A DNA stretch of 64,000 nucleotides from Raineya orbicola. GTDB taxonomy: Bacteria > Bacteroidota > Bacteroidia > Cytophagales > Thermonemataceae. Location of the stretch: positions 1 to 64,000 of the forward strand of contig NZ_NKXO01000001.1 of NCBI RefSeq assembly GCF_002843425.1, in the 5' to 3' direction. How positions within the stretch are numbered: position 1 is the first letter of the stretch; each line of letters opens with the position of its first letter. Under the pieces are notes generated by a model. It was not told the DNA's origin. It searched no databases and was given only the letters and a program-made list of their open reading frames with translations. This document shows, in pieces, positions 1 through 64,000 of this stretch. The position numbers and the translations under genes are program-made.

Positions 1-2
1 AC

Positions 3-119
3 CAATTCAAGGCTTTAATCATACGCTATGAAACCAGAGTAGATACGTGGGTAAATTTGTTAATTTTATCCTTTATGGTCATTTTTATCCGAAGAATTAT
101 CAAAAAAAATAAATCCTAA
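3..119 (+). pseudogene. C-terminal tail of a transposase (partial at window edge)
   Basis: The frame is open from the left edge and ends at the TAA at 117-119. It encodes about 38 residues containing an IRYE motif, a hydrophobic stretch and a basic end (FIRRIIKKNK). IS5-type transposases often end this way, with an R-Y-E motif followed by a hydrophobic helix. Only the last part is visible, so it may be a complete element continuing to the left or a remnant. It lies just 30 bases before the anti-sigma gene, where a sigma-factor gene would normally be expected. The family assignment is tentative. Confidence 0.45.
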
Positions 120-149
120 ACAACCTCCGAATTTTAATTACTTACTGCC

Positions 150-968
150 TTGGAAGTGCAAAAATTTATAGAGTCAGGTATATTGAGTGTGTATGTTTTA
201 GGGATTGCCACCGAAGAAGAAAAGCAAGAAGTGGAACGTATGGCGGCTTTGTATCCTGAAATTAGAGAGGAGTTGGAAAGCCTGCAAAATGCTGTAAATG
301 AATATGTAGCTCAATACGAAGTACCTGTACCTACTCATCTCAAACAAAAAGTTTTTGAAAAAATTCAAAAAACTGAAAATGTACAGACAAAGCTAAAATC
401 TGACCATAACCTTGAGGGCTATTCAGTGCCTTTTCCTTCGGTGCAAAAGTGGAAATATGGTTTAGTGGCTTCTTTGATGTTGCTGGCTTTCAGTGCTTTG
501 TTGAATGTACAATTGTACCAAAACTTGAAAGAAACGCAAAGAGAGCTATCTATTGCTCAAGCCCAAAATATGGAAAGCGAGAAAAAAATCACCGCTTTGC
601 AAACTCAATACCAAAGTATTGAGCAAGAACTTGCTTTGTTGCAAAATCCTGATTATCAAATTACTTATCTAAAAGGTTTGCAAGAGGTTGCTCCAAGAGC
701 TTATGCAACAGTTTTCTGGAATGAAAAAGAAAACAAAGCCTTTATTTTTACTAATTCACTCCCCCAACCACCCCAAGGCAAACAATATCAACTTTGGGCA
801 CTTACAGATGATAACATCGTTTGGGACGCAGGGGTATTTGATTGGGGTAGGTTTTCACCTGTCAAATGTTTCAAAAAACCTCAAAAATTTATCATTACAC
901 TTGAAAAGAAAGGAGGCGTCCCCAAAGCCGAAGGTGCCGCTTATGCTATGGGAAGTGTGAAAAGTTAG
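150..968 (+). CDS. anti-sigma factor, RskA-like, single membrane segment
   Basis: A 272-residue membrane anti-sigma factor of the ECF system. Residues 1-80 form the cytoplasmic sigma-binding region (ESGILSVYVLG, then a helix rich in Glu and Lys). Residues about 103-121 are a single membrane segment, followed by a coiled coil to about 165. The C-terminal extracytoplasmic RskA domain holds the family motifs GKQYQLWAL, DAGVF and TLEKKGG. The only available start is TTG at 150, because an in-frame stop lies at 135-137. It usually sits downstream of its sigma-factor gene, but here a transposase tail precedes it, so the insertion may have separated it from its partner and altered its start. The last four bases overlap the convergent next gene. 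Confidence 0.85.
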   Translation: MEVQKFIESGILSVYVLGIATEEEKQEVERMAALYPEIREELESLQNAVNEYVAQYEVPVPTHLKQKVFEKIQKTENVQTKLKSDHNLEGYSVPFPSVQKWKYGLVASLMLLAFSALLNVQLYQNLKETQRELSIAQAQNMESEKKITALQTQYQSIEQELALLQNPDYQITYLKGLQEVAPRAYATVFWNEKENKAFIFTNSLPQPPQGKQYQLWALTDDNIVWDAGVFDWGRFSPVKCFKKPQKFIITLEKKGGVPKAEGAAYAMGSVKS

Positions 969-1654
969 GAATGCTCATTCTGCTCCATTGATGCTTTTTG
1001 AAAGAAAACCCAAGTATTTTCTTGCCATTGGTAGCTTTCAAGAGCAGAAAAGCGTTTTTTGTAATCGTAAAATGAGCTTTTATCGTAAGCATAGCCCAAA
1101 TATAAATATTTCTTGTCTAACTCTTTTGCCCATTGTATTTCTTGCAAAAGAGTAAAAATCCCCAAACTATACTCCGAGTAGTCTGTATCAAACATTGCAT
1201 AAATGCTTGAAAACGCTTGTGGCGTAATATCTACAAAAGTGCAAGCTATTAGCTTTTCTTTATCCCAAACTTCAAGATTATACGTAGGTAGGGGCGTAAT
1301 ATCGGGAGTTTTTGAAAGGAAATTGTATAAAGACATAGGACGGCTATGCTCTGAAAAACGCAAGGCGTGTTTTTCAAATAAGAGGTGCTTTTCAGAGGTG
1401 AGTTTCACCAACTGCCTTTTGATAGAAAACTGCTCATTTTTTCTTAAAATTTTACGCTGACTTTTAGAAAACTTGAAATTTGGCAAAAAAATACGCAAAG
1501 GAATTACTTTCACAGGGAGATATTCGTTTTCACTTTCCAAATAAGAACTTTCATAACGAAAAAAGTAAGTTCCAAAGTGCCTCCAGCCTTGCGAAAGTAA
1601 AAAATCTAAATATTCGGGTGAGATATTTTCTTGATAAAAGTGTTGATTGAGCAT
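965..1654 (-). CDS. arginyl-tRNA--protein transferase (Ate/Bpt family)
   Basis: A 229-residue GNAT-fold aminoacyl-tRNA:protein transferase, which adds an amino acid to the N-terminus of target proteins in the N-degron pathway. Signs of the family are the GWRHFG motif near residue 23, the basic KSQRKILRKN segment, SSIYAMFDTDYSEYSLG in the second half, the YLYLGYAYD motif, and a final YKKRFSALE. It lacks the N-terminal cysteine cluster of classical Ate1 enzymes. Start ATG at 1654. It runs with the next gene upstream (10-base gap) and converges on the anti-sigma gene. Whether it transfers Arg or Leu cannot be told from sequence alone. Confidence 0.72.
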   Translation of the reverse strand: MLNQHFYQENISPEYLDFLLSQGWRHFGTYFFRYESSYLESENEYLPVKVIPLRIFLPNFKFSKSQRKILRKNEQFSIKRQLVKLTSEKHLLFEKHALRFSEHSRPMSLYNFLSKTPDITPLPTYNLEVWDKEKLIACTFVDITPQAFSSIYAMFDTDYSEYSLGIFTLLQEIQWAKELDKKYLYLGYAYDKSSFYDYKKRFSALESYQWQENTWVFFQKASMEQNEHS

Positions 1655-1664
1655 TGCTTGCGAG

Positions 1665-2207
1665 TTATTTTTTTACTTTTTCCATATTGCGGGCAAAATC
1701 AAAGCCAATGGGTTCTCGCTTGTTGCATTCCCAAGCGGTCATTTCTTGCATAAACTCTTCAATATGGCTCAAAATAAGGGTTTGATTGATGTCTTTGGGC
1801 TCAAAATTTCCAAGCACAATAGGCTCTCGTTTTTCAACCCATTGTTCAATGTAAGGGAAATAAATGGTGGCTGTAATGGTTCGGTTGTAGGTTTGGGCAT
1901 AGCTCAACATACCGCCATATTTGATGTAAGATTTTACACTATCAATGGTTTTGAGTAAAATACCGCTATATGTATTTTTAAGATGTAAAGAAACGGCTTC
2001 TAAATTGATACTTTGGGGGGCGTGGTCGTTGTATTCCTGCAAACCTATGTACCATTCCAAAGGCACTTGCTTGGTAACCTTATCCATTACCTCAATGAGA
2101 AAGTTTTTGGTGCTTTGAAGCCAAATTTGATGCCTTTCCTGAATTTTGGCGAGGCTTTGCAGATACGCCTCACGATGCTTCTTGATTTTTTCTATCAATT
2201 GTTCCAT
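1665..2207 (-). CDS. hypothetical protein
   Basis: A 180-residue soluble protein that I do not recognise. The N-terminal 50 residues are helical and charged. The middle holds aromatic-rich strands (TYNRTITATIYFPYIEQWVEKRE). There is no signal peptide, membrane helix or metal-binding cluster. It lies 10 bases upstream of the transferase gene on the same strand, so the two are probably co-transcribed. Function is unknown. Confidence 0.7.
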   Translation of the reverse strand: MEQLIEKIKKHREAYLQSLAKIQERHQIWLQSTKNFLIEVMDKVTKQVPLEWYIGLQEYNDHAPQSINLEAVSLHLKNTYSGILLKTIDSVKSYIKYGGMLSYAQTYNRTITATIYFPYIEQWVEKREPIVLGNFEPKDINQTLILSHIEEFMQEMTAWECNKREPIGFDFARNMEKVKK

Positions 2208-2282
2208 AAAAACAAGTTTGGGTGTTCAACTTTCTAAGTTACATCTTTTGCCTTAAACATTTTTCAAACTATCAAATATTTT

Positions 2283-3008
2283 TCAGAAATACAAATAAAA
2301 ATTTTTGAGTAATGCCTTAAATTCATCTGTATATTCGCCTTTTTCGTTTCTGATAAATAAATTTTCATTTACAAGATTACTTTCATTAAATCCAAAAGCC
2401 GCAATTTCACGCAGTATTGGGTGCTTGGGGCTATGAAAAATATGCAATTTTTTTTGAAGTAAGAGGTTGTGATTTTTGGCTAAAATGCAAAACTTATTCA
2501 TAAAAAACGGAGGAAGCAATACAAAGGCTTTTCCTGATGATTTTAGCAATAAATCTAAAATTTCTGCTAATTCGTGCAATTGGAGGCAATTTTGGTGCAG
2601 AGCCAAGTTAAGTTTTTCATCTTTACTTTGCAAATAATCGGCATAAAAAGGCGGATTGCAAACTATAAGGTCGTAGGTGGGTGCTTTTTGGGTTTGGGCA
2701 AATGCCTGAATGGAAGTATGATAAAGGCGAATTTGGGAGGAAAAAGGACTATTCTTAAAATTGCTTTGGGCTTGTTGAAAAGCCTTTTTTTCTATTTCTA
2801 CGGCTTCAATTTGGCTCTTTGGGAAGCGTTGGGCAAGCATTAGCGAGAGCAGTCCTGTACCTGTGCCAATATCTAAAATCTTTTGTGGATTTTCCGCAAA
2901 AGCCCAAGCACCTAAAATACAAGCCTCTGTACTTACTTTCATAGCGGTATCGGCTTGCTCTATGCGAAATTGTTTGAACTGAAAATAAGTGTTTTTTTGT
3001 CTTTTCAC
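2283..3008 (-). CDS. trmN6: tRNA1(Val) A37 N6-methyltransferase-like, class I SAM enzyme
   Basis: A Rossmann-fold SAM-dependent methyltransferase of the YfiC/TrmN6 family, which methylates adenine 37 of tRNA1(Val). Visible motifs are DIGTGTGLLSLMLAQR (SAM-binding motif I), the acidic EAVEIE strand end, and the catalytic NPPFY tetrapeptide plus Tyr typical of adenine N6 methyltransferases. No ATG exists upstream of the conserved FQFKQF start. The frame opens from TTG at 3059, but I prefer GTG at 3008 (241 residues) because family members begin just before FQFKQF. It is monocistronic. The start is uncertain; the family is secure. Confidence 0.82.
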   Translation of the reverse strand: MKRQKNTYFQFKQFRIEQADTAMKVSTEACILGAWAFAENPQKILDIGTGTGLLSLMLAQRFPKSQIEAVEIEKKAFQQAQSNFKNSPFSSQIRLYHTSIQAFAQTQKAPTYDLIVCNPPFYADYLQSKDEKLNLALHQNCLQLHELAEILDLLLKSSGKAFVLLPPFFMNKFCILAKNHNLLLQKKLHIFHSPKHPILREIAAFGFNESNLVNENLFIRNEKGEYTDEFKALLKNFYLYF

Positions 3009-3336
3009 AAAATTACTTTTGACAAAAAAAGCTAAAATCTGACTAATTGCATAGCTCAAAAGAAAAAAAATAAAATTTCAAGCAGAATAAAATTTTGTTT
3101 GAATGAGGTTTTTGGTTTTTATTTTAGGTTTTAATAAAAGTTTTATTATTGCATTTTGAAAAGTAAATTTATTGACAAATTGACATTTTTTTGAATTTCA
3201 ATTTGTATTTTTTCAATCTTTTTATTGAATTTTTTTAAGTTAAAAATTTTACCATTAAAAATTTTGTACAAAATTTTGTTTGGCAAAAAATTTGTTTATA
3301 TTTTTGCGTAAGAAACAGCAAAAACGAGTTTTAGCT
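3009..3336. other. AT-rich divergent intergenic region
   Basis: The gap between trmN6 and marC is very AT-rich with runs of T and A. It carries a convincing marC promoter near its right end. The left 50 bases could encode an N-terminal extension of trmN6 if the TTG at 3059 were used. I see no RNA gene, repeat or other frame in it. Confidence 0.5.
3275..3306 (+). promoter_or_regulatory. putative promoter of marC
   Basis: TTTG at 3275-3278 and TATTTTTG at 3299-3306 match the Bacteroidota -33 (TTTG) and -7 (TAnnTTTG) boxes with a 20-base spacer. It lies about 30 bases before the ATG at 3337. This supports that ATG over the upstream in-frame start at 3280, which would overlap the promoter. Confidence 0.55.
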
Positions 3337-3909
3337 ATGTTGAACTTTAAGGAAATTTTGACCGTATCATTGATTTTATTTTCGGTAATTGACATTTTAG
3401 GCTCTGTACCTGTCATTATTGATTTGAAAAAACGCACAGGTGCATTACACGCCACGCAAGCCACTTTTGTAGCAGGTCTGATAATGATTGCTTTCCTTTT
3501 CTTGGGGGAAAGTATTTTACGAGTTTTAGGCTTGGATACCCCTTCTTTTGCCATTGCGGGGGCATTGGTTATCTTTTTTTTAGGGCTGGAAATGGTGCTT
3601 GGGATTCACTTTTTCCGTGGCGAAATGCAAGGTAGTGGCTCTTCGGCTTCTATTGTACCTATTGCGTTCCCGATTATCGCAGGGGCAGGTACAATGACAA
3701 CTATCCTTTCGCTTCGTGCTGAATATCAGCAAGTTTCTATTCTTATTGCTATCGTTCTAAACTTGATTTTAGTGTATGTGGTTTTGAAGGCTTCGGGCTG
3801 GATAGAACGCAAACTCGGACAAGCAGGCACAGATGTACTGCGTAAAGTATTCGGCGTGATTTTACTGGCTATTGCTATCAAAATGTTCAGGGTGCATTTA
3901 GGAATGTAA
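3337..3909 (+). CDS. MarC family integral membrane protein
   Basis: About 190 residues with six hydrophobic segments, belonging to the MarC/UPF0056 family of inner-membrane proteins of unknown transport role. Family features are the N-terminal SLILFSVIDILGSVP segment, the central FFLGLEMVLG helix, and the PIAFPIIAGAGTMTT motif after a Gly/Ser-rich loop. The ATG at 3337 is chosen because a promoter lies just upstream and the residues before it are charged and unlike the family. It ends at a strong bidirectional terminator shared with the convergent YceI gene. Confidence 0.85.
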   Translation: MLNFKEILTVSLILFSVIDILGSVPVIIDLKKRTGALHATQATFVAGLIMIAFLFLGESILRVLGLDTPSFAIAGALVIFFLGLEMVLGIHFFRGEMQGSGSSASIVPIAFPIIAGAGTMTTILSLRAEYQQVSILIAIVLNLILVYVVLKASGWIERKLGQAGTDVLRKVFGVILLAIAIKMFRVHLGM

Positions 3910-3912
3910 AAT

Positions 3913-3940
3913 AAAACCTTCACTTCGCCGTGAAGGTTTT
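3913..3940. terminator. bidirectional hairpin terminator
   Basis: AAAACCTTCAC (913-923 of this kilobase) pairs perfectly with GTGAAGGTTTT (930-940) around a 6-base loop, with T-rich sequence on both exits. It lies between the convergent marC and YceI genes and overlaps the YceI stop codon. Confidence 0.85.
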
Positions 3941-4475
3941 ATTTTTGGGATCTCACTTCAATATTTACAATAACTTCATCACCAAGCACCCAACTTTTGC
4001 CTCCTACGCCAAAATCTCTGCGATTGATACTAAAACTACCCGAAAAACTTGCTTCATTACCATTAGGTATAAAACGAAAAGGCATTTGTACTGCTTGGGT
4101 TTTATTGCGAATAGTAAGCTCAAAATAGCCCACAAACTGGTCTTTCTCTCTGATAATTTTCGTTGATTTCATACGCAAAAACGGAAATTGCACTGCATCA
4201 AAATAATCATCTTGGCGTAAGTGTCTGTCGCGACTTTTATTGCCTGTGTTAATGGTTTCAGCCTTTACAGAGGCTTCTATGGTGCTTTGGGCTAAATTTT
4301 CAGGTGAAAACTCAATTATTGCCTCCAAACCACTCAAAGAGCCATTTACGTAGCTACCAAAATTTTTAATTTTGAAGTTGATTTGAGCATCTTTCACTTG
4401 CCAATTGGTTTGGGCTTTTGCTTTGAAACAGCAAAAGAGTAAAGTTGAAAAAATCAACACCTGACAGATTTTCAT
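3939..4475 (-). CDS. YceI family periplasmic lipid-binding protein
   Basis: A 178-residue exported YceI-like beta-barrel protein, a fold that holds polyprenoid or similar lipid chains. Residues 1-22 are a signal peptide ending CFKAKAQ. The mature part has NFKIKNFG, the GLEAIIEFSPENL strand, the SRDRHLRQDDYFD motif and the ending FGVGGKSWVLGDEV, all characteristic of the family. The start at 4475 is chosen for the signal peptide; an upstream ATG at 4502 would add nine residues that spoil it. It is monocistronic and converges with marC. Confidence 0.88.
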   Translation of the reverse strand: MKICQVLIFSTLLFCCFKAKAQTNWQVKDAQINFKIKNFGSYVNGSLSGLEAIIEFSPENLAQSTIEASVKAETINTGNKSRDRHLRQDDYFDAVQFPFLRMKSTKIIREKDQFVGYFELTIRNKTQAVQMPFRFIPNGNEASFSGSFSINRRDFGVGGKSWVLGDEVIVNIEVRSQK

Positions 4476-4576
4476 AGTATTCTTTTGCCTAAAATAACAC
4501 ATTTTTTCACAAATTGTTTGGGCAATGTACTAAATTGCTTATGAAAACGTTTTGAAAAAAACAAAACCTAAAAGCA

Positions 4577-7006
4577 ATGCAAAAGAAATCACTTATTCTA
4601 TTGTTTTTGGTGGGCTACTTTTTTCAAGTATTTGCCCAAGAAGATTTGAAGTATCAGAAGCCCTCTGCTCCTATACTGGCATTAGCCGATTATGAAAGAC
4701 CCCCTTCCATCAGTATGGATAAGGATAAAAACTATATGCTTTTGCTCTACCGAGACACTTACAAAAGTTTAGACGAACTAAACCAAGACGAATTAAGGCT
4801 GGCAGGGTTGCGTATCAATCCTAATTTGTTTGTAAGTTCTACAATGAACTATGTCAAAAATCTTAAAATCAGAAAAGTAAAAGATGTAAAAGCTGAGCCC
4901 ACTCCTGTAAAAGGGCTACCTTCTAATGCGAAAATCTCTTTTATCACTTGGTCGCCCGATTACAAAAAAATAGCCTTCACCCATACTACTGAAAAAGGGG
5001 TAGAACTCTGGTGGATAGATGTAAGCTCTGCCCAAGCTCAAAAAATAACAGAGGCTACCCTGAATGCAAGTGTAGGAAGTCCTTTTGTTTGGTATAAAGA
5101 TAGTGAGCATTTGCTTGTGAAGTTCATTCCCGAACCACGCCCCCAACTGATTGATAAATCCAAAGAAACGCCCAAAGGTCCCATTGTTTCTGTAGCCGAA
5201 GGCAAAGCCTCACAGAATAGAACCTTTCAAGATTTGCTTAAAAACAAAATAGATGAACAAAACTTTGAAAGTTTGCTTAGTTCCCAACTTTTCAAAGTCC
5301 ATATTAGCGGTACAAAAAATTTACTTAAAGATAAAGAACTCTATGTAGGTATGTCGTTTTCGCCTGATGGCAATTATTTAATGCTTACCAACTTGCAAAA
5401 GCCATTTTCTTACCTTGTGCCTTACAATCGGTTTCCACAAATAAGCAAAGTATATGACAACAAAGGCAATTTGATAAAAGTTGTGAATGAAGTACCTTTG
5501 AACGAAATTATGCCCAAAGGTTTTTCGGCAGTTCGTAAGGGCAAGAGAAATATGGCTTGGCGTGATGATATGCCCGCAACTTTATACTTTGTAGAAGCCC
5601 TTGACGAGGGCGACCCTGCTAAAAAAGTAGAGTACCGCGATGAAATTTTTGTGTGGCAAGCTCCTTTTGATAAAGACCCTGTTTCCATTGCAAAAACTCA
5701 ACAACGTTTTGCAGGGATTATTTGGGGTAACGAACAAGTTGCCATAATGTATGATTCTTGGTATGATACTCGCAATCAGAAGACCTATCTTATCAATCCA
5801 TCGCAACCTAATTTATCGGCTCGTGTCATTGCCGACCGCAATTATCAAGACCTTTACAACGACCCAGGCAGGTTCAGCACCCAAATCAATCAGTTTGGAC
5901 AGGAAGTTTTAGCTATTGAAAATAATAAATTATTTCTTATAGGCGAAGGTTTTAGCCCCAAAGGGCAATTTCCTTTCATAGATGAGCTTGACCTGAAAAC
6001 ACTGAAAAAACAGCGTTTGTATCAGTCTGCTTTTACGGATAAAAAAGAGGACATCGTTTCTATTGAAGACCATAAAGCAGGTGTAGCTTTGGTCCAAATT
6101 CAATCTCCAACCGAGTACCCCAACTATTTCTTGAGAAACTATAAAAAGCGTATTGCTCCTGTGCAAATTACTTTTACGCCCAATCCTTTTGAAAGCATCA
6201 AAAATATCAAGAAACAGGTAATCAAATACAAAAGAAACGATGGTTTGGAACTTTCTGGAACGCTCTATCTGCCCTTGGGTTATGATGAAAATAAAAAAGA
6301 GAAATTACCCTTGCTTATATGGGCGTACCCACGTGAATATAAAGATATGCAAACAGCAGGGCAGTCCAACCAAAATCCAAATGAGTTTACTTTTCCCAAT
6401 TATGGTTCATTTATCTATTGGGTAACCAAAGGGTACGTGGTATTAGACGATGCCTCATTTCCGATTGTAGGGGAAGGCAGTCAAGAACCCAATGATACTT
6501 TCATTGAACAACTGGTTGCCAATGCCAAAGCCGCAATTGATGCCGTGGATAATCTCGGATATATTGATAGAAACAAAGTAGCCATTGGAGGGCATTCTTA
6601 CGGGGCATTTATGACAGCCAATTTGCTCGCACATTCCGATTTGTTTGTGTGTGGAGTGGCTCGCAGTGGAGCGTATAATCGTACCCTTACACCTTTCGGC
6701 TTTCAGAGCGAACAGCGTAACTATTGGGACGCTCCCGAAGTGTATAACAAAATGTCGCCTTTTATGAACGCTCATAAAATCAAAAAGCCTATTCTGCTTA
6801 TTCACGGCGAAGCAGATAATAATCCGGGTACTTTTACTTTACAAACAGAGCGACTTTTCCAGGCTATAAAGGGTTTAGGGGGTACGGCAAGAATGGTTAT
6901 TTTACCTCGTGAAAGCCACGGTTACGTCGCCAAAGAAAGTATCTTGCACGTATTATGGGAGCAGGAGCAGTTTTTAGACAAGCATTTGAAAGGGGTAAAT
7001 AAATAA
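4577..7006 (+). CDS. S9 family peptidase (prolyl oligopeptidase type), secreted
   Basis: An 809-residue periplasmic serine peptidase. Residues 1-21 are a signal peptide ending VFAQ. The first two-thirds form a WD/TolB-like propeller (FITWSPDYKKIAFTH and SFSPDGNYLM blades). The C-terminal alpha/beta-hydrolase domain carries the nucleophile in GHSYG (Ser 674), Asp in HGEADNNPG and His in RESHGY. It most likely trims peptides in the periplasm, as do other Bacteroidota S9 and DPP-like enzymes; exact specificity is unknown. It is a single gene, ending at a terminator shared with pyk. Confidence 0.9.
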   Translation: MQKKSLILLFLVGYFFQVFAQEDLKYQKPSAPILALADYERPPSISMDKDKNYMLLLYRDTYKSLDELNQDELRLAGLRINPNLFVSSTMNYVKNLKIRKVKDVKAEPTPVKGLPSNAKISFITWSPDYKKIAFTHTTEKGVELWWIDVSSAQAQKITEATLNASVGSPFVWYKDSEHLLVKFIPEPRPQLIDKSKETPKGPIVSVAEGKASQNRTFQDLLKNKIDEQNFESLLSSQLFKVHISGTKNLLKDKELYVGMSFSPDGNYLMLTNLQKPFSYLVPYNRFPQISKVYDNKGNLIKVVNEVPLNEIMPKGFSAVRKGKRNMAWRDDMPATLYFVEALDEGDPAKKVEYRDEIFVWQAPFDKDPVSIAKTQQRFAGIIWGNEQVAIMYDSWYDTRNQKTYLINPSQPNLSARVIADRNYQDLYNDPGRFSTQINQFGQEVLAIENNKLFLIGEGFSPKGQFPFIDELDLKTLKKQRLYQSAFTDKKEDIVSIEDHKAGVALVQIQSPTEYPNYFLRNYKKRIAPVQITFTPNPFESIKNIKKQVIKYKRNDGLELSGTLYLPLGYDENKKEKLPLLIWAYPREYKDMQTAGQSNQNPNEFTFPNYGSFIYWVTKGYVVLDDASFPIVGEGSQEPNDTFIEQLVANAKAAIDAVDNLGYIDRNKVAIGGHSYGAFMTANLLAHSDLFVCGVARSGAYNRTLTPFGFQSEQRNYWDAPEVYNKMSPFMNAHKIKKPILLIHGEADNNPGTFTLQTERLFQAIKGLGGTARMVILPRESHGYVAKESILHVLWEQEQFLDKHLKGVNK

Positions 7007-7014
7007 AAAAAATC

Positions 7015-7046
7015 AAGCGACCATAACATCAAATTTATGGTCGCTT
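7015..7046. terminator. bidirectional hairpin terminator
   Basis: AAGCGACCATAA (7015-7026) pairs perfectly with TTATGGTCGCTT (7035-7046). It is flanked by A-rich and T-rich runs and separates the convergent peptidase and pyruvate kinase genes. Confidence 0.85.
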
Positions 7047-7057
7047 TTTGATTAAAA

Positions 7058-8488
7058 TTAGCTGACAATACTGATTTTTATGGCGTTGGTGCGTTGTTTT
7101 TCTTCAATAGGCATACTGGCAAGCTGAATAACTACATCACCTTCTTTGAGGTAGTTTTTATCTTTCAAAATTTCAATAATATCTTTGAAGGTCGTATCTG
7201 TGGAAACGAACTTATCATAAAAGAAAGTTCTTACTCCCCAAACCAAGTTAAGCGTATTCATTAAGGGGTTGTTGCTGGTAAAAATAAAAATATCTGCTTC
7301 GGGACGATGGCTTGCCAAACGATATGCAGTGTAACCCGAGTTAGTCATTCCAACAATAGCTTTGGCACCTGTCTGACGAGCCAAATTGCAAGCCGCCGCT
7401 ATCAGACTATCGCTGTAAAAGGTTTTAGAATTTTTATCTACTTCTAAATTTTTGTGATACAATTTCTTAACGCGTTCTTCTACATATTGAATAGTTTTCG
7501 CCATACTGCGAATTACCTGCATTGGGTACAATCCTGTGGCTGTTTCTGCTGAAAGCATCAGAGCATCTGCTCCATCTACTACGGCATTGGCAATATCATT
7601 GGTTTCGGCACGTGTAGGACGTGGATTGTTTATCATACTTTCCATCATTTGCGTAGCAATGATAACAGGCTTTGCGGCTTTTTGGCATTTTTCTACAATC
7701 ATTTTTTGCAAAAGAGGTACTAGTTCAGCGTCCATTTCTACACCCAAATCGCCCCGAGCTACCATAATACCATCAGCAACCTTGATGATTTCGTCAATGT
7801 TTTCAATAGCTTCGGGACGCTCAATTTTAGCGATAATTTTGGGATTTTTGCCTTTGAGCTGAACCAAATGCTTCAAGAGCAAAATATCAGTAGCTGTTCT
7901 TACGAAAGAAAGAGCTATCCATTCCAAATTATTTTCCAAGCCAAAAAGTACATCTTCGCTATCTTTTTCTGTAAGCGAAGGAGAGGAAACTTCGGTTTGG
8001 GGCAGGTTCATACCCTTTTTAGATTTGAGCAAACCGCCGTGAATGACCTTTGTAAATACTTGTCTATCGTTTTTTCCTGTAACAATCAGTTCTATTTTGC
8101 CGTCATCAAGCAAAATTGTTTCGCCAATTTTAACATCTTTGGGCAAAAACTGATACACCGTACTTACCATTTGCTTATTGCCAAGCATTTCGTCTATGGT
8201 AATGATAAAATCTTGCCCTTCTTCCAGTTCTACACCATTGTTTTCTACTGCCCCAATGCGAATTTTAGGACCCTGTAAATCTTGCAGACAGCACAAATTT
8301 AAGCCATATTCTTGGTTGATTTCCCTAATATGATTGATAACTTCCTGATGCCCTTCGTGAGTACCGTGAGAAAAATTGAGCCTAAACACATCTACGCCTG
8401 CTTGGGCAAGTTGGAGAATTTTCTCTTTGGTATTGGTAGCAGGACCGAGCGTGGCGATGATTTTGGTTTTGTTGAAAAGAATTCCCAT
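7058..8488 (-). CDS. pyk: pyruvate kinase
   Basis: A 476-residue pyruvate kinase, converting phosphoenolpyruvate and ADP to pyruvate and ATP in the last step of glycolysis. Family motifs are all present: KIIATLGPA at the N-terminus, FRLNFSHG, LQDLQGPKIR, KGMNLP, IAKIERPEA, MVARGDLGVE (metal and substrate Glu/Asp) and ATQMMESM. The C-terminal allosteric domain is complete, and the length is standard. Start ATG at 8488 matches the family N-terminus. It is monocistronic. Confidence 0.97.
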   Translation of the reverse strand: MGILFNKTKIIATLGPATNTKEKILQLAQAGVDVFRLNFSHGTHEGHQEVINHIREINQEYGLNLCCLQDLQGPKIRIGAVENNGVELEEGQDFIITIDEMLGNKQMVSTVYQFLPKDVKIGETILLDDGKIELIVTGKNDRQVFTKVIHGGLLKSKKGMNLPQTEVSSPSLTEKDSEDVLFGLENNLEWIALSFVRTATDILLLKHLVQLKGKNPKIIAKIERPEAIENIDEIIKVADGIMVARGDLGVEMDAELVPLLQKMIVEKCQKAAKPVIIATQMMESMINNPRPTRAETNDIANAVVDGADALMLSAETATGLYPMQVIRSMAKTIQYVEERVKKLYHKNLEVDKNSKTFYSDSLIAAACNLARQTGAKAIVGMTNSGYTAYRLASHRPEADIFIFTSNNPLMNTLNLVWGVRTFFYDKFVSTDTTFKDIIEILKDKNYLKEGDVVIQLASMPIEEKQRTNAIKISIVS

Positions 8489-8655
8489 AGCTTTAAGAGT
8501 TGTAGATTGCGAAATTTTGCTTCAAGTTAAAACTATTCGGCTAAAAGCCCAAATTTTGCATAAAAACATTTTTTTCACAAGAAAAGCAATTTGGTTTTTC
8601 AAAATGTTGTAAATTAGAGCAACCTTTTTCAATATTTTTACTAAAAAAATCACGT

Positions 8656-11550
8656 ATGAAAGCAACATCAACTTTGCTGGTATTTTTGTTTTTAGCTCAT
8701 TGGGGAGCGTATAGCCAAAATTTTTGGCAACCTACCGAAGAAAGTAAAATTCTCCCTAATCCTGCAAAAAAGCGTTTGGTTCTTGCAAATGAGTACAAAG
8801 TGTTTCGCTTGAATGTGAGTGCATTTAAGATTTTTGCTCGTTCTGTACCTATGGAAACTGCTGACCGTAGTTTTTCAGCTCAAAATTCTGATGTAGAAAT
8901 GGATTTCCCGCTTCCCAATGGTACTTTTGCCCGTTTTCGTATAGCTAAAACACCTGTTTTGCACCCTGAATTAGCCGCTCAATTTCCCGAAATACAAACT
9001 TTTGAGGGCTATCGTGTAGGTGGTTATGGTTATGTGCGTTTTGATTTTACTCATCAAGGCTTTCACGCTCTTATTTTTACAGAAGACGGACAAATCTACA
9101 TAGACCCTTACCGCCAAAATGACCAAGAAAACTACATCTGCTACTACAAAAGGCATTTTGTTTCAGATAAAAAAATGAGTTGCACGATTGTAGATGAAGA
9201 TGAACAAGCGGAAAGAATACGCAATTGGCTTCGTGATAACAATGCCCGCCCCGCAGGGGCTCGCTTGCTCACCTACCGAGCGGCTATTGCCACCACAGGG
9301 GAATACACGCAGTTTCACGGAGGTACCGTAGCAGGAGCTTTGAGTGCCGTTACCACTTCGCTCAATAGAGTATCAGGTATCTATCAAATTGAAACTTCTA
9401 TTCGCTTTCAACTAATTTCTAACAATAATACCATTATTTACACCAACCCAGCTACTGACCCTTATACTAACAACAACGGTGGGGCAATGCTCGGGGAAAA
9501 TCAAAGCAATCTTGATGCAGTAATTGGTAATGCAAATTACGACATCGGACACGTGTTCAGTACAGGTGGGGGAGGAATTGCAGGATTAGGCGTAGTTTGT
9601 AGAACAGGGCAAAAGGCAAGAGGCGTTACAGGCAGTGGCTCTCCTGTGGGCGACCCTTTTGATGTAGATTATGTAGCACACGAAATGGGGCATCAGTTTG
9701 GAGCAAACCATACTTTTAATAGCGTGCAAGGTGGTTGTAATGGTAATCGTAGCAGTTCTACTGCTTATGAGCCGGGTAGTGGCATTTGTATAATGGGTTA
9801 TGCGGGTTTGTGTGGTACGGATAATCTTGCCCCCAATAGCATTGAAACTTTTCACGTGATTAGTTTTGATGAAATTTTCGCCTACACACGTGGTTCGGGT
9901 GCTGGTGCCACCTGTCCCAACGATACCCCTAATGGTACTAATTTGCCTCCTGTGCCTTCTGTACCTACGGGAGGCTGGGTAATTCCTATCAATACCCCCT
10001 TTGAACTTACTGGCTCTGCCACAGACCCTAATAGCGATGCTCTGACTTATTGTTGGGAACAATTCAATTTAGGTCCTGCGGGCTCGTTGAGTAGCCCTTC
10101 GGGTGATGCCCCTATTTTTAGGAATTTCTTGCCTTCTACTTCGCCTACACGAACATTCCCTCGTCTTTCGGATATTATTGCTAATAATCTCAATCCTTTG
10201 GGAGAGCGACTGCCTTCTTATACACGTAATCTAACTTTCCGAATGACCGTGAGAGATGGCGTAGGGGGCTATGATTATGCTTCGGTAAGTTTTACAGCCA
10301 ATGCGGCAGCGGGTCCTTTTTTAGTTACTTACCCCAATACAGCTATTACTTGGCAACAAGGCACACGCCAAATGGTAACTTGGGACGTGGCGAACACTCA
10401 TCTTGCCCCTGTCAATTGCCAAAATGTGAATATTCGCCTTTCCACAGATGGGGGTTTTACATATCCGATTGCTTTGGCGACCAATGTTCCTAACAATGGC
10501 TATGCTGAAATTACGGTGCCTGCTGTTACTACTACACAGGCACGTGTGCGTGTAGAAGCCGTAGGCAATATTTTCTTTGATATTTCTAATGCCAATTTTA
10601 CGATAAATAACTCAACTCCTTCGGGAAATCCTTTGGTAAATTCGTTTTCGCCTCCCGACAACAGCACCACAGCCCCTGCCAATACCAACTTGCTGATTTA
10701 TTTTAACCAAAATATTCTCAAAGGTACAGGTAATTTGCTTATCAAGCGTTATGCCAATGATGCTGTGGTAGAAACTATAGATGTAGCTGGCTCGCGGGTG
10801 AGTGTATCGGGTAATGTGGCTACCATTGACCCCGTGAATGATTTAGAGGCAGGAGTTATGTATTATGTAGAAATTCCTAATACGGCTTTCCGAAATGCAA
10901 GCAGTCAGTTTTATGCAGGTACAGCCAACAAAGATACTTGGAATTTCTCAGTTTCCGACAATGTCGCACCAAACATCGTCAGTCTTGAACCTGCTGATAA
11001 TTCGGAAGGCGTGCCACTCAATGCCGATTTGCGTATTACTTTTAGTGAGCCTATCAATAGAGGTACAGGTAGTATTACTATTAGAAGAGCCGATAATTCC
11101 GTAAAGCAAACGCTTTCTGTCAATAATCTTGCTGTAAATGTAAGTGGCAGTATAGTAACTATTGACATCAGCGATTTGGAGCAGAATACAGACTATTACG
11201 TACAAATGCCTGCGGGTACGTTCAGAGATTTAGCAAACAATAACTTTGCAGGTATTACTGATAATACCACTTGGAACTTTTCTACTCGCCCTCCTGCCTC
11301 ATTGGTTATGCTTTCCAAAGGAAAACTCCTCATTTATCCTAATCCAACCAAAGGTAAAATTTTCTTACGTCTGGAAAATGGAATGAACATAGAGAAAGCC
11401 GAAGTTTGGAATGTTTTAGGTCAGAAACTTTCAGATTTGCAAGTAAAAAATAATCAAGAAATATCTTTGGATCATTTGCCTGCGGCAATGTATTTGCTTA
11501 AATTGCAAATATCGGGCGAAATTGTTCAACAAAGAATTATCAAGCAATAG
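8656..11550 (+). CDS. secreted reprolysin-like zinc metalloprotease with T9SS sorting tail
   Basis: A 964-residue secreted protease. It has a signal peptide at 1-20 (GAYSQ), then a propeptide-like region to about 200. The metzincin domain carries the zinc motif HEMGHQFGANH (His 342, 346, 352; catalytic Glu 343) and a Met-turn CIMGYAG. A PKD/Ig-like section follows, then two Big_5/SbsA-type Ig domains starting near PPDNSTT and PADNSEG. The last 80 residues are a Por-type sorting tail (LIYPNPTKGKIFL), which directs export through the type IX system and removal at the surface. It is probably a surface or extracellular protease. Its stop lies one base from the stop of the convergent O-methyltransferase, without a hairpin. 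Confidence 0.9.
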   Translation: MKATSTLLVFLFLAHWGAYSQNFWQPTEESKILPNPAKKRLVLANEYKVFRLNVSAFKIFARSVPMETADRSFSAQNSDVEMDFPLPNGTFARFRIAKTPVLHPELAAQFPEIQTFEGYRVGGYGYVRFDFTHQGFHALIFTEDGQIYIDPYRQNDQENYICYYKRHFVSDKKMSCTIVDEDEQAERIRNWLRDNNARPAGARLLTYRAAIATTGEYTQFHGGTVAGALSAVTTSLNRVSGIYQIETSIRFQLISNNNTIIYTNPATDPYTNNNGGAMLGENQSNLDAVIGNANYDIGHVFSTGGGGIAGLGVVCRTGQKARGVTGSGSPVGDPFDVDYVAHEMGHQFGANHTFNSVQGGCNGNRSSSTAYEPGSGICIMGYAGLCGTDNLAPNSIETFHVISFDEIFAYTRGSGAGATCPNDTPNGTNLPPVPSVPTGGWVIPINTPFELTGSATDPNSDALTYCWEQFNLGPAGSLSSPSGDAPIFRNFLPSTSPTRTFPRLSDIIANNLNPLGERLPSYTRNLTFRMTVRDGVGGYDYASVSFTANAAAGPFLVTYPNTAITWQQGTRQMVTWDVANTHLAPVNCQNVNIRLSTDGGFTYPIALATNVPNNGYAEITVPAVTTTQARVRVEAVGNIFFDISNANFTINNSTPSGNPLVNSFSPPDNSTTAPANTNLLIYFNQNILKGTGNLLIKRYANDAVVETIDVAGSRVSVSGNVATIDPVNDLEAGVMYYVEIPNTAFRNASSQFYAGTANKDTWNFSVSDNVAPNIVSLEPADNSEGVPLNADLRITFSEPINRGTGSITIRRADNSVKQTLSVNNLAVNVSGSIVTIDISDLEQNTDYYVQMPAGTFRDLANNNFAGITDNTTWNFSTRPPASLVMLSKGKLLIYPNPTKGKIFLRLENGMNIEKAEVWNVLGQKLSDLQVKNNQEISLDHLPAAMYLLKLQISGEIVQQRIIKQ

Positions 11551-11551
11551 T

Positions 11552-12190
11552 TTATAGCTTTCTTGCAATCATCAAGCCATCTCGCAAGGGTAGAAGTAGA
11601 TTTTCTACCCTTGCATCGTTTTGAACCAACTCATTAAAAGCCCGCAGTGCCTCTGTATCCTTATCAATAAATTTCGTATCTGCCACCTTGCCCGACCAAA
11701 GCACGTTATCGGCAATAATCCAGCCTCCCTTGCGTACTTGGGGCAAAACCATTTCGTAATATTTGGCATAATTGAGCTTATCGGCATCAATAAACACCAA
11801 ATCCCAAGTTTCTTGGAGGGTAGGGATAATTTCCAAAGCATTGCCAATAAGCATTTCAATTTTTTTCTCCAAACCTGCTTTTGCAAAAAACTTTTTGGCA
11901 AAATCTTCTAATTCTTCGTTTTTATCAATTGTAATGAGTTTGCCGTTTTCTTGCAAACCTTCCGCAAGGCACAAAGCCGAATAACCCGTATAAGTACCTA
12001 TTTCCAGAATACGCTGTGGGGCAAGCATTTGCGAAATCATTGCTAAAAAACGCCCCTGCAAATGCCCCGAAAGCATACGAGGCATTAGAACTTTTAGGTG
12101 TGTCTGCCGATGGAGTTCTCTTAAAACAGCATTTTCTGAGGAGGTATGTGTTTCAGCATACTTTTGGATAGCTTCAGAAAGTAATTCCAT
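11552..12190 (-). CDS. class I SAM-dependent O-methyltransferase
   Basis: A 212-residue methyltransferase of the COG4122 family (catechol or caffeoyl-CoA O-methyltransferase type). Motif I is ILEIGTYTGYSALCLAEGL, followed by KLITIDKNEE. The metal/SAM Asp lies in WDLVFIDADKLNY, and IADNVLWSG is a family hallmark before the metal-binding Asn. It acts on a small diol substrate that cannot be deduced. Start ATG at 12190. It is a single gene. Confidence 0.88.
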   Translation of the reverse strand: MELLSEAIQKYAETHTSSENAVLRELHRQTHLKVLMPRMLSGHLQGRFLAMISQMLAPQRILEIGTYTGYSALCLAEGLQENGKLITIDKNEELEDFAKKFFAKAGLEKKIEMLIGNALEIIPTLQETWDLVFIDADKLNYAKYYEMVLPQVRKGGWIIADNVLWSGKVADTKFIDKDTEALRAFNELVQNDARVENLLLPLRDGLMIARKL

Positions 12191-12273
12191 TGATTAGCTA
12201 AATTAAAACATAATTTTTATGACGCAAAGATAGTTATGAATGTGCCAATTAACATAAAATTCACATACTTTAC

Positions 12274-12304
12274 TTGATTTTTTTCCTAAAAATGCTAAAC
12301 TTTG
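12274..12304 (+). promoter_or_regulatory. possible promoter of the interrupted lipoprotein gene
   Basis: TTG at 12274-12276 and TAAACTTTG at 12296-12304 resemble the Bacteroidota -33 and -7 boxes, with a 19-base spacer. The -7 box has one extra base before TTTG. It lies 25 bases before the ancestral ATG at 12329, which fits a leader of normal length. Confidence 0.35.
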
Positions 12305-12342
12305 TGTATAACAAAATTATGAACACTTATGAAACATTTTTT

Positions 12343-13119
12343 GGTTGTGGTAAAGATTGTATGATATTTTTGTAAAAGACAAAGAGGGCGTATTTTTGTA
12401 ATATGTGTGAAGTATTAACAAAAGTAAACTGCCCTCACTGTCAAGGTGCAAAGGTAGTGAAAAATGGTCGTAAAAAAGATGGGACACAAAATTTTTTGTG
12501 TAAATCTTGTGGTAAGCAGTTTCAACAGGCTTATCGGTACAAAGGAGCTGACCCTAAAATTAAACATCTGATAGTGAGTATGTTGCTAAGAAATAGCCGC
12601 ATACGAGATATTGCTATGGTCTTACAAGTCAGTCGTGTTTGTGTGTTAAATCAGCTACTAAAACAGTCTGAAAAGTGTGTGCTAACTCCCAAGCAAAAGC
12701 ACTACAAAAGTGTTCAGATAGACGAATTTTGGTCTTATGTTCAACACAAGAAAAAGCACAAGCGATGGCTTTTCTATGCGTATGCTCCTGAAACGAATGA
12801 GGTCTTAGGCTATGTGATAGGCAATCGCAGTGCTAAAACAATTAAAAAACTACTTCAAATGCTTAAAGATATTGAAATTGAACAGTATTGTACCAACAAT
12901 TGGTCTGCTTTTGCAGAGGTATTAGCAGGGCAAAACCATCAAGTTGGCAAACACCTGACGCGGCATATTGAGGGAGTGAATAATGCTTTACGAGCCAGAA
13001 ATAGACGTTTGGTACGAAAAACTACTTGCTTTTCTAAAAAAGACAAGTATCACGAAGCAGCTATCAAAATTATGTTTCAACAATGGAATTATGACTATCA
13101 TACATTCTAAACCACAGCC
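12343..13119 (+). mobile_element. IS1-family insertion sequence (777 bp)
   Basis: Imperfect terminal repeats of about 22 bases: GGTTGTGGTAAAGATTGTAT on the left, and on the right the reverse complement GGCTGTGGTTTAGAATGTAT. An exact 8-base target duplication, CATTTTTT, lies at 12335-12342 and 13120-13127. The length is close to the classical 768-bp IS1. One transposase ORF fills it. It is inserted in codon 5 of a lipoprotein gene. Confidence 0.93.
12403..13110 (+). CDS. IS1-family transposase, probable catalytic Asp to Asn change
   Basis: A 235-residue transposase of IS1. The N-terminal zinc ribbon has CPHC and CKSC pairs, followed by a helix-turn-helix region and then the DDE core. The first Asp is D107 (QIDEFWSY). 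The Glu is E190 (RHIEGVNNALR), followed by the conserved CFSKK segment. At the second Asp position, where IS1 proteins read T-D-x-W, this copy reads T-N-N-W (N165). Unlike enteric IS1, it needs no frameshift: one ORF covers InsA and InsB. If the Asn is real, the enzyme is likely inactive. Start ATG at 12403. Confidence 0.9.
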   Translation: MCEVLTKVNCPHCQGAKVVKNGRKKDGTQNFLCKSCGKQFQQAYRYKGADPKIKHLIVSMLLRNSRIRDIAMVLQVSRVCVLNQLLKQSEKCVLTPKQKHYKSVQIDEFWSYVQHKKKHKRWLFYAYAPETNEVLGYVIGNRSAKTIKKLLQMLKDIEIEQYCTNNWSAFAEVLAGQNHQVGKHLTRHIEGVNNALRARNRRLVRKTTCFSKKDKYHEAAIKIMFQQWNYDYHTF

Positions 13120-13798
13120 CATTTTTTACTCTTATTTCTAACGACAATTTTGCTTACCACTTGCAAACCTTTTTTAGAAAGAAAGGTAATGCTTGCGACG
13201 CTTCCCATTGAAGAAAAAAACGATAGCACGCTCATTCTGAAAGCTCATCTGATAGACTACAATCCTAAAAAGGCTATTAAAGAATTTGGTTTTGCAATAG
13301 GAATTGATGACTCCACGCAACTGCACACACTTTCTAAAAAGATTTGCACTCAACACCCTGACTCGGTGAACTTGGAACATTTGACCTTGCAATACATTGA
13401 TACCAACCTGCTTTACAGAAATCCAACCCCTGCTACTCTTGTGAGCAAAAAAGTCTATGCTAAAAGCTATGTATGGCTTGAAAATGACCAAATCATTTGG
13501 GGCAATCTGCAAGAAATTGAATTAAGTTGGGGAAGCATTGAGAATATCTCTGCCACAACTACAAGCATTACTTTTGATTATGTGATTGATTGGAGAGAGA
13601 ATTGTCCTGATGTTGTTGATAATAACTATGGACTTGAATATGGTTTTTACTATCACATTCAGCCCAATCCATCGGAAAGTAATTATTTAGGAAAAATTAC
13701 AGAGGCTTTGGGTGATGACTTTCTACTCGCTTGTTTCGCTGAACTTCCACGTTATGTAAAAACAATCACTATTACAGGTTTGCAGCCACGCACTACTT

Positions 13799-15254
13799 AG
13801 TCGTCCCTTAAAAAGTATATTTGAATTTATTTTTCACCCAGAGCAACCTTTGAAGCGAGTAAAAAAGTCTCTGCAAAAATAGGCAAAAAGAAACCTTGTA
13901 GTGGTTCATCAGCCTCTTGAAGTTAAAAGCAGCCGCAGCAAGCATAATGTTGATGTTATCGCCCACGATACCCTTGTAGAAGTTTCGCTTCAATCGGTAG
14001 TCAGTTTTCAAATGTCCAATCACCGCCTCAATACCTGCTCGCTTTCGGTGTAATCGGCTTAATTTGCGTTTCTGGTAGTAGCTTTGTGTCTTATCGGGTG
14101 GGGAGGGTAACAAAATTTCTGTCCCCTCAACATTTTTTTCGCCCCTGTAACCTCTATCCACTTTGGCTTGCTTGGGCAACTTACCCACCAAACGCTTGAC
14201 CTGTTCAAGGGCAGGTCGCAAAGTGTGTCCATCATATTCATTGCGAAATCCCATAGCCCCCACGATTACTCCACTATCAGTAAGCACAATAGAGACCTTA
14301 TTCCCAAATTCATAAGGCTGATGCTCTTTCCCTTTGGAAATACAACAAACATCTACTTCGTGCAATGAATAAATCTTTCCTTTACTATGCCTTTCCTGTG
14401 CCAAGACCTGCTTGTATAATTGCAAATCCTTCTGATACACCGAACCCACAGGCAGTTTCCGCTCCAACTCCCTGACCAGCCTACCTGCTATCGTTTTTAT
14501 CTTTTTATCCGCTTTCCTTGCTCGCTTTTTATTCTTGGGGTGATTGCGAAAACGTTGTGCCCGTTTCAGTTGCTTTAAGGTTTGCTCATAGCTTTGTCTT
14601 AACACCACCTGCTCTTGCTTAGCTATCGCTTGACAGCGTTTGATGATTTTTTGGTGCAATTTAGCGTCAGTGGGAAAGGTGATATTTTTTTCCTGTACCG
14701 TCGTATCTACGCTTACCTGCTCATCTTGGCTGTCTTGACCATTCACTCGAATGCTCTCTTGCAGAATCAATTCTATCCCTTTTTCTCCTATCCTTTTCCT
14801 AAAATGCACTAATTCAGAAGCCTCACAAGGATAACCCGGTACAAAAGATGTCGCCCCACAAAAATATTGGTAGTAAATGTTTTCACTCCACTGCTCTACT
14901 ACACTTTCATCAGAAAGATTGCGGATATGCTTTAACATCAACAAACCCACCATTAGCCGAATAGGCTTGGCTGGTCTGCCATTAGTGCTACTGTACAAAG
15001 GCTCAAATGCCTGCTCAAAGATTGACCAATTGATTTGTTGGGCTAAAACATAAAGCGGATGTTTTTGATTGAGCGTATCGGCAAAACTAAAAAATAAACT
15101 CAACTGATTGGTAGATGCTTTCTTGGGTAGCATAACAAACAATAATTTTGCAGGATTTTTGACACAAATTTACAAAATCTTGCATTTTCTCAAACGAAAA
15201 TACCCAAATAATTTATTGATATTGAAATACTTATACCATTTTTAAGGGACGACT
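13799..15254 (-). mobile_element. IS5-family insertion sequence (about 1456 bp)
   Basis: Perfect 16-base terminal repeats, AGTCGTCCCTTAAAAA at the left and its reverse complement at the right, flank a single transposase gene. With these ends the target duplication is ACTT (13795-13798 and 15255-15258). Because the end sequence and target overlap in a palindrome, a 2-base or 6-base duplication is equally consistent. It is inserted near the 3' end of the copy 1 lipoprotein gene, in antisense orientation. Confidence 0.92.
13808..15142 (-). CDS. IS5-family transposase
   Basis: A 444-residue DDE transposase of the IS5 group. The N-terminal domain holds NGRPAKPIRLMVGLL and the LSDESVVEQWSEN segment. 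The core has the first Asp in QVSVDTTVQEKN, the second in KVDRGYRG, and the Glu in RAGIEAVIGHLK, followed by the basic tail. The reading frame is intact and all three catalytic residues are present, so the element may be mobile. A long Lys/Arg-rich insert lies between the first two Asp residues. Start ATG at 15142. Confidence 0.93.
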   Translation of the reverse strand: MFVMLPKKASTNQLSLFFSFADTLNQKHPLYVLAQQINWSIFEQAFEPLYSSTNGRPAKPIRLMVGLLMLKHIRNLSDESVVEQWSENIYYQYFCGATSFVPGYPCEASELVHFRKRIGEKGIELILQESIRVNGQDSQDEQVSVDTTVQEKNITFPTDAKLHQKIIKRCQAIAKQEQVVLRQSYEQTLKQLKRAQRFRNHPKNKKRARKADKKIKTIAGRLVRELERKLPVGSVYQKDLQLYKQVLAQERHSKGKIYSLHEVDVCCISKGKEHQPYEFGNKVSIVLTDSGVIVGAMGFRNEYDGHTLRPALEQVKRLVGKLPKQAKVDRGYRGEKNVEGTEILLPSPPDKTQSYYQKRKLSRLHRKRAGIEAVIGHLKTDYRLKRNFYKGIVGDNINIMLAAAAFNFKRLMNHYKVSFCLFLQRLFYSLQRLLWVKNKFKYTF

Positions 15255-15328
15255 ACTTACTATATTAGGTACTACGTAATAGTAGGTAATGAAATTCACT
15301 ATGGACAAAGTTTTAGTGCAAGAACACT

Positions 15329-16087
15329 ATGAGAACAAAAATCTTATTCGGTTTTTTTTTGTTTATTCTTACTACCTGCAAACCTTTTTTAGAAAGAAAG
15401 GTAATGCTTGCGACGCTTCCCATTGAAGAGAAAAACGATAGCACGCTCATTCTGAAAGCTCATCTGATAGACTACAATCCTAAAAAGGCTGTTAAAGAAT
15501 TTGGCTTTGCAATAGGAATTGATGACTCCACGCAATTGCACACACTTTCCAAAAAGATTTGCACTCAACACCCCGACTCGGTACATTTAGAGTTTTTAAC
15601 TTTTGAATATGTTGATAGAACTTTAATTAACCAAAACCCCAACCCTGCTACTCTTGTGAGCAAAAAAGTATATGCCAAAAGTTATGTATGGCTTGAAAAT
15701 GACCAAATCATTTGGGGTAGCCTGCAAGAAATTGAATTAAATTGGGGAAGCATTGAGAATATCTCTGCCACAACTACAAGCATTACTTTTGATTATGTGA
15801 TTGATTTGGCAGGGGACTGTTTGAATGCGGCTTTTAATAATTTTAGCATAGAATATGGTTTTTACTATCACATTCAGCCCAATCCATCGGAAAGTAATTA
15901 TTTAGGAAAAATTACAGAAAGCTATGCCGATGACTTACTTTTAGCTTGCCAGTTTGGCGAATCACGTTTTGTAAAAACAATTACCATTGCAGGTTTGCAG
16001 TCTCGTACTACTTACTATATTAGGTACTACGTAAAAGTAGGTAATGAAATTCGCTATGGACAAAGTTTTAGTGTAACTACACAATAA
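15329..16087 (+). CDS. lipoprotein with FN3-like domains (copy 2, intact)
   Basis: A 252-residue predicted lipoprotein: residues 1-17 end in the lipobox LTTC. The rest appears to hold two FN3-like domains, the second ending in the typical TTYYIRYYVKVGNEIRYGQ strand pair. It is a tandem duplicate of the interrupted gene just upstream, with whole blocks nearly identical in DNA and a few short blocks very different. Its ATG overlaps the stop of copy 1, so its translation may once have been coupled to it. Function is unknown; surface exposure is likely for a Bacteroidota lipoprotein of this kind but is not shown by sequence. Confidence 0.85.
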   Translation: MRTKILFGFFLFILTTCKPFLERKVMLATLPIEEKNDSTLILKAHLIDYNPKKAVKEFGFAIGIDDSTQLHTLSKKICTQHPDSVHLEFLTFEYVDRTLINQNPNPATLVSKKVYAKSYVWLENDQIIWGSLQEIELNWGSIENISATTTSITFDYVIDLAGDCLNAAFNNFSIEYGFYYHIQPNPSESNYLGKITESYADDLLLACQFGESRFVKTITIAGLQSRTTYYIRYYVKVGNEIRYGQSFSVTTQ

Positions 16088-16093
16088 TAACTC

Positions 16094-17467
16094 CTACTTA
16101 CTTTTTAACTCCACTTCATCGCCATCTTTCAGTTTTTTATCAATGGCTTGAAAGGGAGCAATTACAATTTTTTCGCCTACTTTCAACCCCGAAACAATTT
16201 CAATATTTTCAAAATCGCTAATACCTGTTTTTACTTCACGAAGAGCTACTTTTTTGTTTTTTTCATCATACACAAAAACATACTCTTTCTTTTCATTTTC
16301 AGCTTTTCCCTTTTTTTCGTCTTTGGTATTATCAGTAGAACTTTTTTCTGTTTTTTCTTGCTTTCCTGTTTGTTTTTTCACTTCCTCATCACTTTTGGCT
16401 ACTACCGCCGCAAGAGGTACAACAGGAATATTTCTTTTGGTTTGCGTAATAATTTCTACGCTGGCACTTGTGCCTGGGCGAAAAGGCGAAAGTCTGCCAC
16501 TTTTCGCCTTCAAATCTTGATAAGATTCGCCCAAAATCTTCACTTTTACTTGAAACTCAGTAACCGCCTCTGCTGAAACAGTAGCATTGGCAGTATTTGC
16601 AATAGCCGTAACAATGCCCTTGAATTTACGATTACGATAGGCTTCTACCTCTACATCAGCGGTATCACCCAAAGAAACTCGGATAATATCATTTTCATTG
16701 ACATCAACACGCACTTCCATTTCATTCAGATTGGCAATGCGTAATAGTTCTGTTCCTGCCATTTGGGCTGTTCCTACGACACGCTCGCCTTTTTCTACGG
16801 CAAGTTTGGAAATAACACCACTCATAGGGGCATATACGGAGGTACGCGTAAGGTTCTGGATAGTTTCATTGACGGTAGCCGAAGCACTCTGAATGTTGAA
16901 TTGTGCGGCAATTACATTTTGTTTGGCAGATTCTAATTCTTGCTGAGCTACTTTGTATTCGGCGGTGGCTTGCTCAAACTCTAATTCAGAAATGACTTTT
17001 TGCTCAAAAAGTTTTTTTTGCCTTTCGTAGTTGGCTTGGCTACGTGTAAATTGAGCTTCTGCCTGTAATTTACGAGCCTCTGCCTGTGCCAAAGCGGCAC
17101 GGCTGTTGTTGAGCGTTGCTTGCGAACGTTGAACTGCCAGTTCGTAGTTATCAGGGCGGATACGCAAGAGTAACTGCCCTTTTACAACCGAATCCCCTTC
17201 TTTTACGTAAAGTTCTGTAATTTCTCCCGAAACATCAGGGCTTAATTTTACTTCTGTAACAGGTTGCACTTTTCCCGAAGCACCCACCTTTTCGGTGATT
17301 GTTCCATTTTTGACTTCCGCAATTTCTATTTGCTCCAATTTTTTCTTGTTACCACCTAAAAAAACAGATAAAACAACTAAAATAACCACAATTCCTATCA
17401 GATACCCAATAACTTTTTTTGATGATTTTTTTTTCTTTTCCTTGCTCATAACATTAGAACTTTCCAT
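16094..17467 (-). CDS. efflux periplasmic adaptor (membrane-fusion protein, HlyD/MacA type)
   Basis: About 457 residues. An N-terminal basic stretch and one membrane anchor (VIGYLIGIVVILVVLSVFLGG) are followed by a lipoyl half-motif (SGKVQPVTEVKLSPDVSGEI), a long alpha-helical hairpin (residues about 100-200) and the second lipoyl half, then beta-barrel domains. A Lys/Glu-rich insert (TGKQEKTEKSS) lies near residue 360. Such adaptors link an inner-membrane ABC or RND pump to TolC, but neither partner is next to it. It follows the SPFH gene by 25 bases. The ATG at 17467 avoids overlapping that gene; 17509 and 17449 are alternatives. Confidence 0.85.
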   Translation of the reverse strand: MESSNVMSKEKKKKSSKKVIGYLIGIVVILVVLSVFLGGNKKKLEQIEIAEVKNGTITEKVGASGKVQPVTEVKLSPDVSGEITELYVKEGDSVVKGQLLLRIRPDNYELAVQRSQATLNNSRAALAQAEARKLQAEAQFTRSQANYERQKKLFEQKVISELEFEQATAEYKVAQQELESAKQNVIAAQFNIQSASATVNETIQNLTRTSVYAPMSGVISKLAVEKGERVVGTAQMAGTELLRIANLNEMEVRVDVNENDIIRVSLGDTADVEVEAYRNRKFKGIVTAIANTANATVSAEAVTEFQVKVKILGESYQDLKAKSGRLSPFRPGTSASVEIITQTKRNIPVVPLAAVVAKSDEEVKKQTGKQEKTEKSSTDNTKDEKKGKAENEKKEYVFVYDEKNKKVALREVKTGISDFENIEIVSGLKVGEKIVIAPFQAIDKKLKDGDEVELKSK

Positions 17468-17492
17468 AGCTTTTATTTTGCTTGTTGATTTT

Positions 17493-18380
17493 TTATTTAG
17501 GTTGAACAATAATACCTCCGCCTGCCCCTACATACTGGGGAGTTTGCCCATTCCATTTTTTAATTTTCTCGTACTCAATAAGATTGGGAGATATAGATTC
17601 TGCCAATTTACGATTGTATTCAGATTCAGCTTCGGCACGAATACGCATTGCTTCGGCGTAACCCTTGGCTTTTTCTACTTCTTTTTGAGCTTCGGCACGT
17701 TCTTGGGCTACCTCTTGCTCTTTTTTGAGGGCAATTTGGCGAGCATTGATTTTAGCATTGATATTATCTACAACACCTTGTGGCAAACGAAGTTCATTGA
17801 GTAATACAACTTGCTCCACCACAAAACCCTCTCTTCCCAAAAAACTCTTGATTTCCGCTTCCGATTCGTTCTGAAACTGAATTTTGTTTTCATATAGTTG
17901 CTCGGCAGTGTATTTACCCGAAACCTTATTGTAAGCCTCACGCATATAGTTACGCATCACGGTTTTGTCTAACTCTTCTAGCGGTTTTCTGTACTTTCGG
18001 AAAATTTCAGCGGCTTTGTTGGGGGCAACACGGTAATTCATTGAAACATCAAAAGAAACCACTAACCCATCTTTGGTTGTAACTCTGAACTCCTCGTTAC
18101 TTCTGCTGCCTTCGGTGGCATCGCGAGTAAAAACTACATTCTGCACAAAGGTAGGAAACTCAATTTGGGTAGTAAAGGGATTGTACCAAACCCAGCCTGT
18201 AGCTTCGGTAACATCTTGCACACCACGCTCCGAGCCATATAGTTTTACAACAAGCCCTACGTGTCCTGCGTCTATACGTTTGCAAGCACTGGAAATAATT
18301 GTGATTATCACAATTACTGCGGCTAATGCTCCTATAATTTTGAACAAACCACCAATACCACTTGAATTTTTGATTGCCAT
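17493..18380 (-). CDS. SPFH/prohibitin-like membrane protein
   Basis: About 295 residues. One N-terminal membrane segment (IIGALAAVIVIITIISSAC) is followed by an SPFH domain (GHVGLVVKLYGSERGVQDV, then FDVSMNYRVAP) and a long charged coiled coil rich in Ala, Glu and Lys from about residue 200. It resembles bacterial prohibitin-like proteins that form ring or microdomain scaffolds in the membrane. It is probably co-transcribed with the membrane-fusion protein behind it. Start at 18380 is preferred over 18407 because the membrane segment then begins near the N-terminus. Confidence 0.85.
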   Translation of the reverse strand: MAIKNSSGIGGLFKIIGALAAVIVIITIISSACKRIDAGHVGLVVKLYGSERGVQDVTEATGWVWYNPFTTQIEFPTFVQNVVFTRDATEGSRSNEEFRVTTKDGLVVSFDVSMNYRVAPNKAAEIFRKYRKPLEELDKTVMRNYMREAYNKVSGKYTAEQLYENKIQFQNESEAEIKSFLGREGFVVEQVVLLNELRLPQGVVDNINAKINARQIALKKEQEVAQERAEAQKEVEKAKGYAEAMRIRAEAESEYNRKLAESISPNLIEYEKIKKWNGQTPQYVGAGGGIIVQPK

Positions 18381-18455
18381 AACAATAATGTTTAGTTCTA
18401 AACGCAAAGATAAATTTTTTAGTACAGAAATTGCAATATTTAATTAGAGTAATAA

Positions 18456-18481
18456 AAAAACCCTGCTTAAACAGGGTTTTT
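18456..18481. terminator. hairpin terminator
   Basis: AAAAACCCTG (456-465 of this kilobase) pairs with CAGGGTTTTT (472-481) around a 6-base loop. It lies 27 bases beyond the stop of the minus-strand small lipoprotein gene and before the SPFH gene start. Confidence 0.8.
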
Positions 18482-18507
18482 AGTTTGGGAATAAGTTTTC
18501 TTAATAT

Positions 18508-18909
18508 TTAGTTGGAGGCTTTTAGAGTAAGCATTTGGTTATTTCCTTTTCCAACAAATTTAGATTTAGAAAGTTCTAAAATTTCCATTTCACTTTCTTT
18601 TTCGCCTTCAATTTGCATTTTCAATTTTTTACCATCATCACTGATAGACCACATACCTTTCACTTTTTGTCCTGTTATACTTGCCTCAAAAGAACCGTCT
18701 TTTTTGAATTCAAAGTACATATCCTTCATCATTTCTTCGGCAAGTTTCATTTGAGCATCAGAAAGTTTGTTACCGCTTTTTTCACTTTCCTTTTTCAAAG
18801 ATTCTATATCAATTACCCATTTTCTAGCGATTAAATCTTTGGGACTTCCTTTGCAGGCTACCATAGCAATAGCTACAACTAAAAGCAAAATTTGGGATAG
18901 TCTTTTCAT
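18508..18909 (-). CDS. small lipocalin-like lipoprotein
   Basis: A 133-residue predicted lipoprotein. The signal ends in the lipobox VACKG near residue 19. The mature part begins LIARKWVIDIESL and continues with strands such as YFEFKKDGSFEAS and KGMWSISDDGKKL, a pattern shared with Bacteroidota lipocalin-like proteins that report threshold or stress responses. Exact function is unknown. It is monocistronic, with a terminator just downstream. Start 18909 is chosen because residues upstream lack coding character. Confidence 0.75.
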   Translation of the reverse strand: MKRLSQILLLVVAIAMVACKGSPKDLIARKWVIDIESLKKESEKSGNKLSDAQMKLAEEMMKDMYFEFKKDGSFEASITGQKVKGMWSISDDGKKLKMQIEGEKESEMEILELSKSKFVGKGNNQMLTLKASN

Positions 18910-19237
18910 AAAAACAAAATTAAATTGTGAAAGAATTGAACATTTTTTTTCAAAGAACTTGTTTTTTTTTTTCAAAACCAAAAAAAAATCAAAAAAATAT
19001 TCAAAATCTTACTCAAATAGGAGTAAAACGCAGAAAATAGCCATTGGCTAAGCAAACTCCAAAGTATAGTTTTAGAAAAAATGGAAACATTATCACACAC
19101 AAAACTAACCTAATAAATATTTTTGCAGAATGCTCAACAAAACATTATTTTTGAGTGTTTTTTGATAATAAAAAATAGTTGAGGCTTTTGAATGCAAATT
19201 TTCTTAAAATTAAATAGAGTATAAGAGTTAATTGGCA
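18910..19237. other. AT-rich divergent intergenic region
   Basis: The gap between the small lipoprotein and mnmA is AT-rich. A -7-type box TATTTTTG lies at 19118-19125, with no good -33 partner, about 112 bases before mnmA. Between them a loose inverted repeat (CTCAAC at 19132 and GTTGAG near 19180) could fold, but not convincingly. I see no gene or RNA family here. Confidence 0.4.
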
Positions 19238-20425
19238 ATGTTTCAATCTAAAAAAATGCGTGTAGTAGTTGGAATGTCGGGGGGGGTAGATTCCAGTGTG
19301 GCGGCGTATCTGCTCAAAGAGCAAGGTTACGAGGTAATTGGGATTTTTATGAAAAACTGGCACGATGAGCGGGTCGTTATCAATAATGAATGTCCTTGGG
19401 TAGAAGATAGCAACGATGCTCTCATTGTAGCAGAAAAACTAAATATTCCTTTTCGGGTATTGGATTTGAGCAAAGAATACAAACAGCGAATTGTTGATTA
19501 TATGTTTGCCGAGTACGAAGCAGGCAGAACCCCTAACCCCGATGTACTTTGCAACCGAGAAATTAAATTTGATGTATTTCTGAATGCCGCCCTGCAATTA
19601 GGTGCTGATTTTGTAGCCACAGGGCATTACGCACAGAAAGATACTTTTACCAAAGAAGGGAGAACTATTCATCGCTTACTTGCGGGCAAAGATGAAAATA
19701 AAGACCAAAGCTATTTTCTTTGTCAACTTACACAAACACAACTCGCCAAAGCACTTTTTCCCATCGGGAACTTGAAAAAAAGCGAAGTGAGAGCTATTGC
19801 CAAAAAAGCAGATTTGATTACAGCCGAAAAAAAAGATTCGCAAGGGTTGTGCTTTGTAGGAAAAATTCGCCTGCCTGAATTTTTACAACAACAACTTGCC
19901 CCTAAAAAAGGCAGAATTATTGAAATTGATGCTAATAGTCCTATTTTCAGACAAAATGGAAAAACCGAAACTTTACACACGCTAACTGAGCCTTATCATT
20001 TCCACCCCACTGATGGAAAAGTGGTGGGAGAGCATATTGGGGCACATTTTTTTACGATAGGTCAAAGAAAAGGTTTGAATGTAGGCGGAAAACCCAAACC
20101 TTTGTTTGTTTTGGCTACTGATGTTGCTGAAAATATTGTTTATGTAGGACAAGGACACGAACACCCCGCACTGAACCGAAAAGGCTTGCGGGTACGAAAT
20201 GCAGAGGTGCATTGGGTTCGTGAAGATTTGCGTATGCAAGTAGGTGAAAAAAGAGAATATTTAGCTCGTATTCGCTACCGACAACCATTAAGTAAGGCTA
20301 TGCTTTATCAGGAAAATGATTTTCTGTATGTAATTTTTGATGAAGCACAAAGTGCGATTACCCCCGGACAATTTGTAGTTTGGTATGAAAATAATGAACT
20401 GATAGGTTCGGGAGTAATTGCTTAA
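19238..20425 (+). CDS. mnmA: tRNA-specific 2-thiouridylase MnmA
   Basis: About 395 residues. It makes the 2-thio group of s2U34 in tRNA for Lys, Glu and Gln, using sulfur passed by a sulfurtransferase relay. The N-terminal PP-loop is [15 protein letters not shown]. The two active cysteines lie in VLCNREIKF and SQGLCFVGK. The binding motifs ATGHYAQ and KDQSYFL are present, as is the C-terminal barrel with [12 protein letters not shown] at 19238 is the first ATG; a TTG two codons earlier and an ATG at 19256 are alternatives. It is a single gene. Confidence 0.95.
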
Positions 20426-20495
20426 ATGAAAAGAACAAATTGACTTTTGAACACAAACAATTACTTTTTTCAACAACCATAAACTTTTTTTACTT

Positions 20496-21380
20496 ATGCA
20501 CACACAAGGAATGTTACGTGAAAATGCTCTTTCGGGCAAAACCATAGTAGTTACAGGTGGTGGTACGGGGCTGGGATATTCTATGAGTAAATATTTTTTA
20601 GAGCTTGGAGCAAATGTAGTGATTACAAGCCGAAAAGTAGAGGTTCTGCAAGAGGCGGCTCAAAAACTCTATTCCGAAACTAATAATGCCAATATTGCTT
20701 ATTTTGCTTGTGATGTGCGTAAATACGAGGAAGTAGAAGCTATGCTTGCTCAAAGCATTGAGCGTTTTGGAAAAGTAAACGGACTTGTAAATAATGCCGC
20801 AGGAAACTTTATCAGTCCTACGGAAAGGCTTTCGGCAAAAGCCTTTGATACCGTCGTAGATATTGTTCTGAAAGGCACTTATTACTGCACACTTGCTTTC
20901 GGCAAATATTGGATAAAAGAGCAAATTCCCGCCAGTGTTTTAAGCATCGTAACTACCTATGCTTGGACAGGTTCGGGGTTTGTAGTGCCTTCGGCTTGTG
21001 CCAAAGCGGGAGTGCTTGCTCTTACACGCTCGCTTGCGGTAGAGTGGGCAAGACATAAAATTCGCTTCAACGCCATTGCTCCCGGTCCTTTTCCAACGCC
21101 CGGGGCTTGGGAACGCCTTTTCCCGCCTGCACTTGCTGAAACCGATTTAGGTAAAAAACTTTCTCCTGAACATCGTATTCCTTTGGGTAGGGTAGGGGAG
21201 CATCAGGAACTTGCCAATTTAGCCGCTTATTTGATGTCTGATTTTTCTGCTTACATCAATGGTGAAGTAATAACCATCGACGGCGGCGAATGGATTAGAG
21301 GAGCGGGCGAATTTAATGACCTTGTCGCCTTGCCCGAACAAATGTGGGATTTCTTGGAGCAAATGCGTAAAAAGGGATAG
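20496..21380 (+). CDS. short-chain dehydrogenase, 2,4-dienoyl-CoA reductase-like
   Basis: A 294-residue SDR enzyme. The NAD(P)-binding motif is VVTGGGTGLGYSMSKYF, and NNAAGNF follows. In place of the usual Tyr-x-x-x-Lys, the active region reads SACAKAGVLALTRSLAVEW, with Lys preserved but Ser where most SDRs have Tyr. This is the pattern of 2,4-dienoyl-CoA reductases (DECR), which remove cis double bonds for beta-oxidation. The substrate is inferred from that pattern only. It is followed 72 bases later by an SRPBCC gene on the same strand. Confidence 0.85.
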   Translation: MHTQGMLRENALSGKTIVVTGGGTGLGYSMSKYFLELGANVVITSRKVEVLQEAAQKLYSETNNANIAYFACDVRKYEEVEAMLAQSIERFGKVNGLVNNAAGNFISPTERLSAKAFDTVVDIVLKGTYYCTLAFGKYWIKEQIPASVLSIVTTYAWTGSGFVVPSACAKAGVLALTRSLAVEWARHKIRFNAIAPGPFPTPGAWERLFPPALAETDLGKKLSPEHRIPLGRVGEHQELANLAAYLMSDFSAYINGEVITIDGGEWIRGAGEFNDLVALPEQMWDFLEQMRKKG

Positions 21381-21452
21381 ATTTTCTTTTCCAAAGCTAA
21401 ACCTTTTACCTGCACAAGTAGTATAAGGTAGAAAATTTACCTTGTACTACTT

Positions 21453-21926
21453 ATGCTTTACCAACTCTATCGTAGGCAGATTTTGCCTATTTCTTTGGAA
21501 GAGGCGTGGGAGTTTTTTTCCTCACCTTTTAACCTAAAAAAAATAACGCCTCCTGATATGGGGTTTGAAGTCAAACTCATCAGCCCTGAACAAAAAATGT
21601 ATGCAGGAATGATTATTGCCTACAAAGTGCGTCCATTGTTAGGTATTCCGATGAACTGGGTAACCGAAATTACCCACGTGAGAGAGCCTTATTTTTTTGT
21701 AGATGAACAGCGTTTCGGTCCGTATAGTTTGTGGCATCATCAGCATCATTTCAGAGAGGTTGCCGAGGGGGTAGAAATGGAAGATTTGGTAAGTTACAAA
21801 GTCCCTTTGGGCATTTTAGGAAGACTTGCCAACGTTCTTTTTGTTCGTAAGCGTTTGGAATATATTTTTGATTACCGCTATAAAGTTTTAGAGGAGATTT
21901 TTCCGAAAACAGCAGTTTTACGATAA
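21453..21926 (+). CDS. SRPBCC (START-like) domain protein
   Basis: A 157-residue single-domain helix-grip protein that binds a hydrophobic ligand. The pattern is characteristic: an N-terminal LPISLEEAWEFFSSPFNLKKITP, central strands ending WVTEITHV, and FVDEQRFGPYSLWHHQHHF, followed by the VSYKVPLG strand and a C-terminal helix. It carries no membrane segment. In this neighbourhood SRPBCC genes often sit near photolyases and SDR genes. The ligand is unknown. A strong terminator follows. Confidence 0.85.
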   Translation: MLYQLYRRQILPISLEEAWEFFSSPFNLKKITPPDMGFEVKLISPEQKMYAGMIIAYKVRPLLGIPMNWVTEITHVREPYFFVDEQRFGPYSLWHHQHHFREVAEGVEMEDLVSYKVPLGILGRLANVLFVRKRLEYIFDYRYKVLEEIFPKTAVLR

Positions 21927-21945
21927 ATTTTCAGCACAAGTAAAA

Positions 21946-21970
21946 AGGGACGTAAATTTTTTACGTCCCT
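21946..21970. terminator. bidirectional hairpin terminator
   Basis: AGGGACGTAAA (946-956 of this kilobase) pairs perfectly with TTTACGTCCCT (960-970) around a 3-base loop, with a T run afterwards. It separates the SRPBCC gene from the convergent transporter. Confidence 0.85.
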
Positions 21971-21979
21971 AATTTTTAT

Positions 21980-23365
21980 CTATCCTCTGCCGTGCATCAT
22001 TTTTACAAGTTTGCGAGAGATGGCAAATAGTACCAACCCTGCAAATATGGCAAAGCCTCCAATAGCCGCAAAGATTTCCAAAGCTCCTAATCTTTCCACA
22101 TAGCTGGCAATATAACCGCCTACAATTTGGGCTAAAAATGGGGCTAAAAACCAAACTCCCATTAGCATTGAGGCAAGTTTCACAGGGGCAAGACGCGTAA
22201 CCATAGAAAGCCCAATCGGTGAAAGGCACAATTCGCCAATAGTATGGAACAGATACGTCATTACCAACCACATCAAACTTGCCTTGATATTGACATCGGC
22301 ACTATTTCCGCCACGTTCCATCACAGCTCCTACCATAAAGAAAAAGCCGATACCCAGCAAAACCATTCCTAAACTCATCTTAATGGGTATGCTTAAATCT
22401 TTGCCCTTTTTGGCTAAACTTAGCCATAGCATTGAAAATAGCGGTCCCAGAGCTACAATAAATAGCGGATTGACAGACTGAAACCAAGAAGTAGGTATCA
22501 CAAAATCACCTATTTTGCGGTTGATGTAGCTATCGGTGTAAAGTGTTAGCGAACTACCTGCTTGTTCAAAGCCCGCCCAAAAGAACACGGTGAATATGGT
22601 TAGTGTGAGAATAACTGCCATTCTATCGCGTTCTTCATCGCTAAGTGGTTGATTATGTACTTCTTGTTCCTCTTTACTTTGAATTTTTATACCTTTTCCG
22701 ATGCTTCCAAGTAAGCGAGGTGCAAGCGTATTGAACACAATTTGCCCTACGAGCATTCCTATACCCGCCGCTAAAAAGCCGTATTGAAAAGCGTAACGTT
22801 CAATAACTTCTTTGCCATCAACTACTTTTTTCACGGCAAATAAATCTTCTGCTAAAAATCCACATACCAAAGGGGCAAAAAATGCTCCTAAATTGATACC
22901 CATATAAAAAATAGTAAAAGCACTATCACGACGAGGGTCGCCTTGTGGATACAAAGCCCCTACAATGGTTGAAATATTGGGTTTGAAAAACCCGTTTCCT
23001 ATGATAAGCAGTGCCAAACCGAGCCAAGTAGCCCAAACACCCAATTGAGGCGTGGAAGCTAAACTGAATTGACCAAACATCATTGTTACGCCGCCTATCA
23101 GAATGGCTTTTCTTTGTCCTATGTATCTATCAGCAATATAGCCTCCAATAATGGGCGTTAGATATACCAAACCTGTAAACCAACCATAAATAATAGAAGC
23201 ATCATCTTTGGCAAAACCTAAACCGCCTTGCATTGCAGTTTTAGAAAGGTAAAGCGTAAGAATGCCCCGCATACCATAATAACTGAAACGTTCCCACATT
23301 TCAGTAAAGAAAAGCAAATATAGCCCAGGGGGGTGTCCGTTTTTGGTAGTAGTTGTTTCCTGCAT
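21980..23365 (-). CDS. POT family peptide transporter
   Basis: A 461-residue proton-coupled oligopeptide symporter with about 12-14 membrane segments. Hallmarks are the N-terminal FFTEMWERFSYYGMRGIL, containing the E-x-x-E-R-type motif, then GYIADRYIGQRK, and the signature FYMGINLGAFFAPLVCG. The C-terminal half carries TIGELCLSPIGLS and a final [11 protein letters not shown] helix. It imports di- and tripeptides. Single gene; start ATG at 23365. Confidence 0.93.
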   Translation of the reverse strand: MQETTTTKNGHPPGLYLLFFTEMWERFSYYGMRGILTLYLSKTAMQGGLGFAKDDASIIYGWFTGLVYLTPIIGGYIADRYIGQRKAILIGGVTMMFGQFSLASTPQLGVWATWLGLALLIIGNGFFKPNISTIVGALYPQGDPRRDSAFTIFYMGINLGAFFAPLVCGFLAEDLFAVKKVVDGKEVIERYAFQYGFLAAGIGMLVGQIVFNTLAPRLLGSIGKGIKIQSKEEQEVHNQPLSDEERDRMAVILTLTIFTVFFWAGFEQAGSSLTLYTDSYINRKIGDFVIPTSWFQSVNPLFIVALGPLFSMLWLSLAKKGKDLSIPIKMSLGMVLLGIGFFFMVGAVMERGGNSADVNIKASLMWLVMTYLFHTIGELCLSPIGLSMVTRLAPVKLASMLMGVWFLAPFLAQIVGGYIASYVERLGALEIFAAIGGFAIFAGLVLFAISRKLVKMMHGRG

Positions 23366-23518
23366 ATTTTCTTGTAGTTTTTTCAGTGTTTAACCCCTCA
23401 AAATACAAGGAAAAATTACTTTAATCCAAATTTTTTTACAAAAATTTGCAATCAAGCAAACTTTATCCGCATTTTGAAGTTTTTGGATTTAAGCAAATAT
23501 GCTTTTAATTTGATTGCT

Positions 23519-24043
23519 ATGATAACCATTGTTGTAAGTACCAACCGAAATGACTCTACCTCTGAAATTGTCGCAGAATACTATCAAAAAGTTTTATTAA
23601 ATAAGCAAGTGCAAGCTGAAATTATCAACCTTAAAAATTTACCGCCTGATTTTATTGTATCGGCTTTGTATGAAAACGAAGGTAAAAATCCTGTTTTTAA
23701 TGCTCTGCGAGAAAAAGTATTGACTGCTGAAAAGCTCATTTTTATTGTTCCCGAGTACAATGGCTCTTTTCCGGGAGTATTGAAGGCTTTTATTGATGGA
23801 ATGCCTTATCCAAATGCTTTTATGGATAAAAAAATTGCCCTCGTGGGGCTTTCGGCGGGGGTGCAGGGAGGGGCATTGGCTCTTAGCCACCTGAACGATA
23901 TTTTTTCCTACCTCAATGCTCACGTATTGGGCTATAAAGTAAAACTTATTCAGATTGAAAAAAATATGAAAGATGAAAAAATTATCAATAATTTTTACTT
24001 GCAACTTATTGATAATCAAATAGAAAAGTTTATAAATTTTTGA
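23519..24043 (+). CDS. NAD(P)H-dependent FMN reductase
   Basis: A 174-residue flavodoxin-like flavin reductase (NADPH-dependent FMN reductase family). The N-terminal IVVSTNRNDSTSEIVAEYY binds phosphate. The PEYNGSFPGVLKAFIDG motif is diagnostic, and LSAGVQGG follows at the dimer interface. ATG at 23519 is chosen; the 15 residues upstream do not fit. It ends 28 bases before the photolyase gene on the same strand, so it may supply or reduce flavin for that enzyme. Confidence 0.9.
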   Translation: MITIVVSTNRNDSTSEIVAEYYQKVLLNKQVQAEIINLKNLPPDFIVSALYENEGKNPVFNALREKVLTAEKLIFIVPEYNGSFPGVLKAFIDGMPYPNAFMDKKIALVGLSAGVQGGALALSHLNDIFSYLNAHVLGYKVKLIQIEKNMKDEKIINNFYLQLIDNQIEKFINF

Positions 24044-24071
24044 AAATTTCTTATTACATACTTGATTAGTT

Positions 24072-25610
24072 ATGTTTCAGACGCTTCGGCTTATTCTCGG
24101 CGACCAACTCAATGACAATCATTCTTGGCTTAAAGAAAAAAATGATAAAACGCTTTATGTACTAATGGAAATTCGTCAGGAGACGGACTATGTGGTGCAT
24201 CATATTCAAAAAATCCTCGCTTTTTTTGCTGCAATGCGAAATTTTGCCCAAGAACTTCAAAATAAGGGGGGGCATAAGGTTTTTTATTTTACATTAGATA
24301 ATCCTGAAAATCGGCAAGATTTATGCAAGAATTTGGAACTTTTAATTCAGAAATTTCAGATTCAAAAATTTGAATACCAATTGCCTGATGAGTATCGTTT
24401 GGATAAACAATTATCGGAATTCTGTCAAAAAATTTCTATCCCAAGTCAAGCCTTTGATACAGAGCATTTTTTGAGCGAGCGAAATGAAGTAAGCAAACAC
24501 TTTGGTACGAAAAACTATCTTTTGGAGAGTTTTTATCGTAAAATGCGAAAAAAGTACAATATTCTTATGGAAGGCGATAAGCCCCTTACAGGACGCTGGA
24601 ACTATGATGCCGAAAATCGTAAAAAATACAATTATCAAGTGTCTGTGCCTAATGAACCTTTTTTCAAAAATGAAGTAACAGATTTGATTAAAACTCTACA
24701 AAAACATCAAATTCAGACGATTGGCTTTATCCCTCCCAATAACATTCTCAATGTACCCATTTCTCGCAAGCAAGCTCTGCAACTTTTAGAACACTTCGTA
24801 AGTAATTTACTTCCTCATTTTGGTACTTACGAAGATGCAATGCATACACAGGAGCCACATTTATTTCATTCGCAACTTTCCTTTGCCTTGAATGTAAAAA
24901 TTCTACACCCTTTGGAAGTTTTGCAAAAAGCCATTGAGGCTTGGCAAAGCAACCCCCAAAAAGTTTCCATTGCTCAAATTGAAGGTTTTGTAAGGCAAAT
25001 TTTGGGTTGGCGTGAATATATGCGTGGCGTGTATTGGGCAAAAATGCCTGATTATGCCAAAAATAATTATTTTGAACATTCCGCACCCTTGCCTTCTTGG
25101 TATTGGACGGGCGAAACCCGAATGAATTGTGCTAAATTCGCCATTAGTCAATCTTTGCAAGAGGCTTTTGCTCATCATATCCAAAGATTGATGGTTACGG
25201 GTAATATCGCTTTACTTTTGGGCGTTTCGCCCGATGAGGTGGATAAGTGGTATTTGGGCATCTATCGAGATGCTATTGAGTGGGTTGAAATCACCAATAC
25301 GCGTGGTATGAGCCAATATGCTGATGGTGGACTGGTTGCAAGTAAGCCCTATACGGCTTCGGCTAATTATATGGACAAAATGAGCAATTATTGTGAAAGT
25401 TGTTTCTATGATAAGAAAAAACGACACGGCAAGAGAGCCTGCCCTTTGAATAGCCTGTATTGGGAATTTCATTATCGCCACCGAGAAAAACTTTCTAAAA
25501 ATCAGCGTTTAGGAATGGTGTATCAGACCCTTGCCAAAATGGATAAGGCAGAACTGCAAAAAATTGTAGAACAAGCCGAATTTTATAGAAAAAACTCGGA
25601 AAACTTGTAA
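24072..25610 (+). CDS. iron-sulfur bacterial cryptochrome/photolyase (PhrB type)
   Basis: A 512-residue FeS-BCP, the prokaryotic (6-4) photolyase family. It repairs UV photoproducts using light, FAD, a second lumazine-type chromophore and a 4Fe-4S cluster. The N-terminal LRLILGDQLNDNHSWL is typical. The cluster ligands Cys 353, 441, 444 and 457 have the same spacing (88, 3, 13) I recall for Agrobacterium PhrB. The FAD-binding domain contains ILGWREYMRGVYW and the TNTRGMSQYADGG segment. It is co-directional with the flavin reductase just upstream and 500 bases from a BLUF photosensor gene. Confidence 0.92.
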   Translation: MFQTLRLILGDQLNDNHSWLKEKNDKTLYVLMEIRQETDYVVHHIQKILAFFAAMRNFAQELQNKGGHKVFYFTLDNPENRQDLCKNLELLIQKFQIQKFEYQLPDEYRLDKQLSEFCQKISIPSQAFDTEHFLSERNEVSKHFGTKNYLLESFYRKMRKKYNILMEGDKPLTGRWNYDAENRKKYNYQVSVPNEPFFKNEVTDLIKTLQKHQIQTIGFIPPNNILNVPISRKQALQLLEHFVSNLLPHFGTYEDAMHTQEPHLFHSQLSFALNVKILHPLEVLQKAIEAWQSNPQKVSIAQIEGFVRQILGWREYMRGVYWAKMPDYAKNNYFEHSAPLPSWYWTGETRMNCAKFAISQSLQEAFAHHIQRLMVTGNIALLLGVSPDEVDKWYLGIYRDAIEWVEITNTRGMSQYADGGLVASKPYTASANYMDKMSNYCESCFYDKKKRHGKRACPLNSLYWEFHYRHREKLSKNQRLGMVYQTLAKMDKAELQKIVEQAEFYRKNSENL

Positions 25611-25635
25611 TCTAATAAAAAATTACCCCCCTTGT

Positions 25636-25666
25636 TTTGTTTTTACAAGAAAACCTTGCATATTTG
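25636..25666 (+). promoter_or_regulatory. putative promoter of accB
   Basis: TTTG at 25636-25639 is followed after 19 bases by CATATTTG at 25659-25666, one mismatch from TAnnTTTG. It lies 41 bases before the accB ATG. Confidence 0.5.
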
Positions 25667-25707
25667 AGGCACTTTGCAAAAGAGTATTTCACCAAAATTT
25701 TTTCGCA

Positions 25708-26196
25708 ATGAAAGCCAAAGAAATCCGTGATTTGATAGATTTTATCGCTCAATCGCCGCTTGATGAAGTGCATATTGAAACCGATGAGTTCAAAATTAGC
25801 GTAAAGAGACATAGTGGGGGAGCTAAAATGGAATTACCAAGCTCATCAACCCCTTTTGTACCCGCAGTGGTATCTACTTCGCCTGTTGCTACACCTACCT
25901 CTAAACCAGAACCCCAAACAGATAGCACAGAAGCTAAACCTTCTGCATCGGGCAATTATCTTACTATTAAATCACCAATGATTGGAACATTTTACAGGGC
26001 TCCCAAACCCGATGCTCCTAATTTTGTGAATGTAGGCGATGAAATCAAACCTGGGCAAGTAGTTTGTATTGTAGAAGCGATGAAACTCTTTAATGAAATT
26101 GAGTCAGAAGTTGCAGGTCGTATTGTGAAAGTCTTGGTAGAAAATGCCAGCCCTGTGGAATATGACCAACCTTTATTCTTGGTAGAACCTCTCTAA
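25708..26196 (+). CDS. accB: biotin carboxyl carrier protein of acetyl-CoA carboxylase
   Basis: A 162-residue biotin carrier: it accepts biotin on the Lys of EAMKL and carries the carboxyl group between AccC and the carboxyltransferase in fatty-acid synthesis. The N-terminal helix (KEIRDLIDFIAQSPLDEVHIETD) is typical, followed by a Pro/Thr/Ser-rich linker to about residue 85. The C-terminal biotinyl domain holds IKSPMIGTFYRAP. It stands alone: no accC or efp is adjacent, unlike the usual arrangement. Terminator directly behind. Confidence 0.94.
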   Translation: MKAKEIRDLIDFIAQSPLDEVHIETDEFKISVKRHSGGAKMELPSSSTPFVPAVVSTSPVATPTSKPEPQTDSTEAKPSASGNYLTIKSPMIGTFYRAPKPDAPNFVNVGDEIKPGQVVCIVEAMKLFNEIESEVAGRIVKVLVENASPVEYDQPLFLVEPL

Positions 26197-26200
26197 AAAG

Positions 26201-26224
26201 AAAACCTTCCATTTGGAAGGTTTT
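26201..26224. terminator. bidirectional hairpin terminator
   Basis: AAAACCTTCC (201-210 of this kilobase) pairs perfectly with GGAAGGTTTT (215-224) around a 4-base loop, and a T run follows. It separates accB from the convergent BLUF gene. Confidence 0.85.
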
Positions 26225-26231
26225 TTTTGTT

Positions 26232-26651
26232 TTATCTGAAAAAAAGCTGAATAATTTTACCAACTCTTTCCGCTGAACTTGCTTTGCCTGAAAGTATATT
26301 TTCAAATTCTTCGCTTTCTGCGGCACTCATTTGCGACTTGAAATCTACTTTGTTCAAATCTACGGATTTGCCCGCCATTTGCCAACTTGGGAAATTTCGC
26401 TCTTTTACAGGTACTAAACCTAACATAATAGCCTCTGAATGACGCTTATCTAATTTAATTTTGTCATAAAGGGCTAATAAGTGGCTCAATTCACCTTCAA
26501 TACACTGCAAAAACTTTTCTTTGGAATACAGCAGAACGCCTGTTATATTCTTTTTAGCGTTATTTTCTACGCTGATTTGTAAAATTTTTTCTATATCTTC
26601 GTCGCTACATTTCGGCGATCTTTTACTTACATAAAATAATTGTGCTAACAT
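26232..26651 (-). CDS. BLUF-domain blue-light sensor
   Basis: A 139-residue protein consisting of one BLUF domain, which binds FAD and senses blue light. The key residues line up with the AppA family: Tyr in LFYVSKRS, Asn in ENNAKKNITG, Gln in FLQCIEG, and the Trp/Met pair in FPSWQMAG. No output domain is attached, so it would act through a partner, as other short BLUF proteins do. ATG at 26651 begins the family N-terminus. It lies a short distance from the photolyase gene. Confidence 0.93.
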   Translation of the reverse strand: MLAQLFYVSKRSPKCSDEDIEKILQISVENNAKKNITGVLLYSKEKFLQCIEGELSHLLALYDKIKLDKRHSEAIMLGLVPVKERNFPSWQMAGKSVDLNKVDFKSQMSAAESEEFENILSGKASSAERVGKIIQLFFR

Positions 26652-26728
26652 AGCTTTTCCTTTTTTTATACAAAACCACAGAAAAATAAAATTGTTTGCG
26701 TACCTTTCTGCTTTCAAATAGAAAAGTT

Positions 26729-27487
26729 ATGTTTTACATTCTCTCTAAAACGCTTTTTTATTTCCTAATGCCCCTAACGTGGATTTTAATTTGTTTGGGG
26801 CTGAGTATTTTTAGCAAATCGGCAAAAAGAAAGAAAATTTTTTTTCGTTGGGCAGTGGGTTTGCTTTTGTTTTTCACTAATCCTTTTTTTATCAACGAAG
26901 CTCTTTTAGCTTGGGAAATCCCTGCTACGGCTTGGGAGAAAGTTCAAAAGTACGAAGTGGGAATTTTACTGACGGGCATTTCTAACGCCCAAAAAGACCC
27001 CGCTGATAGGCTCTACTTGAATAAAGGTGGCGACCGCCTCACACATACGCTTATACTTTACAAGATGGGAAAAATTAAGAAAATTTTAATTTCAGGAGGA
27101 CATTTCTTCAAAAACGATATTCAGGAAGGTAGGGAGATTAAAAAAATTTTACTACTTGCAGGCGTGCCTGAAACAGATATTATTTTGGAGGAAAAATCAT
27201 TGAATACACGTGAAAATGCACTTTTTACTGCAAAGATTTTACAAGAGCAGTTTCCTAATCAAAAATATTTGCTTATTACTTCGGCTTTTCACTTGCGGAG
27301 GGCGAAAGCCTGTTTTGAAAAAGTAGGTATTCAGGTTAATGTTTTTTCTGTGGATTTTTATAGTCAGAATCGTAGTTGGTTGCCCGCGAGTTGGCTTGTG
27401 CCTAACGAAAAATCACTCTATTATTGGTATGTGCTTTTGCACGAAATTGTGGGGTACCTTGTCTACAAAATTGTAGGGTATGCCTAA
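26729..27487 (+). CDS. YdcF/ElyC-type DUF218 membrane protein
   Basis: About 252 residues. Two N-terminal membrane segments (FLMPLTWILICLGLSIF and WAVGLLLFFTNPFFI) are followed by a DUF218 domain. This holds YEVGILLTGIS, the KILISGGHF motif, an acidic EKSLNTRENALFTAK segment and LITSAFHLRRAKACF, hallmarks of the SanA/ElyC fold implicated in envelope precursor metabolism. ATG at 26729 is the best start. It is divergent from the BLUF gene. Confidence 0.88.
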   Translation: MFYILSKTLFYFLMPLTWILICLGLSIFSKSAKRKKIFFRWAVGLLLFFTNPFFINEALLAWEIPATAWEKVQKYEVGILLTGISNAQKDPADRLYLNKGGDRLTHTLILYKMGKIKKILISGGHFFKNDIQEGREIKKILLLAGVPETDIILEEKSLNTRENALFTAKILQEQFPNQKYLLITSAFHLRRAKACFEKVGIQVNVFSVDFYSQNRSWLPASWLVPNEKSLYYWYVLLHEIVGYLVYKIVGYA

Positions 27488-27517
27488 AAATCAAGTTTTT
27501 TTTTCGCAAATTTTGTT

Positions 27518-27525
27518 TATCTTTG
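27518..27525 (+). promoter_or_regulatory. -7 promoter box of a small gene
   Basis: TATCTTTG matches TAnnTTTG exactly, 16 bases before the ATG at 27541. The upstream side has only a T run instead of a clear TTTG box. Confidence 0.4.
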
Positions 27526-27540
27526 AAAAAAAATAATTGT

Positions 27541-27831
27541 ATGCTTACCACCGAACAACGCCGCAAATTAGAGCAACTCAAAAGTGAGTTTGGGCTTTCA
27601 AGCTACGAGGCACTGCATATTCTTTTGCAAATGGAGCAAAACGAGGCTTTACGCAATCTTACAGCCCTGCTAATGGTAGGAGATAACCCCATAAGAATGG
27701 CTTTTCAGCAGTTTTCCCCTCAAGATTTTTCTAAAATGGGAGAAACTATCAGCAATACAATTGCTAATATTTTCAAAAAAATTGAGGTAGTTAAAAATAA
27801 AGAAAATGTTGATAATCAGGGAAAAGAATAG
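27541..27831 (+). CDS. small hypothetical protein
   Basis: A 96-residue helical protein with no recognised domain. It begins LTTEQRRKLEQLKSEFGLSS and contains a DFSKMGETISN segment. There is no signal peptide. A consensus -7 box directly upstream supports ATG at 27541; a longer in-frame reading from 27424 is an artefact of overlap with the previous gene. Function is unknown. Confidence 0.7.
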   Translation: MLTTEQRRKLEQLKSEFGLSSYEALHILLQMEQNEALRNLTALLMVGDNPIRMAFQQFSPQDFSKMGETISNTIANIFKKIEVVKNKENVDNQGKE

Positions 27832-27848
27832 CCCCTATTTTCAAAAAA

Positions 27849-28655
27849 TTAGGCTTTTAGCAATTCTCGGATTGCTTGTAAAAAAGGATGATGTGTTTTG
27901 TAATACCGACCTTCTATTTGGCTAATCGCTTCAATGCCTGCTACATTGCTCGTAAAAATAGTTTCTGCCATTAGCAACTCTTCCTTGTGAAAAAAACTTT
28001 CTTCAACTTCTATACCATTTTCATCACAAAATTCTAAAATTACGTTTCGCATAATTCCTTTTTTGCCACCACAAAAGAGTGCAGGGGTACAAACACGTTC
28101 CTCTGTGAGCCAGAAAATATTGGAAACCAAGGCATCGGCAACATTACCGTGGCAGTCCAGTAAAATCACTTCATCAGCCTTTTGCCTATTTTTTTCTATG
28201 CCTGCAAGCACATAGGGCAAGGCACTGCAAGTTTTATAGGGCGAAATGGAGGAATTTACCAAAGGCACTTGGTCAAAAAAAATAGCTTTCTCTTTGATAA
28301 GGGGCTTTTGGATATGTGGAAAAACACGAATTAACCACGAAATTTCATTTTTTTCAGGGGCATACCAACCTGAACTATCTCGCCATACATTGATTTTGAC
28401 GCGAAAAGCATCTGTAAAATTATTTTTTTGGGCTACTTGCCAGATAGCTTTTTCCACAAAATCCATTGTAAAAAAAGCAGGCTTTTCAAGAGAAAGAGCC
28501 TGCATAGCTTCGCAAAGTCTTTGGTAGTGCTTTTCCCAAAAGAAAATTTTATTTTTCCGTACTATAATAGTTTCAAAAATGCCGTCGCCGTATTCAAAGG
28601 CACGATTAGAGGCAAAATTTTCTACAAAATTTCCATTTAATAGGGCAAAATCCAT
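27849..28655 (-). CDS. class IV aminotransferase (PabC/BCAT fold)
   Basis: A 268-residue PLP enzyme of fold type IV: aminodeoxychorismate lyase, branched-chain or D-amino-acid aminotransferase. Visible are the N-terminal FEYGDGIFETI and FFWEKHYQRL motifs, the PLP lysine in SPYKTCSALPYVLA, the DEVILLDCHGNVADA motif, the GIMRNVILE phosphate-binding helix, and AETIFTSNVAGIEAI. PabC is the best match by pattern, but substrate choice within this fold cannot be fixed by eye. It ends the rhodanese operon (2-base gap). Confidence 0.85.
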   Translation of the reverse strand: MDFALLNGNFVENFASNRAFEYGDGIFETIIVRKNKIFFWEKHYQRLCEAMQALSLEKPAFFTMDFVEKAIWQVAQKNNFTDAFRVKINVWRDSSGWYAPEKNEISWLIRVFPHIQKPLIKEKAIFFDQVPLVNSSISPYKTCSALPYVLAGIEKNRQKADEVILLDCHGNVADALVSNIFWLTEERVCTPALFCGGKKGIMRNVILEFCDENGIEVEESFFHKEELLMAETIFTSNVAGIEAISQIEGRYYKTHHPFLQAIRELLKA

Positions 28656-28657
28656 TA

Positions 28658-28960
28658 TTATCCGTATTGTTCTAAATACTTGCTGATGCCTCCAATTAGG
28701 TTTCTAACATTCTGAAAACCTTTGCCTTGCAAAAATTTTTTAGCATTTTCGCTTCTCGCACCCGAACGGCAATGCACAATAATTTCTTTATCTTTCCACG
28801 CTTCAATTTCTGCAAGGCGATGAGGAAGTTCTCCCAAAGGAATGAGCTTCCCGTTCAGGTTGGATTCTGCATATTCCCATTCTTCGCGTACATCTAAAAT
28901 AAGCAGATTTTCGTCTTGAGAAAGTCTTTGATTAAGTTCTTGAACATCTATATCTGGCAT
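28658..28960 (-). CDS. single-domain rhodanese
   Basis: A 100-residue rhodanese with the catalytic loop HCRSGARS; the Cys accepts sulfane sulfur. The N-terminal NLLILDVREEWEY and the C-terminal FQNVRNLIGGISKYLEQYG are typical of GlpE/PspE-like proteins. Start ATG at 28960, giving a 4-base gap to the DUF6263 gene. It probably acts in sulfur transfer, with an unidentified partner. Confidence 0.92.
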   Translation of the reverse strand: MPDIDVQELNQRLSQDENLLILDVREEWEYAESNLNGKLIPLGELPHRLAEIEAWKDKEIIVHCRSGARSENAKKFLQGKGFQNVRNLIGGISKYLEQYG

Positions 28961-28964
28961 AAAA

Positions 28965-29774
28965 CTACATTTTAGTCGTAACATTGATACTACTATCCAT
29001 TTTCATATCCATACCTTGCATTTGCATAGTTAGTTTTTGCTTGATATTACTTTCAAGGGCAAGACCTGTTTTGGAGTCAATTTTAGTTGTACCCGACATT
29101 TCTCCTTGTTCTTTGTTATCAATAAAAATTTTACCACTTACTTGAACTTCAACAATGTTATTATTAATTGAGCTAACTTTATAGGTACTTTTTACTTTCA
29201 TTTCTCCCAGTTGTGCATTTTTAGTAACCTGCTCACTTTCCCAAGAGTCGCCTACACCAACGGGGTTTTCGGGGTATTCTACATTGTTTTGTTGCATAGG
29301 AGACTGCTGCGAATCACCTTTGATTTCTACTATTTTTCCACGAGGACTAATAACCATAGTAAACTTTGTACCTTTGAGTTGTTTGAGCTGTTCAAGTTCA
29401 GCGGGTTGTTTGGAAGGATTTTCTGAATCAAATTCCATATCGCCCATAGGCGAGGATTGCTTTAGATAAATTTTTTCATAAGTGGCTTCGTGGCTTTGAT
29501 TACCATTAGCGGCTACATCAGTTACTATGACTTTCATACTCATATTTTGCTTTTGAGGGATTTGCATTCCCATAGTTTCTATATTCATATCCATACTAAT
29601 GGATTGTGTGTAAGAATTTCCTTTGGTCAAATTGTAACGCAAAAGGACTTTACTCACTTGTGGAGTAGTATTTTCTGATGTTTCTTTGTTTTTTTTCTTT
29701 TTCTTTTGGGCAAAACTTTCGTTGAAGTTGGCTAAAACTACAAAAACGAGCAGGAAGGCAAATAAACGTTTCAT
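28965..29774 (-). CDS. secreted DUF6263-like protein
   Basis: A 269-residue exported protein: residues 1-22 are a signal peptide ending SFAQ, followed by a Lys-rich stretch and a beta-rich domain with repeated TKGNSYTQSISMDMN-type strands. It resembles the uncharacterised DUF6263 family of Bacteroidota. No catalytic motif is apparent. It sits between the Tsp protease and rhodanese genes, with a 20-base gap to the former, so they may share an operon. Confidence 0.72.
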   Translation of the reverse strand: MKRLFAFLLVFVVLANFNESFAQKKKKKNKETSENTTPQVSKVLLRYNLTKGNSYTQSISMDMNIETMGMQIPQKQNMSMKVIVTDVAANGNQSHEATYEKIYLKQSSPMGDMEFDSENPSKQPAELEQLKQLKGTKFTMVISPRGKIVEIKGDSQQSPMQQNNVEYPENPVGVGDSWESEQVTKNAQLGEMKVKSTYKVSSINNNIVEVQVSGKIFIDNKEQGEMSGTTKIDSKTGLALESNIKQKLTMQMQGMDMKMDSSINVTTKM

Positions 29775-29794
29775 AAAATTGTATTTTTTTAGGT

Positions 29795-31993
29795 TTATGA
29801 GTTGAATTTGATTAAATCTAAAAGAACTTGAATAGCATTTTTCTTGTACAAATCTTTGATGTTTTTGTATTGTTCAACAGGTTTTATTTTGGGCTTGTTT
29901 TCAGTATTTTCTTCACTATTTTCGTTTTCTTTTTTCTCTTCGGTTTTGTTTTCTTCTTCCTCTAAATTGCTGGTTGGCTCTTCTAATTCTTTTCGCTCTT
30001 TTTCAAGTTTTTCTTTTTCAGCTTTGCGTTTGGCTTCATTGAGCGAAAGCAGGGTTTCTTTTCGTCTCTGACGAGCCTTTTCAGTGCTTGCAATGAGTTT
30101 TTTTAAGTCTTCGTCTGTTTTGAGCCTTTTCTGAAAATTATTTTGCAAAGCTACCAAAGTTTTACTTTTTACCTCATTGGTAGGTTTGAAAGAACTTGCA
30201 GGGCTGATTTCGTCCCAAGGAAGGGAGGTAGGATAAGAGGCTTCGCTCAATTCGTTTGCTTCAAAAGGGCTGGGTAAAAGAATATCAGGGGTTACGCCCT
30301 TATTCTGCACACTGCTACCCGATGCACGATAGTATTTAGAAACGGTCAGGTTTAGCTGTCCTATTCCATTGCTATTGGGGTTGGGGTTAGTTTCATTGGG
30401 CAAAAAGCGGGCTAGATCTACTACATTTTGCACAGTACCTTTACCATAAGTACTTTCTCCAACAATTACCCCTCTTTTGTAGTCTTGAATAGCTCCTGAA
30501 AAAATTTCTGAAGCCGAAGCACTGAAACGATTAGTCATCACTACCAAAGGACCTTCATATACTTGCGTAAAATCATCGGTATCGCCTACACTTATTCTGT
30601 TATTGGCATCTTTAATTTGCACTACGGCACCACCCTTAATAAACAAACTGGTTAGGTCAATGGCTTCTTTAAGTGAGCCACCGCCGTTGTAGCGTAAATC
30701 TACAATAATTCCTTCTACTTTTTCGGCTTTTAGCTCTTCCAAAAGTTTTTTGACATCATTGGTAGTGCTTTTGTAATCTTTTTTACCTTCGCGGTATTCA
30801 TCAAAATTGATATAAAAGGCAGGAATGCTAATGATACCGATACGGCGTTTCTTTTTATCTTCTTCAATTTCAATGATTTGCTTGGTAGCCGATTGCTCCT
30901 CAAAAGTGATTTTTTCACGTATCATACGCACTTCAATAGGTTTGGCGGCAGCACCATCGCGAGCAGGTAAAATTTTCAGTCTTACTACGGTACCTTTTTT
31001 ACCACGAATGAGTTGTACAGCTTCATCAACACGCCAGCCTACAATATCTACCATTTCGCCTTCGTCGCCTTGGGCTACGGCAATAATTCTATCATTTTTG
31101 AAAATCTTTTTGCTCTTAAAAGCAGGACCGCCCGGTCTTACTTCGCGTATTACAATATAATCATTTTCACTGGATAGCACCGCTCCAATGCCTTCCAAAG
31201 AGCGTTTCATTGAATTGTTGAAGTTATCGGCATTGACAGGCGAGAAATAATTCGTATGTGGGTCGTAAGCCATAGCGAGGGCGTTCATATAGGTTTGAAA
31301 AACGTCCTCTATGGTAGTTTTCAAGAGGTTTTTCTTGAAATTTTCATAACGTTTTTCTAATTTGCTTACGCTCTCTTCCACTTTTTCGCCTGATAGCTTT
31401 CCTTCTAAAATACTATTTTTAAGTAGTTTTCGCCATTCATTATCAGCATCTTGTATATTCTTGGGAAAAGGAAGTTTTTTGCGGTCGGTTTCAAAATATT
31501 CGTCTTGGTTGAAATCAAACTTTTCTTTCAAGAGTGTTTTATTACGTTCCAAACGCTCCAAAACTCGCTTCATATAACGATTGTAAATAAAATAAGCAGT
31601 GTTCAGATTGTTTTTTTCCTGACGTAACTCATCATCAAGCGTGTATTTGAACTTACTGAACTCATCAATATCACTTTGAAGCAAATACAAGCGATTTTCG
31701 TCTAAATCCTTGATGAAATTATCCCAAATCATTTCTGAAACTTTGTCATCAAGGTTCATTCGCTTGTAATGTCTATTGACAATCAGGGCTACAATAGCAG
31801 TAGCTTTTCTTTCGTAATGAGTGGTAGGTTTGAGCTGAAAGGTATCTACACTGACAAAAACTTTATTTTCTTTGGAAAGAACAAATAAATCAGCTGAGGG
31901 CATATCTTCAGCCTGCTTGTATTTTTCAATTCCCCATTGTACTGCCCAGGCTGTCAGAATGGCAACAGGTAGAGCTATCAGAAATTTACGCAT
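29795..31993 (-). CDS. prc: tail-specific (C-terminal processing) protease, S41
   Basis: A 732-residue periplasmic S41 protease. It has an N-terminal signal/anchor (IALPVAILTAWAVQW), a long helical domain, a PDZ domain near EGIGAVLSSENDYIVIREV and the catalytic Ser-Lys pair in SASASEIF and YGKGTVQN. The C-terminal 110 residues are very charged (EKERKELEEPTSN). It degrades or matures periplasmic proteins. Start ATG at 31993 is chosen for the anchor; ATGs at 32002 and 32074 are weaker. It is divergent from tilS. Confidence 0.93.
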   Translation of the reverse strand: MRKFLIALPVAILTAWAVQWGIEKYKQAEDMPSADLFVLSKENKVFVSVDTFQLKPTTHYERKATAIVALIVNRHYKRMNLDDKVSEMIWDNFIKDLDENRLYLLQSDIDEFSKFKYTLDDELRQEKNNLNTAYFIYNRYMKRVLERLERNKTLLKEKFDFNQDEYFETDRKKLPFPKNIQDADNEWRKLLKNSILEGKLSGEKVEESVSKLEKRYENFKKNLLKTTIEDVFQTYMNALAMAYDPHTNYFSPVNADNFNNSMKRSLEGIGAVLSSENDYIVIREVRPGGPAFKSKKIFKNDRIIAVAQGDEGEMVDIVGWRVDEAVQLIRGKKGTVVRLKILPARDGAAAKPIEVRMIREKITFEEQSATKQIIEIEEDKKKRRIGIISIPAFYINFDEYREGKKDYKSTTNDVKKLLEELKAEKVEGIIVDLRYNGGGSLKEAIDLTSLFIKGGAVVQIKDANNRISVGDTDDFTQVYEGPLVVMTNRFSASASEIFSGAIQDYKRGVIVGESTYGKGTVQNVVDLARFLPNETNPNPNSNGIGQLNLTVSKYYRASGSSVQNKGVTPDILLPSPFEANELSEASYPTSLPWDEISPASSFKPTNEVKSKTLVALQNNFQKRLKTDEDLKKLIASTEKARQRRKETLLSLNEAKRKAEKEKLEKERKELEEPTSNLEEEENKTEEKKENENSEENTENKPKIKPVEQYKNIKDLYKKNAIQVLLDLIKFNS

Positions 31994-32117
31994 AAGAAAC
32001 ATTTTGGAAAGAATTAAATGAAAAACGTTTTTGCAAATTATGCAAATAACGTGCAAATTAAATTTTTGTTGCAAACAAATTTTCTATGCAAATTTACGAA
32101 AAAATTTCACTTTGCCA

Positions 32118-33434
32118 ATGAATTTACTCAAAGACTTGCAGGCATATATTTTCAGGGAAAATTTATTTGGAAAGCAAGATAAAATTCTTGTGGCAGTGAG
32201 TGGTGGCGTGGATTCAGTGGTTTTACTTCACTTGTTACATCTTTTGGGCTATAAAATAGGAGTGGTACATTGCCATTTTAGCCTGCGAGCCGAAGCCGAC
32301 CAAGAAGCTGAATTTGTTAGGAATTTAGCCGAGAAACTGCAAGTGCCTTTTCATTTCCAAAAGTTTGAAACGGCTCGTTTTGCACAACAAGAAAGCATTT
32401 CTATTCAAATGGCGGCTCGCAGACTTCGTTATGAGTTTTTTGAGCAAATTCGCAAGCAAGAAAATTATGATTTTATTGCTACGGCTCATCACCTTAACGA
32501 TAATTTGGAAACTGCTATTTTTAATTTTTCCAAAGGTACGGGCATTGCGGGTTTAAGGGGGATATTACCCAAGAATGGCTTTATTGTTCGTCCTTTGCTT
32601 TTTGCAAGTAAGGCAGAAATTATTTTGTATGCTCAAAAACAGAGCTTGCAGTGGTTGGAAGATAGTTCTAATGCATCTTTTGATTACACACGAAATTTTA
32701 TTCGGCACAATGTTTTACCACTTTTAGAGCAAATCAACCCGAATATTTTGCAAAATTTTGCGGAAACTGCTCAAAGATTATTTTCTGTGGAAAAAATTTG
32801 GCAGTCTAAATTACAAGAAATTGAGCAAAAATACATTCAGGAGCAGGGAGAAATTTGTCAAATACAATTTGCAGAAGAGATTGATGTAGTGATTTTACAT
32901 CATTTTTTAGAAAAATGGGGTTTTTCGTTTCGGCAGTGCCAAGATATTTACGAAAGTAAGCAAGTTGGAGCAGAGTTTTTTTCATCAACGCATTGGCTCG
33001 TCAGAGATAGAAATGCTTGGGTCATTGTTCCTTTGGCATTTCATCAAGACGAAAGCCAAGTGTTTGAATTAGGAAAAAATTTTATTTTACAAACAAACAA
33101 CTTTGAAGTTAAAAGTGAAATTATTGAAGCTAATCAATTTCAGTTACCGCATCATTCTTTTGAGGCATATTTTGATGCAGAAAAATTACAATTTCCGTTG
33201 CGTGTGCGAGTGTGGCGAGAGGGTGATATGTTTCAGCCTTTTGGAATGAAAGGTAGAAAGAAAATCAGTGATTTTTTGGTAGATTGTAAAGTACCCAAAA
33301 ACCTGAAAAAACGTGTTTTTGTGATAGAAAGTGGTAATGAAATTATCTATGTAGCAGGCTTACGAAGCAGTGAATATGCCAAAGTAAGCCCAAAAACACA
33401 AAAAATATGCAAACTAACCTTCCGATTTATTTAA
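32118..33434 (+). CDS. tilS: tRNA(Ile)-lysidine synthase
   Basis: A 438-residue enzyme that converts C34 of tRNA(Ile) CAU to lysidine using ATP and lysine. The PP-loop is VAVSGGVDSVVLL, followed by VVHCHFSLRAEADQE and the TAHHLNDNLETAIFNF motif. The C-terminal domain carries the family ending (MFQPFGMKGRKKISDFLVDCKVP). ATG at 32118 matches the usual start. Its 3' end overlaps the convergent mltG by 8 bases. Confidence 0.95.
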   Translation: MNLLKDLQAYIFRENLFGKQDKILVAVSGGVDSVVLLHLLHLLGYKIGVVHCHFSLRAEADQEAEFVRNLAEKLQVPFHFQKFETARFAQQESISIQMAARRLRYEFFEQIRKQENYDFIATAHHLNDNLETAIFNFSKGTGIAGLRGILPKNGFIVRPLLFASKAEIILYAQKQSLQWLEDSSNASFDYTRNFIRHNVLPLLEQINPNILQNFAETAQRLFSVEKIWQSKLQEIEQKYIQEQGEICQIQFAEEIDVVILHHFLEKWGFSFRQCQDIYESKQVGAEFFSSTHWLVRDRNAWVIVPLAFHQDESQVFELGKNFILQTNNFEVKSEIIEANQFQLPHHSFEAYFDAEKLQFPLRVRVWREGDMFQPFGMKGRKKISDFLVDCKVPKNLKKRVFVIESGNEIIYVAGLRSSEYAKVSPKTQKICKLTFRFI

Positions 33435-34473
33435 TTCCTTTTTCGTTGAGGGCTTTTTGGTATAGGCGGGCATTGCGATTGTGTTCGGCAAGGGTTTGGG
33501 CAAAATTGTGATAGCCTGAAAAATCTTCTTTGGCACAAAAATAGTAATAATCGTGCTTTTCGGCATTCAGAACCGCCTCAATGGAGCTAATATCAGGGAA
33601 ATTGATAGCTCCCGGTGGTAACCCCGTGTATTTGTAGGTATTGTAAGGAGAATCAATGCTTAAATGGCTATTTAAGAGGCGTTTGATACTGAAATCTCTG
33701 TGAGCAAAAACTACCGTAGGGTCGGCTTGAAGTAAATCATTTTTTGCCAAGCGATTCAGATATACGCCTGCTATACGAGGTTTTTCATCGTTTTTAGTAG
33801 TTTCAGCTTGAACGATAGAGGCTAAAATCATTACTTGGGTGGGCGTAAGACCAAGATTTTGGGCTTTTTGCTTGCGTTCAGTGTTCCAAAATTTTTGATA
33901 TTCTTTGTACATTCTCTCCAAAAGCTCTTGGGCGGTGGTTGTCCAATAGACTTCGTAAGTGTTGGGAATGAAAATAGTGCCAATGGTATAAGTATTTAAT
34001 CCGTATTTTTGGGCAATCTCTTCACTTTGTAAAAGGCTTAAAAGTGTATCTTTGGGAATAGGCAATTGCTCGCTGATACGTTCTGCCAAATCTTCTTTGG
34101 TGCGTAAATTATTGAAAGTAAGTTTTATAGTTATCTGTTGACCGCTACGCAACTTGCGAATAACAGAGATATTGCTTTCGTTGGGTTCAATGAGGTAGGC
34201 ACCAGCTTTTACGTTTTCCTGATAATTCATTATTTTGGCTACAAAAGCAAAAGAAACGACATTATTGATAAGTTGTTCTCGTTTGAGGATTTCTATCAGT
34301 CCTTGAAAATTTGTGCCTTTGGGGATATACAAAATTTTATTTTGTTTGCTTTCTCCTATTTGCACATTCAAATTTCCGCTATAAAGAGCTTGATAAGCAT
34401 AAAAAGCAAATGATGCAAGCAAAACAGCAAGCACCACGAAGGCAATCATTAAAAATTTAGGTAGTTTTTTCAT
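33427..34473 (-). CDS. mltG: endolytic transglycosylase MltG
   Basis: A 348-residue membrane-anchored YceG/MltG protein that cuts glycan strands as they are made. It has one N-terminal membrane segment (FLMIAFVVLAVLLASFAFYAY), a LysM-like region (KGTNFQGLIEIL), and the YceG domain with the catalytic Glu in ILASIVQAE and the NTYKYTGLPPGAI motif. Start ATG at 34473. It converges with tilS. Confidence 0.95.
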   Translation of the reverse strand: MKKLPKFLMIAFVVLAVLLASFAFYAYQALYSGNLNVQIGESKQNKILYIPKGTNFQGLIEILKREQLINNVVSFAFVAKIMNYQENVKAGAYLIEPNESNISVIRKLRSGQQITIKLTFNNLRTKEDLAERISEQLPIPKDTLLSLLQSEEIAQKYGLNTYTIGTIFIPNTYEVYWTTTAQELLERMYKEYQKFWNTERKQKAQNLGLTPTQVMILASIVQAETTKNDEKPRIAGVYLNRLAKNDLLQADPTVVFAHRDFSIKRLLNSHLSIDSPYNTYKYTGLPPGAINFPDISSIEAVLNAEKHDYYYFCAKEDFSGYHNFAQTLAEHNRNARLYQKALNEKGIK

Positions 34474-34512
34474 AGTTGAGGAAGGTTCAGAGTTTTGAGA
34501 TTTTGAAAAAAG

Positions 34513-34914
34513 TTAGGCAATGTACGTTTCAATGATATTTTCTCCTGATTTCAGAATTTTAGAAACAGGGCAGGCATCGGCAATGTGTTTAAGCCGTTCT
34601 CTTTGCTCACTACTCAAAGATTTTTCAAAACGAATATGGCGAAGGAAATGAGCTTTTTTCGCACCATTTTCGCCAATTTCCTTGAAATTTATTTCTATGA
34701 TAATAGTACCTAATTTCCAATTTTTGCGTTCTGCATACATACGCAAGGTAGCCAGCGTACAAGAAGCTAAACTCGCACAAAGCAATTCGTGGGGGTTCAT
34801 ACCTTTATCTTTGCCGCCAAGATTTTCTGGCTCATCTGAAATAATGGTATGTTTGCCATTCTGAATAGTTACTACGTAGTCTTCATTTTCTAAAATAGCT
34901 TGTACTTTTTCCAT
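34513..34914 (-). CDS. OsmC-family peroxidase-like protein
   Basis: A 133-residue OsmC-fold protein. Two cysteines in LLCASLASCT and ACPVSKIL match the redox pair of organic-hydroperoxide reductases in this family; the first motif has the Glu-to-Leu context seen in OsmC rather than Ohr. A role in peroxide detoxification is likely but not certain. Single gene; start ATG at 34914. Confidence 0.88.
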   Translation of the reverse strand: MEKVQAILENEDYVVTIQNGKHTIISDEPENLGGKDKGMNPHELLCASLASCTLATLRMYAERKNWKLGTIIIEINFKEIGENGAKKAHFLRHIRFEKSLSSEQRERLKHIADACPVSKILKSGENIIETYIA

Positions 34915-34959
34915 ATTGTTTGGAGTTTTGAGTTTGGCGGGGGCTTGAAGTTTTAAGGT

Positions 34960-35736
34960 TCAAGGTTTTATGTTTGTGTCTGATTTCCTCACAGAAACGT
35001 TATTTTGACTTAAAAAGTTTTTTAGCTCACCAATCAAAATTTCACCAAAATGAAATACACTTGCCGCCAGTGCCGCATCGGCTTTGCCTTCTCGGAAAAC
35101 ATTCAAAAAATCGTTTTTACTGCCTGCTCCTCCCGAAGCAATTACAGGAATAGCAACACTTTCGGCAACTTGGGCAGTAATGGGTAAATCAAAACCTTGC
35201 TTTGTGCCATCGGCATCCATAGAGGTAAGTAGAATTTCCCCTGCACCTCGCTGAAAAACTTCTTTTGCCCAAGATAAAGTTGGTACATTAGTAGCTTTTC
35301 TGCCCCCGTGTGTATGAACGTAGTGCGTGCTTGCTATGCTTTTGGTATCAATGGCTACAACAATACATTGTGAGCCAAATTCTTGAGAAAGTTCATCTAT
35401 AAGATTAGGATTGCGAACTGCCGCCGAATTGATAGAAATTTTATCGGCACCCGCTTGTAAAAGGGCATATACATCTGATTTGCTACCAATTCCTCCTCCT
35501 ACCGTAAAGGGAATATTTAGCACAGAGGCAATTTCTTTTACTAAACTGATGAGCGTACTTCTGTTTTCAATAGTGGCATTGATGTCTAAAAAAACGAGTT
35601 CATCTGCTCCTGCTTGGGCGTACTTTTGGGCAAGTTCTACGGGATTGCCTGCGTCAATAAGATTAACAAAATTTACACCTTTTACGGTTCTGCCGTCTTT
35701 GATATCCAAACAGGGAATTATTCGTTTAGTGTGCAT
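34960..35736 (-). CDS. hisF: imidazole glycerol phosphate synthase cyclase subunit
   Basis: A 258-residue HisF TIM barrel that, with HisH ammonia, makes IGP and AICAR in histidine synthesis. Motifs include [19 protein letters not shown] (catalytic Asp), [17 protein letters not shown], the second catalytic Asp in VVAIDTK, and [12 protein letters not shown]. The rest of the his operon is absent, and hisD lies 18 kb away. Single gene; start ATG at 35736. Confidence 0.96.
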
Positions 35737-35800
35737 TTGAAAATTTTTAGCCCTGCAAAAATAGCGAAGCCAAGTGATTTTTCCAAAAATGAATATTTAC

Positions 35801-36742
35801 CTATTCAATTTTTTGAAAATCGTAAGTAGTTTTTTTGGCTTCCAGCCAACTGGCATTGAGTTCAAAGCCTAAAATGAGCAAAAATGAGAGTAAATAAATC
35901 CATAGCATAAGGGCAATGAGCGTTCCGATAGAGCCATAGAGTTTGTTATAGCTTGCAAAATTTTCTAAATAAAATGAAAAAAGGTTGGTAGTAAGTATGG
36001 CACTGATAGAAGTGAAAATAGAACCTATGGAAATAAAACGCCACCTATCGTGGCTTGCAGGAGCAATGTAATAAATCAACGAAATGACAAAGAAAAAAAC
36101 GGAAAAAGCAATGATGTATTTAGAAATTACCAAGAGCCACCATAAAAAATCATCATTCAGAAATCCCCATTTGAGAAGTGCTTTCAGGGCAAAACGACTG
36201 CCAATCAGAATGACAACAGCGAAAAGAAAAGTGAAAGAAATAATACCCGTAAGGTATAAAGCTATCAATCTTTGTTGCCAAAAGCTACGTTTTTCGGCAT
36301 ATAAAAAAGTTTTATTAAAAGATTCAATCAGTGCCGACATTCCGTTGGTGGCTGTGTAAAGTGTAAAAAGAAAGCTCACCGAAAGCAAGTCAGTACGTTT
36401 GTTAGAAAGAATATCACTAATAGTAGTTTCCACGAAATGAAAAATTTCTTTGGGAATATTGTAACGAGCAAAACTCATTACTTGTTGGTAATCCAGTGGG
36501 GTATAGGGAATGAGCGTGAGCAAGAAAAGTAAAAATGGAAATAAAGAAAGCGTAAGGCTAAAAGCCACTGAACTTGCCCGAATATGTAAATCGTTGTTAA
36601 GTAGATTTTTGAGTAAAATTTTTCCAAAAGTGTAAAAAGGCACTTGAATGGAACTGCCTATGTGCCAAGTTGAAAGCCAATTGTCCAGACGAATAAACCA
36701 TTTCTTGCTAACTACATATTTGCGAAGAAAGCTTTGAAACAT
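35801..36742 (-). CDS. YihY/BrkB family membrane protein
   Basis: A 313-residue inner-membrane protein with six hydrophobic segments. The family's signature, RASSVAFSLTLSLFPFLLFLLTLIPY, is close to the N-terminus, and FLLILGFELNASWLEAKK lies at the end, as in YihY/UPF0761. The proposed ribonuclease role of the family is not supported here. It lies 18 bases behind the SPOR gene on the same strand. Confidence 0.9.
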   Translation of the reverse strand: MFQSFLRKYVVSKKWFIRLDNWLSTWHIGSSIQVPFYTFGKILLKNLLNNDLHIRASSVAFSLTLSLFPFLLFLLTLIPYTPLDYQQVMSFARYNIPKEIFHFVETTISDILSNKRTDLLSVSFLFTLYTATNGMSALIESFNKTFLYAEKRSFWQQRLIALYLTGIISFTFLFAVVILIGSRFALKALLKWGFLNDDFLWWLLVISKYIIAFSVFFFVISLIYYIAPASHDRWRFISIGSIFTSISAILTTNLFSFYLENFASYNKLYGSIGTLIALMLWIYLLSFLLILGFELNASWLEAKKTTYDFQKIE

Positions 36743-36760
36743 TGAGCTTTTATGTTTTGT

Positions 36761-37366
36761 TTATTTTTGTCCCTTTTTGAATTTCTCTTCGGCTTCTTTT
36801 TTACGGAGCATAATGAGTTCATCAGGAGTTGCTTTTTTTACAACGGTTACAATATCAGGGACTATAATGGCTTCGGGGAAACGCTTTTTGAGCTGTCGGT
36901 ATAGCTCGCGAGCGTCTTCGCGTGTGAGAAAATCACCAACTTTTACGCGATAATTGGGGCGGTCGTAATGCAGATAGGCTTGGTCATCAAATTTCATATT
37001 CAAGCACATACCCCGAATGCGTTGGGCTTCGTCGCGATCTTTGCCTGCATACACTTGCACTCGGAAGCCGGGCTTTTCCAATTTTACCGTAACCTCTTCG
37101 GGGCGATAGTCTAAAGTTTTATTCAGGCTTGCAGTAATAGCATAATTGAAATTCAGTGCAGAATCAGGCAGATTAGTATTTTCAATGTTTCTAACAACTT
37201 CGTAAATTTCCTGTTTGCCTTTGAAAACGGGCTTTTGATACTGATAAGTGGGTAGGTATTGCTCAATAGAATCTGAAAAAGTGATTGCAGTTTCTTTTTT
37301 ATTTTTTTGGGCAAAAACACTGCCCATAGCCATACATAAAGTGAGCGAAAAAATAATTTTTTTCAT
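36761..37366 (-). CDS. SPOR domain-containing periplasmic protein
   Basis: A 201-residue exported protein with a signal peptide ending SVFAQ. The C-terminal half is a SPOR-like domain (PGFRVQVYAGKDRDEAQRI, then PNYRVKVGDFLTREDA and YRQLKKRFPEAIIV) that binds denuded peptidoglycan. ATG at 37366 gives the signal peptide; 25 extra residues upstream would be non-coding. It is divergent from tatC. Confidence 0.88.
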   Translation of the reverse strand: MKKIIFSLTLCMAMGSVFAQKNKKETAITFSDSIEQYLPTYQYQKPVFKGKQEIYEVVRNIENTNLPDSALNFNYAITASLNKTLDYRPEEVTVKLEKPGFRVQVYAGKDRDEAQRIRGMCLNMKFDDQAYLHYDRPNYRVKVGDFLTREDARELYRQLKKRFPEAIIVPDIVTVVKKATPDELIMLRKKEAEEKFKKGQK

Positions 37367-37440
37367 AGAGCTAAAAGACTTTTCACAAAAATAGCGGTTT
37401 TCTTTGAAAAATCTGTAATTTTGCGAAAAATTTTTATTCA

Positions 37441-38334
37441 ATGGCGAGTAAAGCGGAAAAAAGCGAAATGACTTTCTTAGAGCATTTGGAGGTGCTTCGT
37501 AAGCACCTTGTTCGTTCTGTAATTGTGGTGGTGGTATTGATGATTGTAGCCTTCGGATTTACTGAATTTATTTTTGAAGAGGTATTATTCGGTCCTGCCA
37601 AAGCAGATTTCTGGACGTATCGTAAAATGTGCGAATTGGGTCGTTGGCTTGGCTCCGAAGGCTTGTGCGTAGGAGTTAATCTGAATTTTGTGAATTTTAC
37701 CATTACAGGGCAATTTATGACGCATATTACTTCGGCAATTGTAATAGGTTTGGTTTTAGGCTTTCCGTATATCGTTTGGGAAATATGGCGTTTTGTAAAA
37801 CCTGCTTTATATGAAAAAGAGTTAAAAGCTACAAAAGGAGTAGTTTTTTATATTGCTTTGCTTTTTGTGGTAGGGGTTTTATTTGGCTATTTTATTCTCA
37901 CACCAATTTCTGTTAATTTTTTAGCTACTTACAAGATTTCCTCACGTATCAATCCTAATCTTGAATTTGATTTACATAGTTATGTTTCTATTGTTACGTG
38001 GCTTACACTGATTAGTGCCTTGATGTTTCAACTACCTATGGTGGCGTATTTTTTGGGGAAAGTAGGTTTGCTAACGGCTTCGTTTATGCGGAGTTATCGT
38101 CGTCATAGCATTGTGGGGGTGCTGATACTTGCGGCAATTATTACACCCACAGGGGATATTTTTTCGCAACTCATTGTAGCTTTGCCTTTGTATGTGCTGT
38201 ATGAGGCAAGTATTTTTATTGTCGCTCGGGTGGAAAAGAGCGAAAAAGAACTAGAAAAAGCACAAGAAATTCAATATACACAGGTTATTTCGCCACAAAC
38301 CCCTGCACCTCGTTTAGACCAAATGTTGGAGTGA
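37441..38334 (+). CDS. tatC: twin-arginine translocase TatC
   Basis: A 297-residue integral membrane protein with six membrane helices; it is the receptor of the Tat folded-protein export system. The N-terminal MTFLEHLEVLRKHLVRSV motif is diagnostic, and the periplasmic loop and the helices around EIWRFVKPALYEKELKATK match. It has a C-terminal cytoplasmic tail of 40 residues. tatA is not next to it. A strong -7 box (TAATTTTG, 37416-37423) lies upstream, without a clear -33 box. Confidence 0.95.
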   Translation: MASKAEKSEMTFLEHLEVLRKHLVRSVIVVVVLMIVAFGFTEFIFEEVLFGPAKADFWTYRKMCELGRWLGSEGLCVGVNLNFVNFTITGQFMTHITSAIVIGLVLGFPYIVWEIWRFVKPALYEKELKATKGVVFYIALLFVVGVLFGYFILTPISVNFLATYKISSRINPNLEFDLHSYVSIVTWLTLISALMFQLPMVAYFLGKVGLLTASFMRSYRRHSIVGVLILAAIITPTGDIFSQLIVALPLYVLYEASIFIVARVEKSEKELEKAQEIQYTQVISPQTPAPRLDQMLE

Positions 38335-38335
38335 A

Positions 38336-38376
38336 AAAACCAAAGGGTTTCATTTTTGGTGAAACCCTTTGGTTTT
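38336..38376. terminator. bidirectional hairpin terminator
   Basis: AAAACCAAAGGGTTTC (336-351 of this kilobase) pairs perfectly over 16 bases with GAAACCCTTTGGTTTT (361-376). It separates tatC from the convergent floA. Confidence 0.88.
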
Positions 38377-38381
38377 GATAA

Positions 38382-39365
38382 TTAGTCTTTATCCGAAATC
38401 GTATCAGGATTTCCTGCAATAGAATCTCGCATTTTGGTATCAGCAATGATATTTTTCATTCGGTAGTAATCCATAATCCCCAAATTCCCTGATTTGAAAG
38501 ACTCGGCAATGGCTTTAGGAATTTCGGCTTCAGCTTCAATCACTCTGGCACGAGCTTCTTGGGCTTTGGCTTTCATTTCTTGCTCAAAGGCAACTGCCAT
38601 AGCACGGCGTTCTTCGGCTTTGGCTTCTGCAATTTTCAAGTCGGCGGCGGCTTTGTCTATTTGAAGCTTCGCTCCAATGTTTTCGCCTACATCAATATCT
38701 GCAATATCAATGGAGAGAATTTTGAAGGCTGTACCTGCGTCCAAGCCACGAGCCAGTACAACTTTTGAAATTGCATCAGGATTTTCAAGAACCATTTGAT
38801 GATTTTCTGCTGAGCCAATAGAAGTTACGATACCTTCGCCTACACGTGCTAAAATAGTATCTTCGCCTGCTCCTCCGACAAGTTGCTGAAGGTTGGCTCT
38901 CACGGTAATACGAGCCTTCACAACAAGTTGAATGCCATCTTTGGAAACAGCTGTAACGTTAGGCGTATTGATAACACGTGGATTTACAGATACTTGTACG
39001 GCATCAAAAACATCTCTACCTGCCAAATCAATAGCAGTAGCTTGTCGGAAAGAAAGGTCTAAACCTGCTTTATCGGCTGAAATCAGGGCACGAATTACAT
39101 TTTGTACATTTCCACCCGCCAAATAGTGCGTTTCCAAATCATCGGCGGTTACCTGAATACCTGCTTTGTGAGCTGTAATTAAAGATTCCACAATGGCACG
39201 TGGAGGTACACGGCGAATACGCATAAATATCAGACGCAAAAGCCCAACCGGAACGCCTGAAAATAACGCCGTAACCCATAAATTTACAGGTACGAAATAC
39301 AAAAAAATAAAAAAACCGATAATTCCTGCGATGAGGAAAACAAAAAATGAGTTTTCAAAATTCAT
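38382..39365 (-). CDS. floA: flotillin-like protein FloA
   Basis: A 327-residue membrane-microdomain protein. A re-entrant or hairpin hydrophobic segment ([22 protein letters not shown]) is followed by [17 protein letters not shown], then an SPFH-like domain and a coiled-coil tail rich in Glu and Ala. The family motif is [14 protein letters not shown]. It organises functional membrane domains. Single gene; start ATG at 39365. Confidence 0.95.
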
Positions 39366-39450
39366 AACTTAAACTGATTTAGGTTTTAGTTTATTTTATT
39401 TCGCAAACTATAACTTTTTACAAGCAAAAACAAAATTTTTAAGCATTTTT

Positions 39451-39480
39451 TTACAAAAATAAAGCAAATTGTTAGTTTTG
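39451..39480 (+). promoter_or_regulatory. putative promoter of the recF-containing operon
   Basis: TAGTTTTG at 39473-39480 matches TAnnTTTG, and 19 bases upstream lies TTA, one mismatch from TTG. It lies 15 bases before the lipoprotein ATG. Confidence 0.4.
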
Positions 39481-39494
39481 CAAAAAAAGAAGAT

Positions 39495-39779
39495 ATGAAA
39501 AAAATATTTGCATTTTCATTGATTTTGCTCACTGCTTGCGGAGGCAGTAAAGAAGAAAAAAGTCAGAAAGGGGATTGGAATGATAAAGATAAAGCTAAAT
39601 TTGTAGAAAATTGCACTGAAAAGTACAAGAAAGATGAGGCAATCAAAGCCGCAGGCACCGATGTAGCCGAGCTTTGTAAGTGTATGGCAGAAAAAGCTCA
39701 AAGCTATTTCGATAGCCCTAATGCCGTAGGAAAAGCAGGTGAAAACAAACTTTTGGACGAGTGCTTCAAAATCCGATGA
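39495..39779 (+). CDS. small lipoprotein
   Basis: A 94-residue predicted lipoprotein with lipobox LLTACGG near residue 15. The mature part is Lys/Glu-rich with a CTEKYKKDEAIKAAG segment and a CKCMAEKAQSYF segment, giving four further cysteines that could pair in the periplasm. It heads a chain of five genes; its stop overlaps the start of the next gene (ATGA). I do not recognise the family. Confidence 0.8.
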   Translation: MKKIFAFSLILLTACGGSKEEKSQKGDWNDKDKAKFVENCTEKYKKDEAIKAAGTDVAELCKCMAEKAQSYFDSPNAVGKAGENKLLDECFKIR

Positions 39780-40705
39780 ATTTTCTTATTGTTGATGATT
39801 TACACCCTCTTCTGATTGATGTTTTTGAGCAAAAAAACATTTCATATAGCTACGAACCTACAATTTTGCCCCAAGAGATTGCAGAACGTTTGCAAGATTT
39901 TGAGGCAATTGTTATTCGTAGCAAAATACACCTGAACAAGGCTATTTTAAGTCAAAATCCGCAACTCAAACTCATTGTAAGGGCAGGTTCAGGGCTTGAT
40001 AATATTGATGTAGATTTTGCAGAAAAGCAGAAAATTCATCTTATCAACGCTCCCGAAGCCAACTGCGATGCCGTAGCCGAGCATTGTTTGGGTATGCTCT
40101 TTTCTTTGATGAATAAAATCCACACCGCTGATTTACAGGTAAAACAAAAAATTTGGCGAAGAGAAGCTAACAGGGGTACAGAACTGCAAGGCAAAACTAT
40201 TGGTATCATTGGCTATGGGCATACAGGAAAGGCTTTTGCCAGAAGGTTGAGCAATTTGGGCGTAAAAATTTTATGCTTTGATAGAAATCCCGAAAAAGCA
40301 GATAATTATGCTCAAATGACGGCTCTATCGCATATCCAACAAGAAGCTGATGTAATTTCTTTGCACGTTTCGCTCAATGAGCAAAGCCGAAAAATGCTCA
40401 ATCAGGCATTTATTGAGGGTTGCTCAAAACCTTTTTGGTTGCTCAACACAGCAAGAGGTGAAGTAGCTGATTTAGAAGCTATTGTAAATGCTTTGGAAAG
40501 TGGCAAAATTTTAGGGGCAGGGTTAGATGTTTTGGAAAATGAAAAATTAGATACCCTTTCTCCCAAGCAAGAAGAGACCTTTCAGAAATTGGTTTCTATG
40601 CCGAATGTAATTCTTACACCTCACGTAGCAGGCTGGACAAAAGAGTCGTATCTAAAAATTAGTCAGGTGCTTGCAGAAAAAATATTGAAATATCTCAACC
40701 AGTAA
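39776..40705 (+). CDS. D-2-hydroxyacid dehydrogenase, SerA-like
   Basis: A 309-residue NAD-dependent enzyme of the phosphoglycerate dehydrogenase type. Motifs are VRAGSGLDNID, the nucleotide motif GIIGYGHTGKAFARRL, LLNTARGEV (catalytic Arg), then ILGAGLDVLENE and the TPHVAG catalytic His. It lacks a C-terminal ACT domain, so it resembles the short bacterial forms. Serine biosynthesis is plausible but not proven. Its ATG overlaps the stop of the lipoprotein gene. Confidence 0.9.
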   Translation: MNFLIVDDLHPLLIDVFEQKNISYSYEPTILPQEIAERLQDFEAIVIRSKIHLNKAILSQNPQLKLIVRAGSGLDNIDVDFAEKQKIHLINAPEANCDAVAEHCLGMLFSLMNKIHTADLQVKQKIWRREANRGTELQGKTIGIIGYGHTGKAFARRLSNLGVKILCFDRNPEKADNYAQMTALSHIQQEADVISLHVSLNEQSRKMLNQAFIEGCSKPFWLLNTARGEVADLEAIVNALESGKILGAGLDVLENEKLDTLSPKQEETFQKLVSMPNVILTPHVAGWTKESYLKISQVLAEKILKYLNQ

Positions 40706-40727
40706 AAATATCAAACTTCAACCATTT

Positions 40728-41804
40728 ATGGCAAAATTTTTATTTGTTGTACAAGGCGAAGGCAGAGGTCATCTCACGCAGGCTCTTGCTTTGCAAGATA
40801 TTTTGCATAACGCAGGGCACAAGGTGGTGGCTGTATTAGTTGGCAAAAGTTACAGGAAAATTCCTGACTTTTTTATTACAAAAATGCAAGCCCCTTTGCA
40901 TTATTTTGAAAGTCCCAATTTTGTAAAAGATAGCAACAATCGTAGCATACTGATAGGAAAAACCATTGCCTACAACTTGCTCAAAACCCGTATTTTTTTA
41001 GCAAGTATGCGAGAACTTTCAGCTTACTATCAGCAATATCAGCCTGATGTAATTATCAACTTCTATGACCTTTTGGCGGGTTTTTACAATCTATTTCATA
41101 AAGCCCCTGCTCCTATGGTAGTGGTAGGGCATCAGTTTTTTTTACAACACCCCCAATTTGAGTATCCCCAAGGACATAAAGTAGAAAAATTTTTGCTCAA
41201 CCTCAATACCAATCTTACGGCACATAAAGCAAAGCTCAAATTAGCTCTTTCTTTTGCTCCTTATCTTGCTGATTTCAAGAATATTAGGGTAGTTCCTCCT
41301 TTGCTTCGCAAAGAAGTGCTTTCGCTTACGCCTGAAACACAAAATTTTATTCTGTGTTATGTGAATAATGATGGCTACGGAGATGATATTATCGCTTGGC
41401 ACAAGCAAAATCCTGATGTAAAATTAGAGTGTTTTTGGGATAGAAAAAATGCCCCCGAAGTTGAACATTTTAGCGAAAACCTGACTTTTCATCAAATCAG
41501 TGATACAAAATTTTTGGAAAAAATGCGAACTTGCAGGGGGGTAGTTACAACGGCAGGTTTTGAATCAGTTTGCGAGGCAATGTATTTGGGCAAACCTGTA
41601 ATGATGGTGCCAGTAGAAGGACAATTTGAACAAAGTTGCAACGCTCTGGATGCCCAAAAAGCAGGGGCAGGCATTGTAAGCAAAAATTTCAATATCACGC
41701 CTTTTTTGAAATATTTAGAAACCTACCAGCCCACTACACAAATGCGTGAATGGGTGCAAAAAGCCCCTAAAATGTTTGTAGAAAGTTTGGAAAAAATTCT
41801 ATGA
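40728..41804 (+). CDS. glycosyltransferase, GT28/GT1-like
   Basis: A 358-residue GT-B glycosyltransferase. The N-terminal VVQGEGRGHLTQALALQDIL motif and the C-terminal GVVTTAGFESVCEAMYLGKPVMMVP segment are typical of GT28-type donor-binding domains such as MurG and diacylglycerol glucosyltransferase. The acceptor is unknown. The following gene starts inside its stop codon (ATGA). Confidence 0.82.
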   Translation: MAKFLFVVQGEGRGHLTQALALQDILHNAGHKVVAVLVGKSYRKIPDFFITKMQAPLHYFESPNFVKDSNNRSILIGKTIAYNLLKTRIFLASMRELSAYYQQYQPDVIINFYDLLAGFYNLFHKAPAPMVVVGHQFFLQHPQFEYPQGHKVEKFLLNLNTNLTAHKAKLKLALSFAPYLADFKNIRVVPPLLRKEVLSLTPETQNFILCYVNNDGYGDDIIAWHKQNPDVKLECFWDRKNAPEVEHFSENLTFHQISDTKFLEKMRTCRGVVTTAGFESVCEAMYLGKPVMMVPVEGQFEQSCNALDAQKAGAGIVSKNFNITPFLKYLETYQPTTQMREWVQKAPKMFVESLEKIL

Positions 41805-42586
41805 CTACCGAAATACGCAAAGCTCTACGAAAAAAACTTATTCAATTGCTTAAAAAGCATAATAAACTACTTACGCTCTGGAGTACAGCAGAAGGCTTTT
41901 TTGATATACGTATTCAAACGCCCAAAGGTAGAAATATCCTGCTTTCTTTTGCAAATTATCAATTTTTTCAGCGAAAAATTTTTCAGTTTATAGACTTTCC
42001 TGATTATGCTTTGGATAAAACTATCGCCTTCAAAAGTGCGGGTTTAGGAAAAATATATCTTGGTAAGAAAAAACAAATCATTTGGAAATGTAAGTTTTCT
42101 ACAAATTGTGGTAGTTTAGAGCTTTTAGAAAAACCCCGTCAAGAGCTTGAAATCCAAAATTTTTACTTTGATTTTGACGATAAATTCCGTTTGATAAAAT
42201 ACAATAAGAGCTTTGATGTAGAACTTTGGTTGCATTATAGTTATCTTTTTAATTTGGATTTATATTCAGCAGAACTTGTAGCAAACCCCAAAGACGAAAC
42301 CAAAAGTCAGAAATTTAGAATCTCCAAAAAAGCTCAAAATTATTGGATTGAAATAGTAAGGAGACTTTCAAAACCTTTGTATGCCCAAGAAAAACACGAA
42401 CTTTATATCCCGCCTTGTATAGAAAAAATACGTAAGCATCGTTTTCCCAAAAAACCCATTTGTAAGCCTTTTTTATTTGGTATTGATGTAAGCTCCAAAA
42501 TTGTAGATGGAAATCAAATACTTATCACCTTGCACCGAGATTATGAATACATCAATTTCAAACGAGAACGTATAGTTTTACTCTGA
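41801..42586 (+). CDS. hypothetical protein in the recF operon
   Basis: A 261-residue soluble protein that I do not recognise. It is mostly beta-rich with many aromatic residues (FFDIRIQTPKG, FYFDFDDKFRL) and a central CKFSTNCGSL pair of cysteines. No signal peptide. It overlaps the glycosyltransferase gene by 4 bases and the recF start by 1 base (TGATG). Its fixed place between a glycosyltransferase and recF would be worth tracing in relatives. Confidence 0.75.
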   Translation: MTTEIRKALRKKLIQLLKKHNKLLTLWSTAEGFFDIRIQTPKGRNILLSFANYQFFQRKIFQFIDFPDYALDKTIAFKSAGLGKIYLGKKKQIIWKCKFSTNCGSLELLEKPRQELEIQNFYFDFDDKFRLIKYNKSFDVELWLHYSYLFNLDLYSAELVANPKDETKSQKFRISKKAQNYWIEIVRRLSKPLYAQEKHELYIPPCIEKIRKHRFPKKPICKPFLFGIDVSSKIVDGNQILITLHRDYEYINFKRERIVLL

Positions 42587-43668
42587 TGAAACATCTTGCG
42601 ATTCGTGAAATTTCATTACATAATTTCAAAAATTATCCCAAGCGGGAATTTACCTTTGACGCTTCGCACACACTTATATTTGGCAGAAATGGTATTGGCA
42701 AAACGAACCTTTTAGATGCTATTTATTTTCTTTCACTTACCAAAAGTGCTTTTCATAGCGATAGGCAACTTATTTTACAGAATGAAAATTTTTGTCGCGT
42801 TGATGCCACCTTTCAGGAAAATGAAACTTTACACAAACTTACAGCTATCTATGCTCCACCTGAACGCAAACGTTTTATTCTTGATGATTATGCTTTTCCT
42901 ACACTTGCCGAATATATTGGACGTTTCCCCGTGATAATGATTGCCCCCAACGATACCGACCTCATACGTGAAGGTAGCGAAGAACGCAGACGCTTTGCTG
43001 ATACTATTCTTTGTCAGACAGATAAAGTCTATTTGCAAGCACTATCGCAATACAATTATTTGCTCAAACAACGCAATAGTTTGCTTTCTCAAAATCCTTT
43101 TCCTACTTCTGCCTACAAACTTTTAGAGGTGTATAACTATCAACTTTCCCCCTTAAACCAAAAAATTGCCCAAAAAAGGCAAGATTTTGCAAATAGTTTA
43201 GCTCCGCTTTTGCAGAAAAATTATGCTGAAATGGCTCAAAAAGACGCAAATGCAGAAATTTCATACGAAACGAATTGCTTGCAGAGCGATTTTGAGGAAA
43301 TTTTTCGCCAATCTTTGGAAAAAGATATTGCTTTGCGGCGTACTTCCGTTGGAATACACAAAGATGATTTTGTATTTATGCTCAATGCCAATCCTATCAA
43401 GAAATTTGGTTCGCAGGGAGAGCAAAAAACTTTTGTGATAGCCTTGAAATTGGCAGTTTTTGAGTTCCTGAAAGAAAATCTACAAATTACTCCTATTCTT
43501 TTGCTTGATGATATTCTGGATAAATTGGACGAAACACGTACTTTTCAGCTTTTGCAGAAAGTTATGCAAAATCCTTTTGGACAAGTTTTGCTTACCGAAG
43601 CAAATCCCAAACGCTTGGAACAAATTCCTGTTCTTAAAAATTGGCAGAAAATTGAAATATTTGATTAA
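42586..43668 (+). CDS. recF: DNA replication and repair protein RecF
   Basis: A 360-residue RecF: an SMC-like ATPase that helps load RecA at gaps. Walker A is GRNGIGKTNLLDAIYFLS, the ABC signature lies near GSQGEQKTFVIALKL, and Walker B is ILLLDDILDKLDE. The N-terminal REISLHNFKNYPKREF motif is typical. It ends a tight cluster with overlapping start and stop codons and no dnaA or dnaN nearby. Its stop is followed immediately by a hairpin repeat. Confidence 0.96.
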   Translation: MKHLAIREISLHNFKNYPKREFTFDASHTLIFGRNGIGKTNLLDAIYFLSLTKSAFHSDRQLILQNENFCRVDATFQENETLHKLTAIYAPPERKRFILDDYAFPTLAEYIGRFPVIMIAPNDTDLIREGSEERRRFADTILCQTDKVYLQALSQYNYLLKQRNSLLSQNPFPTSAYKLLEVYNYQLSPLNQKIAQKRQDFANSLAPLLQKNYAEMAQKDANAEISYETNCLQSDFEEIFRQSLEKDIALRRTSVGIHKDDFVFMLNANPIKKFGSQGEQKTFVIALKLAVFEFLKENLQITPILLLDDILDKLDETRTFQLLQKVMQNPFGQVLLTEANPKRLEQIPVLKNWQKIEIFD

Positions 43669-43718
43669 GCCACGAATATTACGAATTGAACAGAAATTTT
43701 TATTTGTGCATTTGTGGC
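43669..43718. repeat. inverted-repeat element, GCCACGAAT family, copy A
   Basis: GCCACGAAT (669-677 of this kilobase) pairs with ATTTGTGGC (710-718), and ACGAAT (681-686) pairs with ATTTGT (702-707), counting G:U pairs. The same two-stem design appears at 54381-54430. It starts right after the recF stop codon and lies between convergent genes, so it may also serve as a terminator. Confidence 0.6.
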
Positions 43719-43730
43719 AATATTGACCAA

Positions 43731-45107
43731 CTAAAAATAAATTATTTCGTCTTGTGAGGTTTCTAAGTATTGCCGAATAATTTTTTGGGCATCTTTGGTA
43801 TCGGGCTGTTTTTGTGTAAAACTTTTGGCTTCGTGTATGCTTTTCAGCTCTGCTAAAACTTCGCTATCAATAAAGCCAAAACCCCAATACAAGCCATTTT
43901 CTACCCAAACCAAAGATTTTTCTGTATGTTTTCTACCTTTGCCAACAATGCAAAAATTAGGTTTTCTGAACTGGCTTAACTGGGCTATTGCTTGTTCAAC
44001 TCGCTTGTTGTATTCTTCAAATGGCTCTTGGCTTACGCAAGCCCCTGCACATTCGCCTACACGATAGCCAAAACAAGCTCCTGCGTGGCGGTACATATCA
44101 CAAAGTTTTTTACAAAGTTTGAATTTTTGTTGATATTTTTCAATAATAAGTCTTGCTATTACACTGCTTTCTGTGAAATAAATAGGCATTTTTTCAGACT
44201 TAATTTTATCGGCGTATAGATGCAAATACCCTTCACTACTTTTGCGAACAAAAATGCCGTGATTGTAATTATCTCGTCTTTGAGCTTTATTGAAACGAGG
44301 TTTATATTTTTTTATTTCTGCCGACTCCAGCAGTAAAGCCACTAATTCGCTTCCTGTAATTTCGTAGCTAATATCTGCAATGGTTTCTTTGAGGGCGTAA
44401 TGTTTGCGGTTTTTGCTGAAAAGTTGAAAATGTGAGGCTATGCGTTTGCGAATATTGCGACTTTTACCTATGTAAATTACAGAGCCTTTTTCATCGTGAA
44501 AATAATAAACACCCGTTTCTTCGGGCAAATTGGCGACTTGTTCTTGTGTAATTTTGGGGGGGAGTGTTGGGAATTTAATTTCAGCCTCAATAATGTCGCT
44601 TTCTACGTGAGAGCGGTTGATTTGCACCAAACGAGTAAGCAATTTAGCAGTAGCTTCGGCATCGCCTTTGGCTCGGTGGCGTTCGTGGATTTTTATTCCT
44701 AAACTCTCGCAAAGTCTGCCAAGTGAGTAGGAGGGCAGATGGGGAATGAGCTTTCGGCTCAAACGTACCGTGCAGAGGGTCTGACGCTGATAGTTGTAGC
44801 CTAAACTACGAAATTCATTTTTCAGGAAAGAATAGTCAAATTGTACATTGTGGGCAACAAAAATATGCCCTTCGGTAAATTGCACAACTTTTTTGGCAAT
44901 TTCATAAAATTTCGGGGCATTAGTTACCATTTCGTTGCTAATACCTGTGAGTTTGGTAATAAAATCAGGAATGTAGCGTTCAGGATTGATAAGTGAGCAG
45001 AAAGCATCAACAATTTTTTCGCCGTCGTGCAGATAAATCGCTATTTCTATAATTTTATCGTAATCGGGTTTGCTTCCTGTGGTTTCTATATCTACAATTG
45101 CGTACAT
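43731..45107 (-). CDS. DnaQ-like 3'-5' exonuclease fused to GIY-YIG nuclease domain
   Basis: A 458-residue fusion. Residues 1-170 are a DEDDh exonuclease (YAIVDIETTG, then FVAHNVQFDYSFL and the HRAKGDAEATAKLL motif). After a linker comes a GIY-YIG nuclease (TGVYYFHDEKGSVIYIGKSRNIRKRI) at about 205-290 like the UvrC or Cho N-terminal half. The C-terminal part has several cysteines (ACFGYRVGECAGAC). Such exonuclease/UvrC-like fusions are common in Bacteroidota and are thought to act in repair. It converges with recF. Confidence 0.9.
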   Translation of the reverse strand: MYAIVDIETTGSKPDYDKIIEIAIYLHDGEKIVDAFCSLINPERYIPDFITKLTGISNEMVTNAPKFYEIAKKVVQFTEGHIFVAHNVQFDYSFLKNEFRSLGYNYQRQTLCTVRLSRKLIPHLPSYSLGRLCESLGIKIHERHRAKGDAEATAKLLTRLVQINRSHVESDIIEAEIKFPTLPPKITQEQVANLPEETGVYYFHDEKGSVIYIGKSRNIRKRIASHFQLFSKNRKHYALKETIADISYEITGSELVALLLESAEIKKYKPRFNKAQRRDNYNHGIFVRKSSEGYLHLYADKIKSEKMPIYFTESSVIARLIIEKYQQKFKLCKKLCDMYRHAGACFGYRVGECAGACVSQEPFEEYNKRVEQAIAQLSQFRKPNFCIVGKGRKHTEKSLVWVENGLYWGFGFIDSEVLAELKSIHEAKSFTQKQPDTKDAQKIIRQYLETSQDEIIYF

Positions 45108-45117
45108 TACTAAAACC

Positions 45118-45888
45118 TTAAACTTCTACCACAAATGAAAATTTTTGAATACTATCGGGCTTTCCGTATAGGTAGCTTTTTTCTACAAAGGTGATTTTGT
45201 CGTTAATATCCCAAAGCAGTATAGTGGAGGCACAAGTTCCATAATGTTCGCTGCGGATAAACATAGGAGCAAGCATTTTTTCTTGTTCAAAGGGCAAGCC
45301 AGTTTGTTGAATAAAATGCTCTTCGGCGGGCAAACTTTCATCTTCCAAAATGCCAAGTAAATCATCAATATTTAGCCTATTATTCTGATTGAGGTAATTT
45401 TCTAATTTTTCTTTACCTAAACTTACTTTGTACCAATACGTATTGAGCAAGTGATTGCTTAAGCCGTGTATGCCGTCACCAATTTTCTGAATACTTTTGG
45501 CATAGTTGGAATAGTAAAAAATATCTTCTCGGTTGCCTACAAGCAGATTGAATCCATTAAAACTTTGAGCGTTAAATTGCACTTGAAACATATATTTGAG
45601 TGGGTCTGTTTGCGAAAGCAGATAATTTTGGACAAGTTCCCCGCGACTGGGGGCTTGGGTTTTGATATTTTTAGGGTCTCGGTAGTTGGTAATAGCTGAA
45701 AAACGCCCTTTTTTATCAATACCTAACCAAGTTCCCCCTGCTTGCAAATCTTTGCCTGCAATCACTTTACTTGCACAATCCCATTCGTGAGCTTTAGCCG
45801 TTGGGCGAGCATAAAACTCATCTCGATTGGCAAGTAAAACCAACTTGTAGTCGGGGTGATGATTCAAAGCAAAAATCAGCAAACACAT
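45118..45888 (-). CDS. NRDE (TANGO2-like) family protein
   Basis: A 256-residue protein of the NRDE family. It begins MCLLIFA, with the Cys at position 2 that acts as N-terminal nucleophile in relatives, then VLLANRDEFYARPTA, the family name motif. GTWLGIDKKGRFSAITNYRD is also typical. The biochemical role is unsettled. ATG at 45888 gives the family N-terminus; the longer reading from 45954 runs through repetitive sequence. Confidence 0.9.
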   Translation of the reverse strand: MCLLIFALNHHPDYKLVLLANRDEFYARPTAKAHEWDCASKVIAGKDLQAGGTWLGIDKKGRFSAITNYRDPKNIKTQAPSRGELVQNYLLSQTDPLKYMFQVQFNAQSFNGFNLLVGNREDIFYYSNYAKSIQKIGDGIHGLSNHLLNTYWYKVSLGKEKLENYLNQNNRLNIDDLLGILEDESLPAEEHFIQQTGLPFEQEKMLAPMFIRSEHYGTCASTILLWDINDKITFVEKSYLYGKPDSIQKFSFVVEV

Positions 45889-45899
45889 AGCACAAATGG

Positions 45900-45935
45900 G
45901 TTGGTAATTTGTAGTTTGTAATTTGTAAAAAAAAA
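45900..45935. repeat. short tandem microrepeat, GTAATTTGTA type
   Basis: The stretch reads TTGGTAATTTGTAGTTTGTA then ATTTGTA and a run of A. It is three near-copies of a 9-base unit. It lies in the leader of the NRDE gene (minus strand reads TACAAATTACAAAC). It is too short and irregular for a CRISPR or a known element. Confidence 0.45.
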
Positions 45936-45962
45936 AACAAAAATCCAAATACAAAAGGGCAT

Positions 45963-46823
45963 TTACTTGAAAATTTGGAATGACTTGTTTTTTTGAGCTT
46001 CTTTGTAGAGTTCATCTTCTAACTGCTTGATAAGCAAGGTTTTTCTTTGGTTAAGAATCATACTTCTGATACGCTCGCGAACAAACTCCAAAGGTGAAAT
46101 CTGTTCTGAAATTTTATAGTCCTTGATAGCCAAAATATACGAAAACTCCCCATCTTGCATCTGCGAAATTTTATTGTTTTTCAGAAAATTCACTTTATTG
46201 GGTATGCTTTCAAAAGGAGTGAGTTTGGTGAGTTCATCAAAATCTACCCAGAGAGTATCTTGCAAATAGTAAGAAATGGCTTTTTCATTACAAAACCGCA
46301 CAAGTTCGTTTCGGTCTTCGCTTTTTTCAGAAAGCATTATTTTTTTTATTGTTTCATTGTCTTTTTCATTTTTAGCCACCTTGATAAAAATAGCCTTCAC
46401 GATATTTTGCCGAAGTTCAAACTCTTGTTTGTTTTTTTCGTAAAAATCTTTGATTTCTTGTTCCGTAATGGTATCCGAAAACTTTTTAGCGACATATTGT
46501 TTTTCAAATTCGTGTGTGAGCAATGCGAAGCGGTATTCGTCTAAACGTTTTTGCAATTCTTGCTCATCTATTTTTACTTCTTTTTCGGCTTTTTGGTAAA
46601 GCAATTGCTTACGAATCCAATTGTCAATATATCTTTCTACAAATTCAGTACTATCTTGGGAATTCATTTTGTTGGGCATTGCAGATTTTACTTCTATAAA
46701 AAATAGTTCCTGATTGCCTACTTGGGCGAGTTTTTTCCCTTTGGGAGTTTCTTTTTTTTCGCCGCAGGCAAATAGAAAAAAAACAAACATATGAAGTCGC
46801 CAAATATGAAGCCAATATTTCAT
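45963..46823 (-). CDS. SurA-like periplasmic foldase lipoprotein
   Basis: A 286-residue predicted lipoprotein (lipobox LFACG). The helical N-terminal domain (RYIDNWIRKQLLYQKAEKEVKID, then DITEQEIKDFYEKNKQEFE) and the C-terminal helical segment match SurA-type chaperones. I see no parvulin catalytic core, so isomerase activity is doubtful. It probably assists outer-membrane or secreted proteins. Its start is 75 bases from the next gene's -7 box on the other strand. Confidence 0.75.
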   Translation of the reverse strand: MKYWLHIWRLHMFVFFLFACGEKKETPKGKKLAQVGNQELFFIEVKSAMPNKMNSQDSTEFVERYIDNWIRKQLLYQKAEKEVKIDEQELQKRLDEYRFALLTHEFEKQYVAKKFSDTITEQEIKDFYEKNKQEFELRQNIVKAIFIKVAKNEKDNETIKKIMLSEKSEDRNELVRFCNEKAISYYLQDTLWVDFDELTKLTPFESIPNKVNFLKNNKISQMQDGEFSYILAIKDYKISEQISPLEFVRERIRSMILNQRKTLLIKQLEDELYKEAQKNKSFQIFK

Positions 46824-46962
46824 TTTGAAAGTATTTTTATGTTTGGTAATTAGTAACGGGTTTCAAAATTAGTTATATTTGCTCTTTATGCAAATGCTTA
46901 CCAGCAAACTTCTTTTGTAAAAAATAGTAAATCTGCATAAATTGCAGAAAAATTTAGTAAAA

Positions 46963-49206
46963 ATGGAATACCTCGAAGGATTGAATGAACCCCAACGCCA
47001 AGCCGTTATTCATACCGAAGGACCGCTGATGATCATCGCAGGGGCAGGTTCAGGAAAAACACGTGTACTTACGTACAGAATTGCTCATTTGATTTATCAC
47101 GGAGTAGATCCTTATCAAATTTTGGCACTCACTTTTACCAACAAAGCCGCTAATGAAATGCGAGAACGCATTGAAAAAGTGGTAGGACACGAAGCCAAAA
47201 ATATTTGGATGGGAACTTTCCACTCGGTTTTTGCCAAAATTTTACGCATAGAGGGGCATAGATTAGGCTATACACGCGATTTTAGCATTTACGATACCGA
47301 AGACTCCAAGAATCTTATCAAGAACATTGTTAAGGAACTCAACCTTGATGATAAACTCTACAAGCCTGCTACGGTGTTTTCTCGTATTTCGGGGGCAAAA
47401 AATAGACTTGTTTCGTATCGTGAGTACAACAACAACCCCATTTACCGAGCCGATGACGAAAGTTGCCAAAGACCTGAAATCGGCAGAATTTATCAAATTT
47501 ATCAAGAAAGGCTTTTCAAAGCCAATGCAATGGATTTTGATGATTTGCTTTTCAATACCAACGTACTTTTTCGCGATCATCTGGACGTGCTGAATAAATA
47601 CCAGCACAAGTTTCGTTACGTAATGGTAGATGAGTTTCAGGATACGAATGTTTCGCAATATCTCATTACTCGCAAGCTCGCGGCAGTACATCAGAATATT
47701 GCCGTAGTAGGTGATGATGCCCAAAGCATTTATGCTTTCCGTGGAGCAGATATTCAAAATATCTTGAATTTTGAAAGGGATTACCCCAATCTGAAAACAG
47801 TGCGTTTGGAGCAGAATTATCGTTCTACCAAAACCATTGTACAAGCCGCCAATTCGGTTATTGCCAAAAACCAAGCCCAACTCAAAAAGAATGTTTGGAC
47901 AGCCAATTCCGAAGGTGAAGCCATAGAACTGCTCAAAGCTACTTCCGATGCCGAAGAAGCTCGTATGGTGGCACAAAATATTTTTGAGGAGAAAATGCAG
48001 AAAAAACGCAAAAATAGCGATTTCGCAATCCTTTACCGAACTAATGCTCAGTCTCGTACTTTTGAAGAGGCTCTTCGCAAACTGAATATTCGCTATAAAG
48101 TAGTAGGGGGGCTTTCTTTCTACCAACGTAAAGAAATCAAAGATTTAATTGCTTATTTTCGTTTTGCACTCAATCAGAACGATGAAGAGGCTTTTCGCCG
48201 AATTATCAATCTACCCAAACGGGGCGTAGGAGATGCTACCATTGCTCGCATAGTAGTCATTGCAGATGAACATAAAATTTCCATTTGGGACGTGCTTTGC
48301 AATGCTTTCAAATACATTGGCGGAAGGGTGGCATTGGCTTTGGATACTTTTGCGACACTTATCAAGAGTTTCAAAATTGCTATTGAGCAAAAAAACGCCT
48401 ATGATGCCGCAATGGAAATTGCTAAAAATTCAGGATTGCTCAAAGAACTTTACGAAGATAAATCCATTGAAGGATTAGCCCGTTACGAAAACGTGCAAGA
48501 ACTTTTGAATGGTATCAAGGAGTTTGTAGATAACCCTGAAAATACGGATAAAGGTTTGGGGGCGTTCTTACAGGAAGTTTCTTTGCTTACCAATGCAGAT
48601 GAGCCTGAAAGCGAAGAGGACAAAAAAGATGCTGTAACTCTAATGACTATCCACTCGGCGAAAGGTCTGGAATTTAAGCACGTTTTTGTGGTAGGAATGG
48701 AGGAAGATCTTTTCCCTTCGCAAATGATGATTGGCAGTAGGGCTGAGTTGGAAGAGGAAAGAAGACTCTTTTATGTGGCTATTACCAGAGCAGAGGAGAA
48801 ATTAACGCTTACCTATGCAACTTCTCGCTATCGTTTTGGTAGAATTAAAGACTGCGAACCCAGCCGCTTTCTTGATGAAATTGACCCTCGTTGCATTAAA
48901 CAGAAAAAAACGATTATTCCTTCGGCTTCGGTAAGTGATAGAATAGCGGTGAAAAACTTTCTGAACTCTTTGCAAGCTACTACGGCTCAAACAAATAAAA
49001 CCACTTACAAACCCTCGCCCGATTTCAAACCCAGCGATACTACTTACCTTGCACCAGGTATGCGTGTAGAACATTTGAAATTTGGTTTTGGATTGGTTTT
49101 AGAAATACAAGGCGAAGAAAAAGAACGAAAAGCACGTATCAAATTTGATGAAGTAGGCGAAAAAACTTTACTTCTAAGTTTTGCAAAACTGAAAGTACAC
49201 GGATAA
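46963..49206 (+). CDS. UvrD/PcrA-type DNA helicase
   Basis: A 747-residue superfamily 1A 3'-5' helicase. The motifs run in order: GAGSGKTRVL (Walker A), TFTNKAANEM, DEFQDTN, GDDAQSIYAFRGA, EQNYRSTK, VTLMTIHSAKGLEF, VAITRAEEKL. It unwinds DNA in nucleotide excision repair, mismatch repair and fork restart. The C-terminal 60 residues end in a Tudor-like fold (PGMRVEHLKFGFGLVL) shared with PcrA. ATG at 46963 is used; a TTG seven codons earlier is less likely. A TAnnTTTG box lies at 46874-46881. Confidence 0.95.
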   Translation: MEYLEGLNEPQRQAVIHTEGPLMIIAGAGSGKTRVLTYRIAHLIYHGVDPYQILALTFTNKAANEMRERIEKVVGHEAKNIWMGTFHSVFAKILRIEGHRLGYTRDFSIYDTEDSKNLIKNIVKELNLDDKLYKPATVFSRISGAKNRLVSYREYNNNPIYRADDESCQRPEIGRIYQIYQERLFKANAMDFDDLLFNTNVLFRDHLDVLNKYQHKFRYVMVDEFQDTNVSQYLITRKLAAVHQNIAVVGDDAQSIYAFRGADIQNILNFERDYPNLKTVRLEQNYRSTKTIVQAANSVIAKNQAQLKKNVWTANSEGEAIELLKATSDAEEARMVAQNIFEEKMQKKRKNSDFAILYRTNAQSRTFEEALRKLNIRYKVVGGLSFYQRKEIKDLIAYFRFALNQNDEEAFRRIINLPKRGVGDATIARIVVIADEHKISIWDVLCNAFKYIGGRVALALDTFATLIKSFKIAIEQKNAYDAAMEIAKNSGLLKELYEDKSIEGLARYENVQELLNGIKEFVDNPENTDKGLGAFLQEVSLLTNADEPESEEDKKDAVTLMTIHSAKGLEFKHVFVVGMEEDLFPSQMMIGSRAELEEERRLFYVAITRAEEKLTLTYATSRYRFGRIKDCEPSRFLDEIDPRCIKQKKTIIPSASVSDRIAVKNFLNSLQATTAQTNKTTYKPSPDFKPSDTTYLAPGMRVEHLKFGFGLVLEIQGEEKERKARIKFDEVGEKTLLLSFAKLKVHG

Positions 49207-49230
49207 GTATTTGTTTGTTAGAATTTTATA

Positions 49231-49260
49231 TTGATTTATCGTAAAGTTTTCTTACATTTG
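49231..49260 (+). promoter_or_regulatory. putative promoter of the TPR gene
   Basis: TTG at 49231-49233 is followed after 19 bases by TACATTTG at 49253-49260, an exact match to TAnnTTTG. The start codon follows at 49321. Confidence 0.5.
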
Positions 49261-49320
49261 ACTTGGAGTGTAAGAAAAATTTTTTACTTTTCGCTATCCT
49301 AAACGTATTTTGATTTTTGT

Positions 49321-50343
49321 ATGGATAATGAAAGAGTAGATGCCTACATCAAAGAAATGATGAGGCTCAAAGAACGCCGAGAGCGTGAAAACCAGAAATC
49401 AGATTTGAAAGAAATTGCCCGAGAATTGGGTATGAGTGATGATGATTTTGAGGCAGTAGAGGAAGAAAGAAAGAAAATGCTTGAATCGGCAAAAGGTTTG
49501 CTCAATCATCAGCAAAGTGATGATGCCATCGCCCTGCTTGAAACCGCTTACAATCTTGAACCTGATGATGCCGAAACAATTAGTCTGCTTGCCCAAGCCT
49601 ATGGAATGAAATACATTCAAACAAATATTCCTTCTTACAAAAAGAAAAGTGAGGAGTTTGCCTCTTTGGCAATTCTCAAAAATCCCCAAGACCAAAAAGC
49701 AATGGAACTGCTACGTTCTGTTCGTTACAAGCCTAAAAAAGAACTTCAATTGGGGAAAATAGTAGGTTTAGTGGTTTTTCTGGCAGTTTTAGGGCTTTTA
49801 GGGTATTGGATAATGTCTCCTTCGTCCAAAGGTTCTAACAACACCCCTGCTAAAACGGAGCAAACTCTTCAACCAAACTATTCCAATACAAATAATATTG
49901 TTTCCTATACAAATGCAAACGGCGAAAGTGCAACTTTTGAGCGTGCAGGTTCGGAAATGATTATTCATTATGAGGGTACTTTGCTTAAAGGGAAAACTAA
50001 ATCCGCAGAAAAAAATAAATACACCGATGCACAAGGAACTAACATAGCAGAAGTAAAAGCCAAAGACTCCGATGGTTTCAAAGTTCGCACACCCGATGGG
50101 CAAACTTTGCTTTGGAAAATAAAATTAGCAGGCGATAAAATTAAGATTTCCAATAACGAAGAAAACCGCAATCCTTATGAAATCAAACGCAAAGAAAACA
50201 AAATCAAAATCAGTAAAAACGATGTAGAAATTACTGAACTGAAAGGGAAAGACAAATTTTCAGAAGCAGTAATGTATCTTACTGATATTCCCAAGCCACA
50301 GCGTTATATTATTGTAGCCGAACTTTTGATGAGAAATTTGTAA
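49321..50343 (+). CDS. membrane protein with TPR-like region
   Basis: A 340-residue protein. Residues 1-140 are charged and helical with two TPR-like units (DAIALLETAYNLEPDD, then AETISLLAQAYGMKY). One membrane helix follows (IVGLVVFLAVLGLLGYWIM, about 145-165). The C-terminal half is a beta-rich domain of no family I recognise. It is upstream of an acyl-CoA ligase with a 34-base gap. Function is unknown. Confidence 0.75.
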   Translation: MDNERVDAYIKEMMRLKERRERENQKSDLKEIARELGMSDDDFEAVEEERKKMLESAKGLLNHQQSDDAIALLETAYNLEPDDAETISLLAQAYGMKYIQTNIPSYKKKSEEFASLAILKNPQDQKAMELLRSVRYKPKKELQLGKIVGLVVFLAVLGLLGYWIMSPSSKGSNNTPAKTEQTLQPNYSNTNNIVSYTNANGESATFERAGSEMIIHYEGTLLKGKTKSAEKNKYTDAQGTNIAEVKAKDSDGFKVRTPDGQTLLWKIKLAGDKIKISNNEENRNPYEIKRKENKIKISKNDVEITELKGKDKFSEAVMYLTDIPKPQRYIIVAELLMRNL

Positions 50344-50377
50344 AATTTTGCTTATTAACCTCAAAACAATAAATTTT

Positions 50378-52084
50378 ATGGAAGAAAAAGTATGGTTCAA
50401 AAGCTATCCCTCACGAGTACCTAAGGAAATCAATCCTGATGCTTACCCTTCGCTTGTAGCTTTTTTGGAAGAGCATTTTCAGAAGTTTGCAGATTTACCT
50501 GCTTATCAGTTTATGGACAAAGTGCTTACCTACAAAGAAGTAGATAAAAAATCGCGGGATTTTGCGGCTTTCTTGCAAAGTTTGGGCTTGCAAAAAGGTG
50601 ATAAAGTAGGTTTGCAAATGCCCAATATAATGCAGTACCCTGTGGCTTTGTTCGGTATTTTAAGGGCAGGTTGTACAGCGGTGAATGTCAATCCGCAGTA
50701 CACGGTGCGTGAAATGGAGCATCAATACAAAGACGCTGATGTAAAAGCAACTATCATACTTGCCAACTTTGCAAGCAATTTGGAGAAAACTCTCCCTCAT
50801 ACCAATATCAAGCACGTTATTGTTACGGAAGTAGGGGATATGTTGGGCTTTTTGAAGGGAAAAATCGTGAATTACGTAGTGAAGCATAAGAAAAAAATGG
50901 TGCCTCCTTTCAATATTCCCAACGCTATTCCTTTTGGTAAAGCATTGAGTTTAGGAGCAAAAAATCCTTACAAACGTCCTGAAATTGCTTCGCAGGATAT
51001 TGCATTCTTGCAATACACAGGTGGAACAACAGGGGTTTCCAAAGGGGCAATGCTCACACATCGCAATATTATTGCCAATATGATGCAAATTAAGGCGTGG
51101 ATGGCACCTAAATTGGTAGAGCGTCAGGAAGTTATTGTTACGCCTTTACCCTTGTATCACGTTTTTGCCCTTACGGTAAATTGCTTTTCAATGATTGCCA
51201 TTGGGGCTAAAAATATTCTTATCGCCAACCCTCGTGATATGCAAGGCTTTTTGGCAGAGCTTATCAAAAACCGCTTTACCGTGATGACGGGGCTGAATAC
51301 GCTCTTTATTGGTATGATGAACCACCCCGATTTCAAAAAAATCAATTGGAGTGGTGTAAAAACCATTGTAGCAGGGGGTATGGCTATGCAGAAACCTGTA
51401 GCCGAAAAATGGAAGCAACTCACAGGTATTGCAGTAGCCGAAGGCTACGGATTGAGCGAAACTTCACCTGTACTTACCTGCAACCCTATTGACGGCACCG
51501 AGCAAATCGGAACTATCGGTATTCCTTTGCCGAATGTAGATTTGAAACTTATTGATGAAGATGGCAGAGAAGTACCTATGGGTGAGGCAGGTGAAATCTG
51601 TGCCAAAGGTCCTAATGTGATGCTCGGCTATTGGAATCGTCCTGATGAAACTGCCAAAGTCTTTACAGAAGATGGTTGGTTCAAAACAGGAGATATTGGC
51701 GTAATGCAACCTGATGGCTTTTTCAAAATTGTAGATAGAAAGAAAGATATGATTTTGGTTTCAGGCTTTAATGTCTATCCTAATGAAGTAGAAGATGTGG
51801 TTGCAGGACACCCCAAAGTTTTGGAAGTTGCCGCTATTGGCGTGCCTGATGCCAAAGCCACTGAAAGAGTAAAAATTTATGTGGTAAAAAAAGACGAAAG
51901 CCTCACAGAACAAGAACTGCGTAAATATTGCGAAGAAAACCTAACAGGCTACAAACAGCCTCGTGATATAGAGTTTCGTAATGAATTGCCTAAATCCAAC
52001 GTGGGTAAAATTTTGCGTAAGGTACTTAAAGATGAACTCAAAGCTCAATTGGAAACACAGAGCAAGACAGGTACAAGTTCATAG
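50378..52084 (+). CDS. long-chain fatty-acid--CoA ligase (AMP-forming)
   Basis: A 568-residue ANL-superfamily enzyme that activates fatty acids as acyl-CoA. The P-loop is YTGGTTGVSKGAMLTHRN. The core motifs VAEGYGLSETSPV and WFKTGDIG are present, and the hinge region (VDRKKDMILVSGFNVYPNEVE) and C-terminal lysine (PKSNVGKILRK) are complete. The ATG at 50378 starts the family N-terminus. It may be co-expressed with the TPR protein upstream. Confidence 0.93.
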   Translation: MEEKVWFKSYPSRVPKEINPDAYPSLVAFLEEHFQKFADLPAYQFMDKVLTYKEVDKKSRDFAAFLQSLGLQKGDKVGLQMPNIMQYPVALFGILRAGCTAVNVNPQYTVREMEHQYKDADVKATIILANFASNLEKTLPHTNIKHVIVTEVGDMLGFLKGKIVNYVVKHKKKMVPPFNIPNAIPFGKALSLGAKNPYKRPEIASQDIAFLQYTGGTTGVSKGAMLTHRNIIANMMQIKAWMAPKLVERQEVIVTPLPLYHVFALTVNCFSMIAIGAKNILIANPRDMQGFLAELIKNRFTVMTGLNTLFIGMMNHPDFKKINWSGVKTIVAGGMAMQKPVAEKWKQLTGIAVAEGYGLSETSPVLTCNPIDGTEQIGTIGIPLPNVDLKLIDEDGREVPMGEAGEICAKGPNVMLGYWNRPDETAKVFTEDGWFKTGDIGVMQPDGFFKIVDRKKDMILVSGFNVYPNEVEDVVAGHPKVLEVAAIGVPDAKATERVKIYVVKKDESLTEQELRKYCEENLTGYKQPRDIEFRNELPKSNVGKILRKVLKDELKAQLETQSKTGTSS

Positions 52085-52093
52085 GTGTTTCAC

Positions 52094-52127
52094 GCAAAAA
52101 ACTTCGCCTACTAGCGAAGTTTTTTGC
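52094..52127. terminator. bidirectional hairpin terminator
   Basis: GCAAAAAACTTCGC (094-107 of this kilobase) pairs perfectly over 14 bases with GCGAAGTTTTTTGC (114-127). It abuts the panB stop codon and separates it from the acyl-CoA ligase. Confidence 0.9.
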
Positions 52128-52946
52128 TTAAAAATAAGACTCTTTTTCGTTGGGAAAATCTTTGTTTTTTACGTCCTCAATATATTTCTCTACGGCTTGA
52201 TGAATGATGCTATTCAAATCGGCATAGCGGCGAAGGAAACGAGGACTGAAATCCTTATTGATACCTAACATATCGTGAAGTACAAGCACTTGCCCATCTA
52301 CGTAAGGACCTGCCCCAATACCTATGACAGGAATACTTACGCTTTCAGCTACTTGTTTAGCGAGCATTGCAGGGATTTTCTCCAAAACCAAAGCAAAACA
52401 GCCTAATTTATCCAGAAGCATTGCATCTTCTAAAAGTTTTTTAGCTTCGGCTTCTTCTTTGGCTCGGACGTTGTAAGTTCCGAACTTGTAAATGGATTGT
52501 GGGGTAAGTCCTAAATGCCCCATTACAGGCACGCCTGCACTCAATATGCGTGTGATAGACTCTCCAATTTCTGCCCCCCCTTCCATTTTGATAGCGTGTC
52601 CGCCTGTTTCTTTCATAATGCGAATGGTAGATTGCAAAGCCTCTTTGGAATTGCCCTGATACGAGCCAAAGGGTAAATCTACTACTACCAAAGCCCTTTT
52701 CACGGCTCGCACTACACTGGCGGCGTGATAAATCATTTGGTCAAGGGTGATGGGTAAGGTAGTTTCGTAGCCCGCCATAACGTTGGAAGCACTATCGCCT
52801 ACTAAAATAATATCAATACCTGCTTCATCAACAATTTTGGCAAGTGAGTAATCATAGGCGGTGAGCATAGATATTTTTTCGCCCTTGTGTTTCATTTCCA
52901 AGAGCTTATGCGTAGTTACCTTTTTAATTTCTGAATGAACTGACAT
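52128..52946 (-). CDS. panB: 3-methyl-2-oxobutanoate hydroxymethyltransferase
   Basis: A 272-residue enzyme, the first step of pantothenate synthesis: it adds a hydroxymethyl group from methylenetetrahydrofolate to ketoisovalerate. Motifs: [30 protein letters not shown] (metal Asp), [10 protein letters not shown], and [13 protein letters not shown]. It is a decamer-type PanB of normal length. ATG at 52946 is the family start. It is divergent from hisD. Confidence 0.96.
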
Positions 52947-53067
52947 AATGCAGAAAAAATTTGGAGTGCATTTTTCAAAATTGAAAAATTTTTCGCAGAA
53001 AAAAATGTTTTTCAAAAGTTTTTTTACAAAATCTGTATTTTTGCAATCTGTTCAAAACCTATCGGCT

Positions 53068-54339
53068 ATGCTAAATATTATTCAGAATCCTGCTCGTAAG
53101 CAGTGGGAAACCCTATTGCAACGTCCTACGGCTCTTTACAGCGATATTGTTGCAAGCGTAGAAAGTATATTAGAAGAAGTGCGTGAAAATGGTGATAAAG
53201 CGGTTCGCAAGTTCAATCAGAAATTTGATAATTATGGCGGTGATTTGCTCGTAAGTGAAGCAGAAATTCAGAAAGCTGTTAAAAATCTTGATAAAAAACT
53301 TCGCAAAGCCATTGAGCAAGCCTATGCAAATATTTACAAATTTCACGCAAAGCAAGTTGAAAAACCCAAGAAAGTACAAACGATGCAAGGCGTAACCTGT
53401 TGGCGGAAAAGTGTAGGCATTGAAAAAGTAGGTTTGTACATACCTGGGGGAACAGCTCCACTTTTTTCTACGGTGCTTATGCTTGGCGTACCTGCTCAAA
53501 TTGCGGGTTGTAAGGAAGTGATTTTATGCACGCCTGCCAGAAATGGAGAAATTCACCCTGCTGTTTTGTTTTCGGCTTGGAAAGTAGGAGTGCATAAAAT
53601 TTTCAAAATTGGCGGGGTGCAGGCGATTGGAGCAATGGCATTTGGTACAGAAAGCGTGCCGAAGGTGTATAAAATTTTTGGTCCGGGCAATCAGTTTGTA
53701 ACCGTTGCCAAACAGCAAGTAGCACGCGATGGGGTAGCGATTGATATGCCCGCAGGACCTTCGGAAGTAATGGTTTGGGCTGATGAAACGGCTCGTCCTG
53801 CTTTTGTTGCCGCCGATTTACTCTCACAAGCCGAACACGGCACCGATAGCCAAGTGATTTTAGTTACTCATTCGTTGAAGGTTGCTGAAAAAGTAAGGCA
53901 AGAAGTGCAAAAACAACTACTCACCTTGCCCCGCAATGAAATTGCCGAAAAAGCCCTTGCCCAAAGTAGAATAATTGTTTTAGAAAAGTTTAATGAGGCT
54001 TTGGATTTAGTCAATTTGTATGCTCCTGAACATTTGATTTTAGCTCTTAAAAATGCAGAAAAAGTTGCAGAAAAAATCATCAATGCGGGTTCGGTGTTTT
54101 TGGGCAATTACACTCCCGAAAGTGCAGGAGATTATGCATCAGGCACTAATCATACTTTGCCTACCAACGGATTTGCCAAAGCGTATAGTGGTGTTTCGGT
54201 AGATAGTTTTGTAAGAAAAATCACTTTTCAGAAAATTACGCAAAAAGGTTTGCAGAATATCGGTGAAACCATCGCTATTATGGCTGAAAACGAACAATTA
54301 GAAGCCCACAAAAGAGCCGTAACCATAAGATTGGCATAG
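53068..54339 (+). CDS. hisD: histidinol dehydrogenase
   Basis: A 423-residue zinc-dependent enzyme that converts histidinol to histidine with two NAD. Motifs: the GLYIPGGTAPLFSTVLMLGVPA segment, IGAMAFGTESVP, DMPAGPSEVMV, and the metal region QAEHGTDSQ, followed by YAPEHL. ATG at 53068 is chosen because the residues before it are lysine- and phenylalanine-rich noise; a -7 box TATTTTTG lies at 53036-53043. Single gene, away from the other his genes. Confidence 0.95.
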   Translation: MLNIIQNPARKQWETLLQRPTALYSDIVASVESILEEVRENGDKAVRKFNQKFDNYGGDLLVSEAEIQKAVKNLDKKLRKAIEQAYANIYKFHAKQVEKPKKVQTMQGVTCWRKSVGIEKVGLYIPGGTAPLFSTVLMLGVPAQIAGCKEVILCTPARNGEIHPAVLFSAWKVGVHKIFKIGGVQAIGAMAFGTESVPKVYKIFGPGNQFVTVAKQQVARDGVAIDMPAGPSEVMVWADETARPAFVAADLLSQAEHGTDSQVILVTHSLKVAEKVRQEVQKQLLTLPRNEIAEKALAQSRIIVLEKFNEALDLVNLYAPEHLILALKNAEKVAEKIINAGSVFLGNYTPESAGDYASGTNHTLPTNGFAKAYSGVSVDSFVRKITFQKITQKGLQNIGETIAIMAENEQLEAHKRAVTIRLA

Positions 54340-54380
54340 CGTTTATTTCTGAAATTTTTAATATTTTCAAGAAAGGAAAA

Positions 54381-54430
54381 GCCACGAATGCACGAATGTT
54401 AATTTGTGTTTAATTCGTGTTATTCGTGGC
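54381..54430. repeat. inverted-repeat element, GCCACGAAT family, copy B
   Basis: GCCACGAAT (381-389 of this kilobase) pairs with ATTCGTGGC (422-430), and CACGAAT (391-397) pairs with ATTCGTG (413-419), with small internal loops. It is a sharper version of copy A at 43669. It lies between the convergent hisD and prfA genes. Confidence 0.65.
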
Positions 54431-54451
54431 TAAATTTGTTTTTTTAAGAAA

Positions 54452-55522
54452 TTAGCTTACACCTTCGCTAAGTTTTTCGGCGTTTTCGGCAAGGCGTAGA
54501 GCTTCAATAAATTGCCCAATATCGCCTGCCATAACGGCATCAAGATTATAGACAGTCATACCGATACGATGATCGGTTACGCGGCTTTGGGGATAGTTGT
54601 AGGTGCGAATTTTCTCGGAGCGGTCGCCTGAACGCACCTGTGATTTGCGTTGCTGAATTAGCTCCTGATTTTGCTTTTCAAATTCTATTTCGTAAAGTTT
54701 GGTACGGAGCATTTGCATAGCCCGCTCACGATTGGCGTGTTGGGAACGCTCCACTTGGCAAACTACTACAATACCTGTGGGTTTGTGGGTAAGTTGTACT
54801 TTGGTTTCAACTTTATTTACGTTCTGCCCGCCTGCTCCTCCAGAGCGTGAGGTTTGCATTTCAATATCAGCAGGATTGATTTCAATATCTACTTCTTCGG
54901 CTTCGGGCAGTACCATTACGGTAGCGGCGGAGGTATGTACGCGTCCTTGTGTTTCGGTAGCGGGTACGCGTTGCACTCTATGGACGCCTGATTCGTACTT
55001 CATTTTTCCATACACATCTTCGCCTTTGATGCTCACAATCACTTCTTTGTAGCCTCCTACGGTGCCTTCGGTGTAGTCTAAAATTTCAAAAGTCCAACCT
55101 TGGCTTTGGGCAAAGCGTTGATACATTTCCAGCAAATCACCTGCAAAAAGCGAAGCCTCATCGCCGCCTGTGCCAGCCCGAATTTCTAAAATTACGTTTT
55201 TGCTATCGTTGGGGTCTTTGGGAATGAGTAAAACTTTGATTTCTTCCTCAATTTGTTCTTTTTTAGGTAAAAGTTCGTCTAATTCCAATTTTGCCATTTC
55301 ACGAAAATCCTCATCTTTTTCGTTAGCAATGACTTGCTTGGCGTTTTCAATATTGCCTAAAATGAGTTTGTATTCGTTGTATTTATCAACAATTTTTTGT
55401 AAATCTTTGTATTCTTTGTTGAGTTTGGCAAAGTTTTTCATATCTGCCATAGTTTCAGGCAGGGTAATTTGGTGGCTTACCTCATCAAAGCGGTTTTTGA
55501 TGGCTTCTAACTTATCAAGCAT
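54452..55522 (-). CDS. prfA: peptide chain release factor 1
   Basis: A 356-residue RF1 that recognises UAA and UAG. The tripeptide PAT lies in [16 protein letters not shown], and the catalytic GGAGGQ is in [15 protein letters not shown]. The N-terminal coiled-coil region and the ending [15 protein letters not shown] are complete. It stands downstream of rpmB, separated by the rpmB terminator. Start ATG at 55522. Confidence 0.97.
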
Positions 55523-55557
55523 ATGACTTGCAGTTTAAGACTTCCGATAGAAAAAAA

Positions 55558-55596
55558 CACAAGAGAGCAAACCTTGCGTAGATTTGCTCTCTTGTG
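55558..55596 (-). terminator. hairpin terminator of rpmB
   Basis: CACAAGAGAGCAAA (558-571 of this kilobase) pairs perfectly over 14 bases with TTTGCTCTCTTGTG (583-596). On the minus strand it is followed by a T run, so it ends rpmB. Confidence 0.85.
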
Positions 55597-55610
55597 AAGG
55601 AATTAAAAAG

Positions 55611-55850
55611 CTAAACGTGTAAAGTACCTTTTTTTGCCGATTCTTTGATAACTGCATCAATACCTTTTTTGTTGATAGTACGCAAGGCTTTAGCAGAAAC
55701 TTTCAAAGTAATCCACTCGCCGAGTTCGGGAGAATAAAACTTTTTAGTGAGAAGATTGATATCAAATCTTCTTTTGGTTTTATTGTTGGAGTGAGAAACA
55801 TTGTTTCCTACTCGGGGACGTTTTCCTGTAAGTTGGCAAACTCTTGACAT
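55611..55850 (-). CDS. rpmB: 50S ribosomal protein L28
   Basis: A 79-residue L28: [20 protein letters not shown] at the N-terminus, [11 protein letters not shown], the [11 protein letters not shown] strand and the basic end. ATG at 55850 removes 18 unrelated residues of the longer frame. In many Bacteroidota rpmB is followed by rpmG; here a strong terminator follows instead, so the usual partner is missing. Confidence 0.95.
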
Positions 55851-55920
55851 AACCTTTTCAATTTTTAGAAACGCAAAGGTAAAAGAAATTTTTATTTTTT
55901 CCAAAAAAAATCGTAAATTT

Positions 55921-56829
55921 TTAATCTCTGTAAAAGTTCAAAATGAGAATGAGGTCATCGGCTTCATTGGTAATTTTACGCAAATTATCAAAGGCTTTAT
56001 CATCACCTTTGATGTAAGAAACATTTTCCACTTTGGCGTTCCAGTTGCTTACAATCATTTTCCAAAGTTCGGGAGCTTCTTCGGGAATGGCTAAAAAGGC
56101 GTTTTGTACTTTTTGGCGGAAGCCAGCATCAAGTTCTTTCAAAATAGCGACCGGTCCGTGAGGAATTTCAGGGGAAATCCAAAGGATACGGAAATCTTCT
56201 TTTTTATATTTGCCAGCATTGATTTGGTCTTGCCAAAAGCTATATGCACAGGCTCCTACGGCATTAGTTGTCTTGCTGAGGTGTTCAATAACGTTGGCGT
56301 GAGTACCTTTGAAACTCACATCTTTGAAAATTGTTTCAGCATCAATTTTTTGAGAGTTTAAGTACAAACGAGGAACTAAATGTCCCGAAGTAGAGGCAGC
56401 ATTGACAAAAGCCATCTCCAACTTACTACCCATTTTTTTGAGGTCGGAGAGTGTTTTTACTTGCGATTTAGCATTGACGAGCAAACAACTATTATAGGTT
56501 TCTAAATTTTTATTTTTATCCCCCCGAATAGCAATGACATCAACCTTTCCGTTCAAAGAAGCCATTACATACCCAAAAGGATTGATATCTACCACGTGAA
56601 TTTTACCACTATCTATTTTTTCAAGCATTTCAAAGATGTTTTTCGGATAAATTACTTTCACTGGCATTTGCAATTTTTTCTGTAAATATTCTTGCAGAGG
56701 TTTATCTACTTGCACACCTTGCTTATCCATTTTGGTATGCCCAATCGCTACTATCAACTCTTTGGGAACATTTTGAGCCACAGCCCAATTCCAAAGCACA
56801 AAGGCTAAAAAAGTTGAAATTTTTTTCAT
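55921..56829 (-). CDS. PhnD-like phosphate/phosphonate substrate-binding protein
   Basis: A 302-residue exported binding protein of the PhnD/SsuA type. It has a signal peptide ending AVAQ, then the two-lobe fold with [33 protein letters not shown], and the [26 protein letters not shown] segment. Normally it feeds a phosphonate or phosphite ABC importer, but no permease or ATPase gene lies nearby. It may be an orphan binding protein. Start ATG at 56829. Confidence 0.87.
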
Positions 56830-56948
56830 ACAAATTTTAGTTTAGCTTTTACAAAGATACAAAATAACAATATAAAAACTGACCAAACAAAATTATGTTT
56901 TTGAGAGTTGTAATAGCAAAGGCGTAAGTAGAAAAAGAAAAGTATAAT

Positions 56949-57281
56949 TTACCATTTCTTAAACATAAAAAACACGGCAAGAACAATTAAGCCAAAGGCT
57001 ACCAAATAGTTCCAACGGATACCTTCTTTCAGGTAAAAGATAGAAAATCCTGCAAAAACTACAAGTGTAATAACTTCCTGTAAAATTTTAAGTTGTGCGG
57101 CAGAAAAGTATTGATGCCCGTAGCGATTGGCAGGGACTTGTAAGCAGTATTCCAAAAAAGCAATGCCCCAACTTGCTAAAATCACTTTCCACAGGGCAGT
57201 TTCTTTGAATTTCAGATGCCCATACCAAGCGAAGGTCATAAAAATATTGGAAAGCAAAAGCAGAACAATGGTGCGTAGCAT
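56949..57281 (-). CDS. DMT superfamily small membrane protein (DUF486)
   Basis: A 110-residue membrane protein with four hydrophobic segments, belonging to the DUF486 branch of the DMT superfamily. Typical features are FAWYGHLKF near the N-terminus, and EYCLQVPANRYGH. The substrate is unknown. It ends close behind the HU/SPOR gene on the same strand. Confidence 0.9.
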   Translation of the reverse strand: MLRTIVLLLLSNIFMTFAWYGHLKFKETALWKVILASWGIAFLEYCLQVPANRYGHQYFSAAQLKILQEVITLVVFAGFSIFYLKEGIRWNYLVAFGLIVLAVFFMFKKW

Positions 57282-57282
57282 T

Positions 57283-58437
57283 TTAGTATTTCAGTATCCA
57301 AGCATCAATTCCTAATACATTTTTGATTTCCTCTAATTTAGCATCTGCTTCGGGGCGTGAATTGTAGCCACCTACAACCACACGATACAGATTTTTAGCA
57401 TCAAAAGGCGGAATGACTCTTACATTATCTACGCCCATTTTTTTAGTTTCTCGGGCTTTTTTATAGGCATTGGCTTGGTTACCAAAACCTGCAATGACAA
57501 CAAAAAACTGATTTTTACGCCCTTCTACCAAAATACCATCACTTTGCGGTTTAGTTTCTTGGTTTTGTTTGGTTTCGGTAGCAGTTTTTATTTCAGTTTC
57601 TTGCTGATTTACAGAATTTTGAGTATTGGTTTCTGCAATAGTTTTATTTTCAGCAGTATTTTCGTTAGTGGTTTTCGTTGATGTATTTTCTTGTGAAGCG
57701 TTGTTTTTGGTGGTATTGTTTTGTTCTTTGGGTGGTTCTTGTATGTTGTTTTCAGCATTTTGATTATCCGAGAGGGTGTTTTCTTCCTTTTTGATTTCTT
57801 CTTTTGGGGGTTCTTCTTTCTTTTTGCTTAAAAGTTTGTTAAAGGGGTTCAAACTGCTATCTATGGCTACCACATAAATAACAGCCACCACTACCAAAGC
57901 CAGTGAGCTAATGGCGGCGATAGTTCCCCAAGCCTTTTTGCCTTCTTCTTTGGGCGGGGCTTGAATTTTTTTGGTAGAGCTTTGCGGAGAAGGTTGCGAT
58001 TTGTTACTCGCATCTTTTGTATCAACTAATTTGGCATAAATTTCAGGCAAGCCAAAGCTATCATTTAGAATATTAGTTTGTTTGTTTTGTTTGAATTCTA
58101 TTTCATCATTTACTTGCAAAACCAGTTCCCCTAAATTCTCCAATGCAATACGCTTTTCTATACCCAAATTCATTTTTAGGTTACTTACAAAATTACGGAC
58201 TTGCTCTTTGGCTTCCTCAACGGGAATACTTTCTTTTTGAGAAATGTAATGCTCCAAAACCAAGTTGGAGGCTTTGGTTTTTGTATGGAAATTGATATTT
58301 TTATTAGGAGGAGAAAATAAGTGTGTAGCAGGGTGAATTTCAGCACTGGCATAAGAAGTCTGAAAAGTGCCCAAATCTTGCACAACGACCTCTTCATTGT
58401 CTTGCAATACTTCACGTAAATAAGCACCAATATTCAT
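57283..58437 (-). CDS. HU-CCDC81 and SPOR domain membrane protein
   Basis: A 384-residue protein. Residues 1-130 are two tandem HU-CCDC81-type domains (VLQDNEEVVVQDLGTFQTSYA, then IALENLGELVLQVNDEIE). A single membrane helix (IAAISSLALVVVAVIYVVAI) follows at about 175. Next is a low-complexity Asn/Glu/Thr linker (ENTSTKTTNENTAENKT) and a C-terminal SPOR domain (FVVIAGFGNQANAYKKA, then GVDNVRVIPPFDAKNLYRV). It is thus a cytoplasmic HU-like part joined across the membrane to a peptidoglycan-binding part, a layout limited to Bacteroidota. Overlaps no neighbour. Confidence 0.9.
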   Translation of the reverse strand: MNIGAYLREVLQDNEEVVVQDLGTFQTSYASAEIHPATHLFSPPNKNINFHTKTKASNLVLEHYISQKESIPVEEAKEQVRNFVSNLKMNLGIEKRIALENLGELVLQVNDEIEFKQNKQTNILNDSFGLPEIYAKLVDTKDASNKSQPSPQSSTKKIQAPPKEEGKKAWGTIAAISSLALVVVAVIYVVAIDSSLNPFNKLLSKKKEEPPKEEIKKEENTLSDNQNAENNIQEPPKEQNNTTKNNASQENTSTKTTNENTAENKTIAETNTQNSVNQQETEIKTATETKQNQETKPQSDGILVEGRKNQFFVVIAGFGNQANAYKKARETKKMGVDNVRVIPPFDAKNLYRVVVGGYNSRPEADAKLEEIKNVLGIDAWILKY

Positions 58438-58617
58438 AAAGCAAAGGTTTATTAAACTGCTATTTTATAGATTGTTTATCAAAATAACAAAAAAAATATG
58501 TTTTTTTTTTCAAAAAAAACTTTTTAGGTAAAAAGTTATGAAAAAAATATAGAAATTTAGGAAATTATGGTTAATTTTAACTATTTTTACTTTCGTTATC
58601 AAGAAAAATTTTAAAGT

Positions 58618-59928
58618 ATGAAATCAGCACAAATACCTAATAGCTCTTTTCCGCGTATAGTGATAGTAGGAGGTGGTTTTGCGGGGTTGGAGTTAGTAAA
58701 GTCTCTTAAAAATGCACCTTATCAAGTAGTATTGATTGATAGGCACAATCATCATACTTTTCAACCACTGCTTTATCAAGTGGCTACTTCGGGTTTAGAA
58801 ACTTCTTCCATTATTTACCCTTTTAGAAAGGCTTTTGGTAAGCAAAATAACTTCATATTTCGCTTAGCAGAAGTACAAAAAATTATTCCTGAAAAACAAC
58901 TCATAGAAACTTCAGTTGGGGAGATATACTATGATTTTTTGGTGTTAGCTACGGGGGCAACTACAAACTACTATGGAATGAAAGAAATTCAGGAAAAATC
59001 TTTTGCTCTCAAAACTATTGAAGATGCTATTCGCTTACGCAATCAGATATTGAAAAATCTTGAAGAGGCAGTTTTGGTGAGTGATGAGCAAGAACGTAAT
59101 AGTCTAATGGATTACGTAATAGTAGGAGGAGGACCTACGGGAGTAGAGGTGGCAGGGGCATTAGCTGAACTAAAAAAACACGTGTTTCCCACTGACTACC
59201 GAGAGCTAAATTTTGTAGAAATGGATATTCATCTTATAGAAGCCTCGCCTAAAGTGTTGGGAGCTATGTCGGAAAAATCTTCTGAAAAAGCATTGAAATA
59301 TTTACAAGAAATGGGAGTAAAAGTTCACTTGGGCGTAGCTGTAAAAAACTACGATGGCAAAGTTGTAGAATTAAGCAACGGCGAAAAAATTATATCACGT
59401 ACTCTTTTATGGGCGGCAGGAGTAGCGGGTAATCCTATTGAAGGCATTGCAAAAGCAGTTTTACCCAACGGAAGAGTAAAAACGAACGCTTATAATCAAG
59501 TTGAAGGCTATGAAAATATTTTTGCTATTGGAGATTTGGCTTGTGTAGTTACTCCTGAAACCCCCAAAGGACATCCTATGCTGGCTCAGCCCGCTATACA
59601 ACAAGCCAAAAACTTAGCCAAAAATTTCAAAAAAATAGCTAAAAAAGAAAACTCACTTATCCCTTTTCGCTATAAAGATTTAGGCAGTATGGCTACTGTT
59701 GGTAGAAATAAAGCCGTAGTAGATTTAAGTTTTGCAAAATTTCAGGGCTTTTTTGCCTGGTTAGTATGGATATTTGTACATCTTATGGCTTTAGTAGGTT
59801 TTAGAAATCGTTTTTTTGTATTTTGGGAGTGGCTCGTCAGTTATTTTAATTATGATAAAAGTAATCGTTTAATTATTGAACCACAACGAACCCAAGAGCA
59901 TCATATCAATAAAGAAAATACCCAATAA
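58618..59928 (+). CDS. ndh: type II NADH:quinone dehydrogenase
   Basis: A 436-residue NDH-2 that passes electrons from NADH to quinone without pumping protons. The FAD motif is IVIVGGGFAGLELVKSL, the NADH motif DYVIVGGGPTGVEVAGAL, and the second flavin motif NIFAIGDLACV. The C-terminal LAWLVWIFVHLMALVGF segment is the membrane-binding amphipathic region. Single gene; start ATG at 58618. Confidence 0.94.
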   Translation: MKSAQIPNSSFPRIVIVGGGFAGLELVKSLKNAPYQVVLIDRHNHHTFQPLLYQVATSGLETSSIIYPFRKAFGKQNNFIFRLAEVQKIIPEKQLIETSVGEIYYDFLVLATGATTNYYGMKEIQEKSFALKTIEDAIRLRNQILKNLEEAVLVSDEQERNSLMDYVIVGGGPTGVEVAGALAELKKHVFPTDYRELNFVEMDIHLIEASPKVLGAMSEKSSEKALKYLQEMGVKVHLGVAVKNYDGKVVELSNGEKIISRTLLWAAGVAGNPIEGIAKAVLPNGRVKTNAYNQVEGYENIFAIGDLACVVTPETPKGHPMLAQPAIQQAKNLAKNFKKIAKKENSLIPFRYKDLGSMATVGRNKAVVDLSFAKFQGFFAWLVWIFVHLMALVGFRNRFFVFWEWLVSYFNYDKSNRLIIEPQRTQEHHINKENTQ

Positions 59929-59937
59929 TTTTTACAA

Positions 59938-59969
59938 GCGAAATCATCTTTTACGGGGTATGATTTCGC
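59938..59969. terminator. hairpin between ndh and metH
   Basis: GCGAAATCAT (938-947 of this kilobase) pairs perfectly with ATGATTTCGC (960-969); the stem extends with one mismatch to TTACA and TGTAA. T-tracts are weak, so it may be a poor terminator between these convergent genes. Confidence 0.55.
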
Positions 59970-60004
59970 CTGTAAGAGAAACATACATCAGAAACTATTT
60001 TAGT

Positions 60005-63000
60005 TTAATAGTTCAGTATGGAACTTAACCATTTTTCAACCTCTTCAACAGACATTTGCTTGCGTTCTGCGTACTCTACGACTTGGTCTTTGCTAATTTT
60101 ACCTAAACCAAAATAACGACTTTCGGGATGGGCAAAGTACATACCGCAAACTGCCGCCGCAGGATACATTGCAAAACTTTCGGTAAGTTGTAAGCCTATT
60201 TTTTCGGTAGCCTGCAAAAGCTCAAAAATAGTAGCTTTTTCGGTATGGTCGGGGCAGGCAGGATAGCCCGGTGCAGGACGAATCCCCACGTATTTTTCCT
60301 TTATCAATTCTTCATTAGTGAAATTTTCATCAGGAGAATATCCCCAAAATTCTTTACGCACACGCTCGTGCATCAGCTCGGCGAAGGCTTCGGCGAGCCT
60401 ATCAGCAAGAGCTTTTGCCATAATGCTGTTGTAGTCGTCGTGGTCTTTTTCGTATTTTTCCACTAATTTTTCAAGCCCTATGCCCGCTGTAACGGCAAAA
60501 AAGCCCATATAATCCACTTGTTCTGTTTCTTGGGGAGCAATAAAATCGGCAAGGGCGAAGTTTGGCAAACCTTCGGATTTTTGATTTTGCTGACGAAGTG
60601 TGTGAATAATTGCCCAATGAGGATTATACACCACCCCCTTCCCCTCCTCAGAGAGGAGGGGCGATGCTTTCTCCACTCCTTTCCAAGGAGGGGTTAGGGG
60701 TGGTTGATTTTTGTACCAACCATAATTATTTTTGATTTCAGCTAAAACACTTTCTATATTTTCTAAAACAAGTTTATTTTCAAAATGCAACACTTTTAAG
60801 CCGAGTTCTGCTAATCGGGTATCGCGGTACAAATCGTATTCCTGACCTACAGGCGAGAAATGTCCTTTGCCGTCCAATTCAATAGCTAATTTCTCTTCGG
60901 GGCAATAAAAGTCTAAAATGAAGTTTTCTACACTATGCTGTCTTCTAAATTTTCGTCCTAATTGCGATTTTTGTAGAAACTTCCACAGAAACTTTTCAGC
61001 TTTAGTAGCCCCATTTCTAAGAGCTTTTCTTTTTGTCTCTAATTCTTTAATATTGGAGATTCCTCCTGTGAGGCGATTTTCAAATATTAGGGGGTGTGAG
61101 TTTTTGAGTAGTAATGGCTTTTTTAGCACTTCATACTTTTTATGAGCGTGTCCGTTATGTTTGGTACAAGGTGTGATAACCTCCGTTTCTTCAAAATCAT
61201 AAAGCAGAATATCATCATCATTGATAGTATTGCAGGGATAAAAACCAATTACTGCATTTGCTTGCAGAGATTTATTTTGAATGATTTCAGCAAGCATTTT
61301 TTGAGCATCTTCGTATAGCTTGCGGGCTTCTGTCCCGACTATTTCATCATCAAGTATTTGAGGGAATTTGCCTGCAAGTTCCCAAGTTTGGAAAAAGGGT
61401 GTCCAATCTATGTATTTGGCAATTTCTGCTAAATCGTAATTGATAAAGTATTTATTGCCTAAAAATTTAGGTTTGTGAATTTGTGTTTTTGCCCAATCTA
61501 TTTTGAATTTATTTTTACGAGCTTCTTGCAGTGAGATGTAATTTTTCTCTTGCTTACGATTGAGAAAATCATTGCGAATTTTGTCGTATTCTTGTTTAAT
61601 TTCTGCAACAAAATTTTCTTTTTCGCCTTTTTGTTTGGAGAGCAATTTAGTTGCCACAGGCACACTACGGCTGGCATCAAGTACGTGGATGACGGGTTCT
61701 GAATAATTGGGAGCAATTTTTACAGCTGTGTGAGCCTTTGAAGTGGTAGCACCGCCAATGAGCAGAGGTATCTTGAAACCTTCACGTTCCATTTCTTTGG
61801 CAACACTAACCATTTCATCAAGGCTGGGCGTAATCAATCCTGAAAGACCGATAATATCTACTTGATGTTTTCGGGCTTCTTCTAAAATTTTCTGTGTAGG
61901 CACCATTACACCTAAATCAATAATTTCAAAGCCGTTGCAAGCAAGTACCACCCCTACAATGTTTTTGCCAATGTCGTGTACATCACCTTTTACGGTGGCA
62001 AGTAAGATTTTGCCAGCCCCCATAGAGTTTTGGTTTTCTTTCTTTTCAGCTTCCATAAAAGGCAACAAATACGCTACGGCTTTTTTCATTACCCTTGCAG
62101 ATTTTACTACTTGCGGCAGAAACATTTTCCCTTCACCAAACAGATCGCCTACAATATTCATTCCGTCCATCAGAGGACCTTCAATAATTTGTAAAGGGTG
62201 GGCATACTTTTGCCGAGCTTCTTCTACATCAGTTTCAATAAAATCGGCAATACCTTTGATGAGAGCGTGAGCCAAGCGTTTTTCTACGGGTTCATTTCGC
62301 CAAGCTAAATCTATTTCTTGCGTTTTTCCACTTTTATTTTTGATTTGCTCGGCAAAAGCCACCAAACGTTCCGTAGCATCAGGACGTCTGTTCCAAAGAA
62401 CATCTTCTACAAGTTCAAGTAAATCTTTGGGAATTTCCTCATAGACAGCAAGTTGCCCCGCATTTACAATGCCCATATCCATACCTGCCTGAATAGCTCG
62501 GTACAAGAAAGCAGAATGCATAGCTTCGCGAACAACATCATTCCCCCTGAAACTGAACGAAATATTACTTACCCCGCCTGAAACTTTGGCGTAAGGTAGG
62601 TTTTTCTTAATCCATTCGGTAGCACGTACAAAATCTACGGCATAATTGTTATGTTCTTCAATACCCGTAGCGACGGTAAGAATGTTGGGGTCAAAGATGA
62701 TGTCTTCGGGAGGAAAACCTACTTTTTCAGTAAGAATTTTATAGGCTCTTTCGCAGATTTGTATGCGTCTTTCGTAAGTGTCGGCTTGCCCTTGCTCGTC
62801 GAATGCCATTACAATGACCGCCGCACCATATTTTTTGATAAGTTTTGCTTTTTTGATGAAATCCTCCTCGCCTTCTTTTAATGAAATAGAATTAACAACT
62901 GCTTTGCCTTGCACGCATTTCAAACCAGCTTCAATGACGCTCCACTTGGAACTATCAATCATAATAGGCAGGCGGGCAATATCAGGTTCAGAAGCAATCA

Positions 63001-64000
63001 GGTTCAGGAATGTAACCATAGCCTTTTCGGAATCTAACATTCCCTCGTCCATATTGACATCTATCATTTGGGCACCGCCCTCTACTTGCGTGCGAGCTAC
63101 CGCCAGAGCTTCTTCATATTTTTCCTCTTTGATAAGGCGGGCAAAAGCCCTTGAACCTGTTACATTGGTACGCTCTCCTACATTGATGAAGCGTATTTCT
63201 TTGGTTGCTTTCAGAGGCTCTAATCCCGAATATTTAGAAATCTCATCATCTTGGGGTAGGGGACGAGGTTTGTATTTTTGGGCAAGTTCGGCAATGAGTT
63301 TGATATGAGCAGGCGTTGTACCACAACAGCCCCCAATAATATTGACAAGTCCATCTTTTAAGAAATCCTCCACAATTTTTGCCATTTCTTCGGGGCTTTG
63401 GTCGTATTCTCCGAAGGCATTGGGCAAACCTGCGTTAGGGTGAGCAGAAGTATAAAAAGGTGCTTTCTTGGCAATTTCTTCCGAATAAGGACGCAACAAA
63501 TCCGCTCCCAAAGCACAATTGAAACCTACTGAAAGCAAAGGTAAGTGGGAAACAGAAATCAAGAAAGCCTCTGCGGTTTGTCCTGATAGTGTTCGCCCCG
63601 AAGCATCGGTAATTGTGCCAGAAACCATTATAGGCAATCGCTTACCTGTTTTTTCAAAATATGTTTCAATGGCAAAAAGAGCGGCTTTGGCGTTGAGTGT
63701 ATCAAAAATGGTTTCAATGAGTAAAATATCTGCTCCGCCGTCTATCAGCCCTCTAATTTGTTCGGTGTAGGCTTCTACGAGTTCATCAAAAGTAATGGCT
63801 CTGTAACCTGGGTTATTGACATCGGGCGAAAGAGAGGCAGTTTTATTGGTAGGACCAATAGAGCCTGCTACAAAACGAGGCTTTGCAGGGTTTTGGCGAG
63901 TAAATTCCTCACAAACTTCTTTGGCTATTTTTGCAGACTGGAAATTGAGTTCATAGACCAAATCCTCCATATGGTAGTCTGCCATAGAAATACGCGTACC
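60005..64000 (-). CDS. metH: cobalamin-dependent methionine synthase with an in-frame insertion (partial, start outside window)
   Basis: The frame is open to the right edge, so the true start lies beyond the window (the ATG at 63985 is internal). Visible domains: homocysteine-binding with the zinc cysteines in NCALG and GGCCGTTP; pterin-binding ([21 protein letters not shown]); B12-binding with the histidine in GDVHDIGKN (residue 670 from 63985); and the activation domain that binds S-adenosylmethionine, with RPAPGYP near 1236-1242. The activation domain is split at codon 935 by an extra 190 residues holding a DUF559 nuclease-type domain, after which it resumes at HTLRQQ (1128). All known catalytic motifs are intact, so the enzyme may still work. 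Confidence 0.95.
60605..61180 (-). mobile_element. in-frame DUF559 nuclease-domain insertion in metH
   Basis: About 190 codons absent from other MetH proteins I know. A leader (about 60 residues, with the NRLTGGISN motif) is followed by a complete DUF559 core, which has the Vsr/PD-(D/E)XK-like fold: [18 protein letters not shown], the Asp in FILDFYC (residue 1025 from 63985), ELDG (Glu 1036, Asp 1038) and GHF. The tail ends in a palindrome cluster (PPLTPPWKG and PLLSEEGKG). There is no intein block and no stop, so it is translated. Junctions are estimated from the host homology; imperfect matches TTATCACAC and TTATTCACAC at the two ends might be a target duplication. Confidence 0.65.
60631..60703. 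repeat. GC-rich palindrome cluster at the end of the metH insertion
   Basis: Two outer arms of 18 bases (631-648 and 686-703 of this kilobase) are inverted copies differing only at three central positions. Inside are a 9-base hairpin CCCCTCCTC / GAGGAGGGG (641-649, 653-661) and a 6-base hairpin CTCCTT / AAGGAG (676-681, 685-690). The composition (CCCCTCC, GGAGGGG) is far richer in GC than its surroundings. Both strands remain open in the metH frame. Confidence 0.8.

Follow-up and report, generated by a model that had tools for sequence, protein, structure and literature searches.

The first gene of a tandem lipoprotein pair in Raineya orbicola (copy 1, ATG at 12329) lies in three pieces, split by an IS1-family and an IS5-family element (Table 1). 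In all likelihood, copy 1 is an ordinary gene inactivated by insertion sequences; we infer that partial conversion between the two copies preceded the break, that the function of copy 1 was lost, and that the downstream copy 2 may have suffered polar effects. The window, the whole stretch of DNA that was analyzed (64 kb), is the start of contig C1 of strain SPSPC-11T, a member of the Cytophagales that is slightly thermophilic and was isolated from a hot spring in Portugal (PMC5982127).

Table 1. Coordinates of the broken gene, its insertions, its paralogue and related features (window positions unless a locus is named)
Feature	Coordinates	Strand	Description
Putative promoter-like sequence of the ancestral operon	12274..12304	+	TTG (12274-12276), 19-bp spacer, TAAACTTTG (12296-12304)
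Copy 1, 5' piece	12329..12342	+	ATGAAACATTTTTT, codons 1 to 5 (part)
Target duplication CATTTTTT, left copy	12335..12342		
IS1-family element	12343..13119	+ (gene's own direction)	777 bp; terminal repeats, 8-bp duplication, NF033558
IS1 transposase	12403..13110	+	235 aa in one open frame; above cut-off for PF03400 and PF03811
Target duplication CATTTTTT, right copy	13120..13127		
Copy 1, middle piece	13128..13798	+	from within codon 5 to the first base of codon 229
Target duplication ACTT, left copy	13795..13798		
IS5-family element	13799..15254	- (opposite to gene)	1456 bp; perfect 16-bp terminal repeats, NF033578
IS5 transposase	13808..15142	-	444 aa from TTG; in-frame ATG at 15133; PF05598 and PF01609 above cut-off
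Likely IS5 transposase promoter	15165..15194	-	TTTG-N18-TAAATTTG, exact consensus match
Target duplication ACTT, right copy	15255..15258		
Copy 1, 3' piece	15259..15332	+	end of codon 229 to TGA
Copy 2	15329..16087	+	uninterrupted tandem paralogue of 252 codons; lipoprotein anchor and two FN3-like domains predicted
Close IS1/IS5 remnants	L045 1525-2560 and L046 1075-1949		

Removal of each element together with one copy of its target duplication joins the pieces of copy 1 into exactly 252 codons. A sequence-only reading had proposed one gene broken twice by independent insertions, with a recoverable ancestral frame equal in length to copy 2, and all of this was borne out: the two elements belong to different families, each carries its own target duplication, and copy 2 is likewise 252 codons long. 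The joined frame has neither stop codon nor frameshift, which makes the insertions young by comparison with the paralogues; it ends in a TGA at 15330-15332 that overlaps the copy 2 start codon at 15329 (ATGA), and its product is 79% identical to that of copy 2 and 58% identical to the orthologue in congener G001. The IS1-family element interrupts the putative signal sequence at codon 5, and today the 5' piece comprises 11 codons that run into this element before a stop. The IS5-family element lies in codon 229, which its junction replaces with TAG. A frame between the two insertion sites (13150-13800, 216 aa from a TTG) has no signal peptide and could still be translated.

The predicted join also has a natural counterpart. 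In congener G001 (locus L033), the corresponding position, flanked by O-methyltransferase and HlyD genes, holds a single, uninterrupted copy of the gene. Across the IS1 site this copy reads ATGAAACATTTTTTACT, the predicted empty site, in agreement with the comparison to relatives that the earlier reading had named as a test; the IS5 join is identical in register to copy 2. These observations bear on whether the arrangement is an artefact in which short-read assembly linked unrelated flanks through repeated insertion sequence copies. The draft (3,070,213 bp in 104 contigs) was built with SPAdes from 2x300 MiSeq reads (PMC5982127), and several of its contigs terminate within IS1. A misjoin would nevertheless have to bring together, around each of two different elements, two parts of one gene that are in register and whose target duplications match, and the gene order is the same in relatives; we therefore regard misassembly as extremely unlikely. 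The locus offers a clean, checkable case of inactivation by insertion sequences, for which a relative supplies a natural empty site; its value is modest. Further upstream in the window (8656-11550), a gene for a 964-aa M12B-like metalloprotease with a type IX secretion tail separates pyruvate kinase from the O-methyltransferase gene; the latter two adjoin in the congener (L033), so the metalloprotease gene was either gained here or lost there.

Full-length homologues of the lipoprotein gene were found in five other genomes: two congeners (one homologue truncated by a contig end), two members of a related genus, and the Microscillaceae metagenome-assembled genome SKYG84. One genome of the related genus (G006, L041 8624-10437) has its own recent tandem pair with 94% protein identity, suggesting that this lipoprotein family duplicates repeatedly. 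The SKYG84 homologue (L032 4956-5720), from another family, is as close (57%) as those of the congeners and sits in a different gene neighborhood, and it may reflect horizontal transfer.

Copies 1 and 2 differ from each other as a mosaic. With block borders chosen after inspection, the two are near-identical, silent sites included, at codons 14-84, 113-159, 178-197 and 227-252 (dS 0.15, dN 0.02) and divergent at codons 85-112, 160-177 and 198-226 (dS 1.1, dN 0.34), where they are nearly as far apart as orthologues from two species (against the congener, dS 1.6, dN 0.43). The similar blocks place the two copies in a clade with 96-99% support; the divergent blocks give no such clade. Gene conversion is recognized by tracts of silent similarity that are absent against an orthologue, and this is the pattern found here, in blocks drawn after inspection: the comparison with G001 has no mosaic at silent sites. 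Partial gene conversion between the copies, before the breakage, is apparently the best account of this pattern.

An alternative hypothesis is that no conversion took place and that uneven protein constraint alone gave rise to similar and divergent segments. The variable segments do coincide in part with loops and short helices of the predicted structure, where replacements are expected, and a shuffle test that used silent sites alone and no blocks reached only p = 0.024. Protein constraint, however, does not act on silent sites, and in regions defined by replacements only, silent change between the copies was raised near replaced codons (20/65, compared to 9/128 elsewhere; Fisher p = 3e-5, circular-shift p = 0.004), while between copy 1 and the congener the direction was opposite (18/51 near replaced codons, 48/87 elsewhere). 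We therefore consider constraint alone rather unlikely and retain partial conversion. Within the similar blocks, dN/dS between the copies is about 0.15, suggesting that constraint acted on both during most of the time since they share a history. One could go further and speculate that the pair forms a small diversification system, in which conversion reshuffles codons 85-112, 160-177 and 198-226 between two surface lipoprotein copies and the silenced copy 1 serves copy 2 as an unexpressed donor, a notion to which we give very little credence. Should the mosaic hold in more strains, it would be a minor instance in which gene conversion has shaped the lineage-specific lipoproteins of a thermophile that is free-living.

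The overlap between the stop codon of copy 1 and the start codon of copy 2 indicates that copy 2 was apparently the second gene of an overlapping operon. Promoters of Bacteroidota follow a -33 TTTG / -7 TAnnTTTG consensus (PMC7366714), which the candidate upstream of copy 1 resembles except that its -7 element is longer by one base, and a strict scan therefore does not list it; the congener orthologue (L033) has a similar TTGA...CTAAATTTTG in the corresponding place. Both inserts, 2.2 kb in total, now separate copy 2 from this promoter-like sequence. A scan with the Bacteroidota consensus returned good sites for both transposases and none that would convincingly replace the promoter of copy 2, and scans for sigma-70 promoters and terminators returned no more sites than in shuffled sequence.

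The insertions may thus be polar and silence copy 2 as well, in which case the whole operon would be lost or weakened, an outcome compatible with simple inactivation of copy 1. A single transcript, possibly with coupled translation, is implied by the overlap, the insert nearer to copy 2 is in reverse orientation, and the only outward promoter-like match in the IS5-family element (15123-15150) was dropped as a candidate for copy 2, because its spacing is not preserved where the element occurs in two other copies. Against this, the frame of copy 2 is intact, and read-through from upstream or an unrecognized promoter could still express it, promoter scans being weak evidence. We regard polar silencing as a serious possibility, though we lean somewhat against it. 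It weakens the contrast that was drawn between the two copies, one broken and the other intact: the earlier description of the neighboring copy as intact holds for its reading frame, but not clearly for its expression. An intact neighboring frame does not equate to kept function when the break lies upstream in the same operon.

The sequence-only reading had also proposed that loss of copy 1 is tolerated or favored. Tolerance is supported in the one strain examined, but the argument for favored loss is weakened by how these elements are distributed. Searches with these two elements only, with contig ends paired, found the IS1 sequence at about 14 places and the IS5 sequence at about 6, many of these being decayed fragments. 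With about 20 insertions placed uniformly, 0.09 same-gene pairs would be expected genome-wide, so two insertions in one 759-bp gene are uncommon under this model. This speaks for positive selection for the loss (e.g., because the lipoprotein was a phage receptor or its dosage was costly), with the two insertions as its record. The expectation rises to about 0.9 pairs if only one tenth of genes tolerate insertion. Moreover, gaps of about 90 and 140 bp separate remnants of IS1 and IS5 in intergenic sequence on contigs C22 and C4, so clustering is not special to copy 1, and this proximity suggests that the elements gather in permissive spots; insertion hotspots are known (PMC9208149). A second insertion into an already dead gene would be neutral, and the frame of the closely related copy 2 has been kept. 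Selection for the loss is accordingly quite improbable, and loss that was merely tolerated is the reading we keep.

Under simple inactivation, we envisage the following course of events. A small, lineage-restricted lipoprotein gene exists as two tandem, overlapping copies in R. orbicola and as one copy in the congener, and stretches of sequence would have passed between the two R. orbicola copies through partial gene conversion while copy 1 was still whole. Two separate transpositions then struck copy 1, that of the IS1-family element in codon 5 and that of the IS5-family element in codon 229. Either alone would be enough to remove the complete product, the former by leaving only the 11-codon stub and the latter by removing the last two predicted β-strands of domain 2. 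There is a weak hint in the distribution of substitutions that the IS5-family element may have landed first. In the tail beyond it, the copies differ at 5 sites, and every one of these is a replacement derived in copy 1; the count in the similar blocks upstream is 3 replacements and 12 silent changes (Fisher p = 0.0036). Since three of the five tail differences lie in the last four codons, and these may be the duplication junction, this order stays a hint.

Both elements can be placed among known families. The IS1-family element resembles other members (NF033558, PF03400) in its length of 777 bp, 8-bp duplication, GGnTGTGGT-type ends (here imperfect terminal repeats of about 24 bp beginning GGYTGTGGT) and zinc-ribbon plus DDE transposase, which scored 199 bits against NF033558 (cut-off, 100) and 97 bits against PF03400 (cut-off, 24). 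Full-length copies occur on contigs C23 and C28, the former flanked by its own 8-bp target duplication, TATTTTCT. The two overlapping frames joined by -1 frameshifting that are typical of IS1, as in ISCaa4 of Amoebophilus (PMC3196728), were found neither here nor in the intact C23 copy; in both, the transposase is one continuous frame of 235 codons. Because the curated family model scores above its cut-off, we keep the element in the IS1 family and treat the single frame as variation within it, the frameshift pair being typical but not universal or defining. The copy on C28 (L044 1161-1928) has complete ends but no matching target duplication, which suggests that the site was rearranged afterwards or that the draft is misjoined there.

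The second element resembles the IS5 family (NF033578) in its DUF772 plus DDE transposase, which scored 473 bits (cut-off, 275), in its perfect ends (16/16 bp matching) and in its 4-bp duplication, which is seen at the insertion in copy 1 only, as the other copies of the element are too decayed or cut to confirm it. It differs from the classic IS5 group in being large (444 aa, 1456 bp). The next relative is the IS1182 family, whose model gave 134 bits, below its cut-off of 270; its member ISCaa15 (1434 bp, 457 aa; PMC3196728) resembles the element here in size and in the 4-bp duplication.

The encoded protein is likely a lipoprotein, judged by inspection of a hydrophobic start followed by L-T-T-C-K (putative lipoboxes MKHFLLLFLTTILLTTC and MRTKILFGFFLFILTTC). 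What had been called a clean lipobox is better described as a plausible relaxed one, LLTTC in copy 1 and ILTTC in copy 2, as judged by eye. Structural modeling (AlphaFold; pLDDT 79, pTM 0.65) gave an N-terminal helix (residues 3-16) followed by two β-sandwich domains, and the best Foldseek matches were tandem fibronectin-III pairs (E 1e-7), with low TM-scores of 0.23-0.35 over the pair. We predict a protein with two fibronectin-III-like domains and a lipid anchor. No Pfam or NCBIfam model matched it above its own cut-off, the only Pfam hit being PF16656 at 16.8 bits (cut-off, 30), and sequence searches of the PDB and of plasmids returned no match. In its putative lipobox cysteine and two predicted FN3-like β-sandwiches, it resembles the FN3-domain lipoproteins of Bacteroidota, and its C-terminal motif is shared with many larger Cytophagales proteins; unlike those lipoproteins, it has full-length homologues in only the five genomes listed above. 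As for the break itself, copy 1 is like other bacterial pseudogenes made by insertion sequences in being split by complete elements with target duplications and in having a frame that is otherwise undamaged, and it differs from them in that two families struck one gene beside an intact tandem paralogue. The case is unusual in detail, not in kind.

Follow-up and report, generated by a model that had tools for sequence, protein, structure and literature searches.

A probable unspliced, in-frame homing-type element with palindromic ends in the methionine synthase of Raineya orbicola

To persist in conserved genes, homing nucleases are generally assumed to require a splicing vehicle, and they are known in introns and inteins. 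Members of the EDxHD group around I-Bth0305I usually lie within group I introns or are free-standing, and inteins with a homing endonuclease domain are in-frame nucleases of essential genes that are passed between alleles. Palindromic DNA is also known in frame inside unrelated genes, where it is translated, as in the Rickettsia palindromic elements (RPEs) and the intragenic REPs (PMC10969869, PMC3733652). In REPtrons the gene of a tyrosine transposase (RAYT) is flanked by REPs, which also occur dispersed over the genome.

The insert described here, located in the methionine synthase (MetH) of the hot-spring bacterium R. orbicola, has something in common with each of these systems. With the I-Bth0305I group it shares profile-level homology, the fold, the occurrence of filled and empty alleles and a short footprint resembling co-conversion, but the element has neither a self-splicing intron nor an intein, the nuclease would stay in place as a translated domain, the ends are palindromic and no extra DNA-binding region can be recognised. 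Like inteins, elements of this kind place an in-frame nuclease in essential genes and are passed between alleles, whereas the HINT splicing domain is absent, the host protein appears to retain the insert, and the sites are variable loops. Their palindromes are translated in frame, as are those of RPEs and intragenic REPs; those elements, however, are small, about 150 bp in the case of RPEs, and lack an enzyme gene, whereas a DUF559 nuclease lies between the palindromes here. As in REPtrons, the enzyme gene is flanked by repeats that are also found dispersed over the genome, but the enzyme is a Vsr-type nuclease instead of a Y1 transposase, and the genome of R. orbicola (G000) contains no Y1_Tnp. 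No description of a nuclease-carrying in-frame element was found in the literature searched, which covers only part of the subscription papers, and novelty is therefore not proved; this kind of mobile DNA is apparently undescribed so far.

The window, that is, the whole stretch of 64,000 nucleotides that was analysed, contains the metH frame, which is read from 63985 to 60005 on the minus strand and runs past the window end, so that its true start lies beyond it. The features of the locus are as follows.

60005 to 63985, minus strand: metH, methionine synthase, one open frame containing the insert (TIGR02082 metH match, 1673 bits)
60614 to 61102, minus strand: in-frame insert in the AdoMet/activation domain of MetH (alignment with the empty allele of G005)
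60728 to 61039, minus strand: DUF559 (PF04480) nuclease domain, residues 983-1086 (profile matches E=2.1e-27 and E=4e-26)
60911 to 60913, minus strand: Asp1025, invariant catalytic position (D in 50/50 nested and 15/15 free copies)
60872 to 60880, minus strand: Glu1036-x-Asp1038, invariant catalytic positions (50/50 nested and 15/15 free copies)
60860 to 60862, minus strand: His1042, invariant position (comparison of nested and free copies)
60671 to 60703, minus strand: REP-like palindrome CCACCCCTAACCCCTCCTTGGAAAGGAGTGGAG (pattern search of the window)
60630 to 60662, minus strand: inverted REP-like palindrome GCCCCTCCTCTCTGAGGAGGGGAAGGGGGTGGT (pattern search of the window)
61062 to 61100, minus strand: probably decayed left repeat, CTCACACCCCCTAATATTTG...CTCACAGGAGG (suggested by a weak score)

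The ends of the insert were set against the closest empty allele, the metH of G005, another species of the same genus, which is 94% identical in the adjoining region. Because G005 has a linker of 20 residues where the MetH of the window has 163 (residues 962-1124, 163 codons; net gain about 143), the insert is placed at 60614-61102; the initial annotation had located it correctly, but its extent of 60605-61180 was slightly long at the 5' side. The complete DUF559 domain that it reported in frame inside MetH is borne out by Pfam and by the open frame. The PF04480 matches reach 91-97 bits against a curated cut-off of 20.6, the domain divides Met_synt_B12 (the MetH activation domain) into two stretches, and Asp1025, Glu1036 and Asp1038 are present as stated. 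The two REP-like palindromes, which it had not mentioned, lie at the 3' end of the insert and are inverted relative to each other; a window of this size should contain their pattern 0.01 times, yet it was found twice, both times within the insert. Nor did it mention a second copy in leucyl-tRNA synthetase (LeuRS) and dozens of other in-frame copies. The terminal-repeat score of the window's copy is weak (11, shuffled 7.9), whereas the copy of G002 at the same site scores 34 and has intact repeats. As the left repeat of the window's copy appears decayed, the anatomy of the element rests on its relatives. An AlphaFold prediction of the insert-bearing activation domain was too poor to use (pLDDT 51), and no plasmid DNA similar to the window locus was found. 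In the MetH of G082 (L046) the same loop holds an insert of about 225 residues that is unrelated, matches no Pfam family and is missing from the closely related MetH of G042 (L045); therefore this loop takes other in-frame insertions too.

A gene of the DUF559 type has previously been assigned to the EDxHD homing group (PMC9403480). Profile searches retrieve 3hrl, which is a DUF559-like protein, and also 3r3p, which is the I-Bth0305I catalytic domain (E=3e-6). In the AlphaFold model of the domain (pLDDT 89.8) the top two structural matches are again 3hrl and I-Bth0305I (the latter with TM 0.75 on the target), and Vsr is a weaker match (1vsr E=0.017). The window's DUF559 has the fold together with the conserved acidic and His residues of the EDxHD group; in domain numbering Asp46, Glu57, Asp59 and His63 are invariant in all 50 nested and all 15 free copies compared. 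By these matches, the embedded domain appears to be a relative of the homing endonuclease I-Bth0305I.

Both DUF559 copies of G000 are in frame, one in MetH and one in LeuRS, where it is flanked by two matching palindromic repeats. In the window's family (8 genomes) all eight strong DUF559 matches lie within frames of more than 400 codons. The MetH site of the window also holds a nuclease in G002, and in G004 only a palindrome remnant of another type is found there; the MetH of G004 has a DUF559 at a different position, with a nuclease that is 75% identical. Two DUF559 inserts of different subfamilies are present in the single metH gene of G002 (L069), and further copies of the family are located in LeuRS (G004), HsdR (G007) and a DNA methyltransferase (G003). 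In the order sample, which consists of 195 genomes of Cytophagales, some of them incomplete metagenome assemblies, 50 DUF559 copies lie inside larger frames. Their hosts, named outside the Pfam-checked proteins from our own reading of the sequences, are MetH (3 positions), LeuRS (2), IleRS, AddA, AddB, MutS, HsdR and several DNA methyltransferases, and copies are also found at the ends of PurL, RecQ, QueG and others. In other classes of the phylum the hosts are LeuRS, MetH, HsdR, RecG and methylmalonyl-CoA mutase. LeuRS and MetH are the commonest. Spread by phages was considered and rejected, the phage records being restricted to three weak ones.

Other inserts were seen in LeuRS as well. In the Raineya species G000 (L004, 'VLYKEAQAHKRLAEYLL...VEIRSQS...'), G003 and G005 a second insert of about 115 residues follows QGRSNFVY; it is absent in G001, G002, G006 and G007, has no confident Pfam match and is possibly another nuclease-like domain. 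The LeuRS loop after INQGMI holds differing inserts without family assignment in related species (L051, L081; G027, G042).

The distribution of the copies and the divergence between them bear on mobility. When 65 domains were placed in a tree, at least three subfamilies turned out to occupy the MetH linker site, and members of one well-supported subfamily are found both in LeuRS and at two sites of MetH. At LeuRS site A, 4 of the 14 genomes of family f15 are filled and in the remaining 10 the site is cleanly empty, as it also is in G003 and G005. In the two closest filled species, G177 and G169 (incomplete assemblies), the 491 bp element of LeuRS is 98.8% identical and the host gene 89.9% (p=6e-14); at third positions the values are 98.8% and 77.5%, and dS is 0.036 in the insert against 0.45-0.66 in the host. 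Conservation stops 12 bp left of the element and roughly 55-80 bp right of it. In RecG of G275 and G473 the insert has a dS of 0.035 against 0.43 and 0.41 on its two sides, although host conservation is uneven and the edges of the tract are less sharp than in the LeuRS pair. Most pairs at shared sites carry no recent footprint and show normal or higher insert divergence, so the low divergence in these two cases is not simple constraint. Judged from these alignments, the element has been transferred between alleles in both the LeuRS and the RecG pair with short host flanks; it should be noted that any recombination bringing the element into an empty allele would leave a similar footprint. For PurL and AddA, the inserts of a pair differ more than their hosts do, which is what replacement of one element by another would produce. 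Recent homing was considered for the methyltransferase copy as well (G003 and G021; protein identity 94% against 77%) and rejected: insert and host differ little at the DNA level, and the gap is therefore attributed to protein-level constraint. It was not possible to derive a recognition site, since the insertion edges in the loops are blurred and no target duplication was established.

The initial annotation had proposed a selfish, frame-preserving element tolerated in a loop, and this proposal is supported by the recurrent, differently placed copies, the empty sites and the transfer footprints in LeuRS and RecG. The insert is not ancestral and fixed, the window's site being empty in G001, G003, G005, G006 and G007; the acidic residues are not degraded, since all catalytic residues are retained; and free or differently placed copies are abundant.

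The ends of the element were characterised by comparing 260 bases on either side of each copy. The two sides of one copy tend to be inverted repeats, with a median score of 19.5, whereas mismatched pairs reach 9 (Mann-Whitney p=1.8e-21). Each terminal repeat in turn folds as a hairpin that bears a tag on one side, for example CCTCACCCCCAACCCCCTCTCC-AAA-GGAGAGGGGG. The type of repeat covaries with the type of nuclease, and this holds between taxonomic families too (Mantel r=0.25, p=0.0008). One REP pattern occurs in 42 of the 75 genomes with DUF559 and in 10 of the 120 without it (p=3e-13), and the reversed-pattern control gave one match in 195 genomes. Within Raineya the two species that have that nuclease type contain 12 and 34 copies of the pattern, and the two that lack it contain none. 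Free-standing DUF559 genes with the same kind of inverted-repeat ends were found in the cyanobacterium Pseudanabaena, in Deinococcus and in the alphaproteobacteria Sinorhizobium meliloti, Sphingobium and Azospirillum lipoferum. In some genomes (G033, G050) the repeats are present but DUF559 is not, and therefore loss or another agent is needed there.

Three observations on these repeats are added. The free DUF559 genes L233, L284, L288 and L291, on cyanobacterial, Deinococcus and Sinorhizobium plasmids, bear long inverted repeats at either end, with scores of 57, 54, 102 and 47. A tandem array of REP pairs with a repeated spacer is located in G000 at C8:48918-50296 (L100-L110). Repeats adjoining the Hymenobacter-type copies (e.g. 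L018, L057, L076, L084), and not those of Raineya, carry CGTCAGGC/GCCTGACG, which recalls CGTC-tagged REPs, a group reported to have no transposase; a link of the elements to those REPs is left as an idea.

Passive hitch-hiking is an unlikely alternative. In this reading another agent, such as the RAYT tyrosine transposase, would move the REP-type palindromes with DUF559 as their cargo, and ordinary homologous recombination would account for the footprints. On the one hand, REPs within reading frames are known without a nuclease (PMC3733652), and palindrome-only in-frame inserts occur here too, in the MetH of G004, the LeuRS of G002 and the MetH of G002, where they lie in the homocysteine-binding domain. 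On the other hand, no Y1_Tnp or RAYT gene is present anywhere in the G000 genome, which has the repeats all the same, and RAYTs therefore cannot be the current mover there. Cargo would be expected to lose its catalytic residues, and none of the 50 nested copies has done so; the covariation of nuclease and repeat types also argues against mere transport.

The conservation of the domain could alternatively reflect usefulness to the host enzyme, for example if MetH and LeuRS used it for regulation or to sense DNA damage. The copies are indeed under purifying selection (dN/dS of nested copies 0.02-0.11, where computable), and the same loops are occupied in diverged lineages. Nevertheless, the same domain is found in unrelated enzymes at unrelated positions, most relatives do without it, the copies carry inverted repeats, and at LeuRS site B the domain of G027 has been swapped for another subfamily in G082 (host 94%, insert 50% identical), all of which makes this explanation very improbable. 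Its simplest form, the one-off domain acquisition that was initially offered as an equal alternative, is excluded by the recurrence of the element.

Equally little weight is given to the removal of the insert from the mRNA, or its skipping by the ribosome, by pairing of the inverted repeats at the junction. The long inverted repeats at both ends, visible in the LeuRS copies, could join the junctions in RNA, but the genic copies are in frame and without stops, none of the 109 short-ORF copies splits a known host gene out of frame (in a limited reference set), and no intron family was found at the locus. An intein is rejected because domain searches of the MetH protein detected no HINT self-splicing domain, as had been noted at the outset, and a group I or II intron is rejected because the only matches are below-threshold, microRNA-like ones on the hairpins. 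With neither intein nor intron present, the nuclease would persist as a translated domain; considering the open frame without stops, the purifying selection and the missing splicing domain, the whole protein is presumably translated without removal of the insert by some other route. Least probable of all is a Vsr-like DNA repair or anti-phage nuclease incidentally fused to other proteins: VsrA of Caulobacter, a DUF559 protein, is a proposed mismatch-repair endonuclease (PMC12907096) and the hosts include HsdR, DNA methyltransferases, MutS and RecG, but LeuRS and MetH are the commonest hosts, PADLOC gives only weak matches (the best of them links the LeuRS copy to a 'homing endonuclease' model), and repair would leave the terminal repeats and the transfer footprints unexplained.

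Our results suggest that the insert is probably an unspliced, in-frame homing-type element with palindromic ends, one copy of a widespread mobile family that appears to spread between species while production of the host proteins continues. Its layout would be palindromic repeat, DUF559 nuclease, palindromic repeat; genic copies would be read through in the host frame, with the nuclease kept in a loop where the host enzyme tolerates it. As the LeuRS and RecG pairs show, recombination carries the element from allele to allele together with short host flanks only; we infer that the nuclease drives this transfer. The embedded nuclease could make the starting break, at the empty site or at a cognate palindrome, and the break would be repaired from the element-bearing template. 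The short insertions that consist of a palindrome alone probably represent remnants, non-autonomous derivatives or landing pads. Preservation of the frame would let the element occupy genes that the cell cannot lose. Whether these elements form a new class, homing by a palindrome-bounded nuclease without splicing, resident as a permanent translated domain in essential enzymes and supplying the missing mobilising enzyme of some REP-type palindromes in several bacterial phyla, is a more tentative matter, to which we assign somewhat less than an even chance.

The presence of homing-type nucleases that persist unspliced in aminoacyl-tRNA synthetases, MetH, RecG and others, apparently as parts of working proteins, departs from the expectation that a splicing vehicle is needed. 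It gives a testable function for DUF559, a large family of 'unknown function'. A candidate enzyme is also obtained for the REP-like palindromes, of which one class has been reported without a dedicated transposase (PMC3733652). The copies are also natural examples of where essential enzymes tolerate insertions of 100-200 residues.
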